In this document: positions 1-64,000 of the stretch, piece after piece
Position numbering within the stretch: the stretch's first letter is position 1
Layout of the letters: each line of letters opens with the position of its first letter
The notes under the pieces: model-generated
Database searches by the model: none
What the model saw: the letters and a program-made list of their open reading frames with translations, nothing else
Told to the model about the DNA's origin: nothing
Translations under genes and position numbers: made by a program
Assembly: GCF_013371465.1 (NCBI RefSeq)
Contig: NZ_JABWDU010000007.1
Location: 186,001 to 250,000 of the forward strand
Reading direction: 5' to 3'
DNA: 64,000 bases
Source of the DNA: Ensifer oleiphilus
GTDB taxonomy: Bacteria > Pseudomonadota > Alphaproteobacteria > Rhizobiales > Rhizobiaceae

Positions 1-411
1 TCCCCCGTTTTGGCCGGACAGTCGGCTTCCCAGCCTGTCGAGTTGATCCACCACAAGCCAGGTCATTGCGGCGGACCGCCCCATAGAAGCGGCTATGACG
101 GCTACCGTTACGGCGGCAACCGTTACAATGCTGGGCCACGATACGGCTATTACAACGGCTACGAGGGCTATCGTTACCGTCGCGACGGGTACCGTCGGCA
201 CAGCGACGGGTGGTGGTATCCTCTGGCGGCATTCGGAGCAGGAGTGGTTGTCGGTGGCGCGATCGCGCAGCCGCCCCGCAGGGTCTATTCCAACGCGCCG
301 TCAGCGCATGTCGAATGGTGCTATGACCGCTATCGTTCGTACAGAGCCTACGACAACACTTTCCAGCCCTATTATGGGCCGCGCCAGGAATGCGTGTCGC
401 CATATTATTGA
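1..411 (+). CDS. BA14K family protein, 5' end outside the window
   Basis: The reading frame is already open at base 1, and its first residues ([11 protein letters not shown]) look like the end of a signal peptide, so the true start lies upstream. The middle is rich in Gly, Tyr and Arg and is followed by a hydrophobic Gly/Ala/Val segment (about residues 73-87). The C-terminus holds the BA14K signature: a [16 protein letters not shown] block ending in a Pro/Tyr/Cys-rich tail. BA14K proteins were described in Brucella as immunoreactive, lectin-like exported proteins and are common in Rhizobiales. Function here is inferred only from family membership; an envelope location is likely. The Tyr-rich stretch comes from near-repeats of a GGCTAYCGTTACGG-like DNA unit. 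Confidence 0.8.
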
Positions 412-430
412 GCGACAGCGCCTGCCCGCT

Positions 431-459
431 TCGGAGAATATATACGAGATGTTCTCCGA
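431..459. terminator. Stem-loop downstream of the BA14K gene
   Basis: TCGGAGAA (431-438) pairs perfectly with TTCTCCGA (452-459) around a 13-base AT-rich loop, 20 bases after the BA14K stop codon. There is no clear T-run, so factor-independent termination is uncertain. Confidence 0.3.
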
Positions 460-629
460 CACATTTGTACCGAACTCAGGACACGTTGCGTGCAACCGAG
501 GTCGGGAATTTCCGGCTGAGCGGGCTCAACTTATCCGCATCGCGGTCCGCCAGAAAAAGCAAGGAATGAAGCTGTGGCCAGCGCAAAATTAGTGATCGCT
601 CAACGTGCGACCAAGGATTCGTGTTGAGG

Positions 630-1013
630 TCAACGCGCTGCAACTGCCTGCACCTTGATACGGCCCCCGAAAGGCAATTTGGCGGCCTGATAGATGGTTC
701 GCGCCGGCCTTTGCCCTTCCGGGAAGAGTTCCGCGTAGAGACGATTGACCTCATTGACGTCCGCCAGATCTATAAAAGCCAGATCGACATAGACGATATC
801 GGCGGTGCTGAATCCCGCAGCCTTGGCAATCCGAAAGACATGTTCAAAAGCTCGCCGTGCCTCTTCGAGGGTACTGCCGGGCACATAGTTACCATCGTCG
901 CCGACGGACAATTGGCCACTGATCCAGCATTGATTGCCGACAACGACAGCGTTGCTAATAGGAGACGGTGACGGTGGAACCCCGTCAACGTTGACAATGT
1001 ATCGTTTTATCAT
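630..1013 (-). CDS. RidA/YjgF/UK114 family protein (enamine/imine deaminase type)
   Basis: This 127-residue protein matches the RidA family in length. RidA enzymes hydrolyse reactive enamine/imine intermediates such as 2-aminoacrylate made by PLP enzymes and act as cytoplasmic trimers. The sequence shows the family's GQ.SVG strand, the acidic LEEARRAFEHVF helix, and near the C-terminus a PARTIYQAAKLP motif that carries the substrate-binding arginine. The start is the ATG at 1013, preceded by GAGGAAAG; the same frame stays open upstream but without a ribosome site and without family similarity. It stands alone, so its substrate cannot be judged from context. Confidence 0.85.
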   Translation of the reverse strand: MIKRYIVNVDGVPPSPSPISNAVVVGNQCWISGQLSVGDDGNYVPGSTLEEARRAFEHVFRIAKAAGFSTADIVYVDLAFIDLADVNEVNRLYAELFPEGQRPARTIYQAAKLPFGGRIKVQAVAAR

Positions 1014-1589
1014 GTCTTTCCTCGCTTGAATCTGGCTGGCCCCGTCGCGGGGCGCACGCCCCATCCTCTCTGCTCCGTGGATCTGCGTGGCGGGCGAGAT
1101 GCGCGATCTCGTTCTGAGAGTAGACGGCGACGCCGAATTCTTGCAGCGACCGAGGTCGCCACGCACTCACCGAACTTGCGCTCTTATCGTAGCGGCCCGT
1201 GTAAGAGCCGGACATCCATCGCTAAATAGCGCGTAGAGCCATCCGTTGACACTCGCGTGGACACCGCGATGCGCGCGCCTAGGAGGTGTTCTCCGTGACG
1301 CGCCGCCGAAATCTGGCTCGATCTCGGCCGGCGGGCGCGGAATGGAAAACCGGCAGCAAGCTCCAAACAATGCGGAACGACCCAACCGCTCTGCTGCCAT
1401 TTACACAGCAAATCATTTTCGAACAGCTTTGCGCGGCCATAGTAACGCACGCGTTCACCGAGCACAGGCACTGACGAGGATCTTTGGCTTCCTGTCACCA
1501 TCATGCCGGACTGTTTCTTGTTGTTGACGGCATGCTTAGAGCCTTCAGCGGCGACGCCTTCTCCGCCGGTACGCGCCACGTACTTTGCG
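1014..1589. other. 576 bases without a recognisable gene
   Basis: Several overlapping short open frames exist on both strands, but none has a convincing ribosome site or recognisable motif. No transposase or RNA gene was seen. Confidence 0.4.
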
Positions 1590-2099
1590 TCAGGTTCGCA
1601 GCCCTTGCTCGGAGAATTTAGTTGTGGACGTTACTCGCCTCTTCATGGTGCTGTATAACGTCGCCACGCCATCGAAACGAGGTGTGGTGATCGTTCTCGG
1701 TTGGCTAGTCTCGCTGGAAGCCATGTGATCGATGATCGTATAAACCGGATGCTCATCCCCCGACCAGGACTCTGCCAGCCGCCGCACATTGCAGAGTATC
1801 GTTTGCATTTCGGCGATCTTGCCCTCAAGCTCTCGCACCTGCTCAAGAGCGATCTCCTTGGCATCCGCGCTTGCCCGGCGGTCATTCTGCTAGAGATGGA
1901 TGAGCCTTTGGATGTGTTCGACCAAAAACCCAAGGTCCCGTGCCTTCCGAATGAAACGGAGCGTGCCGAGATCTCTCCAGCGATAGACACGGTAACCGGA
2001 CAGCGTTCGAGGTGCGGGCGGGATAAGGCCGATGCCTTCGTAGTACCGAATCATTTTGACCGAAAGGCCTGTTTCTTTCGACGCTTCACCAATGTTCAT
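1590..2099 (-). pseudogene. MerR-family (CueR/HmrR-like) regulator interrupted by an in-frame amber codon
   Basis: The ATG at 2099 follows AGGAAGGAG. The N-terminal 70 residues are a clear MerR winged helix (NIGEASKETGLSVKMIRYYE, then IGLIPPAPRTLSGYRVY). After HIQRLIHL comes TAG, and the same frame continues without any shift as QNDRRASADAKEIALEQ, then the ELEGKIAEM dimerisation coil and a C-terminal DHPVYTII-like end. In CueR/HmrR relatives the interrupted position is normally Trp, so TGG to TAG is the simplest explanation. If real, only a DNA-binding stub is made. The metal-binding Cys (ILCNV) lies in the part beyond the stop. No copper ATPase is adjacent. A sequencing error at this one base is the alternative. 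Confidence 0.75.
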
Positions 2100-2317
2100 C
2101 GCGCGCTCCTTCCTAATGCCTGGCATGCAGATCACTGGATCGCCCGACTATGCAGGTTCCAACGTTTGGAAGGTCAAGAGAAAAAGTCGGCTCGTGTGCC
2201 GGAGTCTGAAAAGGACTTCCCTGAACCCGGCGGGGCACTTGTGATCAAGCGCAGCAAGCAAGAGTGATGAGGACATGATAATCGCGTCTTGACCCTCCAA
2301 GCTTTGGAAACCTCAAA

Positions 2318-3769
2318 TTGACCGTCGCGCAACCAAACATGGAGTGTGGCGTGACTTGTTTTGTGGTTCCCGACAGGACCTCCCATCAACGAGACAGGGT
2401 GGTGGCGGTCAAAACGAAAAATGCTGACGCGAACGCTAATTGGCGGGCGGACCTCGCATCTTGTAAACGTGTAGTCAGGAGCGGGGTCTTAAGGTTCACA
2501 GCAGTTCATTTTCTTCATCCGGCGCTTGTATCGCGCAACCCGGCGGCACGCATTGGCGGGCTCACCGAAACGACACTCCTGGAGGCATGCAAGTCCCTGC
2601 TCAGTAAGACTCTCCTCGCTGTGGCAATTACGGTGGGGACTGCGCTGGCGGCTGCGGCTACGTATGGTCATATCCGACTCCCGCCGGAAAGCACTGCGCC
2701 GGTGTTAGATTTGGCGCCAATAGTGGCCGAGGAACACGCGGCTACCATCAAGGCTATGCGGCCGCCCAAGCGTGAACGGCCGGTGGTGGCCGTCATCGCC
2801 CAGAATGAGGGCGCCGAGATCACCGACTTCGTTGTTCCCTATGGCGTGCTCGCTCGCTCAGGCCTCGCCGACGTGATTGCTGTGGCTCCCAGGGATGGGA
2901 CGATCAAGTTGACACCGGCACTTTCAGTCGTGGCCGACGCGTCGACCGCGGAATTCGATCGCCGGTTTCCGGGCGGCGCCGACTATGTGATCGTGCCCAA
3001 GATCGAAGACGCGGCCGATCCAGAAGTGGTAGCGTGGATCCAAAAGCAGTCCGACAAGCGCGCGATCATTGTCGGCATTTGCGCGGGCACCAAGACGTTG
3101 TCCGCCGCAGGCCTCTTTACGGGACGCAAGGCCACGGCTCACTGGTACGACATCGCCAAGCTGCGCGGGGACAACCCGTCGATGACCTGGGTGCAGGACC
3201 GCCGTTACGTCGTTGACGGGAACGTTGTTACGACGACTGGTGTCAGCGCGTCGATGCCGATCTCACTTGCACTCGTCGAGGCAATCGGCGGTCGCGCGCG
3301 CGCCATCGAGCTCGCTGCGGAACTCGGCGCGACAAACTGGGACGCACGTCACGATAGCAGCGCCTTCTACCTTGACCGCACAGACTTCTGGGTCCAGCTG
3401 CGCAACAGCGCGCAAATCTGGGCGCATGAACAGATTGGTGTTCCCGTCTCCGACGGCATCGACGAGATCTCGATGGCGCTGGTCGCGGACGTCTATTCGC
3501 GGACCCGCCAGTCGGTTGCTGTATCTCTGGCCGAGGAACTTGCGCCATTGACTATGCGCGCTGGCCTTCGGCTGCTGCCTGACTATGCCATCGAGGAAGC
3601 CAATCTCGACATCGTTCTCGACCCGATTGATGACGCGGCGCCATTGAAAGCGATCAACATCGCGCTGAACGGTATTGAGGCGCGCTACGACCGCGAAACC
3701 GCAGCCTTTATCGCTCTTCAGATGGAGTACGCGTGGTCTCAGCCTCACGAGGCGGGAATTTCCGATTGA
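2318..3769 (+). CDS. DJ-1/PfpI (class I GATase-like) family protein with N-terminal membrane segment; start uncertain
   Basis: The frame opens at a TTG, with an in-frame ATG at 2339; neither has a ribosome site. A hydrophobic segment (KTLLAVAITVGTALAAAA) about 95 codons in is likely the true N-terminal signal or anchor. The body is a DJ-1/PfpI domain: PVVAVIAQNEGAEITDFVVP opens the Rossmann-like fold, and VGICAGTKTL is the nucleophile elbow with its Cys. This matches rhizobial GATase-like proteins annotated as AraC-type regulator N-domains, but no helix-turn-helix is present; the extra C-terminal part is unassigned. An out-of-frame GGAGGC-ATG at 2581-2589 would enter this frame if one base were removed, so the start may be damaged. 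A cyclase gene follows in the same direction. Confidence 0.7.
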   Translation: MTVAQPNMECGVTCFVVPDRTSHQRDRVVAVKTKNADANANWRADLASCKRVVRSGVLRFTAVHFLHPALVSRNPAARIGGLTETTLLEACKSLLSKTLLAVAITVGTALAAAATYGHIRLPPESTAPVLDLAPIVAEEHAATIKAMRPPKRERPVVAVIAQNEGAEITDFVVPYGVLARSGLADVIAVAPRDGTIKLTPALSVVADASTAEFDRRFPGGADYVIVPKIEDAADPEVVAWIQKQSDKRAIIVGICAGTKTLSAAGLFTGRKATAHWYDIAKLRGDNPSMTWVQDRRYVVDGNVVTTTGVSASMPISLALVEAIGGRARAIELAAELGATNWDARHDSSAFYLDRTDFWVQLRNSAQIWAHEQIGVPVSDGIDEISMALVADVYSRTRQSVAVSLAEELAPLTMRAGLRLLPDYAIEEANLDIVLDPIDDAAPLKAINIALNGIEARYDRETAAFIALQMEYAWSQPHEAGISD

Positions 3770-3911
3770 CGAAGCATTCGCCAGTTTCGCCTTTCGTCTC
3801 TGGAAACATTGGAGGCATGGAGTGACCCGACTATGGCCCCCTTTGTACTGCTTTGGCACTAGAATTTGCGTTACAATGCAAACAGGTTTGGCGGTAGTGA
3901 TGGAGCGTTAT

Positions 3912-4577
3912 ATGAGGAAAGTAGAAACTTTCTCTGTCCCCTCGGCTACGATTGCCTTCATAGATCTTTCGGGCTTCAGCGCCATCGCGGACGTCTATGG
4001 GGATAAAGCCGCGGTTGACGTCCTGGAGAGATTCGAGTGTATGGTCGTCGACGCCCTCAATGGCTATGAGCCCCCGATTAAATGGATCGGAGATGAGGCA
4101 ATGCTTTCATTTCCCGAGCCGCAAATGGCGATCCAGGCAGTAGGAACGCTCGTGCAGGCATGCCGAAAAGAACAGCGCATACCGCTCACACGGGCGGGGT
4201 TGAACCATGGGCCAGTTATCCGCAGGGGACGTGATCTTTTTGGATCAACGGTCAATATCGCGGCGCGCGTAGCAGCGCTCGCAACCGCCGGTCAATTGCT
4301 TGCCACCCAACCCATCGCCGAGGCGGCCGTCGCCAAGGGCATCCTTGTGCGAGACCTCGGATCGGTAGCGCTTCGATCGGTTGTCGAAGAAGTCTCCCTC
4401 TTTGAGATCCAGCTTGCTCCATCGGCTGACCCGGCCTGGATCGACCCGGTGTGCAAGATGCATGCACCGTATTCATCCTATAGGCGGGCCGCGCCGCAAG
4501 GACCCTGGTTCTGCTCACCGCGGTGCGAAGAAGCATATCGAAGGTCGCCGCAGACCTACGAGGTGTTCCGGGTATGA
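3912..4577 (+). CDS. Class III adenylate/guanylate cyclase domain fused to a C-terminal YHS-like metal motif
   Basis: The chosen ATG at 3912 has GGAG six bases upstream; in-frame ATGs at 3876 and 3900 are alternatives. In the 221-residue product, residues 10-170 form a class III nucleotide cyclase domain: AFIDLSGFS carries the first metal Asp (D18), WIGDEAM the second (D61), and VNIAARVAA the transition-state Asn and Arg (N115, R119). Residues 178-213 read DPVCKM...FCSPRCEEAY, matching the YHS motif of copper ATPases and related metal proteins, with C181, C201 and C205 as likely ligands. No membrane segment is seen, so it should be cytoplasmic. The combination suggests metal- or redox-tuned cAMP/cGMP synthesis, which is inference. 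Confidence 0.85.
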   Translation: MRKVETFSVPSATIAFIDLSGFSAIADVYGDKAAVDVLERFECMVVDALNGYEPPIKWIGDEAMLSFPEPQMAIQAVGTLVQACRKEQRIPLTRAGLNHGPVIRRGRDLFGSTVNIAARVAALATAGQLLATQPIAEAAVAKGILVRDLGSVALRSVVEEVSLFEIQLAPSADPAWIDPVCKMHAPYSSYRRAAPQGPWFCSPRCEEAYRRSPQTYEVFRV

Positions 4578-4838
4578 CGACTGGTGCCGGGCGACGGTGT
4601 CGGCGCGATCATGCGGCCAAGTGAATTCGATGACGCCGAGGGATAGAGTGGCGAGGACGTCTCGGACGTTTTCGGGGCCGTGGCGAAGCTGAAGATGATG
4701 TCCGGCTGCCATACTTCGTTGTCTATCGCAATATCACTTGCCTGCACAAAAGACGAACTAGCCAACGCCGGTTCGTATCCGGTAAAGACCACGTGGCTTA
4801 AGAAGCAGGTCGGGTCGGACCTGCATCTCATTTCGTTT

Positions 4839-5456
4839 TCACTCGAAGGAGTAATCAGCAGGCACCATCTGCGCTTCTATGGAGAAGGTTACTACGTCAC
4901 CAAGTTCGGGGATTGCGAAGTCCAGCCCCCATTCGCTGCGGCGGATCCAGCCGGTCGCCGAGAAGCCGATCTTCGGGACGCCCATCATAGGGTGCTCGGC
5001 CATCGAACCGTTGAAGATGACGTCGAGCGTCGTCGGGTGCGTCTCGCCGCGGAAGGTGAGGAGACCTTCAACGACGCCGGTCTTCTCGCCCGTCACGCGG
5101 ATCGCCTTGGAAACGAAGATGATCGGCTTGGCTGCTAGGAAGGTTTCTTCGCCGCCTATTTCCGCATCGAAGTCGACCTTTTCCGGCCAAGGATAGTCGG
5201 TGCGGACCGAAAGCGGATCAATTGTGACCGAGAGCGTCGAGGTCTCCGGCTTCTCCGGCTTCCAGTCGAGCCGCGCATCGACTTTGGTGAAGCGCGCGGT
5301 GTAGTGCGAGAGGCCGGAATGGTTGAACGACCAGTTGAAACTCGAATGCGAGGGGTCGATCTTATAGGCCCCGCCCGGCGCCGGATTAGGGGCAGCGGCG
5401 AGGGCGAGGATCGCGCTCAAGACAAGAGCAAGGGCAGATGCAGTAATGCGAAGCAT
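4839..5456 (-). CDS. YceI family periplasmic lipid-binding-like protein
   Basis: The 205-residue product begins with a Sec signal peptide (MLRITASALALVLSAILALAAA) and continues as a YceI beta-barrel: YKIDPSHSSFNWSFNHSGLSHY, a central ETFLAAKPIIFVS strand, and a GFSATGWIRRSEWGLD segment near the end. YceI proteins bind polyisoprenoid-like lipids in a lipocalin-type fold in the periplasm and are often induced by stress. A GAGGAAAC ribosome site precedes the ATG. It is the third gene of a minus-strand set with the N-acetyltransferase (38-base gap) and the cupin gene, so co-transcription is likely. Confidence 0.88.
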   Translation of the reverse strand: MLRITASALALVLSAILALAAAPNPAPGGAYKIDPSHSSFNWSFNHSGLSHYTARFTKVDARLDWKPEKPETSTLSVTIDPLSVRTDYPWPEKVDFDAEIGGEETFLAAKPIIFVSKAIRVTGEKTGVVEGLLTFRGETHPTTLDVIFNGSMAEHPMMGVPKIGFSATGWIRRSEWGLDFAIPELGDVVTFSIEAQMVPADYSFE

Positions 5457-5494
5457 GGATGTTTCCTCGGAAGTGGAATAAGGCGACTATCGGC

Positions 5495-6340
5495 TCAGGC
5501 GGCCTTGTCGTGGCCGATGGCATTGAGGCGCTCCCAGACGCGCCCGGGCTGGGGAACGTCGAGGTCGAATACAGTCTCGAGGGTGTCGGCGAGCTGGTCG
5601 GCGCTCGTGATGCGCTGCTCACAGTGGCTGTTCGCCGTCACACGGCGCAGACAGTCGTTCTGAAGTGCGATATAGCCGTCTGTCGTGTGTCGCAGGACAG
5701 CGAGCGCATTGGTGAACGGGGAGCCCGGATCCTGCATCAGCCAGCCGTGAGTTGCGGCCATAGCGGCTTCGTCGCTGTGGTCGGGCCGGAAATCGAAACT
5801 TTTCGCGATGCCGCGTGCATGGTTGTTGAAGCGCAGCCAGCCGCCGTCCGCCGGCATGATCGAGAAGTCGAAGCCGCGTTGGCTGATCGGCCCGGCGGCA
5901 AGCGGCACCGGCTCGACGATGGCGTCCGCCACGCCGACTTCGGCAAGATAGGGACGGTCGAGGTCGACACACAGCGTCAGATGATTGCCGATGGCGCTGT
6001 CGCCGAGCTTCTCCCGGTCGACGCCGCCGCAAAGGCGGGTTACGCGAAAGCCGAGTGCGGCAAGCGCGGCGCCGAAGAGACCGTTCATCTCGTAGCACCA
6101 GCCGCCGCGCCGGCCCCCGACCATCTTCGCGAAGGCGGCAGCCGGGGTGATCTCGGAGGGCCATCCCATGAAGGCGTCCAGCGCCTCCCAGGTGAAGGTC
6201 ATGAGATGAGCGCGATGCAGCTTCGACAGGCCGCGGATGTCGAGGTGAGACGGCCGCTCAAATCCGATCCGGGCCAGATAGGCATCGAGCTGCGTGGCTG
6301 TCAGGGTCATTCCGTTTTCGTTCGAAGGCAGCTGTGTCAT
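5495..6340 (-). CDS. Arylamine N-acetyltransferase (NAT)
   Basis: NAT enzymes transfer acetyl from acetyl-CoA to arylamines, hydrazines or hydroxylamines in the cytoplasm through a Cys-His-Asp triad. The 281-residue length is normal. RRGGWCYEMN holds the catalytic Cys (C82), and GNHLTLCVDLD holds the His (H120). The third position, usually Asp in a VDVGFG motif, here reads AEVGVAD, so Glu134 replaces the expected Asp unless D139 serves. That substitution makes activity less certain. AAAGGA lies eight bases before the ATG. It sits between the cupin and YceI genes on the same strand; how the three are linked in function is unknown. Confidence 0.85.
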   Translation of the reverse strand: MTQLPSNENGMTLTATQLDAYLARIGFERPSHLDIRGLSKLHRAHLMTFTWEALDAFMGWPSEITPAAAFAKMVGGRRGGWCYEMNGLFGAALAALGFRVTRLCGGVDREKLGDSAIGNHLTLCVDLDRPYLAEVGVADAIVEPVPLAAGPISQRGFDFSIMPADGGWLRFNNHARGIAKSFDFRPDHSDEAAMAATHGWLMQDPGSPFTNALAVLRHTTDGYIALQNDCLRRVTANSHCEQRITSADQLADTLETVFDLDVPQPGRVWERLNAIGHDKAA

Positions 6341-6397
6341 CCTTGGTATCCTTTCGATGGACCGTTGTGCAGGTTCAGGTGCTGTGTTTGGGGCACT

Positions 6398-6859
6398 TTA
6401 GGCGACCTCGCGTTCCTCCTCGGGTGGGAAGGTCAGGCCGAAGTCCCTGGCGACCGAGGCGATTTGCTCGGGCGTTTCAGGCTTGCAGAGCTCGACGATT
6501 GGAAAGAAGCTTTCGAATCCGCCGGGTGTAACGACGACCATGAGGCGACCCTCCGTCTTCCCGACATTGCGGAAGCGGTGCGGTACGCCGCGCGGCAGAG
6601 CGATGCAGCCGCCTTCCGTGAGTTCGACATAGTCGCCTGCGCACCAGAAGCCGAAGTGGCCGGCCAGAACCCGGAGGAACTCGTCTTCGCGCTCGTGCAT
6701 ATGCAGTGGTGGGCCTTCGCCGGCTGACACAAAGGCCTCGAACATGCCTAGTGAACCGCCCGTATTGGCCGCCATCATGCGAATGACATGCCTGCCGAAC
6801 GCCATCGCAGGCGTCCCATGCCCCGGCGGCGAAACCGCCGCATAGGTGTACGTGTTCAT
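6398..6859 (-). CDS. Small cupin-domain protein (quercetin-dioxygenase-like fold)
   Basis: A 153-residue single-cupin protein. Motif 1 is GPPLHMHEREDEF (H53, H55, E60) and motif 2 is LPRGVPHRFRN (H94), giving a complete 3-His/1-Glu metal site as in quercetin dioxygenase-like cupins. No signal peptide is seen, so it is probably cytoplasmic. Substrate unknown. The start codon overlaps a (GA)9 repeat that occupies the ribosome-binding position. The gene leads a minus-strand set with NAT and YceI and diverges from the FMN split-barrel pair. Confidence 0.85.
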   Translation of the reverse strand: MNTYTYAAVSPPGHGTPAMAFGRHVIRMMAANTGGSLGMFEAFVSAGEGPPLHMHEREDEFLRVLAGHFGFWCAGDYVELTEGGCIALPRGVPHRFRNVGKTEGRLMVVVTPGGFESFFPIVELCKPETPEQIASVARDFGLTFPPEEEREVA

Positions 6860-6876
6860 CTCTCTCTCTCTCTCTC
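6859..6876 (-). repeat. (GA)9 dinucleotide tract abutting the cupin start codon
   Basis: On the plus strand it is (TC)9; read in the gene's direction, nine GA units run directly into ATG and supply its A. The tract takes the place of a normal Shine-Dalgarno sequence, so the number of repeat units could alter translation. Confidence 0.8.
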
Positions 6877-7153
6877 AAGGTTCGGATCGCATCGGTCATC
6901 GATGTTTCCGCTGATGTTGCCGGACGCCGGCTCGTCACCTCGCCTCGGAATACGAGGCGGGTTAGGATGTTTTTCGCTTGGGCGGCATCGGGGACGTCGA
7001 AGACAGGCGGATGATGTTGTCCAGTCCGTCCAGCCGGTACAGCGTTCTATGTAGCGCGCTGCGAAAACCGGCGTTCCTAAATGAATGTGCAAGCCGTGCC
7101 GAATATCCTAAAAGATTGCTAAGGGGGCCAAGGATGCGCAGTAGGGGATGGCA

Positions 7154-7639
7154 ATGAGACTAGATGATAGGCTCCACGATTTTTTTAATCGGCCGCTGAT
7201 GTGCATCATCGCCGTGGCCGACAACACCGGTCGTCCTTCGGCGGGACGGGGCGTTGGCTTCCAGCTCCTGGAAGACTACGAGAGGATCGACGTCATCTTT
7301 TCCGCATGGCAATGGCCGCGGCTCGAGACCTGCATCCGGCAGACCGGGCGGATCGCCGCGACGTTCGTCAGCCCTTCCGACTATGTGAGCTATCAGCTGA
7401 AGGGTTTCGCCGCGATGCGAGAGACGGAAACGGCTGACTTCGATCGCGCCCACTGTTTCATGACCGCAGCGACTGACGAGCTCGAATCCCTTGGCGTTCC
7501 CCGACGCCTCATCGAGCCATGGTTGACGGCACGCGAGGCTCGAGTCGCACGGCTCGCTATTAGTGAAATCTACGTCCAGACGCCCGGCCCGCTCGCCGGC
7601 ATGCTGGTAGGCGAGCAGTTTGGCACGAGGTCTCAATGA
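7154..7639 (+). CDS. FMN-binding split-barrel (pyridoxamine 5'-phosphate oxidase-like) protein
   Basis: The start at 7154 has AGGGG six bases upstream; the ATG at 7148 touches that site and is less likely. The 161-residue product has the PNPOx-like split-barrel pattern: FFNRPLMCIIAVADNTGRPSAGRGVGF, then a TGRIAATFVSPSDYVSYQLKG strand pair. Such proteins bind FMN or F420-like cofactors and reduce or sense small molecules in the cytoplasm. Its last codons overlap the next gene by four bases (ATGA), a sign of translational coupling. Substrate is unknown. Confidence 0.75.
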   Translation: MRLDDRLHDFFNRPLMCIIAVADNTGRPSAGRGVGFQLLEDYERIDVIFSAWQWPRLETCIRQTGRIAATFVSPSDYVSYQLKGFAAMRETETADFDRAHCFMTAATDELESLGVPRRLIEPWLTAREARVARLAISEIYVQTPGPLAGMLVGEQFGTRSQ

Positions 7640-8988
7640 ACCTGCGGCTTTCCGACCTTTCTGCTTGCTTCGAAGGTGTCATCCCCTCCATCATCGCTAC
7701 CGCCTCGGCCGACGGCATGCCGAACATCTCTTATCTCTCGCATGTGGTGCGGGTCGACGAGGAGCATGTCGCGCTTTCGAACCAGTTTTTCGCCAAGACG
7801 GCGGCGAATGTGCGCGCCAATCCCAAGGTCACGCTCATCCTCGTTGATGGTTTTACCGGCGACCAGTTCTTGCTTGACATCGGTTTCGTGCGCTCCATCG
7901 ACGCCGGCGCGCTGTTCGACAAGATTGCCCGTCAACTCAAGGCAAGCAGTGCGCAAGTAGGCATGTCGGACGTCATGCGGCTTAGGAGCGCTGACATTTT
8001 CCGCGTGCACGGAATCGAAAAAGTTCCCTCACCGGTGGAAACTGCGTCGCCTATGGCCAGCCGCGCACCCGTCAGCCTTCCCGCCCTTGCGGAGGCGCTC
8101 AAGGCCATCGAGCAACAGGCCGAAGCCGACGAGATCATCGACAGCCTGCTCGGCGCCATTCAGCGCGTTCTCGGATATGGCAATGTGCTTGTGCTGATAC
8201 ACGACAATCATCGCGGCTGCCTGATCACCACCGGCAGCATCGGCTACCAGCGCTCGGGCCTCGGATCGGAAATCGCCGGCAGCGATGGATTGATCGGCGC
8301 TGCGGCAACGAGTGGCCAGACGATAAAGGTCAGTGACATGAGCCGCGTGCGCCGGTTCGGCGAAGCGATTGTCCTGGAGGCGGAAGGGGCTGAGAATACT
8401 TCGCGCACCGTCGCTTTCCCACAATTGCCAACGGCTATGAGCCAGATTGCCGTTCCTATGACCGCCGGCGGAACGGTGATGGGCGTACTCTTTATCGAGA
8501 GCACGGAGCGGCTCGCCTTCCGTGAAGAGGACGAGGCTGCTCTCGAGATTCTGGCGGGACAGGCTGCAAGCGCCCTCAGGGCCAGCGAACGCGAAGCGGC
8601 AGCCGCCGAGATGAGGCCAGCGGTTCTCCTGCCCGAGGCTGCCCCCGCCGGGCGAGATGTCCGCGTCGTCCATCACCGCTTCGACGACAGCGTGTTCGTC
8701 GACGGCACCTACATAGTTAAGGGCGTCGCCGGCACGCTGCTGCGCCTGATGCTTGAATGGCATCGGAGCGACGGTAGGAACGAATTCACGAACCGGGAAA
8801 TGCGGCTCGCGGTCGGCGCCCGCATGCCAGAGATCAAGGACAATCTCGAAACACGGCTCCTGCTGTTGCGTCGCCGGCTCGAAGAGAAGCAAGCACCCAT
8901 ACGCCTCGTCCGCGTTGGTAGGGGCCGTGTCCGGCTGGAGGCGGAAGGACCGCTCATCCTCGACGCGACCGCAGGCGATTACCCGTGA
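7636..8988 (+). CDS. Three-domain protein: FMN split barrel, GAF sensor, C-terminal winged-helix-like domain
   Basis: The 450-residue product joins three parts. Residues 1-130 form a PNPOx-like split barrel (PSIIATASADGMPNISYLSH, then ANPKVTLILVDGF). Residues 150-325 form a GAF domain (GYGNVLVLIHDN, then IAVPMTAGGTVMGVLFIES). Residues 345-445 resemble an OmpR-type winged helix, with a DNLETRLLLLRRRLE helix and an IRLVRVGRGRVRLEA wing. No kinase or receiver domain is present. It is translationally coupled to the preceding split-barrel gene. A cytoplasmic one-component redox or ligand sensor that binds DNA is a reasonable inference, not shown. Confidence 0.75.
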   Translation: MNLRLSDLSACFEGVIPSIIATASADGMPNISYLSHVVRVDEEHVALSNQFFAKTAANVRANPKVTLILVDGFTGDQFLLDIGFVRSIDAGALFDKIARQLKASSAQVGMSDVMRLRSADIFRVHGIEKVPSPVETASPMASRAPVSLPALAEALKAIEQQAEADEIIDSLLGAIQRVLGYGNVLVLIHDNHRGCLITTGSIGYQRSGLGSEIAGSDGLIGAAATSGQTIKVSDMSRVRRFGEAIVLEAEGAENTSRTVAFPQLPTAMSQIAVPMTAGGTVMGVLFIESTERLAFREEDEAALEILAGQAASALRASEREAAAAEMRPAVLLPEAAPAGRDVRVVHHRFDDSVFVDGTYIVKGVAGTLLRLMLEWHRSDGRNEFTNREMRLAVGARMPEIKDNLETRLLLLRRRLEEKQAPIRLVRVGRGRVRLEAEGPLILDATAGDYP

Positions 8989-9036
8989 GCTGAGTAATTT
9001 TGGCGGGCGATTCGCCGTCGCTATCTGGAGCCGATC

Positions 9037-9315
9037 TCAGAGGGAGGTGGCCCTTACGACCAGGCGAACGGCTTGTCCCTTGTGCGTGTCGCGATTCCCG
9101 AGGATCAAGATGTCCCGCTTGGCAAGTGTGGGGGCGAGGACTTTCTCGACATAAACAGCGCTGACTTGTAGCCTTTGTCTGCTAGTGATTCCGGACAACC
9201 AGTGAATGCGGTCCCGAGCGGCGCAGTGTTCGCACCAAGGCGCAATACAGCGGCAATCCCAGCCCCATCCTGATACCTCCAGCCAAAATGACAGGTATGT
9301 CGATTGCCTTAACAA
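9037..9315 (-). mobile_element. IS630-family transposase remnant
   Basis: The frame contains [20 protein letters not shown] followed by NRDTHKGQAVRLVVRAT, which parallels the IS630-family DDE block YVE.VLAPTL..GDIV.MDNL.SHKG.AVR. The normally conserved Asp of the MDNL motif is Gly here and the rest of the transposase is missing, so this is a dead fragment. No terminal inverted repeats could be identified. Confidence 0.7.
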
Positions 9316-9382
9316 GAATCCACGTCAAAGCTAGGGGGCCAAGCTGGCAGTGACGACCAAGTCGCGTGACGATCGAGATCGG

Positions 9383-9683
9383 TTATGTTCCTGACGGCAG
9401 TTCCCGCCGGAACAGGACTAAACTTGGATCATCTGCGATGTTGGTTATCTCAAAGCCCATGTCGCGCTCCGATTTCTCCACGAGGAAGGCGTTCATCGAT
9501 CGGAAATACCCCGACCGCAACCAGCATATCTGCGGGTGAGAACGCCAGAAAATCGATGATCATTGGGTCGTCTGCATGAGTCATCGCCTGCAGACGTTCG
9601 TCCGGCACTTCCTTCATGCCAGACAAGAAACGGAAAGACCAATCTTCCGGCGTAACGTGGGCGAAGAAATCGGCGACCAGCAT
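9383..9683 (-). pseudogene. GNAT N-acetyltransferase, decayed
   Basis: Two out-of-frame pieces belong to one GNAT protein. The first (from 9683) reads DFFAHVTPEDWSFRFLSGMK, then ERLQAMTHADDPMIIDFLAF. The second, in another frame from 9496 to the stop at 9383-9385, reads RDMGFEITNIADDPSLVLFR. The central acetyl-CoA-binding region (R/Q-x-x-G-x-G/A) is deleted between them. Similar GNAT genes occur in microaerobic gene clusters of rhizobia, which fits the neighbouring fixK-like gene. Confidence 0.65.
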
Positions 9684-9925
9684 TTCGTTGGCAGGGAGCG
9701 CTCCTCAAACATGGAGGCAACTCCCGATTGACTGGTTAGGCCTGCCTGGATGTCGCGGTGAACCTGCATTGTACGTTTCCTCTCTGGTCGGCGGCGTTGC
9801 TTGGTTTCCTGTTGCCCGGAAATCTTGGCCAAACGCGATCGGCGGTTGACCTCGGTCAAGGACGCGCGATGACGTTCGCGTCGCCGCACACTTCGAGGAT
9901 CTTGCAATTGGGGGTGTAGGTATGG

Positions 9926-10687
9926 TCAGCCAATCAATTGTCGCGCATCCGAGGTCTGCTGGCGCATTTTCGCCAAACACGGAGCGATCCAGTGGTTACA
10001 TTCTTCACCCTCGGCGATTGAGCGGAGCTCATCCATGCTCAGGATTGTAATGATATGTCGATCCGTCATGGCAAGAATACCGCTCCCGGCAAACTTGGTC
10101 GTGGTACGCGAGACCGTCTCGATGGTCATGCCAAGATAGTCCGCAATATCCTGCCTTGTCATGGGAAGATCGACCACCATGTGTTGTCCTATGCGGCGGG
10201 TCGCCATTCGCAGGAGGAAACTTGCGAGTTTCTCGTCTGCGCTTCGACGCGATAGCAGGACGGCTTGGTCCTGTGCCGCCGTCATCTCATCGCAGAGCTT
10301 GGAAAAGAGCAGCTCCCGCATTGCCGGTTGACGAGCGATCTCGAGCTCGAAGAGATGGCGGGAGAAACGGCGCAACTCTACCTTCGTTACGGCTTCGACG
10401 GTGTAGACATACTGGTCCTTGAAGGATACCCCCACGAGATCACCGGGTCGCAAAAAGCCGACGATTATGCGGCGACCATCGCTCAGCAGACGGATGGCGC
10501 GCACCATGCCACAAACGACTTCGAAGACCTTGGTTGCCTTGTCTCCTTCCCAGAAGACGATTGTTCCCGCAGCGAAACGTTCGAGCGGCTGGTGCCTAAA
10601 GAGAGACGATAACCCGGTTGTACTGAAAGGCGCATCTTCAATCGAGGTTTGATTTGTTGGCTGAACCAGCCTTCGTGGCATGTTCAT
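9926..10687 (-). CDS. fixK: FixK-type Crp/Fnr family transcriptional regulator
   Basis: A 253-residue Crp/Fnr protein. Residues 35-125 form the cyclic-nucleotide-like sensor barrel (FAAGTIVFWEGD, then FLRPGDLVGVSF). A long dimer helix follows, then the winged helix LPMTRQDIADYLGMTIETVS (from about residue 178). The recognition helix keeps the E-x-x-S-R pattern (ETVSR) that reads TTGA half-sites. The N-terminus lacks the Cys cluster of oxygen-sensing Fnr/FnrN, which places it with FixK. GGAGGA precedes the ATG. FixK proteins activate microaerobic genes; three matching boxes lie in this window (11915, 18557, 19089). It stands among decayed genes. The symbol reflects the subfamily, not a proven orthologue. 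Confidence 0.85.
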   Translation of the reverse strand: MNMPRRLVQPTNQTSIEDAPFSTTGLSSLFRHQPLERFAAGTIVFWEGDKATKVFEVVCGMVRAIRLLSDGRRIIVGFLRPGDLVGVSFKDQYVYTVEAVTKVELRRFSRHLFELEIARQPAMRELLFSKLCDEMTAAQDQAVLLSRRSADEKLASFLLRMATRRIGQHMVVDLPMTRQDIADYLGMTIETVSRTTTKFAGSGILAMTDRHIITILSMDELRSIAEGEECNHWIAPCLAKMRQQTSDARQLIG

Positions 10688-10853
10688 CAGGCATCCTCCG
10701 CTGATCGTGACCGATCAAGTTGACGCCAGAGGCGTGACCGGCGGACGACAGACATGCTACACATTGTTCTGGTGTGTAACAGAGTGTAACTGCTTGCCGC
10801 ACTTGATCGCTGACAAAGTGCATTCAAAACGCTTTCAGGCAAGCAGCTGGAGC

Positions 10854-11360
10854 ATGCTCGTTTCGTCGACGATGACGAGAGTTCGCCAGGTGGTTGATCA
10901 GCACCGTCAAGATGAAGGGTTCCGGGTCAGCAGCGCTGGCGATAGTCGTACAATGCGCGATTTCTTGGCGCGTGGCGACATCGAAGTCGTCCTTCTCGAT
11001 GGGGTCCTTCCCGACACAGACGGATTTGCTTTGGCCCGCGATCTTCGCGCCCGATCCAACATTCCGTTATCATGCTGACGGGCGTAACGATCTGGTCGAT
11101 CGCGTCGTCGGCCTGGGACTTGGTGCAGATGACTATTTCTCCAGCCGTTCCATTTTCGCAGATTGCTTGCACGCATCAAGGTTGCCCTGCGTCGCCACGA
11201 TCCAGCCGGCAAAGATCGGGTTGAGGCCCAGGAGGAGTATTTCGATACGGAGATTGCGCGCTTACGTAGAAAGATAGAAGCAAATCCCACCAATTTATCG
11301 CTGGTCAAGTCGGTGCGGGGAGTTGGATCTGCTCTCAGTGCCCGACCCGTTCGGCAATGA
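10854..11360 (+). pseudogene. OmpR-family response regulator, frameshifted and internally deleted
   Basis: Pieces in two frames form a receiver domain: VRQVVDQHRQDEGFRVSSAG, then IEVVLLDGVLPDTDGFALAR with the phospho-Asp, then in another frame DLVDRVVGLGLGADDYF, and back in the first frame MLARIKVALRRHD. The C-terminal winged helix survives only as EIARLRRKIEANP and LVKSVRGVG; most of the effector domain is deleted. The start is also shifted: the expected VDDDES acidic pocket appears only in another frame. A two-component regulator was lost here. Confidence 0.75.
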
Positions 11361-11798
11361 TCAAACCGCTATAGGTATGACGATGCCCCTTCGAGGATCA
11401 GATCCTTTGGCAGGCCACACATTCGGGTCAATGTTTGCGACAATCATGTAGCTGCAGTGATCTGCTCGGGCCACTGTTTTCAAATGACCCAGAAGTGCGT
11501 TCGAGACGCCAGCAGTGTCGGAGACCGTTGCCACAATAAAAACGGGCACATCGAGTATGTGGCCGTAGTTCGGGTCGGTTCCAGGATAAGCGATGCAGAT
11601 GCCTTGTACATAGCCGATTGAATTTTCAACGGTGACAATTGAGCCTTGGGAAGATGCAACATATCGGCGATTGAAGTCGCGTTCGCAGATTGACCGCCAT
11701 TGCGCGAGATTTATCGGATAATCGACGATCTCGATCAGACGGAACGCCTTGTCGACCTGATGACGAAGGATCGGTCCGGTTCGATAAGCCATTGCCAT
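11361..11798 (-). CDS. Conserved hypothetical protein, possibly GNAT-like
   Basis: The ATG at 11798 has GGGAGAAG nine bases upstream; a longer frame to 11915 has no such site. The 145-residue product has an alternating beta/alpha pattern (VDKAFRLIEIVDYPINLAQW, then GSIVTVENSIGYVQGICIAY, then FIVATVSDTAGVSNALLGHL) reminiscent of small acetyltransferases, but a convincing acetyl-CoA loop is not visible. No signal or membrane segment. It is convergent with the response-regulator remnant. A FixK-type box lies 117 bases upstream of the start, so low-oxygen control is possible. Confidence 0.6.
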   Translation of the reverse strand: MAMAYRTGPILRHQVDKAFRLIEIVDYPINLAQWRSICERDFNRRYVASSQGSIVTVENSIGYVQGICIAYPGTDPNYGHILDVPVFIVATVSDTAGVSNALLGHLKTVARADHCSYMIVANIDPNVWPAKGSDPRRGIVIPIAV

Positions 11799-11914
11799 CA
11801 ACTTCTCCCTGATAAAGCCTCGGCCAATCCGCATTTCTTTGGGCGCCCGCCTGAGCCCGTACGTTGACCGCAGCCTTTGTCCGCAAAGGATCGGGCAATC
11901 GTCCGGCAAGGTCA

Positions 11915-11928
11915 TTGATGCCGGTCAA
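11915..11928. promoter_or_regulatory. FNR/FixK-type box
   Basis: TTGAT-GCCG-GTCAA fits the FixK/Anr consensus TTGA(T/C)-N4-(A/G)TCAA. It lies between the leftward gene starting at 11798 and the rightward carbamoyltransferase remnant starting near 12070, so it could have served either. No clear -10 element is seen at the ideal distance on either side. Confidence 0.55.
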
Positions 11929-12069
11929 TGCCCTTGGTGTTGGTCCGGGGTTTGTTGGATATGTCGCCAGTCCCGGACTGCGAAAAAGCGAGAAGCACCG
12001 AGGGCAACTTTGGGATATTCACTTTGGAGTAGCATGGTTTCGGCGCAATCATGAGAGTTGCGAAACGTT

Positions 12070-12915
12070 ATGTCGATCAATCTCCATGGCCGTAGCGTCC
12101 TTTCGGTGGAGGTGCTGGATCCAGGCGAGTTGCGGTTTCCCGTGCAAATGGGCGGCGACCTGAAAGTAGCAAACCGCTCTGGTAGTGAGCGCCCACACCT
12201 TTTCCAAAATCGTCTGGCGTTCTTGCATGGGCATGAACTGCCATTCATACGGGCGGCGTTCGAGCTCGCTGCGCACGATCAAGGCGCCCATGTCGTCGGT
12301 ATCGGGCCAGACCAGTCTGCGAACGCTGCGCCTGATGAGATCAGGCAAATGGCCGCGCTGTTTGGAAGAATATTCGATGCCATCGTATGTTGCGGGCTTG
12401 CTGACGATCTCATGACTGCCCTTGCCCAACGGGCGGGTATTCCACTCTTCAATGCCCTGTCGCAGCAATACGATCCTTGCCAGCTTGTGGCTGACTTCCA
12501 GACCATGCGTGAGCTCACGCATAAGCACCTCTCAGACTTGGCGTTGGCCGTGGTTGGAAACGGCCGGCTCGGCGGGGCTCGAACACTGGCTATCGGCGCT
12601 GCCAAGGTGGGGATGAATTTCCGCCTCGTGTCGCCCAAGGAACTGTGGCCGGATCAACAATTTATGGACGCGTCAAATCCGAAGCATGGAAAAACGGTGG
12701 CAGGTGTGCCGTGCTGGAAGACGTTGCAGCTGGCGTGCTTGATGCGGACTTCCTTCACGCCAGTCGCAGGGTTTGCCACGGGGAGGATCAAGCCCGCAAT
12801 GACCACGCGGTTGCACTCCTCACGCCGTTTGGCATCAGAACGGCGACGCTTGAGGCGACCGGCAAACCGCATTGCAAGTTCATGCGCTTCGTGCCTGATT
12901 TCATCTGTCATCATG
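12070..12915 (+). pseudogene. Ornithine carbamoyltransferase (arcB/argF type), decayed
   Basis: The frame from 12070 follows the family from its first residue: INLHGRSVLSVEVLDPGELR, AAFELAAHDQGAHVVGIGP, AGIPLFNALSQQYDP, then LALAVVGNGRLGGARTLAIG and AAKVGMNFRLVSPKELWP. Near 12640 the homology moves to another frame: LEDVAAGVLDADFLHASRR, then LEATGKPHCKFMRFVPDF, after which it ends. Catalytic elements are gone: the STRTR carbamoyl-phosphate loop reads HGHELPFIR, HPTQ reads DPCQ, and HCLP reads RFVP. It is therefore non-functional. A catabolic arcB under FixK/Anr control would suit the upstream box; that origin is inferred. Confidence 0.8.
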
Positions 12916-13096
12916 CGCACAAGTCAGCAAACGACGAAGTCGGCTCGATGGACGCATCCTGAGGCAAAGCGGTCGCACCCGCGCAAAAACGGTTCCCGCC
13001 CGGAACCTGGTGCCGAAAATTGCTTGGACATGTTTGAGTTTCTTCTGAAGTATGCTGTTCGGAACCAATTCGTGGTGGGAACACCTGGGGGGAACA

Positions 13097-13885
13097 ATGC
13101 AAGCACGTCTCTTAACTATCGCAACCATGGCGTGTTTTTTGCTGGTTGGCGGTGCCTCGGCTGCCGACCTCAAGTCAGCGATGACGCCCGAAGTCCAAGA
13201 GACTGAGACTGGGGGCGGTTGGACCTTCTCGTTTGCACCTTACTTTTGGGCGGCAGGCCTGAAAGGGGACGTCGCATCCTTTGGATTGCCTGAAGCGCAT
13301 ATCGACGCAAGCTTCGGCGACATATTTGACCACCTAGAGTTCGCGGCGATGGCGATGGGTGAAGCGCGCTATGGTCCCTATAGTGTTTTCGGCGACGTGA
13401 TTTACACGAAGATTTCAGGTCAGGGTGCAACGCCACGGGGGATTGTTGCATCTGATGTCTCGGTATCTGCCGAGACCTTCGCGGGATTGCTTGGAGTTGG
13501 TTACACGATATTTGAGGATTCCGCGGCTCGACTTGATGTCGCCGGCGGCGCACGCATTTGGTCCGCAGAGAACGAAGTCTCTTTTAGTGGCGGCATTCTT
13601 GATGGACGTTCCGCAACCGACGATGCGACATGGGTCGATGCGGTCGCCGGTCTTCGAGGCACCTATTCGATCTCACCTGAAATCTATCTTACGGGCTGGG
13701 GGCTTGTCGGCGCTGGGGGAGCTGATGTCGACTGGGATGTTGCCGCCGCAATCGGATACCAATTCAACGAGACTATTTCAGCGTTGGCCGGCTATCGGGC
13801 GCTGGGAGTTGACTACAGTAAAGATGGATTCGTTTTTGACGCGGTACAGCAGGGGCCAATACTGACTCTGGAAGTCCGATTTTAG
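13097..13885 (+). CDS. Outer-membrane beta-barrel protein
   Basis: The ATG at 13097 follows GGGGGAAC; upstream in-frame codons lack a site. The 262-residue product has a signal peptide (MQARLLTIATMACFLLVGGASAAD) and then alternating amphipathic strands such as WTFSFAPYFWAAGLKG, YSVFGDVIYTKISG and ALAGYRALGVDY, ending in the terminal Phe (LTLEVRF) typical of barrel outer-membrane proteins. The size suggests an 8- to 12-stranded barrel. It is monocistronic, and function is not apparent. Confidence 0.8.
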   Translation: MQARLLTIATMACFLLVGGASAADLKSAMTPEVQETETGGGWTFSFAPYFWAAGLKGDVASFGLPEAHIDASFGDIFDHLEFAAMAMGEARYGPYSVFGDVIYTKISGQGATPRGIVASDVSVSAETFAGLLGVGYTIFEDSAARLDVAGGARIWSAENEVSFSGGILDGRSATDDATWVDAVAGLRGTYSISPEIYLTGWGLVGAGGADVDWDVAAAIGYQFNETISALAGYRALGVDYSKDGFVFDAVQQGPILTLEVRF

Positions 13886-13896
13886 CAGCTGCGCGA

Positions 13897-13923
13897 TAGA
13901 GGGCGCACGTGACGCCCGCTCTA
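13897..13923 (+). terminator. Possible terminator hairpin after the outer-membrane protein gene
   Basis: TAGAGGGCG (13897-13905) pairs with CGCC-CG-CTCTA (13913-13923), a nine-pair stem with a two-base bulge, starting 11 bases after the stop codon. No T-run follows. Confidence 0.35.
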
Positions 13924-14068
13924 CAGCTCAGTCGATATTTGGAGATTTCGTATAGCGTTGTCTCTATTTCGTCGCGTACGGAATTTCACCACTGCTTCCG
14001 CGTTCGATGCGGCAAACACCGCTCCTGGGGCCGTCGTTTAGCTGTAACGGGTAAAGCCGTAGTCAGTT

Positions 14069-15064
14069 TCAGGCTGCAATGCCGGCGATCCTGGGAATGA
14101 ACCAGAGCATTGCGCTGGTGCCGACCCCGTAGGCTATCGCCCGGCGCGCAAGGGCGGCGTGGAGACCGACCATCGTGCGCCCCGCCCAGGCAATCGCCAA
14201 GGCCCCGGCAACAAAGATGATCTGTCCCGCTTCGACGCCGAGGTTGAACGCCAGCAGGCTCAGCGGCACATCGGATTGCGGCAGGCCAATCTCCTTCAAA
14301 GCGCCGGAAAAACCGAAGCCGTGCAAGAGGCCGAAGGCGAATGCCACGACCCAGGGATAGGTTTCCGAGAGGCGCGCTTTGGTAGGTCGGGACTTGAGCA
14401 ATTCGCGCGCGACGAATGCAATGCTGAGCGCGATCGTCGCCTCCACCGGCCGTTGGGGAAGGCTGAGATAGCCCAGCGATGCTCCCGCAAGCGTGATGCT
14501 GTGGGCGACGGTGAAGGCTGTGATCGTCTTGAGCAGCATCCAGCGGTCATGGATCAGCAACATGAGCGCGAGCACAAAGATCAGATGATCGAAGCCCAAG
14601 AGTATGTGCTCAATGCCCAGCAGGAAATAGGTTCGGGCGACTTCAAGATAGGATTGGTTGCCCGCCGCAGTGAAGGAGGGAGCTTCCGGCAAAAGGCGCC
14701 CAACCTCGGTGCCGCCATTCTTGTATTCGATGCGCACCAGGGCTTCGGTCAATGTGGCCTTGAGCCCGTCGATGACGATCTTTCCATCCCGCAACCCCCC
14801 CGCACAGTCGGCGGTCCACCGCTCCAGATAGGCGCTGCCTTCGAACGACCGTGTCGGCGTTTCCCTTTCGATGCACTGTTTTGGCAGATGCGCGTCGAGT
14901 GCCAGCCGCATCCTGCCCTGCGCCGGCACTTTCCAGAGAACGGCGAAGGTTTCGTGCGCTGTTTCTCGAATGTCGAGAAAGGCCGGTCGCACCTCATGGG
15001 CGATAGCGGGAGCGCCGAGCAGCATCAGGATCGGCAGGGCGAAAAGGGCGGCAGGCGCTCTCAT
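14069..15064 (-). CDS. HupE/UreJ family membrane protein (putative metal permease)
   Basis: The start is the ATG at 15064, overlapping the stop of the upstream parvulin gene (ATGA). The 331-residue product has a signal peptide ending in AIAHEVRPAFLDI, a periplasmic beta-rich region to about residue 165, then about six membrane helices beginning at LLGIEHILLGFDHLIFVLAL. The His-rich GIEHILLGFDH segment and the FGLLHGFGFSG motif are typical of HupE/UreJ proteins, which are linked to nickel or cobalt uptake. It is the third gene of an operon with DUF3604 and PpiC-like proteins. No hydrogenase or urease genes are nearby, so the transported substrate is open. Confidence 0.8.
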   Translation of the reverse strand: MRAPAALFALPILMLLGAPAIAHEVRPAFLDIRETAHETFAVLWKVPAQGRMRLALDAHLPKQCIERETPTRSFEGSAYLERWTADCAGGLRDGKIVIDGLKATLTEALVRIEYKNGGTEVGRLLPEAPSFTAAGNQSYLEVARTYFLLGIEHILLGFDHLIFVLALMLLIHDRWMLLKTITAFTVAHSITLAGASLGYLSLPQRPVEATIALSIAFVARELLKSRPTKARLSETYPWVVAFAFGLLHGFGFSGALKEIGLPQSDVPLSLLAFNLGVEAGQIIFVAGALAIAWAGRTMVGLHAALARRAIAYGVGTSAMLWFIPRIAGIAA

Positions 15065-16020
15065 GGGCCGTCCCCCGCGGCAGTGGGTGTTTCGACGCTG
15101 ATCTGGTAGCGAGCGAGCAGTTCGGCGAAGCGTTGCCGTTCGAGTTCGGCACGCTTCGCGTTTCCCCACTCCCTTGCCACGTCGTCGCGGACGTCCTCGA
15201 GTTTTGGCATCCGGCCTGGCTCATGCTTCGAGACCCGCACCAGATGGAGGCCAAAGCTGCTGGCGATTGGTCCCGTCCACTGACCGAGCGGAGCCTTTTC
15301 GAGCCCTTCCGCAAGGCTTCCACCGAAGAACTGGTCGATGGCTGACCTACTTGTGAGCTGCACGACCGCGGGAAGCAGGGAGACATCACCAAGCGAAGCG
15401 GGGTCGGCCGTGTCGTTGCTGCGGAGGTTCGCGAGCAAGGCGGCGGCGTCCTCGGCGATCGTCTTGCCATGCCGGGTGGGATTGAGAAACACCTGCTCGA
15501 ATGCCAGCTTCGTATCGGTGGCGAAGGCTGCCGGATTGGCCTCGAGATAGTCTTCCAGTTCCGGATTGGTGGCCGTCACGGGGTCGGCGCTCAGGAACTC
15601 CATTTTCTGCCGCAGGCGGCGTCGCACGATCGCGTCGTCGCGGTCGAGCCCGAGTTCCAGCGCCTGGCGCACCAGGATTTCTTCCTTGATATAGTCGTCG
15701 ATCATGCCCTTCAGTTCGCCCGCTGTCGGGGAGCGCTGCCAGGTCTTGTCAAACAAGGCGGCCATCTGCTCGATTTTCGCCGCAGTGACCACGATCTCGT
15801 CGGGTGCCTTCGCATTGCCGCCAAGCAGACCGTTTGCGGCGAAGATCAGCAGCGCCAGCGCCAGAAAATGCAGCAAAGGCTCTCTCAAGACACGCTTCAG
15901 CATGCTCGCCGTACTCGTTTGCCTTGCGACAGGTGCCGACGGCGTGGAGGGCGTCGCGCTCGTGTCGGGTGTGCCATCGGTGGGCTCATGGCGTGTACCA
16001 GATCGGAGAGGTGTAGGCAC
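15061..16020 (-). CDS. Membrane-anchored parvulin-type peptidyl-prolyl isomerase
   Basis: The 319-residue product has a Pro/Thr/Ser-rich N-terminus, a single membrane segment (LLHFLALALLIFAANGLLGG), a SurA-like chaperone region with IKEEILVRQALELGLDRDD, and a C-terminal parvulin domain ending in SSFGLHLVRVSKHEPGRMP. It should face the periplasm. The GTG start at 16020 overlaps the end of the DUF3604 gene by 35 bases; an internal ATG at 15903, just before the membrane segment, is an alternative. Its stop overlaps the hupE-like start. A role in folding one of the operon partners is a plausible inference. Confidence 0.8.
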   Translation of the reverse strand: MPTPLRSGTRHEPTDGTPDTSATPSTPSAPVARQTSTASMLKRVLREPLLHFLALALLIFAANGLLGGNAKAPDEIVVTAAKIEQMAALFDKTWQRSPTAGELKGMIDDYIKEEILVRQALELGLDRDDAIVRRRLRQKMEFLSADPVTATNPELEDYLEANPAAFATDTKLAFEQVFLNPTRHGKTIAEDAAALLANLRSNDTADPASLGDVSLLPAVVQLTSRSAIDQFFGGSLAEGLEKAPLGQWTGPIASSFGLHLVRVSKHEPGRMPKLEDVRDDVAREWGNAKRAELERQRFAELLARYQISVETPTAAGDGP

Positions 16021-17929
16021 GCTCGGTCACTGTCATGCGCGTGCCTTCCAGCGGCTTCGTTCCAAAACGCTTGGCGTCATAGGCGGTCCACCGGGGTGTC
16101 GGGATTTCAAGCACGCGGCCGTAGTAGAAGGCCTTCTGCTTTGGGTCGAACTCCGGATCCTTCCAGACCGCGATCAGTTCCGGAGCGCCGATGGTGTTGG
16201 TCCAGGTCGCGCTTTCGACGTCGACAGTATTGCCGACGGATGGCAATTTGCCGTCCGGCCCCGGCTTGCGATCGCCGCTCCAGGCGACATCGTAGACGTG
16301 TTCATGTGTCTCGCCCTTGTCGTCGAGCCAACCCTTGACGACCTGGTAGCGATCGAGGTTTGCTCCCAACGGGTCTTTAAGGGCCGCTACGAGAAACGTC
16401 GGCGCTTTTCCTTCCGGTGCGCCGGACAAGTCGCCCCCCATTGGCACGCCCTTACCATAGCCTGTTGCAGCAGGATTGCGATTCTGAGTATCGGCTTGCT
16501 CAAAGTCGAAGCTGCCGAAAAAGCGCACCATCATGCGCGATCCCGTGGTCGCATAAGTCTCCTTGCGTTGCATCGCATCCCAAATAGATTCGCGCGTATT
16601 CTCCATCGCCCAGACAGCGGCATAGCCTGAGGCGCTGACCTGCCAATCCATTATTTTGATGCCTGCTTCGGGATTGTTGATGAAAGTGCCCTTCAGCCTT
16701 TCCTTGTTGGGTTCCATCGCCGATGTTTTGCCGAAATAATTGTCCTCCTCCATCGCCGGAAGGCCCGTATGGGCGTCAGAACTGCCTACCATGCCGAACT
16801 TGTACGGGTTGGTGCCTAGTTCCGCTTCGAGTTTGAGGCCATTGCGCAGCGCTGATCGGGCATACTCGAATTCGAGCATTTCAGGGGTCTTGGTTACAGT
16901 GGCATCCAAGTTGCCAAAATCCCATGTTTCGAAATCGGCAAACTCGTCATTTGGGGAGAGCGCCGGATGGGTTTCGCCATCGCCCTTTTCCTGCGTGGCC
17001 TCATAGAGGCGTTCCCATTTGGCGCGCTTTTCGACATAATCTTGGTCGACCGGCTTATTAGTAAACGACTCAATGATAGGGAACATAATGCCATTGGACA
17101 GGTTGCCGTTATGGGCGATCGCCAGCACGTTCCCCCCTGTCTTATCTTCATAGGCTTGCATCCAGTCCCAAAGGTCGCGAGGGTTGTCGCTGCCGAGTGG
17201 CTTCGAGGTGGTAAAGGGCAGGACCTGATCGGCCTTGTCGCCATTGTCGCGGAAAATGACGTTGCGATGAAGATTGTTGCCACCGGTGTTAGAAGTCCAC
17301 TCATAGCCAATCAGGGTCGTAAATCGACCAGGATCGTTGAACTCGTCCGCAGCCTTGACGTTATCTTGCCAGGCCGATTTGAAGGCGCGGCTATCCGGCA
17401 GGTAGTTCATGCTCTTGGGAATCGTCCCTGCGCCGAAAGCCATGATGATCTGAATAGCTGCCTCGCCGCCTCGACCTGACTTCATCATGTCGTACCAAGT
17501 CTTGGCTTGCGGATCAGCCAGAATCTCCGGCTTGCCTGCAAACATATCCGGGAATAGGCCTAAATTGTCGGAGTGGTCAGCGACCACGAGGAAGTCGAGT
17601 GCTCGCGACAGCTTCGCCGGCTCTCCGCCGGATGCCACGACTTCTTCCCCGCGGGCGAAGCGATAAGCGTCACGCGGGGTCAGTCTCGCACCGAATGCGC
17701 CGGCGTCGAAAGAAGCAGCTGTGTGCAGATGCGTGTCGCCGAAGAGCGGGCGGGTTGGAAAATTGCGGCCTGCGTAAGGCGAATAGGGACTCTTTTCGGG
17801 GAAGATCAGTGCGGCCTTCTCTGAGGTCAACGTCCCCACATCGCCTCCAACTTCCTGGGCGAAGACGGGCAGGGCTGAGACAGAGAGAAGCACGACTCCA
17901 AGTCGGAAGACTGCGGCTGAGTGCACCAT
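15986..17929 (-). CDS. DUF3604 family exported protein with PHP-like metal motifs
   Basis: The ATG at 17929 has GGGAGG six bases upstream; the longer frame from 17959 does not. The 647-residue product begins with a signal peptide (VVLLSVSALPVFAQ). Motifs resembling a PHP-type metal site are spread along it: FGDTHLHTAASFDAG, FLVVADHSDNLG, VLAIAHNGNLSNG and GMVGSSDAHTG, which supply His and Asp ligands. A C-terminal beta-rich region follows (from about residue 490). DUF3604 proteins are periplasmic and uncharacterised; hydrolase activity is inferred from the motifs. It heads an overlapping three-gene operon with parvulin and HupE-like genes, and a hexanucleotide repeat lies about 100 bases upstream. 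Confidence 0.8.
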   Translation of the reverse strand: MVHSAAVFRLGVVLLSVSALPVFAQEVGGDVGTLTSEKAALIFPEKSPYSPYAGRNFPTRPLFGDTHLHTAASFDAGAFGARLTPRDAYRFARGEEVVASGGEPAKLSRALDFLVVADHSDNLGLFPDMFAGKPEILADPQAKTWYDMMKSGRGGEAAIQIIMAFGAGTIPKSMNYLPDSRAFKSAWQDNVKAADEFNDPGRFTTLIGYEWTSNTGGNNLHRNVIFRDNGDKADQVLPFTTSKPLGSDNPRDLWDWMQAYEDKTGGNVLAIAHNGNLSNGIMFPIIESFTNKPVDQDYVEKRAKWERLYEATQEKGDGETHPALSPNDEFADFETWDFGNLDATVTKTPEMLEFEYARSALRNGLKLEAELGTNPYKFGMVGSSDAHTGLPAMEEDNYFGKTSAMEPNKERLKGTFINNPEAGIKIMDWQVSASGYAAVWAMENTRESIWDAMQRKETYATTGSRMMVRFFGSFDFEQADTQNRNPAATGYGKGVPMGGDLSGAPEGKAPTFLVAALKDPLGANLDRYQVVKGWLDDKGETHEHVYDVAWSGDRKPGPDGKLPSVGNTVDVESATWTNTIGAPELIAVWKDPEFDPKQKAFYYGRVLEIPTPRWTAYDAKRFGTKPLEGTRMTVTERAYTSPIWYTP

Positions 17930-18030
17930 TGGGGACCTCCCATTCCTTTGCATGATCAATCAAAGATGATCTGGATGTAAAAATTGTCTGATTGTTCGTA
18001 GTGGCGCCCGGCAAAAATGCAGTAATAACA

Positions 18031-18070
18031 GTAGAAGTAGAAGTAGAGGTAGAGGTATAATTAGAAGTAG
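18031..18070. repeat. Degenerate GTAGAA hexanucleotide tandem repeat
   Basis: About 6.5 units (GTAGAA, GTAGAA, GTAGAG, GTAGAG, GTATAA, TTAGAA, GTAG) lie about 100 bases upstream of the DUF3604 start, in otherwise non-coding sequence. It may sit in the promoter region. Confidence 0.7.
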
Positions 18071-18217
18071 TCGTGGCTACGTGCAACCCGCCCGTGGTGC
18101 GCGGGCAGTCCCTGCAACACTCACATTGATTTGAGCAGTTGGCCAAGTGACTCGCGGGGCTATGCTATCTTCCCAGTGCCTGTTTGCAGAAGCGGTTTCC
18201 CCAATTTGCAAGGCTGC

Positions 18218-18478
18218 TCAATTGCTTACGCTGAAATTCCAACACGTCGTCTTTTGGCGTCGGCGGTTGCGGAAAAATTGGCCGTTGGGCGAAATATAGA
18301 CTGCGTCACCATCCTTGTTGACCCTGTAAAGGTATCCGGCACGCCAACTCTGATCCGGTTCTGCGTAGCATGTTGGAGCGGTCGGAAGGCCTGGAGGTAC
18401 GGCTTTTGCTATCGCATCAATGGTCGCAGTCGCGAATACCGAAGTGCTGCAGGCGACAATAACCGAAACATTGGACAT
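18218..18478 (-). CDS. Small orphan protein behind an FNR/FixK promoter
   Basis: An 86-residue frame with a weak hydrophobic N-terminus (MSNVSVIVACSTSVFATATI), a Pro-rich stretch, then AEPDQSWRAGYLYRVNKDGD and a basic tail (FFRNRRRQKTTC). GAGG lies about eight bases before the ATG. It is not recognised. Support comes from its promoter: a perfect TTGAT-CCAA-ATCAA box at 18557-18570 with TAATTT at 18529-18534, placed as in class II FNR promoters and pointing at this frame. It may be exported, given the N-terminus. Confidence 0.5.
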   Translation of the reverse strand: MSNVSVIVACSTSVFATATIDAIAKAVPPGLPTAPTCYAEPDQSWRAGYLYRVNKDGDAVYISPNGQFFRNRRRQKTTCWNFSVSN

Positions 18479-18528
18479 CTGTACGGCCTCGGTACTTTGG
18501 AGCCTCCTCTAGAAGCCGAGGATAAGGT

Positions 18529-18570
18529 AAATTAGGTTGCAGGCCATGTATCGGCTTTGATCCAAATCAA
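18529..18570 (-). promoter_or_regulatory. Class II FNR/FixK promoter for the 18478 gene
   Basis: The box TTGAT-CCAA-ATCAA (18557-18570) is a perfect palindromic FNR/FixK site. In the leftward direction TAATTT (18534 down to 18529) is centred 32 bases from the box centre, the spacing expected when the activator sits at about -41.5. The predicted transcript begins near 18522. Confidence 0.7.
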
Positions 18571-18727
18571 ATATTAGTCCAGTCCCATTCGCATATACGC
18601 CAAACATGAAATTGTGCAGGCGCTGGGAATCATCATCGGCAGTCACTTATGCTGTAGAATTATTGTATCACAACGCTCCCCGTTGTGCATTCTGCGCCAA
18701 ACTAGGTGGTGAGATCCGCTAGAAGGG

Positions 18728-19015
18728 TCAAGTGATAAGAAGTCGCTGGAGGCCGATGTATTCCGTTCTTAAGCCTGCCGATCGCGCGATATGCACATGT
18801 CGGTTGACTCCGGCGAGATCGATACTGAGGCAACCGCGCTCTCTGGCGAGGAGCGCCTGATCGGCCGAATCTAACCACGCATGTGCTTGCGGAGAGATGA
18901 CTTCGATCTCCCACCCTTTGTTTCGAGAATACGTCACGCGAAAGTCTGGTTCGGTCCCAATTCCGCCTGACTGCCCTGTTTGCCGAGGATGGATCCGTGA
19001 GTGTCCGCGCATCAT
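18728..19015 (-). CDS. Small orphan protein behind a second FNR/FixK promoter
   Basis: A 95-residue frame starting at ATG-ATG (19015/19012) after GGGAGAAG. The product is soluble and mixed alpha/beta: EPDFRVTYSRNKGWEIEVIS, then HAWLDSADQALLARERGCL and GVNRHVHIARSAGLRTEYI. It is not recognised; nothing suggests export. A perfect FNR/FixK box and matching -10 element lie upstream (19062-19102), arranged almost identically to those of the 18478 gene. It is divergent from the MgtA-type ATPase. Confidence 0.6.
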   Translation of the reverse strand: MMRGHSRIHPRQTGQSGGIGTEPDFRVTYSRNKGWEIEVISPQAHAWLDSADQALLARERGCLSIDLAGVNRHVHIARSAGLRTEYIGLQRLLIT

Positions 19016-19061
19016 CTTCTCCCTTTTTCCGCGTCGACAATGATTGCTTTTAGGTCTTCAT

Positions 19062-19102
19062 AAATTAGATGAGACTAACGTAATTTCATTGATCCATATC
19101 AA
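19062..19102 (-). promoter_or_regulatory. Class II FNR/FixK promoter for the 19015 gene
   Basis: TTGAT-CCAT-ATCAA (19089-19102) is a perfect box. Leftward, TAATTT (19067 down to 19062) is centred 31 bases from the box centre, matching class II geometry. The box also lies about 180 bases upstream of the divergent mgtA gene, but no good -10 was seen in that direction. Confidence 0.7.
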
Positions 19103-19282
19103 GGAGAGGCGATACCACTTGAGTGATCTCGTTGCCTGTTGAGGGTCAAGTTGTGAAAAACAAACTCGCACTAAAGCGGTGGCATTTTAGACACGGGATT
19201 ATGTGCGGGTGCGACATCGCTCTTTTCGGCGTAAGATGAGGGAAGAATTCTTCGCAAGAGCTTATGATGATCGGACCTTTGA

Positions 19283-21835
19283 ATGGGCGAGGCTACTGCT
19301 GACGCTCCCTACTGGAGCCAGGACCAGGCCGCGTTAGCGGCGTCTCTCGGATCCGTCCCCCTAGGTCTTACCTCCGATGCCGCTGCCGCTGAGCTTGCCC
19401 TTGTTGGCCCCAACAGCGTCGAGGATACGGTGCATCTGAATGCCCTACGGCTCCTGCTGCGTCAGTTCGAAAGCCCTCTTGTGCTCATCCTGGCCTTCGC
19501 CGCAGCGATCTCTCTGGTCCTGCAGCAATGGGTCGATGCCGGCATCATTCTGGCCATCGTAATGGGAAGCTCACTGCTGAGTTTCTATCAGGAGTACCGG
19601 GCGTCCACCGCAGTCGAGGAACTGAAGAAACGCCTCGCGCTGACCTGCCGCGTCGTTCGCGATGGAGCGGAGCAACAAGTCTCGGTCAGCACGATCGTTC
19701 CCGGTGATCTCATTCTGTTATCGGCTGGTAATCTCATTCCAGCGGATGGCGTTGTGATCGATGCGGCGGACTTTCTTGTCACCGAGGCAAGCATGACCGG
19801 CGAGTCCTTCCCAGTCGAGAAGCGCCCGGGAACCATCAGGCCGGACGCGCCCATCACGGAGCGGACAAATTCGGTATTCCTGGGCGCATCGGTGCGCAGC
19901 GGTACGGCAAAGGTGCTTGCGGTAAATACAGGCCGCCGAACCGAGTTCGGCGCGATTGCCGCTAGGTTGCGGGCGCGTCAGCCTGAAACCGACTTCGCCC
20001 GCGGCGTGCGCCAGTTCGGCTATCTGCTCATTCGCGTAATGATTGTGATCGTCCTGTTTGTGCTGACTGTGAACCTCCTGCTCGATCGTCCGGTAGTTGA
20101 GTCGCTGCTATTCGCCGTTGCTTTGGCCGTTGGACTGTCGCCGGAGCTTTTGCCAGCTATCATCAGCGTCACCCTCTCGGCTGGCGCACGCGCAATGAGC
20201 AAGCGTGGGGTTATCGTGCGGCGGCTCGACGCTATCGAGAATCTTGGCAGCATGGACATCTTGTGTACCGACAAGACCGGCACGCTGACCGAGGGCACCA
20301 TCGTTCTGAGCGATGTGCAGGACGCTGCCGGCCGTCCGTCGGAAAAGGTTCGACGGCTCGCGTTCCTGAATGCCGCGTTCGAGACCGGGATCAAGAACCC
20401 GTTGGATGCGGCGATTGTGGCGGCAGGCAAGGGCGCCGGCCTCACAACGAGCGGTCTGATTAAGATCGACGAAATCCCGTACGACTTCATGCGGCGTAGG
20501 CTGACCATCGTCCTGGCGGAAGGTGCAGCACCGACGCAGCATCTGTTCGTGACCAAAGGGGCGTTTTCGAACGTGCTCGACATTTGCACCTCGGTCGACC
20601 GCAATGGCGTCGACGTTCCGCTGGATGCCAAAGCGCGAGCAGAACTCGAGACCTTGTTTAAGGCCAGCGGCGCCGAAGGATTTCGGGTGCTCGCGGTTGC
20701 CACCCGTAGGGTCGCAATAGAGGCGGACTACGACCGCGACGACGAGCGCGAGATGACCTTTTGTGGCTTCCTTGTCTTCTATGACCCACCCAAGGCGGAT
20801 GCAAAACGCACGATCCATGACCTCAATCGTCTTGGCATCCGCATCAAGGTGATCAGCGGCGACAATCGCTACGTAACTGCCCATCTCGCCGAGGCTGTCG
20901 GACTGGATGCCAAATCCATGCTCACCGGCGAAAAACTTGCGACTTTGAAAGACGAGGCGCTGTGGCACCTCGCGCCGCGCACCGACCTCTTCGTCGAGAT
21001 TGATCCCCAGCAGAAAGAACGTATCGTGCGCGCGCTCCAGCGGACCGGGCACTCGCTCGGCTATCTCGGCGACGGGATTAATGACGCGCCGGCCCTTCAT
21101 GCGGCCGATGTCGGCATCTCCGTCGAAGAGGCGGTCGACGTTGCGCGCGAGAGCGCCGACATCATCCTGTTGAGCCGCGACCTGGACGTCCTCCGCACCG
21201 GCGTTGAGGATGGTCGGCAGACATTCGCCAACACGCTGAAATATATTTCGATAACGACAAGCGCGAATTTCGGCAACATGATCAGCATGGCGCTAGCGAC
21301 ACCTCTTTTGCCGTTCCTGCCGCTCGCAGCCAAGCAGATCCTTCTCAACAATTTCCTCTCCGACGTGCCTTCGATCGCGATCTCCAGTGATAACGTCGAT
21401 CCGGAGCGAGTGCTGCGTCCGCAGCGTTGGAACATCAAGGATATTCGGAAATTCATGGTCCTCTTCGGGCTGATCAGTTCAGTCTTCGATCTCTTGACAT
21501 TCGGCGTCCTGCTCCTCGTTTTTCATGCGAATGAGGCGACGTTTCAGACGGCTTGGTTCATGATCTCGCTATTGACGGAACTGGCGGTGGTGCTCGTCCT
21601 ACGCACCCACAAGCCCGCTTTCCGCAGCAAACCCAGTCAGTTGCTCTTGTGGTCGACCGTTGCGGTGGTGGTCGCGACTTTTGCCATTCCGTTCCTTGGA
21701 GGCTCGACTTCGGTGTTCGGGTTCGTACCGCTCTCAACGGCCCAACTGGCTGCTATTGTGGTCATCGTGCTCGGATACATCCTAGCCACAGAAATGGCGA
21801 AGGCGTGGTATTTCAAGTTCGAGAACTCGACGTGA
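19283..21835 (+). CDS. mgtA: Magnesium-type P-type ATPase (P3B subclass)
   Basis: P3B ATPases drive Mg2+ into the cytoplasm. The 850-residue length is close to MgtA/MgtB. Visible elements are an N-terminal cytoplasmic extension, helices at about 64-98, the actuator loop TGES (172-175), the M4 motif VGLSPELLP (283-291), the phosphorylation site CTDKTGT with D330, the nucleotide-binding domain, the hinge GDGINDAPAL near residue 594, and about six C-terminal helices starting around KQILLNNFLSDVPS. The start lacks a strong ribosome site. An FNR/FixK box lies upstream and a small EF-hand-like gene downstream. The substrate is inferred from the subclass. Confidence 0.9.
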   Translation: MGEATADAPYWSQDQAALAASLGSVPLGLTSDAAAAELALVGPNSVEDTVHLNALRLLLRQFESPLVLILAFAAAISLVLQQWVDAGIILAIVMGSSLLSFYQEYRASTAVEELKKRLALTCRVVRDGAEQQVSVSTIVPGDLILLSAGNLIPADGVVIDAADFLVTEASMTGESFPVEKRPGTIRPDAPITERTNSVFLGASVRSGTAKVLAVNTGRRTEFGAIAARLRARQPETDFARGVRQFGYLLIRVMIVIVLFVLTVNLLLDRPVVESLLFAVALAVGLSPELLPAIISVTLSAGARAMSKRGVIVRRLDAIENLGSMDILCTDKTGTLTEGTIVLSDVQDAAGRPSEKVRRLAFLNAAFETGIKNPLDAAIVAAGKGAGLTTSGLIKIDEIPYDFMRRRLTIVLAEGAAPTQHLFVTKGAFSNVLDICTSVDRNGVDVPLDAKARAELETLFKASGAEGFRVLAVATRRVAIEADYDRDDEREMTFCGFLVFYDPPKADAKRTIHDLNRLGIRIKVISGDNRYVTAHLAEAVGLDAKSMLTGEKLATLKDEALWHLAPRTDLFVEIDPQQKERIVRALQRTGHSLGYLGDGINDAPALHAADVGISVEEAVDVARESADIILLSRDLDVLRTGVEDGRQTFANTLKYISITTSANFGNMISMALATPLLPFLPLAAKQILLNNFLSDVPSIAISSDNVDPERVLRPQRWNIKDIRKFMVLFGLISSVFDLLTFGVLLLVFHANEATFQTAWFMISLLTELAVVLVLRTHKPAFRSKPSQLLLWSTVAVVVATFAIPFLGGSTSVFGFVPLSTAQLAAIVVIVLGYILATEMAKAWYFKFENST

Positions 21836-21939
21836 GCCGCGTCAGCGCCGCATTCGGTGCGAAGGATGTCGCGTTCCATCATTGTCCCGCATTGGCGGAC
21901 TCCATCATCATGCCTCCATCACCCACACGGCGTGACCGG

Positions 21940-22140
21940 CTAGGCTGTAATGATGGCATGAACCTCTTCGGAGACAATTTTGCCATCCCTGTTGGTATCT
22001 ATCTTCCCCACCGCCGCAGCCAGCTTTTCGTTCTCAAGGCTCAGCAAATCCAAGAGAACGCGCCTCTGGGATTCGCCTGTCTCCGTCCGAAGTAAGGAAC
22101 TGAATCGCCTGATGTTTTCTTTTGCGATGAAGGCGTCCAT
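21940..22140 (-). CDS. Small protein with a single canonical EF-hand loop
   Basis: A 66-residue product. The first 43 residues (MDAFIAKENIRRFSSLLRTE and on) resemble a widespread rhizobial family of small soluble helical proteins of unknown function. Residues 48-59 read DTNRDGKIVSEE, a full EF-hand calcium loop with D1, N3, D5, G6, I8 and E12 in place, followed by a short helix. GAGG precedes the ATG. It is convergent with the MgtA-type ATPase. Calcium or magnesium binding, probably as a dimer because the hand is single, is an inference. Confidence 0.65.
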   Translation of the reverse strand: MDAFIAKENIRRFSSLLRTETGESQRRVLLDLLSLENEKLAAAVGKIDTNRDGKIVSEEVHAIITA

Positions 22141-22319
22141 CGGGTTGCCTCGCTTTCATTTTAGGAGGCGGAAACCAGCGTCTGAGGAATGCCGGTTGGC
22201 AAACATCTATGCCCGTCGAAGACTGCGTCATAGGGCTACGCCAGATATGCGAGGCGATGCATCCTCTTCTTCGACCGGCGTCCACGATAGGCTCTTTATT
22301 GACAGGAAGCAAATTTACT

Positions 22320-22433
22320 CAGGCAATGAAACCGCAATGCCTAGGCGAAGGGCTGAAGGCGCTTGAGGACGAAAACGCGAGGCTGACGAAGCTGCTGGCC
22401 GTTACAAAAGCACTAGGGCAGGTTGGGATGTAA
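22320..22433 (+). mobile_element. IS3-family OrfA remnant
   Basis: The frame reads GLKALEDENARLTKLLAV, matching the coiled coil of IS3-family OrfA (typically RRLKALEDEN.KLKKLLAE). Only about 25 codons survive; the helix-turn-helix part and OrfB are missing. No terminal repeats were found. Confidence 0.55.
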
Positions 22434-22478
22434 ACTTCGAAAGCCCGTGGCCGGGAGCGAACAAGAAGTGGCGCGTAC

Positions 22479-23786
22479 TCACTTGGATGGCGTGATCCGC
22501 CAAATCGCATTGCCGACGTCGTCGGCGACAAGGAGCCCTCCTCGCCGATCGACCGCCACGCCGACCGGACGCCCACGCGCCTTGTCATCCGGTCCGATAA
22601 AGCCGGTGAGGATATCCTTCGGGCGCCCTGCTGGCTTGCCGTTGGCAAACGGTACGAATACTACCTTGTAGCCACTGCGGGGCCGGCGGTTCCAGGAACC
22701 ATGCTGGCCGACGAAGGCCCCGTAGCGGTATTCTTTCGGGAATAGCTGCCCGGTGTAGAAGGTCAGACCGAGCGAGGCTGTGTGCGGGCCGAGGGCATAG
22801 TCGGGAACCAGCGCATTTTGGACCAGATCCGGTCTTTGGGGCTTCACTCTGGTGTCGATGTGCTTGCCGAAATAGCTGTAGGGCCAGCCGTAGAAGCCGC
22901 CGTCCTTGACCGAAGTCATGTAATCGGGAACCAGATCGCTACCGATTTCATCACGCTCATTGACCGCCACCCAGAGCGCGCCCGACTGAGGTTGCCAGGA
23001 CAGGCCGTTCGGATTGCGAAGCCCGGACGCGAAGGTGCGCACGTTTCTGGTCGCCAAATCGATTTGGAGAACCGCGGCCCTATTTGCTTCCGCTTCAATG
23101 CCATTCTCGGCGACGTTGGAGTTGGAACCAATAGTGGCATAGAGCTTCGTTCCGTGTGGGCTGGCAATCACGTCCTTGGTCCAGTGGTGATTGATCGGGC
23201 CGGCAGGCAGATCGGCGATTTTCTGCCCGCGAACCCTAATCCTCGTTTCGCCCTCGTTATAGAGATACCCCATGATCGCATCGGTATTGGCGACGTAGAG
23301 GGTGCCTTTCGAGAGCGTCATGCCGAAGGGAGAGTTCAGGTTCTCAAGAAATGTCGAGCGCGTCTCGGCGACCCCGTCGCCGTCGCCGTCCCTGAGAAGC
23401 GTAATGCGATTGGCGCTCGGCACCTCTGCCCCAGCGCGCGCCATGAACAATCCCATGACCCAGCCGCGGAGGCTGAAGCTCTTGTCTTTTTTTGGAGGTT
23501 TGTTCGTCTCGGCGACCAGGACATCGCCATTGGGCAGAACATGGATCCAGCGCGGGTGATCAAGGCCGGTTGCAAAGGCGCCAACGGAAAACCCGGTCGC
23601 GGCTGTCGGCTTTTGTCCTTCAGCCCATCCGGAAGCTTCAGCGATATTGACTGTCGGCAGCAGCGTTGGATTTGGCTTCACAAGTTGCGGGGTAGGGCCA
23701 TACCCCTGTTCTGCGGTCAAAGTTGCGGTTTCACACCCTGTCACTAACAGAAGGACAAACAGGGCCGGTAGTGAGACGCTCTTCAT
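22479..23786 (-). CDS. Sorbosone-dehydrogenase-like PQQ beta-propeller lipoprotein
   Basis: The ATG at 23786 has GGGAGG eight bases upstream. The 435-residue product starts with a lipoprotein signal (LFVLLLVTGC, Cys acylated), so it should be membrane-tethered in the periplasm. The rest is a six-bladed propeller of the soluble glucose/sorbosone dehydrogenase type: HPRWIHVLPNGDVLVAETN, NSPFGMTLSKGTLYVANTD, GLRNPNGLSWQPQSGALWVA, GQHGSWNRRPRSGYKVVFVP and GRPVGVAVDRRGGLLVADD. PQQ as cofactor and a sugar-derived substrate are family-level inferences. A degraded C-terminal copy of a relative lies at 49616-49765. Confidence 0.85.
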   Translation of the reverse strand: MKSVSLPALFVLLLVTGCETATLTAEQGYGPTPQLVKPNPTLLPTVNIAEASGWAEGQKPTAATGFSVGAFATGLDHPRWIHVLPNGDVLVAETNKPPKKDKSFSLRGWVMGLFMARAGAEVPSANRITLLRDGDGDGVAETRSTFLENLNSPFGMTLSKGTLYVANTDAIMGYLYNEGETRIRVRGQKIADLPAGPINHHWTKDVIASPHGTKLYATIGSNSNVAENGIEAEANRAAVLQIDLATRNVRTFASGLRNPNGLSWQPQSGALWVAVNERDEIGSDLVPDYMTSVKDGGFYGWPYSYFGKHIDTRVKPQRPDLVQNALVPDYALGPHTASLGLTFYTGQLFPKEYRYGAFVGQHGSWNRRPRSGYKVVFVPFANGKPAGRPKDILTGFIGPDDKARGRPVGVAVDRRGGLLVADDVGNAIWRITPSK

Positions 23787-23854
23787 TGCAGATACCTCCC
23801 GGCTAATGATGGAGCCGGTCGCTTGTCTGGAAGCGCGAGACGGATCCGTCGGGA

Positions 23855-24082
23855 TCAAACAGCCTTGCCGAGATCCGTTGCATTTCGAAGAGCCTCCTGC
23901 ATTCTTGCGCGCCAATCGGCGCCCGATGCCTTGAACCAGTCGACCACCTCCCTATCAACGCTGAGAGTGAGTTTAGTCGTGGATCCGTCTGAGTGCGGAG
24001 CTTTCTTCTTGAGCGCTCGCGGCCGCTCAAGGACCTGCTGCACTAGGTCGCCAGTCGCTCTTGTGTAAACTGCGTTCGCCAT
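23855..24082 (-). CDS. BrnA-like antitoxin, apparently without its toxin
   Basis: The 75-residue product ends in KLTLSVDREVVDWFKASGAD followed by WRARMQEALRNA, the ribbon-helix-helix pattern of BrnA antitoxins. BrnA normally follows and neutralises the RNase toxin BrnT. The 384 bases upstream contain no BrnT-like frame, so this antitoxin is orphaned or acts as a plain repressor. AAGG lies seven bases before the ATG. The next gene downstream is the sorbosone-dehydrogenase-like lipoprotein. Confidence 0.65.
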   Translation of the reverse strand: MANAVYTRATGDLVQQVLERPRALKKKAPHSDGSTTKLTLSVDREVVDWFKASGADWRARMQEALRNATDLGKAV

Positions 24083-24466
24083 ATGCCAGCCTTATGCTGC
24101 TCTGCCACGCGGTACGGTCACGCTCCCGTCCAACTGGCTTATCACTTCCTGTCTGGTGCGACTATGCGTTCTTCGAACTTACTTGCTGGGCAATTGCAGC
24201 AATCCTGCCGAGCTGCGTGTCAAGCGAAGTGAAGATTTGACCCCCTTCATTGATTGGTCGTTTCGTTTGTTTCAAGCGCCGATCCAGCTTTCTGTAGAAG
24301 GCCGGAGCGACGCTTTTCGCGAAGACGGTAGCTGTCGCCGCGAATGGTGATGGGACGGCACGATGGCTAACCGGTAGCACGCCCGCCGTTGCCAAGAGCG
24401 CGGGGCCGAACATTCTGAAGTCGCGGGCACACCTGTGGTTGCCCGCCGGGCATCTATTAAGGCTGG
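24083..24466. other. 384 bases without a recognisable gene
   Basis: One 83-codon leftward frame (24162-24413) has no ribosome site or recognisable motif. No BrnT toxin was seen. Confidence 0.4.
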
Positions 24467-25153
24467 TTACGCTTCGAGGAATGCGCGGGAAAACCTCGGC
24501 TCGGTCGCTTCTATCGACCCATCCGGGAGCTTTAGAAAGCGTTCGATGGCGGTTCCATAGGTCCGCATCCAGCCGTCGAGCATCGCCGCCGCACCTTCGA
24601 GATCGCCGGCCTCGTAACGCTGCAGCGCCTTGTGCATCACTCTTGCGACGCTCACGCGCAGCTGCAGCAGCATCGAGGCCGCGGCTTCGGGATCGGGCGC
24701 ATCGAGCGTTCCTTCCGCATGGCCGCGCCGTAGAATCTCGGCGACCAGCGGGATGCTGACTGCCAGCAGTGCCTCGTCGATGCGGTGGTAGAGGGCGACG
24801 TTCTCCGGTTTGAAAAGGGCGTTGAAGGTGTTCTTTAGCTGCGACGCCATTTCAAGCTTCATCCGTCGAGAGCCGGCGAATAGGGCGTTCAACTGCCCGA
24901 CCGCGTCAAGCGACGGATCCCCGATGAGCGGTTGCAACGCCTCCAGGTTCCGCTGTGCCAGGCGAGTGGCGACGGCCTCGAGCAGTGCCTCCTTCGAAAC
25001 GAAGTAGTGGTAGAAGGCGCCTTTGGAGACATTTGCCGCCTGAATGACGTCGTTGACCGTGGTGTTCTCGTAGCCGTGCTGAAAGAACAGCCGCTCGGCG
25101 CAATCGATCAGCTCATTCGATCGGACTTCCGGTGGTTTTTTCGTTCTGACCAT
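24467..25153 (-). CDS. TetR family repressor
   Basis: The ATG at 25153 follows GGGAG; a GTG two codons upstream is the alternative. The 228-residue product has the TetR helix-turn-helix: AERLFFQHGYENTTVNDVIQ, AANVSKGAFYHYFVSKEALL. The C-terminal ligand domain is unlike any specific drug-binding subgroup. It is divergent from a three-gene efflux operon, and a perfect palindrome lies inside the operon's promoter, so local repression relieved by an exported compound is likely. Confidence 0.88.
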   Translation of the reverse strand: MVRTKKPPEVRSNELIDCAERLFFQHGYENTTVNDVIQAANVSKGAFYHYFVSKEALLEAVATRLAQRNLEALQPLIGDPSLDAVGQLNALFAGSRRMKLEMASQLKNTFNALFKPENVALYHRIDEALLAVSIPLVAEILRRGHAEGTLDAPDPEAAASMLLQLRVSVARVMHKALQRYEAGDLEGAAAMLDGWMRTYGTAIERFLKLPDGSIEATEPRFSRAFLEA

Positions 25154-25234
25154 AGGCACTCCCAGACCACCGGCTTCCTACGGGGGTTTAGATGGCGGTC
25201 CCACATGCGCCGGGGGCAACGCTGACATATGTCA

Positions 25235-25263
25235 TTGAAACAAACCGACCGTCGGTCTATTTA
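25235..25263 (+). promoter_or_regulatory. Efflux-operon promoter with TetR-type operator in the spacer
   Basis: TTGAAA (25235-25240), a 17-base spacer, and TATTTA (25258-25263) form a sigma70-like promoter. Within the spacer lies the perfect palindrome ACCGAC-C-GTCGGT (25244-25256). A repressor bound there would block polymerase, which fits the divergent TetR gene. Confidence 0.65.
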
Positions 25264-25298
25264 TATAGAACGGACTGGAAGCATTCAAGGAGTGTCTC

Positions 25299-26309
25299 GT
25301 GCGGCTAGCTCGTTATGCAATCGGAACGGTGATCGTCGCTATCATCGGCGCGGCCGGCTCTTGGTATATGCTTCGCCCGGTTCCCGTGTCCGTCATTGTC
25401 CCCAAGCGTGGCGATGCGGCGGAGATCATCTATGCAGATGGTGTCGTGGAGCCGCGCACCTGGGCGAAAGTCACGCCTACAATTGCCGAGCGCATCGTCG
25501 AACAGTGCAACTGCGAGGGTAAACGTGTCGCCAAGGGCGATGTGCTCGCCCGCCTCGACGACTCCGAAGCGCGGGCAGCGCTCGGCGAACTCCAGGCGCG
25601 CCTGACGCTGGCGAAGGAAGAGTATCGCCGCAAATTGGTGCTCTCGGAACGCAGTACGATCAGCGAACAGGAGGTCGACCGGGCCCGCAGTGAACTCGGA
25701 CAGCTCGAGGCGCTCGTCGCCGGCCGTCAGGCGCGGCTCGCAACCTATGTGTTGAGAGCGCCGAGCGCCGGTCAGGTGCTCAGGCAGGACGGCGAGATCG
25801 GTGAAGTCGCCAATCTCGGTACGGTGCTTTTCTGGGTCGGAGAGCCGAGACCGCTGATCGTTACGGCCGACGTCAACGAAGAGGACATTCCACGCGTCGA
25901 AGTTGGTCAGCGCGCGCTGCTAAGATCGGATGCTTTCCCCGATCGGCAGCTGGAGGCGACGGTCGACAGCATAACGCCCAAGGGCGATCCGGTGACGAAG
26001 ACCTATCGCGTTCGCTTCCGCCTGCCCGACGACACGCCTCTTCGGATCGGCATGTCGACCGACATCAACATCATCGTCAGGGTATCGCAGGACGTCCTGA
26101 TCCTCCCGACCGTGGCACTGGACGGAACGAAGGCGGCGGCAATCGAGGGCAACCGTCTCAGGGTCCGTGCATTGAAAACAGGCATACGCGGCGCGGACGG
26201 CGTTGAGGTCCTGTCCGGGCTGGAAGACGACGCGCGCGTCGTTTCACCTTTCCCGACAGGTCTTGCGGACGGCACGCGCGTGAAGCCCATGCTCGCCCCT
26301 ACGAAATGA
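25299..26309 (+). CDS. Periplasmic adaptor (membrane fusion protein) of an ABC exporter
   Basis: The GTG start has AAGGAG five bases upstream. The 336-residue product has one N-terminal membrane anchor (YAIGTVIVAIIGAAGSWYML), a lipoyl half-motif (EGKRVAKGDVLARLDDSEAR), a helical hairpin (KEEYRRKLVLSERSTISEQE), the second lipoyl half (LRAPSAGQVLRQDGEIGEVA) and a beta-barrel region with VNEEDIPRVEVGQRA. This is the HlyD/MacA pattern. It is the first gene of an operon with a FtsX-like permease and an ATPase; no outer-membrane factor is encoded beside it. Confidence 0.88.
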   Translation: MRLARYAIGTVIVAIIGAAGSWYMLRPVPVSVIVPKRGDAAEIIYADGVVEPRTWAKVTPTIAERIVEQCNCEGKRVAKGDVLARLDDSEARAALGELQARLTLAKEEYRRKLVLSERSTISEQEVDRARSELGQLEALVAGRQARLATYVLRAPSAGQVLRQDGEIGEVANLGTVLFWVGEPRPLIVTADVNEEDIPRVEVGQRALLRSDAFPDRQLEATVDSITPKGDPVTKTYRVRFRLPDDTPLRIGMSTDINIIVRVSQDVLILPTVALDGTKAAAIEGNRLRVRALKTGIRGADGVEVLSGLEDDARVVSPFPTGLADGTRVKPMLAPTK

Positions 26310-26316
26310 GCTGGTT

Positions 26317-27558
26317 ATGCGCCTCATCTTCGACATCGCGCTGACCCACATCTCCGGCCGAGGCCGGCAAACGATCGTTGCGATGCTGGGCGTTGCCGTC
26401 GGCGTCGGTTTCTCCATCGCCATGGCGGCGCTGATGCAGGGCGGCCAGGACGATTTCGTCCGCCAGCTTGTTGACACGATGCCGCATGTCCAAGTGACCG
26501 ATGAGCATCGTACAGCGCGCCGCCAACCGGCGGAGGACCTGTTTGATGCGGCAGCCATTTCTGGACTGAGGCCACGCGACGACCGCCGCGGCATCATCAA
26601 CCCCACCGCCGCACTCTCCTGGATCGGCGGCTGGATCCCCGGACGCTTCGCCGCGACCCTGAAGTCACAAGGCGTCATGCGGTATTCCGGCCAGGAAGTC
26701 GGTGCTGTGGTCATCGGCATCGATCCACAGGCGGAACCAAGCGTCTCGCCGATCATCGGAGACTTCAAGGCCGGAAGCTTCGCCGCACTTGCCGCTGGCG
26801 GTAACAACGTGGTGATCGGTGACACCATGGCATCCCGCCTCGGCGCCAAGCTCGGCGATACGATCACCGCCGTCTCTTCGGAAGGGCTCAGTCGTCGTTT
26901 CAAGATTGTTGGCCTTTTCCATACCGGCACCACGGCGCGTGACGAAGGCGAGACCTATGTGCTGCAGAAGAACGCGCAGATCCTTTCGGCCCGCCCGAAC
27001 GCGATCAATGAGATCAACATCAAGCTAGATAATCCGAACGCGGCACCCACCGTGGCGCGTCGCATCGAGGCGGAACTCGGCTACAAGGCGGTCGCCTGGC
27101 AGGAGGCGAACGAGTCCATCCTCGAGGCGCTGGTCGTGCGCAATGTCATCATGTACACAGTCGTTGCAGCGATCATGCTGGTCGCAGGCTTTGGCATCTT
27201 CAACATCATCTCCACGATCACGCACGAGAAGGCGCGCGACATCGCCATCATGAAGTCGCTGGGTTTCACCGAGGCCGACATGCGCGTCCTGTTCGTGCTC
27301 GAAGGTGTGGCAATCGCCACGGCCGGCACGCTTCTCGGCTGGGCGCTTGGCTTCACCATGGTCTACGCCCTCTCGCTCGTCCATTTCGAAATATCGACGA
27401 CCGGCAGAGAAATGACTCGGCTGCCGATCGCCTGGAGCACATTGCACTATCTGATCGCCGCCGCTTTCGCACTCGGCACGGCCGCCGTCGCCGGATATCT
27501 GCCGGCAAGGCGGGCAGCTCGCGCCAATCCGGTCGATATCATCAGGGGTGCGGCATGA
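26317..27558 (+). CDS. MacB/FtsX-type ABC permease
   Basis: The 413-residue product has one N-terminal helix (QTIVAMLGVAVGVGFSIAMA), a large periplasmic domain, and three C-terminal helices starting at VVAAIMLVAGFGIFNIISTI, followed by the coupling motif EKARDIAIMKSLGFTEADM. This is the MacB_PCD/FtsX topology of exporters that work with a periplasmic adaptor rather than by transport through the membrane. It follows the adaptor by seven bases and overlaps the ATPase gene by four. Confidence 0.88.
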   Translation: MRLIFDIALTHISGRGRQTIVAMLGVAVGVGFSIAMAALMQGGQDDFVRQLVDTMPHVQVTDEHRTARRQPAEDLFDAAAISGLRPRDDRRGIINPTAALSWIGGWIPGRFAATLKSQGVMRYSGQEVGAVVIGIDPQAEPSVSPIIGDFKAGSFAALAAGGNNVVIGDTMASRLGAKLGDTITAVSSEGLSRRFKIVGLFHTGTTARDEGETYVLQKNAQILSARPNAINEINIKLDNPNAAPTVARRIEAELGYKAVAWQEANESILEALVVRNVIMYTVVAAIMLVAGFGIFNIISTITHEKARDIAIMKSLGFTEADMRVLFVLEGVAIATAGTLLGWALGFTMVYALSLVHFEISTTGREMTRLPIAWSTLHYLIAAAFALGTAAVAGYLPARRAARANPVDIIRGAA

Positions 27559-28268
27559 ACACGCTGATCGAAACAAAGGATCTGACACGCATCCTCAGAG
27601 AGGCGGTGCCGGTCGCCCTGGTTAGGGACGTGTCCCTGAGCATCGGCGAGCGGGAATTTGTCGCGGTCACCGGCCCCTCAGGCTCGGGTAAGTCGTCGCT
27701 TCTCTATTTGCTCGGCTTGCTCGACCGGCCAACTGACGGCACGGTCACGATCCGCGGCAGGGATACGGCCCTGATGGACGAGGACGAACGGGCCGCCATG
27801 CGGCTTGTCAATATCGGCTTCGTTTTCCAGTTCCATTTCCTCCTGCCGGAGTTTACCGCCCGTGAAAACGTCGAGATCCCCATGCGCAAGCTCAGGCATC
27901 TAGGCCGCAACGAGATGCGCCAAAGGGCGAGTGATCTGCTTGCCGCACTTGGCCTTGCAGATCATCTCGACAAGCGTCCCGACCAACTTTCCGGCGGCCA
28001 GCGCCAGCGCGTGGCGGTGGCCCGCGCGCTCGCCAACGATCCGCCGCTGATCCTTGCCGATGAGCCGACCGGCAGCCTCGATAGCCAGAGTTCCGAACAG
28101 GTGTTCATGATTTTGGAGAAGCTCGTTCGCGAACAAGGAAAGACGGTGATCGCGGTCACGCATGACCTTGAAATGGCGTCGCGGATGGACCGGCGTCTTC
28201 ATCTCATTGATGGGCGCCTGACCATGGGAGCAGCCACAGGCGACTTTAGGTCGACGCATGAACCCTGA
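27555..28268 (+). CDS. MacB/LolD-type ABC transporter ATP-binding protein
   Basis: The 237-residue ATPase shows Walker A (GPSGSGKSS, about residues 41-49), a Q-loop (FVFQFHFLLPEFT), the signature LSGGQRQRVAVARAL, Walker B (PLILADEPTGSLD) and the switch His (VTHDLE). It is coupled by a four-base overlap to the FtsX-like permease and completes a TetR-controlled tripartite exporter. Substrate unknown; an AAC(3)-like gene lies 520 bases downstream on the other strand. Confidence 0.92.
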   Translation: MNTLIETKDLTRILREAVPVALVRDVSLSIGEREFVAVTGPSGSGKSSLLYLLGLLDRPTDGTVTIRGRDTALMDEDERAAMRLVNIGFVFQFHFLLPEFTARENVEIPMRKLRHLGRNEMRQRASDLLAALGLADHLDKRPDQLSGGQRQRVAVARALANDPPLILADEPTGSLDSQSSEQVFMILEKLVREQGKTVIAVTHDLEMASRMDRRLHLIDGRLTMGAATGDFRSTHEP

Positions 28269-28788
28269 ATGAGGATACGCGATGGAGATGACGATGTCCC
28301 AGGCAGAGCCGCCGCCAATCGTAGCAGGATCACGAAGGTATCGGCAGTGCATCGCGCAGGAAATGCGCGCCTTTGAGGACAAGGTTCGGTCTGGAACACA
28401 GGGCCGAGCTCAAGAGGAACAGAGATCCTTAGGGGAGGGGAAACAGGCCACCTTGGGTAGTCCACCATCTTCTTGGCCACCTACTGGGTAAAGAGGGGGC
28501 CAGCGACCTACACACCGATGTGCCCAACAATCACTCTCGGGCCTACGTTGCAGCCCCGTTCTTGGCACCGTGATCCCGCGGTGGCAACCGTCTTGTCTAC
28601 GTCGAATTGAGAGCCCAAGTCCTCAGCGTCTGCCTATGGCGAAGCATCAGACCGGGCTGATGTTTTCGGTTGAGCGTTGCCGGCGGTTACGGAGCTTTCC
28701 TTTTGGGAGCGATTATCTGTCGAACCCGGGAGCAATTACCGACAAACACGTTCAACTTGTTGTTCGGTTTTTCGACAAAAGGGCGCGC
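28269..28788. other. 520 bases without a recognisable gene
   Basis: A 69-codon rightward frame starts 13 bases after the ATPase gene (28282-28491). It has low complexity and no clear ribosome site; nothing else was recognised. Confidence 0.4.
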
Positions 28789-29595
28789 TCAGGTGAAGCG
28801 TTCTTCCAGATAACCAACACCAAAATCGACAATGTCCTTAGCGTCGAAAACGATGGAGCAGGCCCTGCCGACGATCCCCTGCGTGTGCCGCCCCTCGAGC
28901 AGGTAAGCGCGCGCAATGGACTCAACCGCATCCATGGTGGCTTCTCCCGCAAAGACGTCTAGAATGCCGTTCGAGTCAAATTCTGCAACGTCGACCCAGT
29001 CCGGAGGAGATGAGCCTCCAGGCTGGGGCGCTCGATAAGTAATGATGCGTTTGCCGGGAATGCGCGCTACGGCCTCCGCGTAGTGAAGCACCGTGACGGA
29101 ATCGAGCGGAGCTCCTAGCAGCAGGACCTTGCATCCGCGTGCTATAAGTCGCTCAATCGGGGAGCCCGGCCCATAGCCTGTGCCGAGGGGGTGAAGCGCG
29201 GTAATCTCGCTCGCCAGGGCGCCCACGGCAAAAATGGACGCGTCGGGATGGGGGCTGCGATGCGTGCCATCCAGTCTTAACAGGAAGGTGTTGAGCGTGC
29301 CGAAGCCGTGGTACGGAGGGGAATCGGGTTCGAAGCGTGGCCAGGCGCGTTCTTCTTTCCTTGGAAGACGTCGCCCACCAAGCGTTGCTTCGTAGGGCGA
29401 ATACTCCCAGGATACATAGGCTGCGAGCGTGCCGGCCGCCCCGACGGCTTCTCTTAACGCTAAGGCGACTGTCATAGGTCCACCATCAACAGGTCCGACC
29501 GTGCTCAGCGATGCATGGACCATCACCACATCGCCGTCGCGGATGCCCAGCCGTCGCAAATCGTCAATCAAGGATTTTTTTGTACTCGCTTGCAT
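28789..29595 (-). CDS. Aminoglycoside N(3)-acetyltransferase family protein
   Basis: The ATG at 29595 has AGGAGG six bases upstream. The 268-residue length suits the AAC(3)/YokD family. Typical segments are RRLGIRDGDVVMVHASLSTV, a GTLNTFLLRLDGTHRSPHPD loop, ITALHPLGTGYGPGSPIERL and VLLLGAPLDSVTVLHYAE. These enzymes acetylate the 3-amino group of 2-deoxystreptamine aminoglycosides with acetyl-CoA, but many chromosomal relatives have other or unknown substrates. Resistance cannot be claimed from sequence. It is cytoplasmic and monocistronic. Confidence 0.82.
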   Translation of the reverse strand: MQASTKKSLIDDLRRLGIRDGDVVMVHASLSTVGPVDGGPMTVALALREAVGAAGTLAAYVSWEYSPYEATLGGRRLPRKEERAWPRFEPDSPPYHGFGTLNTFLLRLDGTHRSPHPDASIFAVGALASEITALHPLGTGYGPGSPIERLIARGCKVLLLGAPLDSVTVLHYAEAVARIPGKRIITYRAPQPGGSSPPDWVDVAEFDSNGILDVFAGEATMDAVESIARAYLLEGRHTQGIVGRACSIVFDAKDIVDFGVGYLEERFT

Positions 29596-30415
29596 CGAGG
29601 GCCTCCTGTATCTGGCGAATAACGCCAGCCAGGCGACCATTTGCGCAAGTCCCTTCGCGCAGGAAACGTCGCACGGATTGGGCCCAAGGCGTGCGGAAGC
29701 TCTGTCTCGTCGATTTTGAGCAGCAAAGTCCTAGTTGTTGCACTAACAAGCCGCCGGGGGGAGATGTTTCCGACCCAGCTTTTCCAGGTGCAGGTCGGCA
29801 TTGAAACCATAGACAACCATGCTGGCAACGATCCACCGGCGGCCACAATCTTCTGACGAAGTTCGAACTTGGCGCGGACAGCAACCGCTTCAATCGCGGT
29901 ATTGACACCCGTGCCCCCGTTAGTGCCCTCATCAATCGCGAGGCATGTTCACCGCTCAACGGGATCGTCTGCGTTGCACCGAAACGTCTTGCAACAATCA
30001 GCCGGTTCTTGCGTAAGTCGGTCCTGATGCGTTCTCCTGGCGGTTTGAGTCGCGCGTCATATGTCGAGATCGCTCTTGCCCGCAAGAAATTGCCTTGGTC
30101 TGGATGTCGGTGCCGGGAGATGCGTGGGGCGCAACGCGCTCTACAAGGAGCATCAGTGAATATCGACGCTGACGACCTGTTCTGTGGTTGCCGAACCAGT
30201 CCGTTTGATGGCTCGGCTCTATTCGCTCATGCCGTCAGGCAACAGCAAGGTTCAAGAAGACCGGGGCCTCCGTCATCCAGTGGAAGATCCACTGCGAAAG
30301 AGAACAAGAGGTCCATCTTTGCAATGAGGGAAAGTGCCTTTTGTTGCGGCTCGGCCTGCTCTCGGAGACCGCGGTATCGCATTCTCCGAGATCGGGGGAG
30401 GATACTCGGATCGCG
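29596..30415. other. 820 bases without a recognisable gene
   Basis: Overlapping open frames run on both strands (for example 29564-30085 leftward and 30009-30458 rightward), but none shows family motifs or a credible start. This may be old decayed coding sequence. Confidence 0.4.
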
Positions 30416-30841
30416 TTATTCGGTGACCGTCAACATGGCGTGCATACCAGCTTCGTAATGGCCCTTGATATTGCAGAGAAGTGCGTAGGAACCCGGCGCG
30501 AGTTTCGCCTTGAGCTGACCTTCTGAACCGGGTTTCAGCTCCGAAACCTCGCCCATGCTTTTGAGCGTCTTCTCGTCGATCCGCCCCTTGGCTGCATCAA
30601 CGACAATTTCCTGCTCGGCAGACTTCAGCTTCACGAGTACCATCTCATGCTCTTCCGTAATAGCGTCGTTGTGAACCAGGAATGTCGTCTCGCCGGCCTT
30701 GACCGTGGACTGATCGAGTGTGAGGGTCATCGCACCACCGGCTTCCCCACCCTCTGTGACCTTGACTGTGGTTCCGGCGAATGCTGGCGTTGCAAGACAG
30801 GCGATGGCAAACGCGGTAAATGTGTTGCGGAGGTGTCGCAT
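30416..30841 (-). CDS. Cupredoxin-type blue copper protein
   Basis: The ATG at 30841 follows AAGGAGAA. The 141-residue product has a signal peptide (FTAFAIACLATPAFAG) and a cupredoxin fold with a full type 1 copper site: H65 (EEHEM), C123 (LLCNI), H128 (KGHYE) and M133 (AGMHA). Cupredoxins carry electrons or sequester copper in the periplasm. No oxidase or denitrification gene is next to it, so the partner is unknown. The closest named groups are sulfocyanin/plastocyanin-like proteins. Confidence 0.88.
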   Translation of the reverse strand: MRHLRNTFTAFAIACLATPAFAGTTVKVTEGGEAGGAMTLTLDQSTVKAGETTFLVHNDAITEEHEMVLVKLKSAEQEIVVDAAKGRIDEKTLKSMGEVSELKPGSEGQLKAKLAPGSYALLCNIKGHYEAGMHAMLTVTE

Positions 30842-30929
30842 GCAGAGTTCTCCTTGGTACGGGTAATCCACGATGTTGCGTGGCGCCGAACCTATTGGGT
30901 CGGTACTGTCGGTTTCCTGTCAGCCCATC

Positions 30930-31113
30930 GAATCGCTGCTGCAGAAAAGACGTGCCCATACGACCGCACGGCTTTGACAATGCGCTCCTTCTGGTTGGCG
31001 TCGATTTCCACGAACAGGTTCGCCTTCTCCGCCTCGGCGAAAAGCTTGCTCTTCGTCAGTCGGCTGCTCCCTCGGTCAAGGTGCCTGTCTTGTCCGTGCA
31101 AGAACATCAATGC
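30930..31113 (-). pseudogene. Remnant of a second MgtA-like P-type ATPase
   Basis: Read leftward from 31113, the DNA encodes SIDVLCTDKTGTLTEG if one missing base is restored after the Leu codon. It then jumps directly to NLFVEIDANQKERIVKAV, which belongs about 280 residues later in MgtA. So the phosphorylation site and the pre-hinge segment have been joined by a deletion, with a frameshift. The sequence differs from the intact ATPase at 19283, so this was a separate paralogue. Confidence 0.7.
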
Positions 31114-31787
31114 TTCCTAGGTTAAAAGCAGCTCAGATTACATGCAGAATATCGAAGGCCGAACAGTCCAGTTCAAATAGCATCAATTGCGCAACTCGAC
31201 TTGGCAGCTTCCATGCTGGCGCCTTTCCCGGGGCGAGACTTGCGGGGGACACTTCGGAACACGTGAGGTGACGGGCGACCGGATCGGGCTCGGTATATAT
31301 TGCCGTTTATGGCGTCCATCCATCGTCGTCCGGAAAATCCATGGTGCACCACCAAACTGCTGGAAGTGCTATCGCGGGCGAGTTTTTCGGTTCTCGACTG
31401 AACGCATAGGCGGGCCGATGCCGTGGTAACATATAGATTGGTCGAGATTGTGCCTCTCGTTGTGATCCGAGCAGGTGAAGATGGCCGCGCCTTACAATCG
31501 TGGACACACCGCATAGGAGACTAATTCGGCTTTAAGATCCTCGGCGCCCGACGAAAGACTGTGCTGGCGCCGCTGCATTCGATCAGATCGATTGTAGCGA
31601 CACGAACAACTCTCACGCTCAATCTGTCCTGTCTTCGAACCCGGCAGCGTCGGTCAAAATCAGGCTGACTGCGTGTGACGATGATCCAGTTTCCTCCAGA
31701 TGCCGTATCTCTAGCGCTGGACAATTTCTGGCGAACCACGGTTAGGAGAGCCCGCATGGTGCGGGCTGCAAGGAGGAATGAACGCAA
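31114..31787. other. 674 bases without a recognisable gene
   Basis: Only short frames lacking motifs on both strands. The last 20 bases carry the ribosome site of the fasciclin gene. Confidence 0.4.
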
Positions 31788-32348
31788 ATGAAACGGTCCC
31801 TTACACCTACCGCCGCGATCGCGTCGATTTTCGCTCTCGTAGCATTCACTGCGAACGCCGAGAATCCGATGGTCGGCGGAGCGGCCATGTCCGAAAGCAA
31901 GAACATTGTGGAGAACGCTGCAAACTCGAAAGACCATACGACACTGGTCGCCGCTGTGACGGCCGCGGGCCTCGTGGAAACGCTGTCGGGAGATGGTCCT
32001 TTCACCGTTTTTGCGCCGACTAATGCAGCATTCGAAGCCTTGCCGGCAGGTACCGTCGAAGAACTGCTAAAGCCAGAGAACAAGGAGAAACTGACGAAAG
32101 TGCTGACTTGTCATGTGGTGGCTGCCAATGCGCTCTCTGAGGCTGTCGGAAAGATGATTGCCGATGACGGCGGCAACCATGCGGTTAAGACCGTCGGAGG
32201 CTGCACGCTTTCTGCAAAGATGGACGGCGACAAGATCACACTGACCGACGAAGCAGGCGGCACAGCAACTGTGACGGTCGCCGACGTCAAACAGTCCAAC
32301 GGTGTAATTCATGTGATCGATAAGGTTCTGCTTCCAAAATCGTCATAA
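31788..32348 (+). CDS. Secreted fasciclin (FAS1) domain protein
   Basis: GGAGG lies ten bases before the ATG. The 186-residue product has a signal peptide (IASIFALVAFTANA) and one FAS1 domain: DHTTLVAAVTAAGLVETLSG, the H1-like box GPFTVFAPTNAAFEALPAG, LTCHVVAANALSE, and the terminal VIHVIDKVLLPKS. FAS1 proteins mediate adhesion or surface interactions; rhizobial Nex18-type members influence symbiosis. Whether this one does so cannot be judged here. It is monocistronic with a strong hairpin downstream. Confidence 0.9.
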   Translation: MKRSLTPTAAIASIFALVAFTANAENPMVGGAAMSESKNIVENAANSKDHTTLVAAVTAAGLVETLSGDGPFTVFAPTNAAFEALPAGTVEELLKPENKEKLTKVLTCHVVAANALSEAVGKMIADDGGNHAVKTVGGCTLSAKMDGDKITLTDEAGGTATVTVADVKQSNGVIHVIDKVLLPKSS

Positions 32349-32380
32349 AGGCAACCAACAAAGCGCAAGCGTTCTTAACT

Positions 32381-32405
32381 CTGCCGCCGACCATGTCGGC
32401 GGCAG
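32381..32405 (+). terminator. Perfect hairpin after the fasciclin gene
   Basis: CTGCCGCCGAC (32381-32391) and GTCGGCGGCAG (32395-32405) form an 11-pair stem with a CAT loop, 32 bases after the stop codon. Only a short TTG follows, so termination may not be factor-independent. Confidence 0.5.
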
Positions 32406-32755
32406 TTGAGCGGCAGGAGATTTAAGCGCTCTTGACCAAAAAAAGATGATATTGCATGTCAAAGCCGCAGTTTGATTTTCTGTCACACATCAAGGCCTCA
32501 GCGCCACGTCAGGCAGCTGGCTAGTTCAGGCGAACCGGTGTCACGACACACCAGGCAGGCCACCACAGGCAAAGAACCCTCCGGTGTTTGCCGGCGCCAA
32601 CCGATCGAGTACATCGAGCATTGCGCAGGCGCGCTCGCTCGGCTGCAAGCGGACCGAACGGGTGGAATAACCATCCGCCGCTGCCGCCGCGACACCTTTT
32701 TCCTTCGTGATGTCCGGTGAATTAGCTACCCTCTGCGCTCGAAAATTGGGCGGCG
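32406..32755. other. 350 bases without a recognisable gene
   Basis: Short frames only; none has a recognisable motif or ribosome site. Confidence 0.4.
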
Positions 32756-33670
32756 TCAATCACCCTCAGTCAGATATGACGAAATTGCCTTGGCAAGCTT
32801 CTCTGCTCGCCTGACATTTTCCGGATCGGCGAGCATGAAATCGGAGGCAAGGGCCTCGATGATTGCCATGGCCGGTACGTTGCTGGCCGAAAGAACCGGG
32901 TGCCTGGATGGCGCGAGAAGCAACCGGTCGGCCAACGGAGCCAGTGGCGCGGCCGGAGAATCCGTTATCGCGACAATTCTTGCCTTGTTATCGCGCGCAT
33001 ATCTGACGATTTCGACAACGTCCCTCGAATATCTTGGAAAAGAAATTGCCACAAGCAAGTCGCCTTCCCCAATCGACATTGCGCGCGCGGCTGCAGACTC
33101 TGTTCCTCCATATTGAGCCACATTTATTACTTCGTCGCGATAGGGCTGCAGCGAAAGCACAAGTATCGCCGCAAGATGTGCGGAAAGACCAAAGCCAATG
33201 ACGAATACTCTTCGAGCCGCTTTCATGTCCCCGCAAGCAAGGCGTATGTATTCCGCAGTCTGCGGACTCTTGAGCGCGTCGATATTGGAGCCCGTAACCT
33301 CTATGCTCAATTCGACACCCTGATTGCGCTTATCGAGGTCTCTGATTGAGGCATCTAGCTTTGCAACTGGCGCTATAAGTTCGCTCACCAAAGCCGCTAT
33401 CGATGATCGAAACTCCGAAAAGCCCGCCAGTCCGAGGTCTCGGACATAACGGCTCACGCTTGAAGCTGAAGTGCTTGTCGCAGCCGCAAGATCTTCAATG
33501 CCGTGGGTGGCCACGAACATGGGGTCACGAAGCACGAAGCCCGAGAGCGCGCGCTGGGAAGTCGATCCACTGTGCAAAAGCTTGCTGAGTTCACGACCTA
33601 GTGGAGACGTCGCAAAGCGGCGATCGGCCTCTGCGTTCCAAGCGATGGGTGTCTGAAAATTTTCTTTCAT
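32756..33670 (-). CDS. RpiR/MurR family transcriptional regulator
   Basis: The 304-residue product has an N-terminal RpiR helix-turn-helix (IEDLAAATSTSASSVSRYVR, about residues 58-77) and a C-terminal SIS domain (AARRVFVIGFGLSAHLAAIL, then GDLLVAISFPRYSRDVVEIV). RpiR proteins sense phosphosugars or related metabolites. It is divergent from the ABC operon starting at 33737 with a 66-base gap, so it probably controls that operon. An inverted repeat TGAAA-N6-TTTCA overlaps its own start. Confidence 0.88.
   Translation of the reverse strand: MKENFQTPIAWNAEADRRFATSPLGRELSKLLHSGSTSQRALSGFVLRDPMFVATHGIEDLAAATSTSASSVSRYVRDLGLAGFSEFRSSIAALVSELIAPVAKLDASIRDLDKRNQGVELSIEVTGSNIDALKSPQTAEYIRLACGDMKAARRVFVIGFGLSAHLAAILVLSLQPYRDEVINVAQYGGTESAAARAMSIGEGDLLVAISFPRYSRDVVEIVRYARDNKARIVAITDSPAAPLAPLADRLLLAPSRHPVLSASNVPAMAIIEALASDFMLADPENVRRAEKLAKAISSYLTEGD
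33654..33669. promoter_or_regulatory. Candidate RpiR operator
   Basis: TGAAA-N6-TTTCA is a perfect inverted repeat overlapping the first codons of the RpiR gene; a related GAAAAATTCC follows in the intergenic gap. The overlap with coding sequence weakens the case. Confidence 0.3.
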
Positions 33671-33736
33671 TTGTTGACTCTATGAAAAATTCCTGCCATT
33701 GAGAAGCCAGCTTAGCCGATTTTGGGAGGAAAACGC

Positions 33737-34513
33737 ATGCGAATGAAATTTCTCGCTTCAATCTTTGCCACTACGATACTCGCCGGCACTGCCTTTGCGC
33801 AGGATCTGCGCATAGGCGTGGAAGGAAACTATCCGCCGTTCTCCGTAGTCGCTCCCGATGGTGCGCTCTCCGGCTTCGATATCGACATTGCAAATGCGCT
33901 CTGTGCGAAGATGAAGAAGAGCTGCGTGATGGTGCAGCAGGAGTGGGATGGAATGATCCCGGCGCTCAATGCGAAGAAGTTCGATATCATCGTGGCTTCG
34001 ATGACGATCAACGAGAAACGCAAGAAGGTCGTCGACTTCTCCAACCCTTACTATGACGTCCCCTCGCGATGGGTCGCGCGCAAGGGTGAGTACAAGAGCT
34101 GGTCGCCCGAAGAGCTCAAGGGCAAAACAATCGTCGTCCTGCGCAACTCCCCCCGGGCCGAATACGTTGCGAAAAACTATCCGGAGAGCACCGTTTTGGC
34201 GGTGGACAAGGAGCCGGCGGTTTACCTGGAACTGGCAGCCGGTCGCGGCGACATCGCCTTCGGATCGTCCGTTGTCTCGGCCGAAGCGTTCCTCAAGAAG
34301 CCCGAAGGGAAGGATTTCGAGCAAGTGGGCGACACCCTCTTCCTGGGCGAGGACGCCGACGGCGGCGTTGGCATCGCTGTGCGCAAGTCCGACGGCGCTT
34401 TGCGCGAGGAAGTTAACAGCGCTCTGTCTTCAATCATGGCTGACGGCACTTACAAGCAACTGTCGGGGAAATACTTCGATTTCGATGTGACGCCGCAATC
34501 GGCGAAGAAGTAG
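33737..34513 (+). CDS. Polar amino acid ABC transporter substrate-binding protein (AotJ/ArtJ-like)
   Basis: GGGAGG lies ahead of the ATG at 33737. The 258-residue product has a signal peptide (FLASIFATTILAGTAFAQ) and the family-3 solute-binding pattern: LRIGVEGNYPPFSVVAPDG, GFDIDIANALCAKMKKSC, and WDGMIPALNAKKFDIIVASM with the EKRKKVVDFS segment. It is periplasmic. It leads a five-gene operon in the order binding protein, permease, permease, desuccinylase-like protein, ATPase, the same as Pseudomonas aotJQMOP. A basic amino acid such as arginine or ornithine is the likely ligand by inference. Confidence 0.88.
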   Translation: MRMKFLASIFATTILAGTAFAQDLRIGVEGNYPPFSVVAPDGALSGFDIDIANALCAKMKKSCVMVQQEWDGMIPALNAKKFDIIVASMTINEKRKKVVDFSNPYYDVPSRWVARKGEYKSWSPEELKGKTIVVLRNSPRAEYVAKNYPESTVLAVDKEPAVYLELAAGRGDIAFGSSVVSAEAFLKKPEGKDFEQVGDTLFLGEDADGGVGIAVRKSDGALREEVNSALSSIMADGTYKQLSGKYFDFDVTPQSAKK

Positions 34514-34523
34514 CTCTTTTCCC

Positions 34524-34552
34524 GCGACCGGCGCTTGGTCAGCGTCGGTCGC
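34524..34552 (+). terminator. Intercistronic hairpin after the binding-protein gene
   Basis: GCGACCGGCGC (34524-34534) pairs with GCGTCGGTCGC (34542-34552) with one G-U pair and a 7-base loop, in the 53-base gap before the permease gene. Such hairpins commonly attenuate or protect transcripts so that the binding protein is made in excess. Confidence 0.55.
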
Positions 34553-34566
34553 GAGGGGGAATTTCC

Positions 34567-35256
34567 ATGTTTCAAGGTTATCTGCCGATGATCCTGGAGG
34601 GGTTACGCGTAACCCTCAGCGTAGCGTCGGTTTCACTGGCGATCGCCTGTTTTATCGGCCTCATTGGCGCCTCCGCAAAGGTTTACGGTGGGAGGGGGAT
34701 CAGGTTGTCAGCTACCGCGTATACCACAGTGGTGCGCGCTTTGCCGGATCTCCTTGTGATGCTCGTGGTGTTCTACGGCGGTCAGATCCTGCTCAATTCC
34801 ATTTCCGAAACCTACGGATGGGGCTATCTCGATGTAGATCCCTACATAGCCGGCGTGAGCACGATCGGCTTTGTATTTGGGGCCTATCTTACCGAAACGT
34901 TCAGGGGGGCGATCTTGAGCGTGCCAGCCGGACAGATCGAGGCTGGCTTTGCATATGGCCTTTCCCGCTCGCAGGTTGCCTTCTACATACTGCTACCGCA
35001 GATGATACGACATGCAGTGCCTGGCTTAACCAACACCTGGTTGGTCATGTTGAAAGCGACAGCGTTGGTGTCAATCATCGGGCTCGACGACATGGTCCAT
35101 CGTGCTGGGCTCGCATCCGCAGCCACCCGGGAACCATTCACCTTCTACGCACTGATCGGCCTCATTTATCTCGCCGTCACCACGGTTTCGGTCCTTTTGT
35201 TCGGAGCGGTTGAGAAGGTCTCTTCACGCGGGGTTCGTAGCGGAGGCGCCGCATGA
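34567..35256 (+). CDS. Amino acid ABC transporter permease (HisQ/AotQ-like)
   Basis: A 229-residue membrane protein with about five helices (MILEGLRVTLSVASVSLAIA onwards; a LPDLLVMLVVFYGGQILLNS helix) and the cytoplasmic EAA coupling loop (PAGQIEAGFAYGLSRSQVAF). This matches the HisM/HisQ branch of polar amino acid importers. It overlaps the second permease by four bases (ATGA), so the two are translationally coupled. Confidence 0.88.
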   Translation: MFQGYLPMILEGLRVTLSVASVSLAIACFIGLIGASAKVYGGRGIRLSATAYTTVVRALPDLLVMLVVFYGGQILLNSISETYGWGYLDVDPYIAGVSTIGFVFGAYLTETFRGAILSVPAGQIEAGFAYGLSRSQVAFYILLPQMIRHAVPGLTNTWLVMLKATALVSIIGLDDMVHRAGLASAATREPFTFYALIGLIYLAVTTVSVLLFGAVEKVSSRGVRSGGAA

Positions 35257-35996
35257 TCGATTGGGAAATCGTTGTTGATAACCTGCCGGCTTTTGCGAGC
35301 GGTCTGGTAAACACATTGATCCTGCTGGTGACTGTCATCGTCAGCGGCTTTGCAATCTCGGTGCCCCTGGCGCTCGTGCGCGCGACACGGTCGCCCTATT
35401 TCTCTGGTCCGGTTTGGCTGTTCACCTATGTAATACGCGGCACACCGCTGCTGGTTCAACTGTTTGTCATCTACTACGGTATCGCCCAGTTCGAATTCGT
35501 GCGCAGCAGCGTGCTATGGCCGCTATTCCGCTCTCCCTGGTTTTGCGCGTGGCTCGCTTTGACCATCAACACTGTCGCCTACACGACCGAAATCTTCGCC
35601 GGCGCCATTCGAACGACGGCGCCTGGGGAGATTGAAGCGGCGCGATCGATCGGCTTGAGCCGCGCTGCGGTCCTCAGGCACGTAATTTGGCCGTCGGCGT
35701 GGCGTCGTGCGCTGCCACAATATGGCAATGAGGTGGTGATGATGATGCACGCGACAGCACTTGCGAGCACGGTAACGATTGTCGAAGTAATGCGCGTCGC
35801 CAGGGACGTCTACACCAACTATCTGGTCCTGACCGAATCCTTCGGCGTCGCCGCCGCCATTTATCTCTGTCTGACCATCGGCCTGACCACTCTGTTCCGC
35901 CGGCTTGAGAAGCACTTTTTGCGGCATCTCTCACGCTCCGACACTTCACACACTAGTGGGCAGAGGGCCGAGCGCCTCAATCCGAAAGTTGCATGA
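35253..35996 (+). CDS. Amino acid ABC transporter permease (HisM/AotM-like)
   Basis: A 247-residue permease with about five helices (FASGLVNTLILLVTVIVSGF; YVIRGTPLLVQLFVIYYGIA) and the EAA loop APGEIEAARSIGLSRAAVLR. RGTPLLVQL is a hallmark of this family. It forms the membrane pore with the preceding permease and overlaps the next gene by four bases. Confidence 0.9.
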   Translation: MIDWEIVVDNLPAFASGLVNTLILLVTVIVSGFAISVPLALVRATRSPYFSGPVWLFTYVIRGTPLLVQLFVIYYGIAQFEFVRSSVLWPLFRSPWFCAWLALTINTVAYTTEIFAGAIRTTAPGEIEAARSIGLSRAAVLRHVIWPSAWRRALPQYGNEVVMMMHATALASTVTIVEVMRVARDVYTNYLVLTESFGVAAAIYLCLTIGLTTLFRRLEKHFLRHLSRSDTSHTSGQRAERLNPKVA

Positions 35997-37111
35997 TGAA
36001 AGAGACCATCTTTGATATCGAGGGTCAGGGACCCGGCACGCGCCATAGATTGAAGTGCGTCGAATTCGGGTCGAATGAAGGCAGTCCGATTGTTTATATC
36101 CAAGGTGGCCTTCACGCCGACGAAGCCCCTGGCATCATTGTCGCGCATGCGCTTTGCGAGACGCTGGCAGAGCTTGAAGCCGCCAGCGCGATCTCCGGTC
36201 GTGTTCGCGTCGTTCCGGTTGCAAACCCGGTGGGGCTGTCGCAGTTCGCCCTCGGTCAGCAGGAGGGGCGTTTCGATCTTTATGACGGACGGAATTTTAA
36301 TCGGCATTATCCCGATTTCGGGCCCATGCTGTCAGGTCGGCTTTCGGGCCGGTTGGGCAACGACGCCAGCATCAACGCGGCTGTAATTCGAGCGGAGTTG
36401 AAGCTTCTGATTGACGAATGGGACGTCGTCACTCCTTCGGATCACGTTCGAAAATGCCTGATGAACCTCGCTATCGACGCCGATTATGTGTTGGACCTTC
36501 ATTGCGACGGGGAGGCGGAGGTTCATCTGTACACGCAACCGCTTTTTGCACAGACCTTTTCATCCCTTGCAACTCGCCTTCAAGCACGTGCGGTGCTCCT
36601 GGCAGAAATCTCAGGTCTTAATCCTTTTGACGAAGCACTCGTGCGCCCGTGGCTCGATCTGGCAAGGGAACTGCCAGACATGAACATCCCGCTTGGCTGC
36701 GCTTCGACCACCGTTGAGTTGCGAGGTCGCAGCGATGTTGATCGCCAACGTGCTCGAAGCGACGCGGAGGGCATCGTCGACTTCCTGCGCGAACTTGGGA
36801 TCGTGAAGGGTTCGGCGGGGCAAGCGCCGGCCAAGTTGTGTGAGCCTACCCCGCTTGCGGGTTCAGAGGCTGTCGTTTCACCGTCCGCGGGGGTCGTGAG
36901 CTATGCAATCGACCTTGGCCAAGAGGTAATCGCTGGTGACGTGGTCGCTGAGATCATCGACCCGCTCTCAGGAACGGTGACAGCCGTGAAGGCGCGCACA
37001 TCGGGGGTTTTCTATGCGCGCGCAGATAGCCGCATCGCCGAGCGCGGTAAACGCCTCGGCAAGATCGCCGGCAAGGAAATGTTCCGCAACGGTCCACTGT
37101 TGAGCCCATGA
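35993..37111 (+). CDS. Succinylglutamate desuccinylase/aspartoacylase family protein (AotO-like)
   Basis: This 372-residue M14-like protein has the zinc motif GGLHADE (H41, E44), the third ligand in VLDLHCDG (H170) and a candidate catalytic Glu in TVELRG (E242). It then carries a C-terminal biotinyl/lipoyl-like beta domain (SPSAGVVSYAIDLGQEVIAG). No signal peptide, so it is cytoplasmic. It is embedded in the uptake operon, overlapping the permease gene. Its position equals that of aotO, whose function in Pseudomonas is unassigned. De-acylation of an imported N-acyl amino acid is a reasonable inference. Confidence 0.85.
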   Translation: MMKETIFDIEGQGPGTRHRLKCVEFGSNEGSPIVYIQGGLHADEAPGIIVAHALCETLAELEAASAISGRVRVVPVANPVGLSQFALGQQEGRFDLYDGRNFNRHYPDFGPMLSGRLSGRLGNDASINAAVIRAELKLLIDEWDVVTPSDHVRKCLMNLAIDADYVLDLHCDGEAEVHLYTQPLFAQTFSSLATRLQARAVLLAEISGLNPFDEALVRPWLDLARELPDMNIPLGCASTTVELRGRSDVDRQRARSDAEGIVDFLRELGIVKGSAGQAPAKLCEPTPLAGSEAVVSPSAGVVSYAIDLGQEVIAGDVVAEIIDPLSGTVTAVKARTSGVFYARADSRIAERGKRLGKIAGKEMFRNGPLLSP

Positions 37112-37134
37112 TTGTCAGGACACGGAGATAGACT

Positions 37135-37905
37135 ATGAAGGCGATGCTCGAAGTCACCGACATTCGAAAGAAGTTCGGGACCGTTGAGGTGCTCAAAGGC
37201 ATCTCACTTACCGCCAGGCGCGGAGACGTGATTTCCATGATCGGCGCGTCCGGCTCCGGAAAGAGCACGTTCCTGCGCTGCCTCAATTTTTTGGAGCACC
37301 CGTCTGGCGGGAGCTATCGGTTTCAGGGTGAAAAACTCGATCTGAGGAAAGGGCCGAGTGGAGACCTCACGGTCCATGACCCAAAGAAACTTGCTTCGAT
37401 GCGCTCACGGTTATCCATGGTTTTTCAGCAGTTTAACCTGTGGAGCCATATGACGGCCAAGGAGAATGTGATGCTCGGGCCAATGCGTGTGAAGGGAACA
37501 AGCCGCGCTGAGGCAACTGAACGAGCCGAAGCATACTTGGCAAAAGTCGGCGTATCGCATCGCCGCGACGCCTTTCCGGCATTTCTTTCGGGCGGAGAAC
37601 AGCAACGAGTAGCCATCGCTCGAGCGCTCGCGATGGAACCTGAGATTATGCTTTTCGACGAGCCTACCTCGGCGCTTGATCCGGAGCTTGTCGGTGAGGT
37701 GCTTCGGGTGATGCGGGCATTGGCTGAGGAGGGAAGAACTATGATCGTCGTCACTCATGAGATGGCATTTGCCCGCGACGTTGGCAATCATGTGATTTTT
37801 CTCAGCCAAGGAGTAATCGAGGAGCAGGGCGATCCACGTGATGTTCTGAGTAATCCACGTTCCGAACGTCTTCGCAGCTTTCTTTCGTCCAGAGAGATGT
37901 GTTGA
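37135..37905 (+). CDS. Amino acid ABC transporter ATP-binding protein (HisP/AotP-like)
   Basis: The 256-residue ATPase shows Walker A (GASGSGKST, about residues 39-47), Q-loop ([18 protein letters not shown]), signature [15 protein letters not shown], Walker B ([14 protein letters not shown]) and the switch His ([11 protein letters not shown]). The inserted [11 protein letters not shown] segment after the first strands is typical of the HisP/arginine branch. It is the last gene of the operon, 23 bases after the desuccinylase-like gene. Confidence 0.92.
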
Positions 37906-38565
37906 GCTTGCCGCTGAAGGAACAAACCAAGACATACCCACCAGAGAGTAGGTCGCTGTAACCAAAAGCGGCAAGGCCTAGCAGAGCGCGCAAGACACCG
38001 CTGTCGCCCAACTTCCGGCGTCAACCGGTTAAGTGCAGGTGTGACGTCAGAGCATGAGATGCTTGTTAGGCAAATGATATTATAAACGGGTCCAGCGATA
38101 AAAATTTCCTTCGATCTCGTTCGCTTTGTATCGTTCCGCGGCGGCGTGGAGTGCCGTAGCCGCGGACAAAGCTGCGATCGCTATTGCAGTTCGACACATG
38201 GCTGGTTCGTGTGCTCCCGTTGTTTTTGGTCAGTTTTAGTTACGAGCATGAGGTGGCGTTTGGATCATTTCTGATACGGGTCTTTGTTTCGATTTCGCGA
38301 GCATCTGCGCACATAATTCGACGCCTCTCGCTTTTTCGGAGGCTTTGGCGCGCTTATTGCTGCACATGCGCGTTGGCACCGACCGTCACATCGCGGCGCG
38401 CGAGTTTGGTCGCGATTGTTGCCGTATGGCGCAGTATAAACAGATAGTTGTCGCTTGAAGCTTCAGATAGAACAGATTTTGAAGGTCTCTGCGTGAGCCT
38501 GTATGCTCGCGCACGCATCCCCAACGGCGATTGCTTGTCCCGGATTGGGAGAGAGATGAGGAAAC
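37906..38565. other. 660 bases without a recognisable gene
   Basis: More AT-rich than its surroundings, with only short frames and no motif. The last 20 bases hold the ribosome site of the hydrolase gene. Confidence 0.4.
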
Positions 38566-39570
38566 ATGTCTGGTCCCGCCCGTACGTTCGTTGCCACCCT
38601 TTCGCTGGTCATCTTCATTCTTGCCGGTTGCGTTTCTTCGAAAGCTGATGATCTGTCGCTGCGAGCTGTTCGCATTGATGTCGGTGGATATAAACTCAAT
38701 AGCGTATTGCTGGACGGCGGCCGCAAAGCAGATCTCCCGCCGATTGTCTTCCTTCATGGTGCGAGCGCGAGCCTTTACGATCCAGTATTCTCTTTTCGCG
38801 ATAAGCTGGATGGGAGGGCAAAGTTGCTTTTCGTCGATCGCCCTGGCCATGGAAACTCGGACAAGGGTGGTAGGGAGAACATCCTGCCGGACGGGCAAGC
38901 GGACGCCATCGCCATTCTGATGAGTAAGCGCGGCGTCCAGCGGGCCATAGTCGTCGGACATTCGCTTGGCGGCGCGATTGCCGTCGCCCTGGCGGCTCGA
39001 CATCCCGAGCTGGTTTCGGGACTGGTGTTGATGTCGCCAGCCGCTTATCCTTGGAAGGGTGGGGTCGCCTGGTATTACGATGTTGCGGGCATCCCGTTCG
39101 CCGGATCCATATTCAGCGCCCTGGTGGCACCTCCAGTCGGCCTCATCGCGATCGACCGTGCGACCAAACAAGTTTTCGCTCCCAATCCCCGTCCCGACGA
39201 CTACATAGAGAAGACAAAAGCTTGGCAGGCATTGTCGCCGATTGCGTTTCAACACAACGCTCGGGAGTTGGCTGCGCTGAGCAATTGGGCGGAGTCAGCC
39301 TCATTGGAATACCGCGGGATCAAAGCCCCGACGGTGATCATCACCGGGAATGCCGATGAGATAGTTTCCCCGGAGATTCACGCCGCACAACTTGCGCGCA
39401 ACATCCGTGGTGCAAGACTGATTGTGGTTCAGAATCTTGGCCACAAATCGGATTTCGTGGCGAATGAACTTGCTGTTGCGGCTATCGAATATGTGTCTGG
39501 GCGAAAAACGAACTTAACCTCGATACGAAGGACTATCGAGAGGCGGATCGCAAAGGATGGGAACAACTGA
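38566..39570 (+). CDS. Alpha/beta hydrolase lipoprotein
   Basis: GAGG lies five bases before the ATG. The 334-residue product begins with a lipoprotein signal (TLSLVIFILAGC, C22) and continues as an alpha/beta hydrolase: VFLHGASASLYDP forms the oxyanion region, GHSLGG holds the nucleophile S133, GNADEIVSPEIHA the acid, and NLGHKSDF the His. It should be anchored in the membrane facing the periplasm. The cap region (PWKGGVAWYYDVAGIPFAGS) resembles epoxide/haloalkane-type hydrolases. Substrate unknown; convergent with trpB. Confidence 0.85.
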   Translation: MSGPARTFVATLSLVIFILAGCVSSKADDLSLRAVRIDVGGYKLNSVLLDGGRKADLPPIVFLHGASASLYDPVFSFRDKLDGRAKLLFVDRPGHGNSDKGGRENILPDGQADAIAILMSKRGVQRAIVVGHSLGGAIAVALAARHPELVSGLVLMSPAAYPWKGGVAWYYDVAGIPFAGSIFSALVAPPVGLIAIDRATKQVFAPNPRPDDYIEKTKAWQALSPIAFQHNARELAALSNWAESASLEYRGIKAPTVIITGNADEIVSPEIHAAQLARNIRGARLIVVQNLGHKSDFVANELAVAAIEYVSGRKTNLTSIRRTIERRIAKDGNN

Positions 39571-39654
39571 AATTCGGCGCGGATTGTATTGGCGGCTTGA
39601 CCTGAGGCCAAGATTCTTTCTGCTCTTTCGAAGAGTCTTGGGAATTATTATAGG

Positions 39655-39673
39655 GAAGGGCTGGCAGCCCTTC
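39655..39673. terminator. Hairpin between the convergent hydrolase and trpB genes
   Basis: GAAGGGCT (39655-39662) and AGCCCTTC (39666-39673) form an eight-pair stem with a GGC loop. Lying between two convergent genes, it could end transcription from both sides. Confidence 0.5.
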
Positions 39674-39731
39674 GCTTGTTCATCAGTCAGATCGGTACCT
39701 TGTTGCTGATCGCACCATGAGGTCGCTCCTC

Positions 39732-40946
39732 TCAAAAGAGTTCCTCATTACTTTCGATTAAGGTTGAAACGGTGAATATGTCTTTATCGCCGCGGCCGCA
39801 GAGGTTGAGAATAATGATCGCTTCTGCCGACATTCCAGGTGCGATCTTTATTAATTCCGCCAGTGCATGCGACGGCTCCAGAGCCGGTATAATACCTTCT
39901 TCGGTGGCCAGAAATTTAAACGCTTCGAGTGCTTCGCTGTCAGTGGCAGATTTGTATGAGACTCTACCGCTTTCCCTGAGCCATGCGTGCTCAGGCCCAA
40001 CTCCGGGATAGTCGAGACCTGCTGAAATCGATTGCCCCTCTCGGATCTGGCCATCCAGATCTTGCAAAATATAAGTCCGGTTGCCATGCAGCACGCCGGG
40101 CCTTCCTTTTGAAAGAGAAGCGCAGTGCTCATCGGTATCGACACCGCGCCCCCCGGCTTCGACGCCGATCATCGCGACGTCCGGATCGCCAAGAAAAGCG
40201 TGGAAGAGACCCATTGCATTAGAGCCGCCGCCAACCGCTGCAATCAGTAGGTTTGGCAGACGGCCCTCGTGCTCCAATATTTGTTTGCGTGCCTCTGTAC
40301 CGATGACTGATTGGAGGGTTCTGACCATTTCGGGATAGGGATGGGGGCCGGCGACGGTACCGATCAGGTAGTACGTTTCATCGATGTTGGAAACCCAATC
40401 GCGAAGCGCCTCATTCATGGCGTCCTTAAGAGTTCCGTTTCCCGACGTAACCGGTCTCACTTCCGCGCCAAGGAGACGCATCCTGAACACGTTCGGAGCT
40501 TGGCGCTCAATGTCTTTGGCGCCCATGTAGATGATGCATTGGAGACCAAAACGCGCTGCGACCGTTGCAGTCGCGACGCCATGCTGGCCGGCGCCGGTTT
40601 CAGCGATGATGCGTCGTTTACCCATCCTTTGCGCGATCAATATCTGACCGACGCAGTTGTTTATCTTGTGCGAGCCAGTGTGATTGAGTTCATCGCGCTT
40701 GAGGTAGACACGGGCCCCACCAAGAGCGGCTGTAAGACGCTCGGCATAATACAGCGGGCTAGGGCGGCCGATATAACGCAGGGACATGGCTTCAAAATGT
40801 TGCCAGAACGAAGGGTCGGCTTTTGCCTCTTGCCATTCGGCGTCGAGCTTGAGCAAAAGGGGCATAAGCGTTTCTGCAACAAAACGCCCACCGAATTGAC
40901 CGAAAAAGCCATCCACGTCTGGCATCGCAACGTTCTGGGTTTGCAT
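39732..40946 (-). CDS. trpB: Tryptophan synthase beta chain, stand-alone copy
   Basis: The ATG at 40946 has GAGGAG six bases upstream. The 404-residue product is a full-length TrpB1-type enzyme, which condenses indole with serine using [12 protein letters not shown] carries the PLP lysine (K94), [17 protein letters not shown] the catalytic Glu and flexible loop, and [13 protein letters not shown] the phosphate-binding glycines. No trpA or trpF is adjacent, unlike the usual trpFBA order, so it is probably a second copy or serves scavenged indole. It resembles trpB1 rather than the TrpB2 group often found alone. Confidence 0.92.
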
Positions 40947-41528
40947 CGAAATCTCCTCGTTGTCCACGTTATACGATGGATAAGGAACTTGGATCTTTGA
41001 TGCTGAGCTGACTCACTAAGTTCAGTTGCTGCAATCAGGTGCCAATTGATATCGGGATTTGATTGCAAGGCATGAGAACCGGGACTAGGTTTGCCAGATT
41101 CAAGCGTGGTTAACCCCATAGACGCCGCTTGGCATTTAGCCTGGCGCGACCCTCGTTTGGATGTTTCGGCGTACAATGGCATGTGCCCGACGATAGCGGG
41201 TTGGCATAGCGTCATTCATCGCTTTGCCTTATCGATTTCTCGGGTCCCAATCCCTCAATGGTTCGCGCACAGGATGCCATCGACCTTTTTCAACCTTAAA
41301 GATTTTGCTGCGGTACTGACCGTCCTCATCCCTGACGCTGAAATTGAACTTCGCGGCGAAAGGCGGACAATCATCCGTCCTTACCGTCGTCATCCAACTC
41401 CCACGTCATGGCACGTCAAATTCCGCCGCAATCCGTAGTAACAAACCAGGAATAGCCGGCATCCAACCGATCCATTATCAGTCATCAGTTATTCAGTGCT
41501 CCGTCAGAGGTGTCCCTGGGCAGGGCGG
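40947..41528. other. 582 bases without a recognisable gene
   Basis: A 115-codon rightward frame (41091-41438) lacks a ribosome site and recognisable motifs. No leader peptide or riboswitch could be identified upstream of trpB. Confidence 0.4.
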
Positions 41529-42137
41529 TTATCCCCGGGCAAGCGTCATGAAGCGCGCCTGATCGGCAGGGGACGTCTCAAATAGACCGGTGAACGTGGT
41601 CGTCAGTGTCTTTGAACCCTGCTTGCGGATGCCGCGCATGGCCATGCACGTGTGCTCAGCCTCGATCATAACAGCGACTCCCTTCGGCCTGAGTCTCTCA
41701 TCGAGAGAATGGGCGACCTGTGAGGTCATCGCTTCTTGGGTCTGCAGGCGGCGGGCGTAAAGATCGACCAAACGTCCCATCTTCGAAAGTCCAAGGACCC
41801 TCTGGTCGGGCATGTAGGCAATGTGGGCCATTCCATGGAAGGGGAGCATATGGTGTTCGCAGTGGGAGAAGAACGGGATATCCTTGACGATCACCATGTC
41901 CTTGTAACCCTTCACTTCTGAGAATGTCCGTGCCAGCACGTCTGCAGGAGCGGCTTCGTATCCGGAGAATAGCTCGCGATAGGCTTTCGCGACTCTCATC
42001 GGTGTGTCGCGCAAACCCTCGCGAAGGGGATCGTCGCCAGACCACCGTATCAGCGTGAGCACAGCAGCCTCGGCTTCCTCCTGTGTGGGGCGTTGCGTGG
42101 AAGCTAAAGTGTCCGCATCGTTGACGAATGCATCCAT
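41529..42137 (-). CDS. folE: GTP cyclohydrolase I
   Basis: The ATG at 42137 has TGGAG seven bases upstream; an in-frame ATG at 42161 is less likely. The 202-residue length matches the family. GCH-I converts GTP to dihydroneopterin triphosphate, the first step toward folate and biopterin. Zinc ligands are visible in [12 protein letters not shown] (C93, H96) and in [11 protein letters not shown] (near residue 164); [20 protein letters not shown] is the family's GTP-binding helix region. No other folate gene is adjacent. It is probably an accessory copy. Confidence 0.92.
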
Positions 42138-42193
42138 GAAAAAACTCCAGATCTGAATCAACGACGGCGATACGTTGGTTTATTCGTTTCAGA

Positions 42194-43150
42194 TCAAAAA
42201 TATCGGTTCCTGGAGCAGTCGGCCAATTTGATCTGTTCTGGAAATTGTTTTCGAACAAGCTGAAAGTCAGAAAAGTCCAGGCGTCGCGAAAGCTTGCAAT
42301 TGTCGGAAACCGTACGTTTGGTCCATGCGACGCGCGCCGGATCGACAGTCGTGATCTTTTGATCCACGTCAGCGACTGCCATTTTGGCGCCGGCTGGAAG
42401 CGCTGACGCCTTCTCCTGCTTCGGCTTTTCTGCAATCATCGCTTCCGTGGTGATCAGAAGGCCCGCCACGGAGGCTGCGTCCTGGAGAGCCGTCCTTCCA
42501 ACCTTTACCGGGTCGATTACCCTCATTGCGAACAGATCGCCATCCTCTCCGGTCTGCGCGTTCCAGCCGAACTGCAGATCAGACTTTTCCCGAAGTTTGC
42601 CGACCACGATGGACCCTTCCGCCCCCGCATTTTCAGCGATCTGGCGAACCGGGGCCTCGACCGCGCGCCGAACAATATCGATCCCGACACGCTGCTCGTC
42701 GTTGGCGAAGGCAAGATTGTCGAGGGCCTTGGTGGCGCGCAGCAGCGCCACGCCGCCGCCAGGCAGGATGCCTTCCTCGACGGCAGCACGGGTTGCGTGC
42801 AATGCATCGTCGACGCGATCCTTCTTCTCCTTGACTTCGATTTCCGTCGAGCCGCCGACGCGCATGACGGCCACGCCGCCGGCGAGCTTGGCCAGGCGTT
42901 CCTGCAACTTCTCGCGATCGTAGTCCGAACTGGTCTTCTGGGCCACGCGGCCGTCGATTTCCGCCTTTGAGCCGACACCGTCGATGATCGTGGTATTTTC
43001 CTTCTCGATCACCACCTTCTTCGCACGACCAAGCATGTTGAGGGTGACGTTTTCCAGCTTGATGCCGACATCCTCGGAAACGACCGTGCCGCCGGACAGG
43101 ACGGCGATGTCTTCGAGCATCGCCTTGCGCCGGTCGCCGAAACCGGGGCC
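42194..43150 (-). pseudogene. groEL fragment lacking its N-terminal half
   Basis: The frame encodes GroEL from [20 protein letters not shown] onwards (roughly residue 275 of about 540) through the apical, intermediate and C-terminal equatorial segments, including [15 protein letters not shown] and [18 protein letters not shown]. Upstream the frame runs into unrelated sequence and a stop, so the break is near 43150. The usual Gly-Gly-Met tail is missing too: after ALPAGAKM comes about 60 unrelated residues. Without the N-terminal ATP-binding half it cannot be a chaperonin. Confidence 0.85.
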
Positions 43151-43568
43151 CTTGGGGCCGTGATGTCCAAGGTCTGAGATCGCTCGCCTGCGAATGCAAA
43201 AATGCTACCAGTCGTCATTCTGATGACATGCTGAGAGGGTCGATTTCCGCATTGCCTTCGAGATAGAAGACGCAACTGCTCTCCAATTCGACTCGACCGC
43301 CTGACACCCGGCATTGACTGTGCGCCGGAATGGACGCTTGATATGCCCAACCGCAACTTCGAGCTTCTGAAGGTGAGCATCTGTGGTTGATGCAAGGTCG
43401 CTTTGCCTGGAGCAAAGACTCCCGGACGACCTGCTACGATCAATCTGTTTCCTAATTTCGTGATCTGATATGGTCGTGGACTAGAGCTTTATCCGCTCGG
43501 CGTTCCCGATCAGCTGGGTGATGTCGAGCTCGCCGGGCCAGATCGGCAACAGGAACAAGGCTACTTCG
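43151..43568. other. 418 bases without a recognisable gene
   Basis: Sequence fused to the broken groEL; frames are short and without motifs. It may hold the junction of an old rearrangement. Confidence 0.4.
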
Positions 43569-44954
43569 ATGTCGCCATCTCTTGCAACGCTTGATCTCAC
43601 CAGCCTGAGGCAGCATTCCGAACAACTCTTCAGCCGTTGCCAATGGTCGCGAGAGAAACTGCTGTCTCGTCAACGGGCGGAGCTGCAGTCGATGTTGCGG
43701 CACGCCGTCCATTCGTCGCCGTATTATCGTGACACCATCGGTGCTCCGGTGGCGCGCGGTGCGCCCCTGGAAGACTTTCCCGCGTTGACAAAGCGCGTGC
43801 TCATGGAAAACTTCGACCGAATCGTCACAGATACGCGGCTCAACCGACGTCAGGTGGAGCAGCACCTTGACGGCGACAACCCCGGAGGCCTGCTCCTCGG
43901 AGAGTTTAACGTCGCAGCGACGGGCGGAACGACAGGCGAGCGCGGCATCACCGCTTTCGATCGAGCGGCCTGGCTGGCCGCGATCGCCACCATGCTGCGG
44001 TTTCAGAGAATAGTCGGCATCGATGAGACGACACGGAGCATGGCGGTTTTTGCGTCGTCTCCCATCCATATCTCCCATCGCATTGGCGCCGAGCTGCGGG
44101 CTATACGGCCCAATGCACCGGGGCTGAATGTGCTGATGCCGATCGAGACGATCGTCGAAACGCTCAATGCCTATCAACCCCAAGTCATTTCCACCTATCC
44201 CTCGTTCGTCCGCGTGCTGGCCGCAGAGCAGCAGGCCGGACGGTTGCGGATCAAGCCGAGGCTGATCCGCACCAGCGCCGAAACGCTGACGCAGGATGTG
44301 CGCAACATCGCAGCCGAGACATGGCAGTCGACGGTCGCAGACAGTTATGTCTGCACCGAAGCCGGGCCGATGGGACACGAATGCCTTTGTGCCGATGGCC
44401 TGCATCTGGCGGAAGATGCGTTCGTGTTCGAAGTGGTCGATGCCGACAATCGGCCCCTGCGGAACGGAATTGAGGGCGCAAAGCTTCTGGTCACGACGCT
44501 GACAAACCGCATCGTGCCGCTGGTGCGCTACGAAATCTCCGACATCGTCACGATGGCAACCGAACCGTGTTCCTGCGGCCTTCCGTTCTGGCGTATCGCC
44601 TCGATCACCGGGCGCCGGGAGGAAATGCTTCGCTTTCCCAGGCGTGGCGGCGGCACCGTCAATGTCCATGCCCACCGTCTGCGTTCGCCGCTAACAAGCT
44701 CGGCGGGCGTGCGCCAATTCCAGTTCGCACCACTGCGCGAGGGGTTGGAGATCAGGGTCTCGGTATTTCCGGGGGTCGATGCCGATGCCGTCAGCCGGAA
44801 GATCGAAGACGCTGTGCGCACGACGCTGACGGCGGTCGACGCCCAGCCATCGAGCATTCTCGTCAAGGTGGTCGACGCCATCGAGCGCTCGGGTTCCGGC
44901 GCAAAGGAGAAACTCGTGACGGCACCCGCGACGCGTCTCCCGGACGAAAGTTAG
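43569..44954 (+). CDS. Phenylacetate-CoA-ligase-like adenylate-forming enzyme
   Basis: The ATG at 43569 has AAGG nine bases upstream. The 461-residue product belongs to the PaaK/CapK branch of AMP-forming ligases: HAVHSSPYYRDTIG near the N-terminus, the nucleotide loop AATGGTTGERG, the YPSFVRVLAAEQQAGRL segment, YVCTEAGPMGHEC (A5-like) and LVRYEISDIV (A7-like). Such enzymes activate aryl or acyl acids, or act in polysaccharide modification. No phenylacetate genes are nearby and no carrier protein is visible, so the acid is unknown. It is cytoplasmic and monocistronic. Confidence 0.82.
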   Translation: MSPSLATLDLTSLRQHSEQLFSRCQWSREKLLSRQRAELQSMLRHAVHSSPYYRDTIGAPVARGAPLEDFPALTKRVLMENFDRIVTDTRLNRRQVEQHLDGDNPGGLLLGEFNVAATGGTTGERGITAFDRAAWLAAIATMLRFQRIVGIDETTRSMAVFASSPIHISHRIGAELRAIRPNAPGLNVLMPIETIVETLNAYQPQVISTYPSFVRVLAAEQQAGRLRIKPRLIRTSAETLTQDVRNIAAETWQSTVADSYVCTEAGPMGHECLCADGLHLAEDAFVFEVVDADNRPLRNGIEGAKLLVTTLTNRIVPLVRYEISDIVTMATEPCSCGLPFWRIASITGRREEMLRFPRRGGGTVNVHAHRLRSPLTSSAGVRQFQFAPLREGLEIRVSVFPGVDADAVSRKIEDAVRTTLTAVDAQPSSILVKVVDAIERSGSGAKEKLVTAPATRLPDES

Positions 44955-45068
44955 GGCTTAGCTACTTTGATTGCCTTAAGCGTTCGGGATTGCTGCCCGG
45001 CCATGTGACCAGACGCGCCCAGCTCATGGGTCTGTCGATCGCAGAGCGCCAACATCAATCCGCGACCG

Positions 45069-45305
45069 TCAATCGAGCCACTCGTTCTCAAAAGTCAGGG
45101 TAGCGACAGAAACGGCCTTGCCGACGCCAGTGCGCACCGACACTGAAATTTCAGTGCCTTGGCCAACAGGCAATTCATCCCGAGCAACATCCACGAGGAT
45201 GCGGGTGACTTCTTGCATGATCGCGTTACGCGAACCGAGTTCCTGGCCCTCTTCGTCGACCGTCTTGCCGTCACCATTGTTAAGATCAAAGAAGTAACGC
45301 GTCAT
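45069..45305 (-). CDS. DUF6894 family small protein
   Basis: The ATG at 45305 follows GGAGG at nine bases; the longer frame to 45434 lacks such a site. The 78-residue product opens with MTRYFFDLNNGDGKTVDEEG and ends with a beta hairpin (VSVATLTFENEWLD), the pattern of DUF6894 proteins common in Rhizobiales. It is soluble and cytoplasmic, of unknown role. Confidence 0.75.
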   Translation of the reverse strand: MTRYFFDLNNGDGKTVDEEGQELGSRNAIMQEVTRILVDVARDELPVGQGTEISVSVRTGVGKAVSVATLTFENEWLD

Positions 45306-46163
45306 CTGGCTCAACCTCCGCTCGAAAGGAAAGTCTGAAACAGCGTCATTGTTCCCTAAATCGTCGCTGGAATGGGTGGCCAGACAGGTAAACGTTGAGT
45401 GGGAGCGAAGCCGGCGGTTTGCCACGTGGCTCACTGCGTGCCTTCAAGTGATGCGGGAGCAGATTTCTCCCCATGGACGCGCGGTCGTCAGCTTTGCCTC
45501 TTGCGTTTCAAGACTTCACGCCTGCGCGCGGGGGACACGTAACTCGTCAAGATCCGGCCTCCACCACCCGAGCCTTCTAGAAGTCGGGTCAGGTCGCCAC
45601 CAGTTCAAAGAAGGGCGCCGCCCGCCAACGGAGCCAAATGAAATCGCGTTCGTCCGCTGCAGCATGCGGATAGAGACGCCTCAAAACATCCTGCGCAGCC
45701 AATTCGCCCGTCGGCTCGATGGGGACCACCACGCCGTAGGAGAGCGTCATGATCGCCCGACCGATCGGTAGGAACGCCCCGGCTGCAACTGGATAGCGCC
45801 GCCGGCGGCGTTCGCTATTGCGCAATGCGCTTGCCAGCGGTCTTGCCAGTAAGAACCAACTGCCAGCTCCTCGTTCCAGCGAGCGCGGGGCAAGTCCTGC
45901 GGAATCGCTCTACCATCATTCGATCAAGGCCAAATGCCGCTGTTGCTCCCAGCCGCGGTTCGCTCTCAGCGATTGCTTAGGCTTGGCATCGTCGTCACCG
46001 AAATCATGTTTGACAAGGCGGCTAACGCTTGCGAAAGCCACAGGGTCACTTCTCACGACTGCTCAAACTGTGATGCCAGATTTCGTCAGCGAGCCATACC
46101 GATGGAACAATGCCATGTCTCCACCGTTGGGTGGCATCGCCTTCACGCGAGAGGAGACGGCTT
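45306..46163. other. 858 bases without a convincing gene
   Basis: A leftward 78-codon frame (45589-45825) begins with TTG and lacks a ribosome site; it might encode a small protein but is not recognised. Other frames are short. Confidence 0.35.
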
Positions 46164-46469
46164 ATGGGTCACAGTGGCTACGAAACCGGTGACAATGTCA
46201 CCATAGCGGGGGTTGTCGATGAGGTGCTGGAGACCAGTTCCGAAAGCAATGCCACTTTGACCCCACAGGCTCAGCTCGAGGCGCTGCGAGCAGAACTTGC
46301 GACCCTTCGCGGGGAGCTCGGGTCGATTATTTCAGGCACGTCCCGCTTGGCTGTAACGGAGGCGGCCATTCTACTTGAAACGACGCAGAACAGGATCAGG
46401 AGCCATCTTGCCCCGGTCCTCATCGCGGCCGGTTTCATCGGATACCTCTGGGGTGCATCGAGACGCTAG
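46164..46469 (+). CDS. Small tail-anchored protein resembling DUF883/ElaB
   Basis: GAGGAG lies eight bases before the ATG at 46164. The 101-residue product has a helical middle (PQAQLEALRAELATLRGELG, a likely coiled coil) and one C-terminal membrane segment (LAPVLIAAGFIGYLWGA) ending in SRR. This resembles DUF883/ElaB-YqjD proteins, which tether ribosomes or envelope factors at the inner membrane in stationary phase; the likeness is structural only. Confidence 0.6.
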   Translation: MGHSGYETGDNVTIAGVVDEVLETSSESNATLTPQAQLEALRAELATLRGELGSIISGTSRLAVTEAAILLETTQNRIRSHLAPVLIAAGFIGYLWGASRR

Positions 46470-46842
46470 GGAACGCGAGCCGCAGGCCCAAATACGATCG
46501 CGCCGCAAGTGGTCAGTGCTCAAGAAACCATCAAGTCTCACACGTGGATGAGGAGCATGGCTAGGCAAGCCAACCCCGTCGGCCTCGTTGGACGAAGGGG
46601 CGCTAAAGCCCGTGAATGGCGGTTATCGCTGACCTGCCACTTCAAATTGCCGGAACCGGTGAGAAGGTGGGGATGGGAGCCGAAAGCTTCTCGGATCATT
46701 AGAGCCAGGCGCGTCAGTTTTTCATCAGCCAGACGCTGGCGGAACAAAACCATATCGCGTTCGCGCGGAAAACCTGCTTATTCCCACTAGGATCTGGCGC
46801 CCGGTTTGCGCGAAATCCCATTGGAATTCGAACCTCCTCTTA
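46470..46842. other. 373 bases without a convincing gene
   Basis: A leftward 71-codon frame (46538-46753) lacks a ribosome site and known motifs. Confidence 0.35.
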
Positions 46843-46872
46843 TTGGGCGGCTTCAGGAAAGGAAAAACATCG

Positions 46873-47457
46873 TTGATCTCGCCCGAATTTTTCAATCGGG
46901 ACGCTGTTGGCGTTGCCGAGGCCTTGATAGGGACCGAGTTTGAAGTCGACGGCGTCGGCGGCATCATCGTCGAAACGGAAGCCTATACAATGGCCGATCC
47001 CGCTTCCCACAGCCATAAGGGACCTACGAAACGAAATGCCGCGATGTTCGGTCCGGCCGGCAACTCCTATGTCTACCGGTCCTATGGGTTGCATTGGTGC
47101 CTAAATTTTGTCTGCGAAGCAGGCAGCGCAGTACTGATCCGGGCACTTGAACCGACCATTGGCATAGAAACAATGCGTCAGCGGCGTGCAACCGCCAACG
47201 GCTATCTTCTCTGTGCCGGCCCGGGGCGGCTCTGCCAGGCTCTCGCGGTGTCGCAGAAGCTTGATGGGCTTTCGCTCTCTTCTGCGCCGTTCCGGCTTTC
47301 AGCGGGTCACTCCATGGTCGAATTATGTCAAGGCCCGCGGGTCGGCATCAGTCAGGCGGTCGATCGACCGTGGCGCTTCGGCGCAAAGGGTTCGCGTTAT
47401 CTGAGCCGGAGATTTCCCGAGCCTTTCCCGTTGCCGGATTTCGAGCAAAATGAGTGA
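46873..47457 (+). CDS. DNA-3-methyladenine glycosylase (AAG/MPG type)
   Basis: The TTG at 46873 has GGAAAGGA about eight bases upstream; a TTG at 46843 is an alternative. The 194-residue product matches the monofunctional AAG family, which removes alkylated or deaminated purines: ALIGTEFEVDGVGGIIVETE, DPASHSHKGPTKRNAAMFGP, YVYRSYGLHWCLNFVCE (the intercalating and active-site region), LIRALEP and a GPGRLCQALAV segment near the end. The catalytic Glu in the VETEAY motif is present. It lies upstream of the DUF763 gene on the same strand. Confidence 0.9.
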   Translation: MISPEFFNRDAVGVAEALIGTEFEVDGVGGIIVETEAYTMADPASHSHKGPTKRNAAMFGPAGNSYVYRSYGLHWCLNFVCEAGSAVLIRALEPTIGIETMRQRRATANGYLLCAGPGRLCQALAVSQKLDGLSLSSAPFRLSAGHSMVELCQGPRVGISQAVDRPWRFGAKGSRYLSRRFPEPFPLPDFEQNE

Positions 47458-47713
47458 CCGACAATCGATCACGCAACTTGAAGGTGGAACATTCCAGCGG
47501 CGATTGTGTTCCCTAAAGAGGTCGCAGGCTGTGCCAAGCGGACGCGATGGGGATGGAGAACATCAGGATTTTTCCGCTTTCTCCTTTTGGCCAACGAAAG
47601 GGCAGCCGAGCTTCTTACCCATCCAGCCTGGGACCGTCCGTTTCACGGTCGAACTTCTGCGCCGCAAATGCTAAAGCCCACCCTCGGTCATTGTGTGTCG
47701 ACAGGACAAACTC

Positions 47714-48970
47714 ATGGCAAAACGTTCGGGTAGTGCCGATCTCCCACTCCACGGCGGGCGCGTGCCCAGGTGGCTTGGAGATCGCATGACCAGGCTCGGC
47801 GCCGTGATCACCGAAGCCATTATCCTGCACTACGGCCGCGATGAGTTTCTGCGTCGGATGGCACACCCTTTCTGGTTTCAGTCGTTTGGTGCAGTCATGG
47901 GCATGGACTGGCATTCTTCTGGCATCACCACCAGCGTCATCGGCGCGCTGAAGCGCGGCCTGACGCCAATATCATCTGAGCTCGGGCTCCATGTTTGCGG
48001 TGGGCGAGGTGCGCAGTCGCGCAAAACTCCGGCAGAGCTGCTTGCCATCGGCGATCGGGTGGGTCTTGACGCCCAGCATCTTGTGACAACCAGCCGCCTC
48101 GTCGCCAAGATAGACAGTGCCGCGGTTCAGGACGGTTTCGACCTCTATCTGCACGGCTTCATCGTCACCGACGATGGTCATTGGGTCGTTGTCCAGCAGG
48201 GCATGAATGGCGATCAACGGCAGGCCAGGCGCTATCACTGGCTGTCGGAAAACCTGGAGAACTTTCTCGACAGCCCACATGCGGCGATTGAAGGAAACAC
48301 CCAGGGTGTCATCGTCAATCTTGCTGACCGACGGGCGGAACGGTCGCGAGAAGGTCAGCTTGATCTGCTCGCAAACATGGGTCCCGACCGCATCGTTCGC
48401 GAAGTCGTCGCAGTCAGACGCACCGACCCTGCTGTTGAAAGTCTTCCAGATCAGCTGCCGCTTCCCCATCTGCTCATGCCGGTCCATCACGACGTGCGGG
48501 AAAAGGACGTCAACATGAGCCGTCTGCATGCAGCACTCGCTGCTGCATCCGAGCGAGGCCCTAAGGACTTCCAGGAACTGCTTCTGACGCCCGGCGTCGG
48601 CGCCCGAACGGTAGAGGCGCTGGCCATGGTCGCTGAAGTGGTTCACGGCGCACCGTGCCGCTTTTCAGACCCGGCTCGCTTTTCGCTCGCTCACGGCGGC
48701 AAGGATCGTCATCCGTTTCCTGTTCCGTTGAAGGTCTATGATGAAACGATCAGGGTGATGAAGTCGGCCGTCTCGAAGAGCAAGCTCGGATATACAGAAG
48801 AACTTGAGGCGATTCGGCGTCTAGATGAGCAGGCGCGTCGCCTCGAACACTACGTGACCGGCCCCGATCTGAAGGAAATCGTTGCCGGCGAATTTAGCCG
48901 CTCAGCGTCACTCGGCGGACGCAGTGTCTTCGGATGGGAGCCGCCTCAAGACCCAGAGCCTTCAGGATAA
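47714..48970 (+). CDS. DUF763 domain protein with a helix-hairpin-helix-like motif
   Basis: The ATG at 47714 begins the conserved MAKRSGSADLPLHGGRVPRW; the 418-residue length suits DUF763. This family of archaeal and bacterial proteins is uncharacterised. Visible segments are HYGRDEFLRRMAHPFWFQSF, FDLYLHGFIVTDDGHWVVVQ and, near residue 295, LLLTPGVGARTVEALAMVAE, which reads as a helix-hairpin-helix and suggests DNA contact. No membrane or signal segment. Its neighbour encodes a base-excision glycosylase, so a repair role is possible but unproven. Confidence 0.85.
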   Translation: MAKRSGSADLPLHGGRVPRWLGDRMTRLGAVITEAIILHYGRDEFLRRMAHPFWFQSFGAVMGMDWHSSGITTSVIGALKRGLTPISSELGLHVCGGRGAQSRKTPAELLAIGDRVGLDAQHLVTTSRLVAKIDSAAVQDGFDLYLHGFIVTDDGHWVVVQQGMNGDQRQARRYHWLSENLENFLDSPHAAIEGNTQGVIVNLADRRAERSREGQLDLLANMGPDRIVREVVAVRRTDPAVESLPDQLPLPHLLMPVHHDVREKDVNMSRLHAALAAASERGPKDFQELLLTPGVGARTVEALAMVAEVVHGAPCRFSDPARFSLAHGGKDRHPFPVPLKVYDETIRVMKSAVSKSKLGYTEELEAIRRLDEQARRLEHYVTGPDLKEIVAGEFSRSASLGGRSVFGWEPPQDPEPSG

Positions 48971-49027
48971 TATCTCTGACCTGAGCTCGCAGCTCTACTC
49001 CCACCAATCGCTGGCGTGGATGGAGGC

Positions 49028-49480
49028 TCAGATCTGTACCGGCTTGATCGTTGCCACCGATATGTTGCCTTCCATCAGACCACGCACCAATCCTGGTTTC
49101 GCATGCTCGACTTCGATCACGGTATAGAGCTTTTCGTCACGGAACGCGCTCGCGTCCAGCGTGCTCACGCCTTCGGCAGGTGCTGCATCAACTTCCATAT
49201 AGTCGAGTTCGCACCCTGCGGCGACGACGCGAGCATCTCCGGATGAACGGGCGGCGACCAATACTTCGCCCTGGTTTAGGGCATTTTGCCATCGAGGGTC
49301 GTTTGCGGCTGCGATCGGCACCAGTCGGTAAACGTTGAGGGGACCGCCTTCCCCTACGAAATCGGTGGCCTGGCGACGCGCGTCGGCAAACTGGGCCTTG
49401 CTTTCCATGGACATGCCAAATTCCGTTTCGCTCTCACCGGTGGACTTTGCGGTGCCGCCATTTTGGACATTGTTGGACAT
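49028..49480 (-). CDS. Conserved hypothetical protein
   Basis: The ATG at 49480 has AAGGAG six bases upstream. The 150-residue product has a polar, Ser/Thr/Gly-rich N-terminus and a compact domain: GPLNVYRLVPIAAANDPRWQ, EVLVAARSSGDARVVAAGCE and KPGLVRGLMEGNISVATIKP. It is soluble and not recognised. It stands alone between the DUF763 gene and a propeller remnant. Confidence 0.65.
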   Translation of the reverse strand: MSNNVQNGGTAKSTGESETEFGMSMESKAQFADARRQATDFVGEGGPLNVYRLVPIAAANDPRWQNALNQGEVLVAARSSGDARVVAAGCELDYMEVDAAPAEGVSTLDASAFRDEKLYTVIEVEHAKPGLVRGLMEGNISVATIKPVQI

Positions 49481-49615
49481 TGCCGTCTCCTTCAGCGTTT
49501 GGCCGCGATTGATTACGTGGAAAGGCGGCTCGGATTTCCGTATCAGGAAGGAAACGGCGCGCGCGGCAAGCGGTTCCAAATTCTCGACGGCCTGTCCGCA
49601 GAAGCGGAGGGAAAG

Positions 49616-49765
49616 TCACTTGGCCGGCGTCACCCGCCAGATTACGTTGCCGACGAAATGCGCACCCTGCCGAGCGATGGCAAGCCCCACGGGCCGTCCC
49701 CGCGCCTTGTCTTCACCTCCGATGAAGCCGGTCAGGATGTCCTTCGGTGGTCCGGGAAAGGGCCG
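49616..49765 (-). pseudogene. C-terminal remnant of a sorbosone-dehydrogenase-like protein
   Basis: Leftward the DNA encodes [33 protein letters not shown] and [12 protein letters not shown]-stop. This aligns with the last 50 residues of the intact propeller protein at 22479 ([20 protein letters not shown], then GNAIWRITPSK) with a short internal deletion. Nothing of the other five blades is present. Confidence 0.75.
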
Positions 49766-50163
49766 GGCGACATCGCGGCCTTATCTAATGCAACCTCCGG
49801 CGGCCAAGGCCTCTGGGGCTTTCTAACCCAAACAGGGTGTCTAGCGCAGCAAACGGCCGATGCGAGCCCTCAACATCGTGGACGCGGGCGAAGACCCGCT
49901 TGACCGACCTTAAGCACTCTGTCCTCGCTCAAGAGCCCAGCCGGCAAGGAGGCAGATCTGAGCAAGTCGGCACCGTTTGCGCGCAGGTGCTGGCATCCTT
50001 TGCTACGGTCCGACCTCGCCGGTCATCGTGTCGGGGAAGGCAGTCTGTCCATTGCGGTAAATTTTCGCGGAAAGTGATTTGATCTGGCGCAACGGCGACA
50101 AGTGACAACCGCCGACGCGTCGGATAATGCTCGCTCTGGAGGATTGTGCGAAGCAGAGGTCAA
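49766..50163. other. 398 bases without a recognisable gene
   Basis: Short frames only; includes the presumed promoter region of the histidine kinase gene. Confidence 0.4.
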
Positions 50164-51693
50164 ATGGTCATCAAACAGGGTACGCCGACTGTTGCGACGG
50201 CCGCCACAGCCGTAATTGCGGCCATGTTTGCCGCACTTCTCATCCTTCTCGGCCTTTGGCTGCATGAGAGTTACTCGGCTTCGGTCAGGCGCACCGAAGA
50301 GCGAGCCACGGCCGCCGCCAAGATCGTGGCTACAAACGCGGCCTGGATCGACGCGCTCGCCTGGCAGGCACTTCAACGCATCGACGATTCCTTGGGACCG
50401 GATATCGGCATTGCCACCGACACAGTTCGCGACATCAATGGTGCGGTCGCCGACCTCCCGGGCGGGGTTCAGGCCTATGTCGTGGATCGCAACGGGAATA
50501 CATTGTATTCGACGGATCCAGCCATCAAGCCGATGAACATCACCGACCGCCCCTATTTCTCGGAATTGGCAAAGGGGGCAAAGACACATGTATCCAACCT
50601 ACTGGTCAGTCGGCTTACCGGGGAGCAAATTTTCGTCTTCAGTCGACGCTTGGATCGGAAGGGTGAATTCGCCGGCGTAGCGACCGTAGCCTTCCAAGGC
50701 AAGGTACTGGCGGGGGTCTGGGAAACGGTCGACCTTGGTGAGGGTTCGACAGTTGGTATCATACGGCGAGATGGGCAACTGGTCGCACGGTATCCTGCGC
50801 CCGCGGGCCCCCTTGACATGAGCAAGTACACACTCTTCACCGATCTCCTGCCGGACGCTCCCTCCGGGACGTATCAGGCCGTGTCTCCCGCCGACGGCGT
50901 CTCCCGTATCGTTGGATATACGGTCGTTGAAGGAACGGACTTCGTAGCTGTCGGGTCGGCTGAACGGAGCGCAGGCATGGTGCGGTTCTGGAACGATGTC
51001 TTCATCGCGGGAACAGTGCTGCTGCTTGCAGTGGTGGGATTGTTGGCCGCAGGTGCGTGGATCAAGTATCTGCTGAGCATAGACGCGGCCAAATCCGAGC
51101 GCCTTACTGCGGCGCTGGATGAGAACCAACTTTTGATGCGCGAAATCCATCACCGCGTCAAAAACAACTTTCAATCCGTCCAATCGCTGATCCGGACCCA
51201 GCAACTCCCCAAACCTATGCAGCAATCTCTCCTCGACCGAATTGCAGCGATGGTGGCGGTCCATGAGCAGATCTACAGCCGCGATCAGTTCACGACGGTG
51301 TCTACGCGGGAGTTGATACCCGCAGTGGTGGACAAACTGCTGATCGCCTGCGGCGACCGCGTTAGTGTCAGTTATGAACTTGAAAATATCGACATCGCGG
51401 CAGACCACGCAACGCCGCTTGCGCTCCTGACGAACGAGGTGGTTACAAATGCGCTCAAGTACGCGTTCCCGAATGACCGTAGTGGGGTCATCACTGTGGC
51501 GTTGCGATCACTCCAAAACAAACGGGCCTGCCTGGTGATTGCGGATAACGGCGTCGGATTTGACAAGGGCGCGGCCGTTACAGGAATGGGTATGCGTATT
51601 GTCGAGGGAGTCGTGGGCCAGCTTCGAGGCGAGTTCATCTATGAGCGCCGCAACGGTACGGTTTTCACTGCGGAAATCGAAATCCATGAATAG
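50164..51693 (+). CDS. Membrane sensor histidine kinase of the HWE/HisKA_2 type
   Basis: AGAGGT precedes the ATG at 50164. The 509-residue product has a first membrane helix (residues 12-34), a periplasmic Cache-like sensor (residues 35-278, with VVDRNGNTLYSTDPA, then ITDRPYFSELAKGAKTHVSN), a second helix (279-303), the phosphoacceptor motif REIHHRVKNNFQSVQSL with H330, and an ATPase domain with LLTNEVVTNALKYAF and IADNGVGFD. HWE/HisKA_2 kinases often signal to EcfG-type general stress response partners in alphaproteobacteria. No response regulator is adjacent, so it is an orphan. Confidence 0.88.
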   Translation: MVIKQGTPTVATAATAVIAAMFAALLILLGLWLHESYSASVRRTEERATAAAKIVATNAAWIDALAWQALQRIDDSLGPDIGIATDTVRDINGAVADLPGGVQAYVVDRNGNTLYSTDPAIKPMNITDRPYFSELAKGAKTHVSNLLVSRLTGEQIFVFSRRLDRKGEFAGVATVAFQGKVLAGVWETVDLGEGSTVGIIRRDGQLVARYPAPAGPLDMSKYTLFTDLLPDAPSGTYQAVSPADGVSRIVGYTVVEGTDFVAVGSAERSAGMVRFWNDVFIAGTVLLLAVVGLLAAGAWIKYLLSIDAAKSERLTAALDENQLLMREIHHRVKNNFQSVQSLIRTQQLPKPMQQSLLDRIAAMVAVHEQIYSRDQFTTVSTRELIPAVVDKLLIACGDRVSVSYELENIDIAADHATPLALLTNEVVTNALKYAFPNDRSGVITVALRSLQNKRACLVIADNGVGFDKGAAVTGMGMRIVEGVVGQLRGEFIYERRNGTVFTAEIEIHE

Positions 51694-52038
51694 CTGAAAT
51701 GTCGGCAAGCGGACAAAGTCTTGCTCGGGCATTGTGTCTCTCCTCCAGCCGTCCCGAGATCCGGTGGGGCACATGCCGGATCACGGCATCGAGTTTATTG
51801 CCTGGCGAACAAGGGGCGTGAACGTATCGAGCTTCGATTGCATCGGCCCGACGCGGGTGCACAGCTTCAGAGCGTGGCTGGCGCTCAGATCATAAACCGC
51901 CTCGAAGTCAGTCGCTGACAGAGAAAGAAGAGTGTCTCTTGTTGTTGTGCCGCAATATTTTACGCCATGTCGGAAGGCTTCCCGAAAGGTTCTGCAAAAG
52001 TGAACGCGGGGAGACAGGACGCCGCCCCGCGTCAGGTT
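51694..52038. other. 345 bases without a recognisable gene
   Basis: Short frames without motifs on both strands. Confidence 0.4.
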
Positions 52039-52290
52039 CTACATGGCATCCATGCCCTTGATCGCATTGCCCAGGTGTGACTTACACTTCTCCAGATCAT
52101 TTGCCGTCATGGCGTCCTTTGCCATGGTCAACTCCTTGGCAGACTCGATTTTCTTGGTGCCGTCGTTGATCTGCGCGATCTGCTGTTCGGCCCTCATGAT
52201 CGACGCCTCGTCACAGACGACATTGGTCTGTGCAAATGCAGGGCAGGCCAAGGCGGCGACAAAGGCGAGAGTAGCGATTGGTTTCAACAT
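52039..52290 (-). CDS. Small secreted protein of unknown function
   Basis: The ATG at 52290 has GGAGAA about eight bases upstream. The 83-residue product has a signal peptide (LKPIATLAFVAALACPAFAQ) and a helical mature part of about 63 residues with two Cys (VCDEASIMRAEQQIAQ and LEKCKSHLGNAIKGM), which may pair in the periplasm. Not recognised. Confidence 0.65.
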   Translation of the reverse strand: MLKPIATLAFVAALACPAFAQTNVVCDEASIMRAEQQIAQINDGTKKIESAKELTMAKDAMTANDLEKCKSHLGNAIKGMDAM

Positions 52291-52800
52291 AACTATGGTT
52301 CTCCATTCGCCGGCACGATGCCGGCTTCCACAAGGAGTGAACGGCACAACGCACAATCGGTTCCTCACATTTTGCAACCGTTCAGACAGAGTTTGTCGAG
52401 AAACTCCCACGCTCTGCGGTCGGGCACGCATCTCATTTTTTTGAAGCTGTCGCACTGTTACTGCACAGGCATCCAGTCCACATCGGAAACCCATTCGCAC
52501 AGCAGCCCGCTCAAACCGGCTCGCAAGAGTGGTTGGATATTCTTCCATAGGCCGGTCGCGAACGGCCGGATGGATCCCACTTTCGCCGGCAGAATTGCGA
52601 TCGGCAGAATGAGGAGCGAATTTGACGGCGTGCGCTTTCGCAACATCGATATCGCGCGCGGGAGCGGACGGGCCTTCGTCTTTTCGTCGCCGCCAGCTTT
52701 AGCCATGGTTGGAGGCTTTAACCGGCGGGTGGCTGAGGTGACAAGCACCACCATCTTCGAGGTGCAGGAAGAGCGACACCAAGCCCTGGGGGGGGCTGGT
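52291..52800. other. 510 bases without a convincing gene
   Basis: A leftward frame (52458-52754) and a rightward frame (52318-52992) overlap; neither has a ribosome site or known motif. Confidence 0.35.
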
Positions 52801-52998
52801 TTACTTCTTGGCGATCGTCTGCGCGCGGGCTTTCATCGCCTGGTCCAGGTCCACCTTGTAAGGACCGATGCGAGCAAAAATCTCGCGCGCCTCCAGAGGC
52901 GCGAGGTGGTAGGCGTCTATGAACTCCTCGAGATCGTAACGCGCGTTCCAACCACGTACCACCGTGCCGATGTTCTTCTTGGTATCGGTTAGCGACAT
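52801..52998 (-). CDS. Small hypothetical protein
   Basis: The ATG at 52998 has GGGAGG six bases upstream. The 65-residue product is soluble and helical: MSLTDTKKNIGTVVRGWNAR, then DLEEFIDAYHLAPLEAREIF. Not recognised. It may be co-transcribed with the frame ending at 53078. Confidence 0.55.
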   Translation of the reverse strand: MSLTDTKKNIGTVVRGWNARYDLEEFIDAYHLAPLEAREIFARIGPYKVDLDQAMKARAQTIAKK

Positions 52999-53077
52999 GA
53001 TCCACCTCCCATTATCGAGTTCGACGCGCTCACCTCGTCTCCACCATTTGCCATAGGGCACGAAAGCCATTTCGCGG

Positions 53078-53464
53078 TCAGTGAAGGCCTCCCGACGGTC
53101 CTGTCGGTCTTAGACCGGCCATCAGGAAGAGACGGGCATCAAGCAGCCCATGGAGTGCAAGATAGATATCCTTGATGGCCTCGAAGTCCCGAATGGATTC
53201 CGGGTCGGCCTGACTGTTGCCCAAGTCACGCCCTACTGTCTGTGCCTTGGTGAAAAGTTCTCCCACCTTCGACCACAGTCGCAATGCTTCGGCCGTGGCA
53301 AGGTCCGTGCGCGCGAGCGCCTTTATGACAACGTTTTCGACCGCCACAGCGATTTCGGCCTGCTCGACAATTACGGCGCGCCAATCTGGCATTTGCAGAA
53401 TCCGTTCTAGTCCGAAAAGGGATGCAGTCTGATACCTTCTGCATGCAATAGATCGGGCTAACAT
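53078..53464 (-). CDS. Hypothetical protein
   Basis: A 128-codon frame; an internal ATG at 53392 (MPDWRAVIVEQAEIAVAVEN) may be the true start, though no strong ribosome site is seen at either. The product is helical with a GELFTKAQTVGRDLG segment and a C-terminal LALHGLLDARLFLMAGL. Not recognised. It lies 79 bases upstream of the small gene at 52998 on the same strand. Confidence 0.45.
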   Translation of the reverse strand: MLARSIACRRYQTASLFGLERILQMPDWRAVIVEQAEIAVAVENVVIKALARTDLATAEALRLWSKVGELFTKAQTVGRDLGNSQADPESIRDFEAIKDIYLALHGLLDARLFLMAGLRPTGPSGGLH

Positions 53465-53752
53465 TCGCTCCTGCAGCAGCGCAGCCGCTTCTCGTTGCCA
53501 GCCAACTCAGGCCTCCCTGCATCCTCAAGGAATTTAAGAGGCGTTCGGAAGACGTCGCAATTAACTTTGACATGTCATGCTAGGGAAAGCTGCTTCGGGG
53601 CCACACGCACTTTACGGGTGCAGAGGCCCACCTGCGCCTTCGGGAGGCGTCAACCGATGAGCACCATTCAACAAGCCTGTGGCCGACTGAACCGCAGGCG
53701 GTCGGAGTAACGACCAGAAGGCTTTTGTTCCCACTGGCCTCGAGCAAGCAAA

Positions 53753-54847
53753 TTAGTGCACCGACCTTCCGATCGTATCAGCCATGTGTGCGCCACGCGT
53801 TCCCAAGGGCCTGGCTGGGCCGGTTGTTGTATCCTTGGCTGTCTGGTGCTCGAGTTCCGCGTTGAGTTCAGCGCTAACGATCAAGACGCATATGGATAGC
53901 CAGATCCACATAAAAAGACCGACGAGCCCGCTCAATGCACCATAGGCTGCGTTGTAGTCTGCGAATGTCTCGACGTACCATGAAAATGCAAACGCCATGA
54001 GGAGCCACCCTGCGGTAGCTAGAACCGCGCCCCAGGTCAGCCACCTGAGCTTGGCTGGTTGCCGGCTTGGACCGAAGCGGTAAATCGCCGTCATCCCCGA
54101 AAACACCAAAGCCAGCAAGAGTGGCCAGCGGACCATAAGGGCCAAGGTTTCTTTCCACGGATCGAGCCAGACAAATTCCAGAACGGCGGGAAGCAACGCT
54201 ACGATGCCGATCGTAACAATTGCGGCTATCATCGCGCAGACTGTGAATGCCAGCGCTACGATATTCAGCCTGACGAAACCGCGTTTTTCCGTTTCCTCAT
54301 AGGCAACGTTCATCGCGTCGAATATTGCCAGAGTGCCGTTGTGGGTGCTCCAGATGGCAATGGCGAGACCGACGAAGAAGGCAACTCCAAGCGTAGTCTC
54401 CCGTCTTAGAACGAGTTGTTGGAGTTGATCGGCAAGGATGTCGAAAGCTCCGGGGGGAAGCACGCCGGCCATGTCGCGCATGTGATCTGAAACCGCCGCG
54501 GGATCGGCGATCAATCCGTAAAGGGAAACAAGAGCGGCAAGTGCTGGAAACAAGGCAAGCAGCAGATAGAAGGCGACTCCGGCGGCGATGAACGCGACGC
54601 GATCTTGAGATAGTTCCTGCATCACTCGCCAAAAAACGTCTCGCAAACCCGGCGCGGGAATTTCTTCCGGGATCATCGCCAAGCGGCCATGCGCGTCATC
54701 TTGAGCCGGATCTTCGCCATTTGGGCGGGTCACGGTCCACGCATTTGCTGCAGGGTGTTTCGACACGACCAGACAAATAAGGGCGAGCACAACCCCGCCG
54801 ATTGCAATCACAGTTGTGGGATTTATCGTCTCGCGTTGCACCGACAT
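53753..54847 (-). CDS. YihY/BrkB family inner-membrane protein
   Basis: The ATG at 54847 has GGAGC five bases upstream. The 364-residue product has one N-terminal helix (TTVIAIGGVVLALICLVV) that precedes the usual family core, then about six helices with the hallmark AFIAAGVAFYLLLALFPALA, LGVAFFVGLAIAIWSTHNGT and RFGPSRQPAKLRWLTWGAVL. YihY/BrkB proteins, once annotated as RNase BN, are inner-membrane proteins of uncertain function. The extra N-terminal helix plus acidic linker is longer than in E. coli YihY. Confidence 0.88.
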   Translation of the reverse strand: MSVQRETINPTTVIAIGGVVLALICLVVSKHPAANAWTVTRPNGEDPAQDDAHGRLAMIPEEIPAPGLRDVFWRVMQELSQDRVAFIAAGVAFYLLLALFPALAALVSLYGLIADPAAVSDHMRDMAGVLPPGAFDILADQLQQLVLRRETTLGVAFFVGLAIAIWSTHNGTLAIFDAMNVAYEETEKRGFVRLNIVALAFTVCAMIAAIVTIGIVALLPAVLEFVWLDPWKETLALMVRWPLLLALVFSGMTAIYRFGPSRQPAKLRWLTWGAVLATAGWLLMAFAFSWYVETFADYNAAYGALSGLVGLFMWIWLSICVLIVSAELNAELEHQTAKDTTTGPARPLGTRGAHMADTIGRSVH

Positions 54848-55049
54848 CAAAGCTCCGCTCGTTCGAAGGTCTAACGTTTCAGCCCCCGATTGGATGCATG
54901 TGAGCAGACGTCTGAGAAATGCAGCCGCCACTCCCAATCCATATGGACGGGAAAGCGGTCTGAAGCGGTGCGCAGTGGCGAAGACATTTGATGCGCGACA
55001 ACCACACCAAAACAGCGGATGCGGCTGGCGAACGGCGTGAGGGACTGCC

Positions 55050-55244
55050 ATGACCAGTGACAAACTGTCGATGTACAAACAAAAGCGCGAGGGGGGCACG
55101 CGAGAAAACGGAGCGGCCGTCGTTGAGGAGAATGAAACGTCGGTCGCGTCGGGGCGCTCCATGCAGGCCATCACATCCGGCAAAGGCAAGAAGCCCAAAC
55201 CTTTTATGGCGAATGACGGCGCGGTCGATGCGGACGCCGTTTGA
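55050..55244 (+). CDS. Small hydrophilic hypothetical protein
   Basis: GGGA lies five to six bases before the ATG. The 64-residue product is strongly charged and probably disordered (MTSDKLSMYKQKREGGTREN, ending GKGKKPKPFMANDGAVDAD). Not recognised; could be a chance frame. Confidence 0.4.
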   Translation: MTSDKLSMYKQKREGGTRENGAAVVEENETSVASGRSMQAITSGKGKKPKPFMANDGAVDADAV

Positions 55245-55367
55245 GACAGGAACTATGGCCTTGCCGCTGCGGAGCGCCGGTGCGCAAGGACCAGTTCTCT
55301 GAAGCATAGGCCGGCGCCCGCCAAACGGTGAATGAGCTTGCTACCAGTCTGGGCTCTGCTGTTGCGC

Positions 55368-56009
55368 CTAAGGTGACGGGCAGGCGGCGCCGGTATCCGC
55401 CCACGCCTGGATAAGCTTGCCAAATTCCTCCTGTGTACCTGGAACGGGCTCGCGACCGTCGCCCGGTTGCCACCCCCACCCAACCAGTTCGTCATGCGCC
55501 ATGTGCTCGACCATCTCCGCCATGGTTTTTTCGCCGTTGCGTTTCTGGTCTTTCAATTGTTCACAGATCTGGCCAAGGGTCTTACCTTCCCAGGCCATTT
55601 CGATGGGAGCGAGATGCCAGGCAGGATTGCCGGGGATGCTCTTCAGGGTGTCCGCCTGGCCGACCACCGGCGTGTTCTGTTCGCTGTGACAGGTGTTGCA
55701 CTGCATGCCGACCAGGCCCATGCCAGCATCGCCCCGGAAGACCGGCGGCTGGTGCGGGCGCATGGACATGCCCTGCAGCGGTCGCTCCGTTGCAGGGTGA
55801 CAGTTGACGCACCGAGGGTGCTGGATGACCTTGCCGGCCTCCTCGAAGAGAGCGACGGAGCGCGCCCGTTTGTCGGATATGGACTGGAAGGATTCCACGG
55901 GACGGAGCGAGCCCGCGTTCTGCGCTTTGGACGCCGGCGCGAGCATGATGCCAACGCCGACGACAAGACAGTTGACGGCGATGCCGGAGAACAGCAGCGT
56001 GATCTTCAT
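55368..56009 (-). CDS. Dihaem cytochrome c subunit of a molybdenum hydroxylase
   Basis: The 213-residue product has a signal or anchor ([20 protein letters not shown]) and two haem motifs, CVNCH (67-71) and CNTCH (104-108), with Met-rich flanks ([18 protein letters not shown]) that may supply axial ligands. It is the last gene of a set with the Mo-binding subunit (12-base gap) and the 2Fe-2S subunit, so it most likely passes electrons from the enzyme to the respiratory chain in the periplasm. Similar cytochromes accompany isoquinoline-oxidoreductase-like enzymes. Confidence 0.85.
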
Positions 56010-56021
56010 CTGGTGGCCCTC

Positions 56022-58175
56022 TCAGGACGACATGATACTGACAATGGGAAGCTGGCGCACGGGCGCGTCGGTCAGCTTTCGCCACGCGTTGGCAACCGCC
56101 GGGCCGATGGGTGGCACGCCGGGTTCGCCCACCCCCGTCGGTTTTTCCGTCGACTTGATGATTTCCACCGAAACATCGGGCATCTCATTGATGCGGATCG
56201 AGCGATAGTCGTGGAAGTTTGACTGCATGATGCGGCCGCCTTTGTCGAGGGTGACGGCATCGAAGAGCACGGCACCCAACCCATAGCCAATGCCGCCTTC
56301 CATCTGCGCCTTGATAATATTGGGATTGACGGCAACGCCACAATCGACCGCGCACCAGACCTTGTGCACGCGGGGTGCTCCATCGGCGCCGACGGAGACG
56401 TCGGCAACCTGGGCAACGAACGATCCGAAGCTTTCGACGACTGCGACGCCGCGGGCGCGCCCTTCAGGGAGCGTCACCCCCCAATCCGCCATCTCGGCCG
56501 CCTTGCGAAGGACGCCGGCATGGCGCGACGCCGCGTCGAGAAGTGCAAGCCTGCCTTCCACCGGATCGCGTCCGACACGGGTCAGAAGTTCGTCGACGAA
56601 GGTTTCTACGGCAAAGCCGGTATGGGTGTGACCGACCGACCGCCACCAGAGTGGTGGGATCGGCAGCGTGACGTTGTGCGAGGTCACCTTGAGATTGGGA
56701 ATCCGGTAGGGCAGGTTAGACGCGCCTTCCACCGAGGTGGAATCCAGGTCGGCCTTGGCCATGATCGACTGCCCGACGATGATTTGTTCCCACGCGGTGA
56801 TCCGGCCCTTGGCATCGACGGCGCCCCGCATTTTATGCGCGTACATCGGGCGATAGAAGCCGCCCTGGATGTCGTCCTCGCGGGTCCACATATGCTTGAG
56901 CGGTCGGTCGCCGCCGATCGCGGCGTAGACGGAAGCCGCCTCCTGCATATAGGGCGAGCCGAATTGCGCCTTGCGGCCAAAACTGCCCCCTGCGAGCTGG
57001 GTATTCACCCGCACCTTTGTTTCGTCGAGCGACAGGATCTTTGCCGCGACCTGCTGATCGAAGCCCGGAAACTGCGCACCATTGTAGATATCGACGGAGC
57101 CGTCGGCGGCCTTGATGAACACCGCGTCGAGCGGTTCCATTGGCGCATGCGCGAGGAAGGGAAAGACGATCTGAGCTTCGACGGTCTGCAATCCCGGCTG
57201 TTGGAAGGCTTGAGCGACATCACCGGTGTTCGTCGCCTCCAAGCCCGGCTTATCGAAGTGGCGGATGTACTCGGCCGCCAGTTCCGCCGAGGAGCGGGTC
57301 TCTGCTTTGGAGAGATCCCAATCGATCCTGAGTTCATCGCGCCCCTTCAGCGCGGCGAAAGTATTTTCCCCATAGACTGCAATGCCCTGCGGGATTTGCC
57401 TGATGTCGACCACGCCCATCACTTTTCGGGCGTCCGTGTCGTCGAAGGACTTGACGACGGCGCCAAAATGCTTGGGGTGGGCGACCACGGCGGTGAGCAG
57501 GCCATCAGGCATGATGTCCAGCGTGAAGATTGCCGCGCCGTTGGTCTTTTCGCGGGTATCGAGCTTCGGCAGGTCTGTTCCAATCAGCACGAAATCCTTG
57601 GGATCCTTCAACTTCGGGTCCGCCGGAGGGGTCTGTCTCGACGCCATGTCGGCGAAGGCGCCAAAGCCGCTTTCCTTGCCGGAGCCCGCGTGTTTCATGC
57701 GGCCCTTTTCGACCGTGATTTCGGCGGCCGGCACTTTCCATTCTTCGGCAGCAGCGGCAACGAGCATGGCGCGTGCGGTGGCGCCTGCCTTGCGCATCTG
57801 CTCGTAGGCGTTGGCAATTGAGCTCGACCCGCCGGTACCCTGCAGGCCGAAGGCGAGGTTGGCGTAAATTTTGTTGTCGGTCGGCGAATGGACCGCACGC
57901 ATCTGGCTCCAGTCGGCGTCGAGCTCCTCTGCCACGAGCGTCGCAAGTCCCGTGAACGGACCTTGTCCAAACTCGATATGCTTGGAGAGCACGGTGACCG
58001 TATCGTCGGTGCCGATCTTGACGAAGGCATTCATCGGTTTGAGATCGCCCGCGCCGCCAGCCGGTACGCCTGTCCGAGCCGCTGAAAGGAATTTTGGCGC
58101 GATGGCCACGCCGATGACGAGCCCGGTGCCGGCGAGGAATGCGCGGCGGCTGGTCGTGATATCATGAATGGTCAT
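56022..58175 (-). CDS. Molybdopterin-binding subunit of a xanthine-dehydrogenase-family enzyme (IorB-like)
   Basis: The 717-residue product begins with a Tat signal (TSRRAFLAGTGLVIGVAIA), so the folded enzyme is exported. It then follows the IorB/aldehyde-oxidase large subunit: KHIEFGQGPFTGLATLVAEE, GLQGTGGSSSIANAYEQMRK, FLAHAPMEPLDAVFIK, GGSFGRKAQFGSP and a C-terminal GVGEPGVPPIGPAVANAWRK with the catalytic Glu. The cofactor is a Mo-dinucleotide. It hydroxylates an N-heterocycle or oxidises an aldehyde; the substrate is not evident. It works with the 2Fe-2S and cytochrome subunits encoded on either side. Confidence 0.9.
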   Translation of the reverse strand: MTIHDITTSRRAFLAGTGLVIGVAIAPKFLSAARTGVPAGGAGDLKPMNAFVKIGTDDTVTVLSKHIEFGQGPFTGLATLVAEELDADWSQMRAVHSPTDNKIYANLAFGLQGTGGSSSIANAYEQMRKAGATARAMLVAAAAEEWKVPAAEITVEKGRMKHAGSGKESGFGAFADMASRQTPPADPKLKDPKDFVLIGTDLPKLDTREKTNGAAIFTLDIMPDGLLTAVVAHPKHFGAVVKSFDDTDARKVMGVVDIRQIPQGIAVYGENTFAALKGRDELRIDWDLSKAETRSSAELAAEYIRHFDKPGLEATNTGDVAQAFQQPGLQTVEAQIVFPFLAHAPMEPLDAVFIKAADGSVDIYNGAQFPGFDQQVAAKILSLDETKVRVNTQLAGGSFGRKAQFGSPYMQEAASVYAAIGGDRPLKHMWTREDDIQGGFYRPMYAHKMRGAVDAKGRITAWEQIIVGQSIMAKADLDSTSVEGASNLPYRIPNLKVTSHNVTLPIPPLWWRSVGHTHTGFAVETFVDELLTRVGRDPVEGRLALLDAASRHAGVLRKAAEMADWGVTLPEGRARGVAVVESFGSFVAQVADVSVGADGAPRVHKVWCAVDCGVAVNPNIIKAQMEGGIGYGLGAVLFDAVTLDKGGRIMQSNFHDYRSIRINEMPDVSVEIIKSTEKPTGVGEPGVPPIGPAVANAWRKLTDAPVRQLPIVSIMSS

Positions 58176-58178
58176 AGC

Positions 58179-58643
58179 TCAACCCTCCATCGCGTTGGCG
58201 GCATTGTGGATCGCTGCTCGAATGCGATGGTAAGTGGCGCATCGACAGAGGTTGCCGGTCATCGCACCGTCGATCTCGTCGTCAGTTGGTTTGGGGACCA
58301 TCTGCAGGAGAGCCACTGCCGACATGATCTGTCCGGATTGACAGTAGCCGCATTGTGGGACGTCGAGACCGGCCCACGCGGTCTGGACCGCCTCGGCTTC
58401 CTTGCCGGCGATGCCTTCGATCGTGATCACATCCGAACCGTCGATCATGGCAATTGGCGTTATGCAGGACCGCCGAGGCATGCCGTCGAGGTGGACGGTG
58501 CAAGCCCCGCATTGCGCCACGCCACACCCGTATTTCGTGCCGGTGAGCTTCTCGAAATCCCGGATGACCCAAAGCAGAGGCGTCTCGGGATCGCCGTCGA
58601 AAGTCCGTGTTTTTCCGTTCAAAGTGAAAGTCACCATGTCCAT
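58179..58643 (-). CDS. 2Fe-2S subunit of the molybdenum hydroxylase (IorA-like)
   Basis: The 154-residue product carries two 2Fe-2S sites: a plant-ferredoxin type (YGCGVAQCGACTVHLDGMPR, then SC) and a C-terminal type (QCGYCQSGQIM and NLCRCATYHRIR). The ATG at 58643 sits just after AAGGA; the ATG at 58637 has better spacing. It has no signal and is probably carried out with the Tat-exported Mo subunit. It is the first gene of the three-subunit operon, three bases ahead of the Mo-subunit gene. Confidence 0.92.
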   Translation of the reverse strand: MDMVTFTLNGKTRTFDGDPETPLLWVIRDFEKLTGTKYGCGVAQCGACTVHLDGMPRRSCITPIAMIDGSDVITIEGIAGKEAEAVQTAWAGLDVPQCGYCQSGQIMSAVALLQMVPKPTDDEIDGAMTGNLCRCATYHRIRAAIHNAANAMEG

Positions 58644-59140
58644 GCGTCCTTCCAACGGAGCCAAGTGGAGGTCGGCTCATGTTCAGAAAATGGGAGCCGG
58701 GTTTGTAATCGCAGAGGCCGGCCAGGGAGGTGATGAAGCAGACAACCGCCATGTCGTCGGTAGATCAATTCAAATGCATGTGATCTCGCCAGGACTGCCT
58801 GCGGCTCGAAGCGTTTCCAACGCCAGTGGCGCAGGTTTGTTCCGGGAATTTCACGCGACGGCAGCAAAAAGGTCCACATCGATCCAGTGGGAACCTGATC
58901 TCGCCTCTGCGATGCAAAGGCAGTGCGGCGGATCCTCCATATTTCCCGCCGACTGCCACCCACGCGATCTGCTGGTCGAGGCGAGATGATCGAGGGTAAA
59001 AAATCATTGCGCCGTCGAACCTCCAGATTGCACCCGAAAAGTGAGGCGCCGCATCAGGCGTGTCGGGATTCCTTGGCAAGCTTTTCTTCGCGGGCCCTGA
59101 ACATGATGTGAGCAACTGGTCACTGGCCGACCAACCGCGA
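58644..59140. other. 497-base gap between the divergent hydroxylase and GntR units
   Basis: Frames on both strands lack motifs. It should hold the hydroxylase promoter; no clear copy of the GntR palindrome was found at this end. Confidence 0.4.
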
Positions 59141-59168
59141 TTGACATCGTCTGTATCCTGGATACAAT
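59141..59168 (+). promoter_or_regulatory. Promoter with an embedded GntR/FadR-type operator
   Basis: TTGACA (59141-59146), a 16-base spacer and TACAAT (59163-59168) form a near-consensus promoter. TGTATCC-T-GGATACA (59152-59166), a perfect seven-base inverted repeat, fills the spacer and -10. This fits autoregulation by the GntR protein whose gene starts at 59193. Confidence 0.75.
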
Positions 59169-59192
59169 TTGGCGCGATCTTGGGAGGGGTCA

Positions 59193-59876
59193 ATGAGTCA
59201 AACATTCGAATGGCGAAGCCAGTCGCGCCTTCTCGACGAAATCGCTCAGGCGCTTCGCGAGCGCATCTATGCCGGTGTCTATCCGCCTGGAGCGACGTTG
59301 CGCCAAGAGCGGATCGCTGCCGAATTCGGCATCAGTCGCACGCCGCTTCGCGAGGCCTTGCGGGTACTGGAGCGCGACGGACTGGTTGTGAACAAACCCG
59401 GGAGTGGGGTCAGGGTGGCCACCGCCGACCTGCCGAAGCTTCTGGATGCCTATGCTGTGCGCGAGGCAATGGACGGCGTAGCAGCGCGCAATGCCGCAGA
59501 GCGCGCGACCGCATCCGAAATCAAAGCACTATCGGAGCAGATCGAACACCAGCAGAAAGTCGTCGAGCGCTGGGAGCCCGGCGCCTATACCCAGTCCAAT
59601 GTCGTCTTTCATGAGGCCATCGTTAGCGCATCGCGCAACGCATCGTTGGCTTCGCTCGGGCCGCTTCTGCGGATGACCTCGCAGGTCTTTGCGCCGGCCT
59701 TTTCGCTGTCCAGCGAACGCGCCAGCGCAGCAGTTGCCGAGCATCGGCTCATTGTCGAGGCGATCGCGGCCAGGGATCCCGATCGGGCCGAAAAACTGGC
59801 GCGTGCGCATATCAATGCGACGGCCATGAGGTTGAAAACGCTGCTCCCGCGGGGCGAGACTGACAACGAGGCATGA
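59193..59876 (+). CDS. GntR family regulator, FadR/FCD subgroup
   Basis: The ATG at 59193 directly follows GGGAGGGG. The 227-residue product has the GntR winged helix (LRQERIAAEFGISRTPLREA, then LEVLERDGLVVN-type wing) and a C-terminal FCD helical domain (AYAVREAMDGVAARNAAERA; SAAVAEHRLIVEAIAARDPD) whose Asp and His residues usually bind a metal and an organic acid effector. A strong promoter with a matching palindrome lies just upstream. It leads an operon with the aldehyde dehydrogenase gene one base after its stop. Confidence 0.9.
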   Translation: MSQTFEWRSQSRLLDEIAQALRERIYAGVYPPGATLRQERIAAEFGISRTPLREALRVLERDGLVVNKPGSGVRVATADLPKLLDAYAVREAMDGVAARNAAERATASEIKALSEQIEHQQKVVERWEPGAYTQSNVVFHEAIVSASRNASLASLGPLLRMTSQVFAPAFSLSSERASAAVAEHRLIVEAIAARDPDRAEKLARAHINATAMRLKTLLPRGETDNEA

Positions 59877-59877
59877 T

Positions 59878-61317
59878 GTGAAGACTTACGGCAATTTCAT
59901 CGCGAGCACCTGGCAGGACGCAATCGGCGGCGAGCACATCGATGTGCGGGACCCCTCCAGCGGCGAGGTCTTCGCCCGCATTGCCCGGGGAACCCGGGAC
60001 GATATCGAGCTGGCAGTGGGTTCGGCGCGTTCGGCATTGTCAGGCGATTGGGGGCAGATGACCGCCACTGAACGCGGACGGATGCTGAGCCGGATCGCGA
60101 CGGCGGTGCTGCGCAACATCGACCTTTTGGCGGAACTTGAGGCGCGCGATGTCGGCAAGCCGCTGACGCAGGCACGGGCGGATGTCGTCGCGCTCGCGCG
60201 CTATCTCGAATTCTACGGCGGCGCCGCAGACAAAGTGCATGGCGACACCATCCCCTACCAGAACGGCTTCACCGTGCTGACCGTTTACGAGCCGCATGGG
60301 GTCACCGGCCATATCATCCCCTGGAACTATCCGATGCAGATCCTCGGTCGCAGTCTGGGGGCGGCCCTTGCCATGGGCAACGCCGCCGTCGTCAAGCCGG
60401 CCGAGGAGGCGTGCCTGACAATCCTTGAGTTTGCCCGCATCGCTGAAGAAGAGGGCCTGCCCTCGGGAGCGCTTAACATCGTCACTGGCTTCGGCGCGGA
60501 AGCGGGCGCGGCCCTTTCCGAACATCCTGATATCAACCACATCTCCTTTACCGGCTCGGTTCGAACAGGCGGAATGGTGCAGGCGGCGGCCGCGAGGAAC
60601 GCTGTTCCGGTGACACTCGAGCTTGGCGGCAAGTCGGCGCAGATCGTCTTTGCCGATGCGGATCTCGACCGAGCTGTTCCGTTCCTGGTCAATGCCGGGA
60701 TCCAGAATGCCGGCCAAACCTGCTCGGCCTCGTCGCGCATCCTTGTTGAGCGCGCCGTCTACGAAGAAGTCGTGGCGCGCATGAGCGAGCGATACCGCAC
60801 GCTCAAGGTCGGCCCCGCGGGTGCCGATCTCTCCGTCGGCCCGGTGGTATCGCAACGGCAGAAGACGATTATCGAGGGCTTCCTTGCCGATGCCGAGAAG
60901 GATGGACTGAAGGTTGCCGCTCAAGGCGAGATCGTCGCCGATGCACCCGTGGACGGCGCCTACGTTGCACCGACGCTTCTGCGCGACGTGCCGCACGAGC
61001 ACCGCACGGTGCAGGAGGAAATCTTCGGCCCGGTGCAGGTGATCATGCCGTTCGATAGCGAGGCGGAGGCCATCCGGCTCGCCAACGGCACCGCCTACGG
61101 TCTCGTCTGCGGCGTCTGGACGAATGACGGCGGCCGGCAGCTGCGTCTGGCGCGCGCCGTCCAGGCCGGCCAGGTCTTCATCAACAATTACGGTGCCGGT
61201 GGCGGCGTCGAGCTGCCCTTCGGCGGCGTCAAGAAGTCGGGCCACGGTCGCGAGAAGGGTTTTGAGGCTCTCTACGGCTTTGCCAGCATGAAAACCATTT
61301 CCGTCTACCACGGTTAA
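59878..61317 (+). CDS. NAD(P)-dependent aldehyde dehydrogenase
   Basis: The GTG start follows GAGG and lies one base after the regulator's stop codon. The 479-residue length is typical. It shows the cofactor segment IIPWNYPMQILGRSLGAALA, FTGSVRTGGMVQAAA, the general base in TLELGGKSAQIVF and the catalytic Cys in AGQTCSASSRILVE, plus a C-terminal LPFGGVKKSGHGREKGFE. It oxidises an aldehyde to the acid in the cytoplasm. The operon context suggests a step of one degradation pathway; the exact aldehyde is unknown. Confidence 0.92.
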   Translation: MKTYGNFIASTWQDAIGGEHIDVRDPSSGEVFARIARGTRDDIELAVGSARSALSGDWGQMTATERGRMLSRIATAVLRNIDLLAELEARDVGKPLTQARADVVALARYLEFYGGAADKVHGDTIPYQNGFTVLTVYEPHGVTGHIIPWNYPMQILGRSLGAALAMGNAAVVKPAEEACLTILEFARIAEEEGLPSGALNIVTGFGAEAGAALSEHPDINHISFTGSVRTGGMVQAAAARNAVPVTLELGGKSAQIVFADADLDRAVPFLVNAGIQNAGQTCSASSRILVERAVYEEVVARMSERYRTLKVGPAGADLSVGPVVSQRQKTIIEGFLADAEKDGLKVAAQGEIVADAPVDGAYVAPTLLRDVPHEHRTVQEEIFGPVQVIMPFDSEAEAIRLANGTAYGLVCGVWTNDGGRQLRLARAVQAGQVFINNYGAGGGVELPFGGVKKSGHGREKGFEALYGFASMKTISVYHG

Positions 61318-61399
61318 AACGGGGCGAGGAAAACCGCGCGCGGTTTCCCGCCCGTATTCCGCTCCAGCCTACGATCCAAGATTGCCTCGGGAGGAACAT

Positions 61400-62146
61400 G
61401 TGTCACTAGAAGGTAAAGTCGCTCTCATCACCGGCGCCGGCTCCGGTTTCGGCGAGGGCATTGCAAAGCGTTTCATCGAAGGTGGAGCAAAGGTGGTCGT
61501 CGTCGACCGCGATGCGTCGGGCGCCGAGCGCGTGGCGAACGAGCTTGGCGGCAATGCGTTTGCCGTCGTTGCCGATATCGCCAAGCAGGCGGATGTCGAG
61601 GCCGCCGTTGCGGCCGGGCTCGAGAAATTCGGGCGCATCGACGTTCTCGTCAACAACGCCGGCATCGGCCACAAGCCTCAAAATGCCGAGCTGGTGGAGC
61701 CGGACGAGTTCGACCGGATCCTCGGCGTCAACGTGCGCGGCGTCTACCTGATGACACGCGCGCTGCTATCGCACATGAAGGCGAACAAATCCGGCGTGAT
61801 CGTCAACATCGCCTCGACCGGCGCCAACCGGCCGCGCCCGAACCTTGCCTGGTACAACGCGACCAAGGGCTGGGTGGTTTCCGCCACCAAGGCGCTGGCG
61901 ATCGAGCTCGCCCCCTTCAACATTCGCGTCGTGGCGCTCAATCCGGTCGCCGGCGAAACTCCGCTTTTGACGACCTTCATGGGCGAGGACAGCGAGGAGA
62001 TCCGCCAGAAGTTCCGCGATTCCATTCCGCTCGGGCGTCTGCTGAAGCCCGAGGATCTTGCCGAAGCTGCTGCCTTCGTCGCCTCGCCACAGGCATCGAT
62101 GATCACCGGCGTCGCGCTTGATGTGGACGGCGGCCGTTCGATTTGA
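61400..62146 (+). CDS. Short-chain dehydrogenase/reductase (SDR)
   Basis: The GTG at 61400 follows GGGAGGA. The 248-residue product is a classical SDR: cofactor loop ITGAGSGFGEG, the NNAGIG motif, the catalytic Ser in NIASTGANRP and Tyr-Lys in WYNATKGWV. SDR enzymes oxidise or reduce hydroxyl/keto groups with NAD(P). It is 82 bases after the aldehyde dehydrogenase and 55 bases before a solute-binding protein gene, so it is probably part of the same GntR-controlled catabolic unit. Confidence 0.92.
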   Translation: MSLEGKVALITGAGSGFGEGIAKRFIEGGAKVVVVDRDASGAERVANELGGNAFAVVADIAKQADVEAAVAAGLEKFGRIDVLVNNAGIGHKPQNAELVEPDEFDRILGVNVRGVYLMTRALLSHMKANKSGVIVNIASTGANRPRPNLAWYNATKGWVVSATKALAIELAPFNIRVVALNPVAGETPLLTTFMGEDSEEIRQKFRDSIPLGRLLKPEDLAEAAAFVASPQASMITGVALDVDGGRSI

Positions 62147-62201
62147 TTGCTTCGATCTGACCACTGCGACAATAAACAACCAACCGCAAAGCGGGGGAAC
62201 C

Positions 62202-63677
62202 ATGATGAACTTGACGAAATGGGCGCTTGCCTCGTGCTTGATCGCCGCATCACTGACGCCTGTTATGGCCAAGGACACGATTACGGTCGGCCAGGTGCTG
62301 GAGCCGCCGGGCCTCGACCCGACGGCGGGTGCCGCCGCACCAATCCGCTACATCACCTATGCCAACCTGTTCGAGGGCCTGGTGCGAGTGGTCGAGGATG
62401 GAACGGTGAAACCGCTTCTGGCTGAAAGCTGGACGGTGTCCGACGACCAAAAAAGCTACACGTTCAAGCTTCGCCATGGCGTCAAGTTCCATGACGGCAC
62501 ACCGTTCGACTGCTCGGTCGTCAAGTTCTCCTATGAGCGCGCGGTCTCGGCAGATTCCACCAATGCGCAGAAGGGCCTGTTCGAGCCGATCGAAAAGACC
62601 GAATGCTCCGATCCGGCAACGGCCGTCGTGACGCTGAAACGCCCGGCATCCAACTTCCTGTTCAACATGGCGTGGGGCGACGCGGTCATGATCGCGCCGA
62701 CGTCGGCCGCCGACAACAAGACCAAGCCTGTCGGCACCGGCCCGTTCAAATTCAAGGAATGGGCCAAGGGCGACAAGGTCGTGCTCGAAAAGAACGCCGA
62801 CTATTGGGGCGAACCGGCCAAGCTCAGCGAAGTCACGTTCAAGTTCATCAGCGACCCCTCGGCGGCCGCAGCGGCCGTTCTTGCCGGCAATGTCGATGCG
62901 TTCCCGATGTTCCAGGCGGCAGAACTCGTCAGCCAGTTTGAGAGCGATCCCAATCTCCAGGTCGAGGTCGGCAGCACGTCGGGCAAGGTGGTGCTTGCGC
63001 TCAACAATGCCCGGAAGCCGTTCGACGACGTCAGGGTGCGCCAGGCGCTCGCCCACGCGATCGACCGAAAGTCACTGGTCGAAGGCACCTATTCTGGTTT
63101 CGGCAGCACGATCGGTTCGCACTACTCGCCGGTCGAGCCCGGCTATGTCGATCTCAACGAAACCTACCCTTACGACCCTGCCAAGGCGCAGCAATTGCTG
63201 CAGGAAGCGGGCGCCGAAGGTCTGGAAATGACGATCATGCTGCCACCGCCGGCCTATGCACGTCGCGGCGGCGAGATCATCGCAGCGATGCTCAGCGAAG
63301 TGGGCGTCAAAGTGAACCTCGTTCCAATCGAGTTCGCGCAGTGGCTCGACCAGGTGTTCAAGAACTCGGATTTCGACGCGACGATCATCGCGCATGCCGA
63401 GGCCCGTGACCTCGATATCTATGCGCGCGACAAATACTACTTCAACTACCAGAACCCCGAGTACAAGGCGCTCTACAAGTCCTTCACGCTCGCCTCAAAG
63501 GAGGCCGAGCAGCTCGATCTCGTCGGCCAGCTGCAGCGCAAGTTGGCGGCCGATGAGCCGAACGTCTTCCTCTACGCCCTTCCCAAGATCGGCGTCTGGA
63601 ACAAGAAGGTGAAGGGTCTCTGGAAGAACATGCCAGTGCCCGCGGACGACCAGACCCAGACCTATTGGGAGAACTGA
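62202..63677 (+). CDS. Family 5 (peptide/nickel/opine-type) ABC substrate-binding protein
   Basis: The ATG at 62202 follows GGGGGAA. The 491-residue product has a signal peptide (LASCLIAASLTPVMA) and the family-5 pattern: EPPGLDPTAGAAAPIRYITY, LAESWTVSDDQKSYTFKLRH, GVKFHDGTPFDCS, and VRQALAHAIDRKSLVEGTYS. It is periplasmic and should feed the dipeptide-type permease that begins at 63835. Two perfect hairpins lie between the two genes. The ligand is unknown but probably the substrate of the preceding dehydrogenases. Confidence 0.9.
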   Translation: MMNLTKWALASCLIAASLTPVMAKDTITVGQVLEPPGLDPTAGAAAPIRYITYANLFEGLVRVVEDGTVKPLLAESWTVSDDQKSYTFKLRHGVKFHDGTPFDCSVVKFSYERAVSADSTNAQKGLFEPIEKTECSDPATAVVTLKRPASNFLFNMAWGDAVMIAPTSAADNKTKPVGTGPFKFKEWAKGDKVVLEKNADYWGEPAKLSEVTFKFISDPSAAAAAVLAGNVDAFPMFQAAELVSQFESDPNLQVEVGSTSGKVVLALNNARKPFDDVRVRQALAHAIDRKSLVEGTYSGFGSTIGSHYSPVEPGYVDLNETYPYDPAKAQQLLQEAGAEGLEMTIMLPPPAYARRGGEIIAAMLSEVGVKVNLVPIEFAQWLDQVFKNSDFDATIIAHAEARDLDIYARDKYYFNYQNPEYKALYKSFTLASKEAEQLDLVGQLQRKLAADEPNVFLYALPKIGVWNKKVKGLWKNMPVPADDQTQTYWEN

Positions 63678-63744
63678 TCGTTTCTTATGGGGCGGGGAGG
63701 GGGCGGGCAAAACGGCACGCCGCACTCCTCATCCCGCATGAGCG

Positions 63745-63769
63745 TCCGCCCCTGCGCTCAAGGGGCGGA
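63745..63769 (+). terminator. First intercistronic hairpin after the binding-protein gene
   Basis: TCCGCCCC (63745-63752) and GGGGCGGA (63762-63769) form a perfect eight-pair stem with a nine-base loop, extendable by a G-U and two further pairs. Confidence 0.55.
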
Positions 63770-63781
63770 TGCAGGTCAGAC

Positions 63782-63810
63782 GTCGACCGCCGCACCCGGT
63801 GGCGGTCGAC
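63782..63810 (+). terminator. Second intercistronic hairpin
   Basis: GTCGACCGCC (63782-63791) and GGCGGTCGAC (63801-63810) form a perfect ten-pair stem with a nine-base loop, 25 bases before the permease start. Without a T-run it may act in mRNA stability rather than full termination. Confidence 0.55.
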
Positions 63811-63834
63811 ATCAGCGCAATCCGGGAGGTTAAT

Positions 63835-64000
63835 GTGATTTCCTTTGTTGGCGGTCGCCTTGTGTCGCTCATTCTGACGACCCTGGTTGCCTCAGTCATC
63901 GTCTTTCTGCTGATGCAGGTCCTGCCCGGGGATCCGGCGGTGCTCATGCTCGGCATGAATGCCGATGCCGACGCGATCGCGGCGCTGCACCGTCAATTGG
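63835..64000 (+). CDS. DppB-type ABC permease, cut by the window end
   Basis: The GTG at 63835 follows GGGAGG. The 55 visible codons read ISFVGGRLVSLILTTLVASV, IVFLLMQVLPGDPAVLML and then an Ala/Asp-rich start of the periplasmic loop, the standard opening of DppB/OppB permeases. The remaining importer genes should follow beyond the window. Confidence 0.88.
   Translation, partial: MISFVGGRLVSLILTTLVASVIVFLLMQVLPGDPAVLMLGMNADADAIAALHRQL

Follow-up and report, generated by a model that had tools for sequence, protein, structure and literature searches.

Two FixK/FnrN-type boxes in an Ensifer oleiphilus contig mark candidate low-oxygen promoters before a small-protein gene of a patchy rhizobial family and a doubtful second frame

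In rhizobia, FixK/FnrN control decides respiration and nitrogen fixation where oxygen is low, in nodules and wet soil, and two palindromes of the kind bound by these regulators, each followed by a short unnamed frame, raise the question of which genes they serve. In the window (the whole 64-kb stretch of DNA analysed), an initial annotation had described two near-identical class II promoters reading leftward into frames of 86 and 95 residues (Table 1). Scanning of the window bore out the perfect boxes, both frames and a leftward TAATTT at class II spacing behind each box, with 32.0 bases from hexamer centre to box centre at box 1 and 31.0 bases at box 2. 'Near-identical' holds for box and hexamer, which are all that P1 and P2 have in common, and fails for the spacers, whose sequences are unlike and whose lengths differ by 1 nt; at P2, an overlapping TCTAAT at offset 19 outscored TAATTT. 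The predicted transcript starts lie near 18522 (P1) and 19055 (P2). The TTGAT-N4-ATCAA consensus and the name 'anaerobox' are given in the accessible text of PMC7888657, and FnrN and FixK recognise very similar sites according to the part of PMC4999443 available to us; the predicted activator is accordingly named here as FixK or FnrN, indistinguishable by sequence, and oxygen control and the transcript starts and ends are likewise predictions. It is probable, in our reading, that both boxes are class II FixK/FnrN promoters, P2 serving the 95-aa gene and P1 the 86-aa frame and maybe, beyond it, a DUF3604 operon. Taken singly, P2 is very probably a low-oxygen promoter and P1 quite probably one, the odds for P1 having been raised because either unit downstream of it has box-bearing relatives. 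The 'low-oxygen' assignment of the two frames themselves is a fair guess from the regulon.

Table 1. Features of the locus, in window coordinates
Feature	Position	Strand	Remark
fixK-like Crp/Fnr regulator	9926-10687	minus	Pfam HTH_Crp_2, cNMP_binding, Crp
K-box GTTACA-N4-GTTACA, GTTACACTCTGTTACA	10775-10790	minus	upstream of fixK-like gene; the genome's only perfect one
Interrupted response-regulator-like frame	10850-11370	plus	three-frame translation with stops; divergent from fixK
HupE/UreJ family gene, DUF3604 operon	14069-15169	minus	PF13795
Peptidyl-prolyl isomerase gene, DUF3604 operon	15061-16020	minus	name from homologous plasmid records
DUF3604 gene, operon start	15986-17959	minus	PF12228; 258 nt behind 86-aa frame
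86-aa frame, diverged and shortened family member	18218-18478	minus	profile comparison
P1 -10-like hexamer TAATTT	18534-18529	minus	22 nt after box 1
Anaerobox 1 TTGATCCAAATCAA, FixK/FnrN-type palindrome	18557-18570	.	perfect match
95-aa gene, unnamed family	18728-19015	minus	alternative ATG at 19012
P2 -10-like hexamer TAATTT	19067-19062	minus	21 nt after box 2
Anaerobox 2 TTGATCCATATCAA, FixK/FnrN-type palindrome	19089-19102	.	perfect match; recurs upstream of 95-aa relatives
MgtA-type P-type ATPase	19283-21835	plus	TIGR01524; divergent from 95-aa gene

Exactly two perfect TTGAT-N4-ATCAA sites were found in the window, 532 bp apart. The region is A+T-rich for the genome (GC 0.43-0.58 across 18000-19200 in 200-nt steps), so that two A+T-rich palindromes with fortuitous hexamers might be imagined to have arisen by chance in a low-GC stretch; this is hardly credible, and already disfavoured for P2, as the mean chance level was 0.04 perfect boxes per window, none of 100 dinucleotide shuffles reached two sites, and box and spacing recur across genomes at 95-aa relatives. 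Across the 6.76-Mb assembly 16 perfect boxes were counted, against none for the reversed pattern used as a control. The surroundings of the boxes were read with a simple reading-frame picker and the frames named by eye: 6 of the 14 sites outside the window adjoined genes expected in a microoxic regulon (ccoN; hemN paired with an FnrL-like gene; genes for a universal stress protein, an alcohol dehydrogenase and a Crp/Fnr protein; and a cytochrome c gene with one for a universal stress protein behind it), while some of the remaining ones sat within coding frames, for example of a SulP-type transporter and a CysN-like GTPase, where they may be chance occurrences. Similar target sequences are predicted for the FNR, FixK and DNR groups (accessible part of PMC2908626), and the two sites could accordingly bind another Crp/Fnr regulator, of DNR type, with nitric oxide rather than oxygen as the signal; the ccoN, hemN and universal stress genes beside other perfect boxes of the genome and the pairing of some 95-aa family members with FixK-like genes leave this only a slight chance. 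As for the placing of FixK/FnrN-type sites, the anaerobox regulon of rhizobia described in the accessible text of PMC7888657 and PMC4999443 resembles the window in having TTGAT-N4-ATCAA at an activator-type position, and the 95-aa and 86-aa products are not among the members described there. The boxes are centred at -85.5 (box 1) and -80.5 (box 2) from the start codons, compared with -87.5 for the anaerobox of rlv_1399, an FnrN-dependent small heat-shock gene of R. leguminosarum (available part of PMC11784457); the rlv_1399 protein is unrelated, and the FnrN dependence of that gene was measured.

The 95-aa frame is, judging by comparison with its relatives, a real gene of a conserved but undescribed family that is patchy and accessory, as it was matched in 20 of 394 Rhizobiaceae genomes (10 of 109 genera; profile of seven sequences, E <= 1e-4) and, within the genus, in one of 15 other genomes, where the copy is split in two frames. 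A window-type protein was present in none of those 15 genomes, and the search of genome contigs returned a single relative, in Ensifer sp. LCM 4579. A search of plasmid records at E <= 0.1 gave 52 matches to the window protein, all from Sinorhizobium or Rhizobium, and 106 to a second copy present in its own genome, on contig C2; the viral contigs searched contained no match. The C2 copy is 37% identical to the window protein over 65 residues, and its ATG lies 29 nt past the stop of a FixK-like gene. Family members follow the pattern DFRV...W-I...S..A..W...DLAG.N...AR..G..TEYIG, and between close relatives third codon positions vary most, with 6, 4 and 16 differences at codon positions 1, 2 and 3 between the S. 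sojae and LCM 4579 copies and 12, 12 and 30 between the C2 copy and one from S. meliloti. What is left of the family on the pSymA-type replicons of S. meliloti is a 48-aa stretch between universal stress and cytochrome c genes; strain BL225C has a member with no annotated feature in the plasmid table, and S. meliloti strains including BL225C carry variable 'microaerophilic' gene sets and FixK-like copies (accessible part of PMC3164228). The product, of about 10 kDa, is probably cytosolic. Searches of Pfam, NCBIfam and PHROGs gave no usable family; Pfam PH_29 touched two of seven members (best E 0.0049) and was set aside. Nothing similar at E <= 1 was found among the sequences of solved structures. 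Two AlphaFold2 models built from two-sequence alignments had low confidence (mean pLDDT 65.3 and 66.1), and the second suggests a strand-strand-helix-strand-helix-strand order. Foldseek returned no match at E <= 0.001 with these models, and the two best matches in VIA-align 2, a TFIIH/XPB-type chain (Z 5.7, rmsd 5.4, 78 aligned) and the UvsW helicase (Z 5.6, rmsd 2.7, 67 aligned), were below the tool's telling level. Literature searches (supplements and most subscription journals lying outside their scope) produced no paper naming the protein; the predicted FNR/FixK targets in the available part of PMC2908626 include a P-type ATPase, a universal stress protein and hypothetical proteins. On accessory DNA that differs between strains, the family is a testable candidate for an unrecognised part of the low-oxygen response.

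Upstream of the relatives, the 200 nt preceding each start or match were searched for a box with no more than one mismatch. One was found at 15 of 26 family loci (window counted), far above the background in the same loci outside that zone (58 boxes in 438,327 bases, or 0.13 per kb, window left out). All eight loci of the window's subfamily had one (window counted), compared with three of ten C2-like loci and four of the remaining eight; as the loci are related and the subfamilies were formed by similarity, the small binomial values are only indicative. The set of 26 was made without L025 (near-identical to L023), G068 (near-identical to G286), repeat fetches of the same locus and four weak or partial matches (G285, G076, G268 and G084_C24); among these, one-mismatch boxes occur in the 300 nt preceding the match in G068, L025 has no box, and the four others have none at up to one mismatch. 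The 11 loci without a box within 200 nt comprise four C2-like loci where a box is found upstream of a FixK-like gene preceding the small gene (perfect in L082, with one mismatch in L019, L083 and L085), and seven that have neither. The -10-like score, taken over 17 box-bearing promoters (P1, P2, the promoter of the 86-aa homologue in R. leguminosarum and the four FixK pairs included), peaked at offsets 20-24, about 22 nt after the box, a peak reached in none of 2000 single-base shuffles, several individual hexamers being weak. The co-occurrence of the 95-aa protein with such boxes in rhizobia is borne out by these counts, and the initial reading of it as a putative low-oxygen gene stands up well.

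Neighbouring genes were compared in a set of 26 loci from which the window was left out and in which L025 was included, distances being taken from hit midpoint to small-gene start. A Crp/Fnr-type gene lay within 9 kb in ten of them and within 2.2 kb in seven (tblastn, E 1e-8). The small gene lies about 1.2 kb from hemN in two loci that also contain ccoN, and universal stress, cytochrome c, alcohol dehydrogenase, fasciclin-like and P-type ATPase genes are among the other neighbours. In 11 of the 26, some of which adjoin contig ends, all seven low-oxygen gene types looked for were missing; two of six control loci have one of these types, one of them on the C2 contig of the same genome. In L082 (10870-11182), L083 (10724-11066) and L085 (2199-2567), a common intergenic region separates divergent pairs of differing FixK-like genes; GTTACA repeats lie at one flank of it and an anaerobox at the opposite flank.

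Since the genes of some members stand immediately 3' of one for a FixK-like regulator, the 95-aa protein may, by analogy with FixT, be an accessory of the FixK circuit, a conjecture to which we give less than even odds. The narrower idea of a partner dedicated to FixK-type regulators, microoxically induced and tuning FixK/FnrN output in a feedback role but with no sequence relation to FixT, is less likely still; under it, one subfamily would have the gene cotranscribed with FixK, and others would carry it alone on an anaerobox promoter. The FixK-adjacent position had also suggested that the 95-aa protein might be FixT, an identification dropped for want of sequence similarity. In profile comparison, the family matched a pSymA frame beside a fixK homologue, which by eye looks FixT-like, with a probability of 0.1, and this frame itself matches no Pfam model. 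FixT, as described in the accessible part of PMC7078487, is a small FixL inhibitor under FixLJ control that is found, like the 95-aa protein, in low-oxygen regulatory neighbourhoods; it is receiver-domain-like, and no similarity of the 95-aa family to the pSymA FixT-like frame was detected.

Box 2 lies between divergent genes, and the pump on its other side was correctly named as MgtA-type, with 794.7 bits against TIGR01524 (magnesium-translocating ATPase; curated cut-off 610.75); any role of the shared box for it is putative. A palindrome can be read either way, the ATPase start is 180 nt to the right, and P-type ATPases occur near family members in L030, L079 and L082 (in L079, of genome G084, a homologue of the pump with 46.8% identity over 848 aa is directly downstream of the family member on the same strand). 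That box 2 chiefly serves the ATPase, or serves both sides, is nevertheless improbable: the rightward hexamer at 21 nt is TGATCT compared with TAATTT to the left, and in relatives the box stays with the small-protein gene, even at loci in which no ATPase was detected (L022, L075-L077).

The frame behind box 1 is a weaker case. GC by codon position in the 86-aa frame is 0.49, 0.54 and 0.54, a weak bias (0.64, 0.43 and 0.72 in the ATPase), and the window copy falls short of its relatives at both ends, missing their basic N-terminus and most of their C-terminal part; by eye, these relatives begin with a signal-peptide-like stretch and have a cysteine pair in common. The family is probably exported, and the window copy may be a decaying gene. 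A single-sequence search matched 67 of 394 genomes at E <= 0.05, mostly weakly and several with internal stops. With a profile of three sequences, for which L035 from a plasmid and two relatives (G228 and G159, both at E about 1e-10) were used, 23 of 394 genomes were matched. Support for the initial reading of this frame is thin. Its role as the target of box 1 has in its favour the homologue from R. leguminosarum ATCC 14479 (L035), an annotated gene weakly matched (E 0.02), with a perfect TTGATACTGATCAA that starts 126 nt ahead of the gene start and a less clear hexamer spacing. Against it stand the shortening, the weak codon bias and the relatives: scanning of 19 of the 23 profile matches (the genome itself and three without loci left out) gave a near-box, with one mismatch, within 400 nt in one, and the L062/L063 relatives from two more genomes (48% identity over 58 residues), included in that scan, have no box. 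That the 86-aa product is functional is doubtful, its odds being lowered because DUF3604 relatives also have boxes.

The DUF3604 - peptidyl-prolyl isomerase - HupE/UreJ operon, on which the initial annotation is silent, is found on other rhizobial plasmids as well. Boxes were sought at 28 of 30 loci of DUF3604 matches (partial L131 and L138 left out; ten more matches had no locus). The homologous loci numbered 27. Among orthologues at 77-80% identity a box lies close upstream of DUF3604 in four of five (perfect in L114, L115 and L117, with one mismatch in L118, none in L116), and homologues at 72% identity or less had no box in any of 22 loci. Of ten plasmid records covering the operon, six were scanned; a perfect box was present in L072 and L143, one with a single mismatch in L145 and L074, and none in L073 and L144. 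The box in these relatives is at most about 100 nt from a start codon with a ribosome-binding-like GGGGAAGCG or GGAG ahead of it (by eye). The boxes in relatives suggest that 14069-17959 (-) is a hitherto unrecognised low-oxygen operon.

Box 1 may thus be the box of the DUF3604 operon with the 86-aa frame between, or both units may form one transcript. There is nearly an even chance that it belongs to the operon (17959-14069), with the 86-aa frame as a leader or a decayed gene in between. The operon is on the strand read from P1, after a gap of 258 nt in which no minus-strand terminator-like site was found, by a weak method; four of five close orthologues and four of six plasmid records have their own box just upstream; the region 17900-18700 of the window holds box 1 alone, even at up to two mismatches; and the 86-aa frame has the shortening and weak codon bias described above. 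On the other side, box 1 is about 600 nt from the operon, compared with tens of nt in relatives, the TAATTT spacing implies a start just before the 86-aa frame, and the full-length homologue in L035 has a perfect box to itself at a locus where no DUF3604 gene is annotated close by. The boxes before DUF3604 in relatives make the 86-aa frame weaker as the purpose of P1, and P1 stronger as a low-oxygen promoter. Our reading of P1 begins with the 86-aa frame and leaves room for readthrough.

A regulator that could act on both boxes is present in the genome as the fixK-like gene of the window and an FnrL-like gene, both scoring below equivalog cut-offs. FixK was the best NCBIfam model for the former, and the E-x-x-SR recognition helix attributed to it was confirmed by eye as E-T-V-S-R, with no N-terminal cysteine cluster; the FnrL-like gene, beside hemN (L013), encodes N-terminal cysteines (by eye). 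The accessible text of PMC7888657 gives the K-box as the operator of FxkR before fixK, and the FxkR pathway described there resembles the window in this K-box before fixK and in the kinds of genes neighbouring the boxes of the anaerobox regulon. FxkR is an OmpR-family response regulator (available part of PMC7769827), and the interrupted frame divergent from fixK is possibly a decayed fxkR relic, an identity suggested by its position only. A likely chain would run from hFixL-FxkR to fixK and on to the two anaeroboxes, each step being predicted, with FnrN as an alternative activator. At low oxygen, a FixK or FnrN dimer would bind at about -41.5 and recruit RNA polymerase to TAATTT, and transcription from both boxes would run leftward: from P2 to the 95-aa protein, of a rhizobial family that appears to travel with FixK genes and low-oxygen clusters, and from P1 first through the doubtful 86-aa frame and then, perhaps, onward into DUF3604 - peptidyl-prolyl isomerase - HupE.

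Some minor observations concern the rest of the window. After a one-mismatch anaerobox at 11915, fragments at 11864-12900 (+) resemble ornithine carbamoyltransferase (by eye) and are possibly a decayed low-oxygen arginine gene. An aminoglycoside 3-N-acetyltransferase family protein (PF02522) is encoded at 28789-29640 (-), and a frame at 42194-43120 (-), beside a GTP cyclohydrolase-like gene (by eye), matches the C-terminal part alone of the GroEL/Cpn60 model. The Rfam Rhizobiales sRNA Atu_At1 is located at 47522-47629 (+), and a DUF763 protein at 47693-48970 (+).
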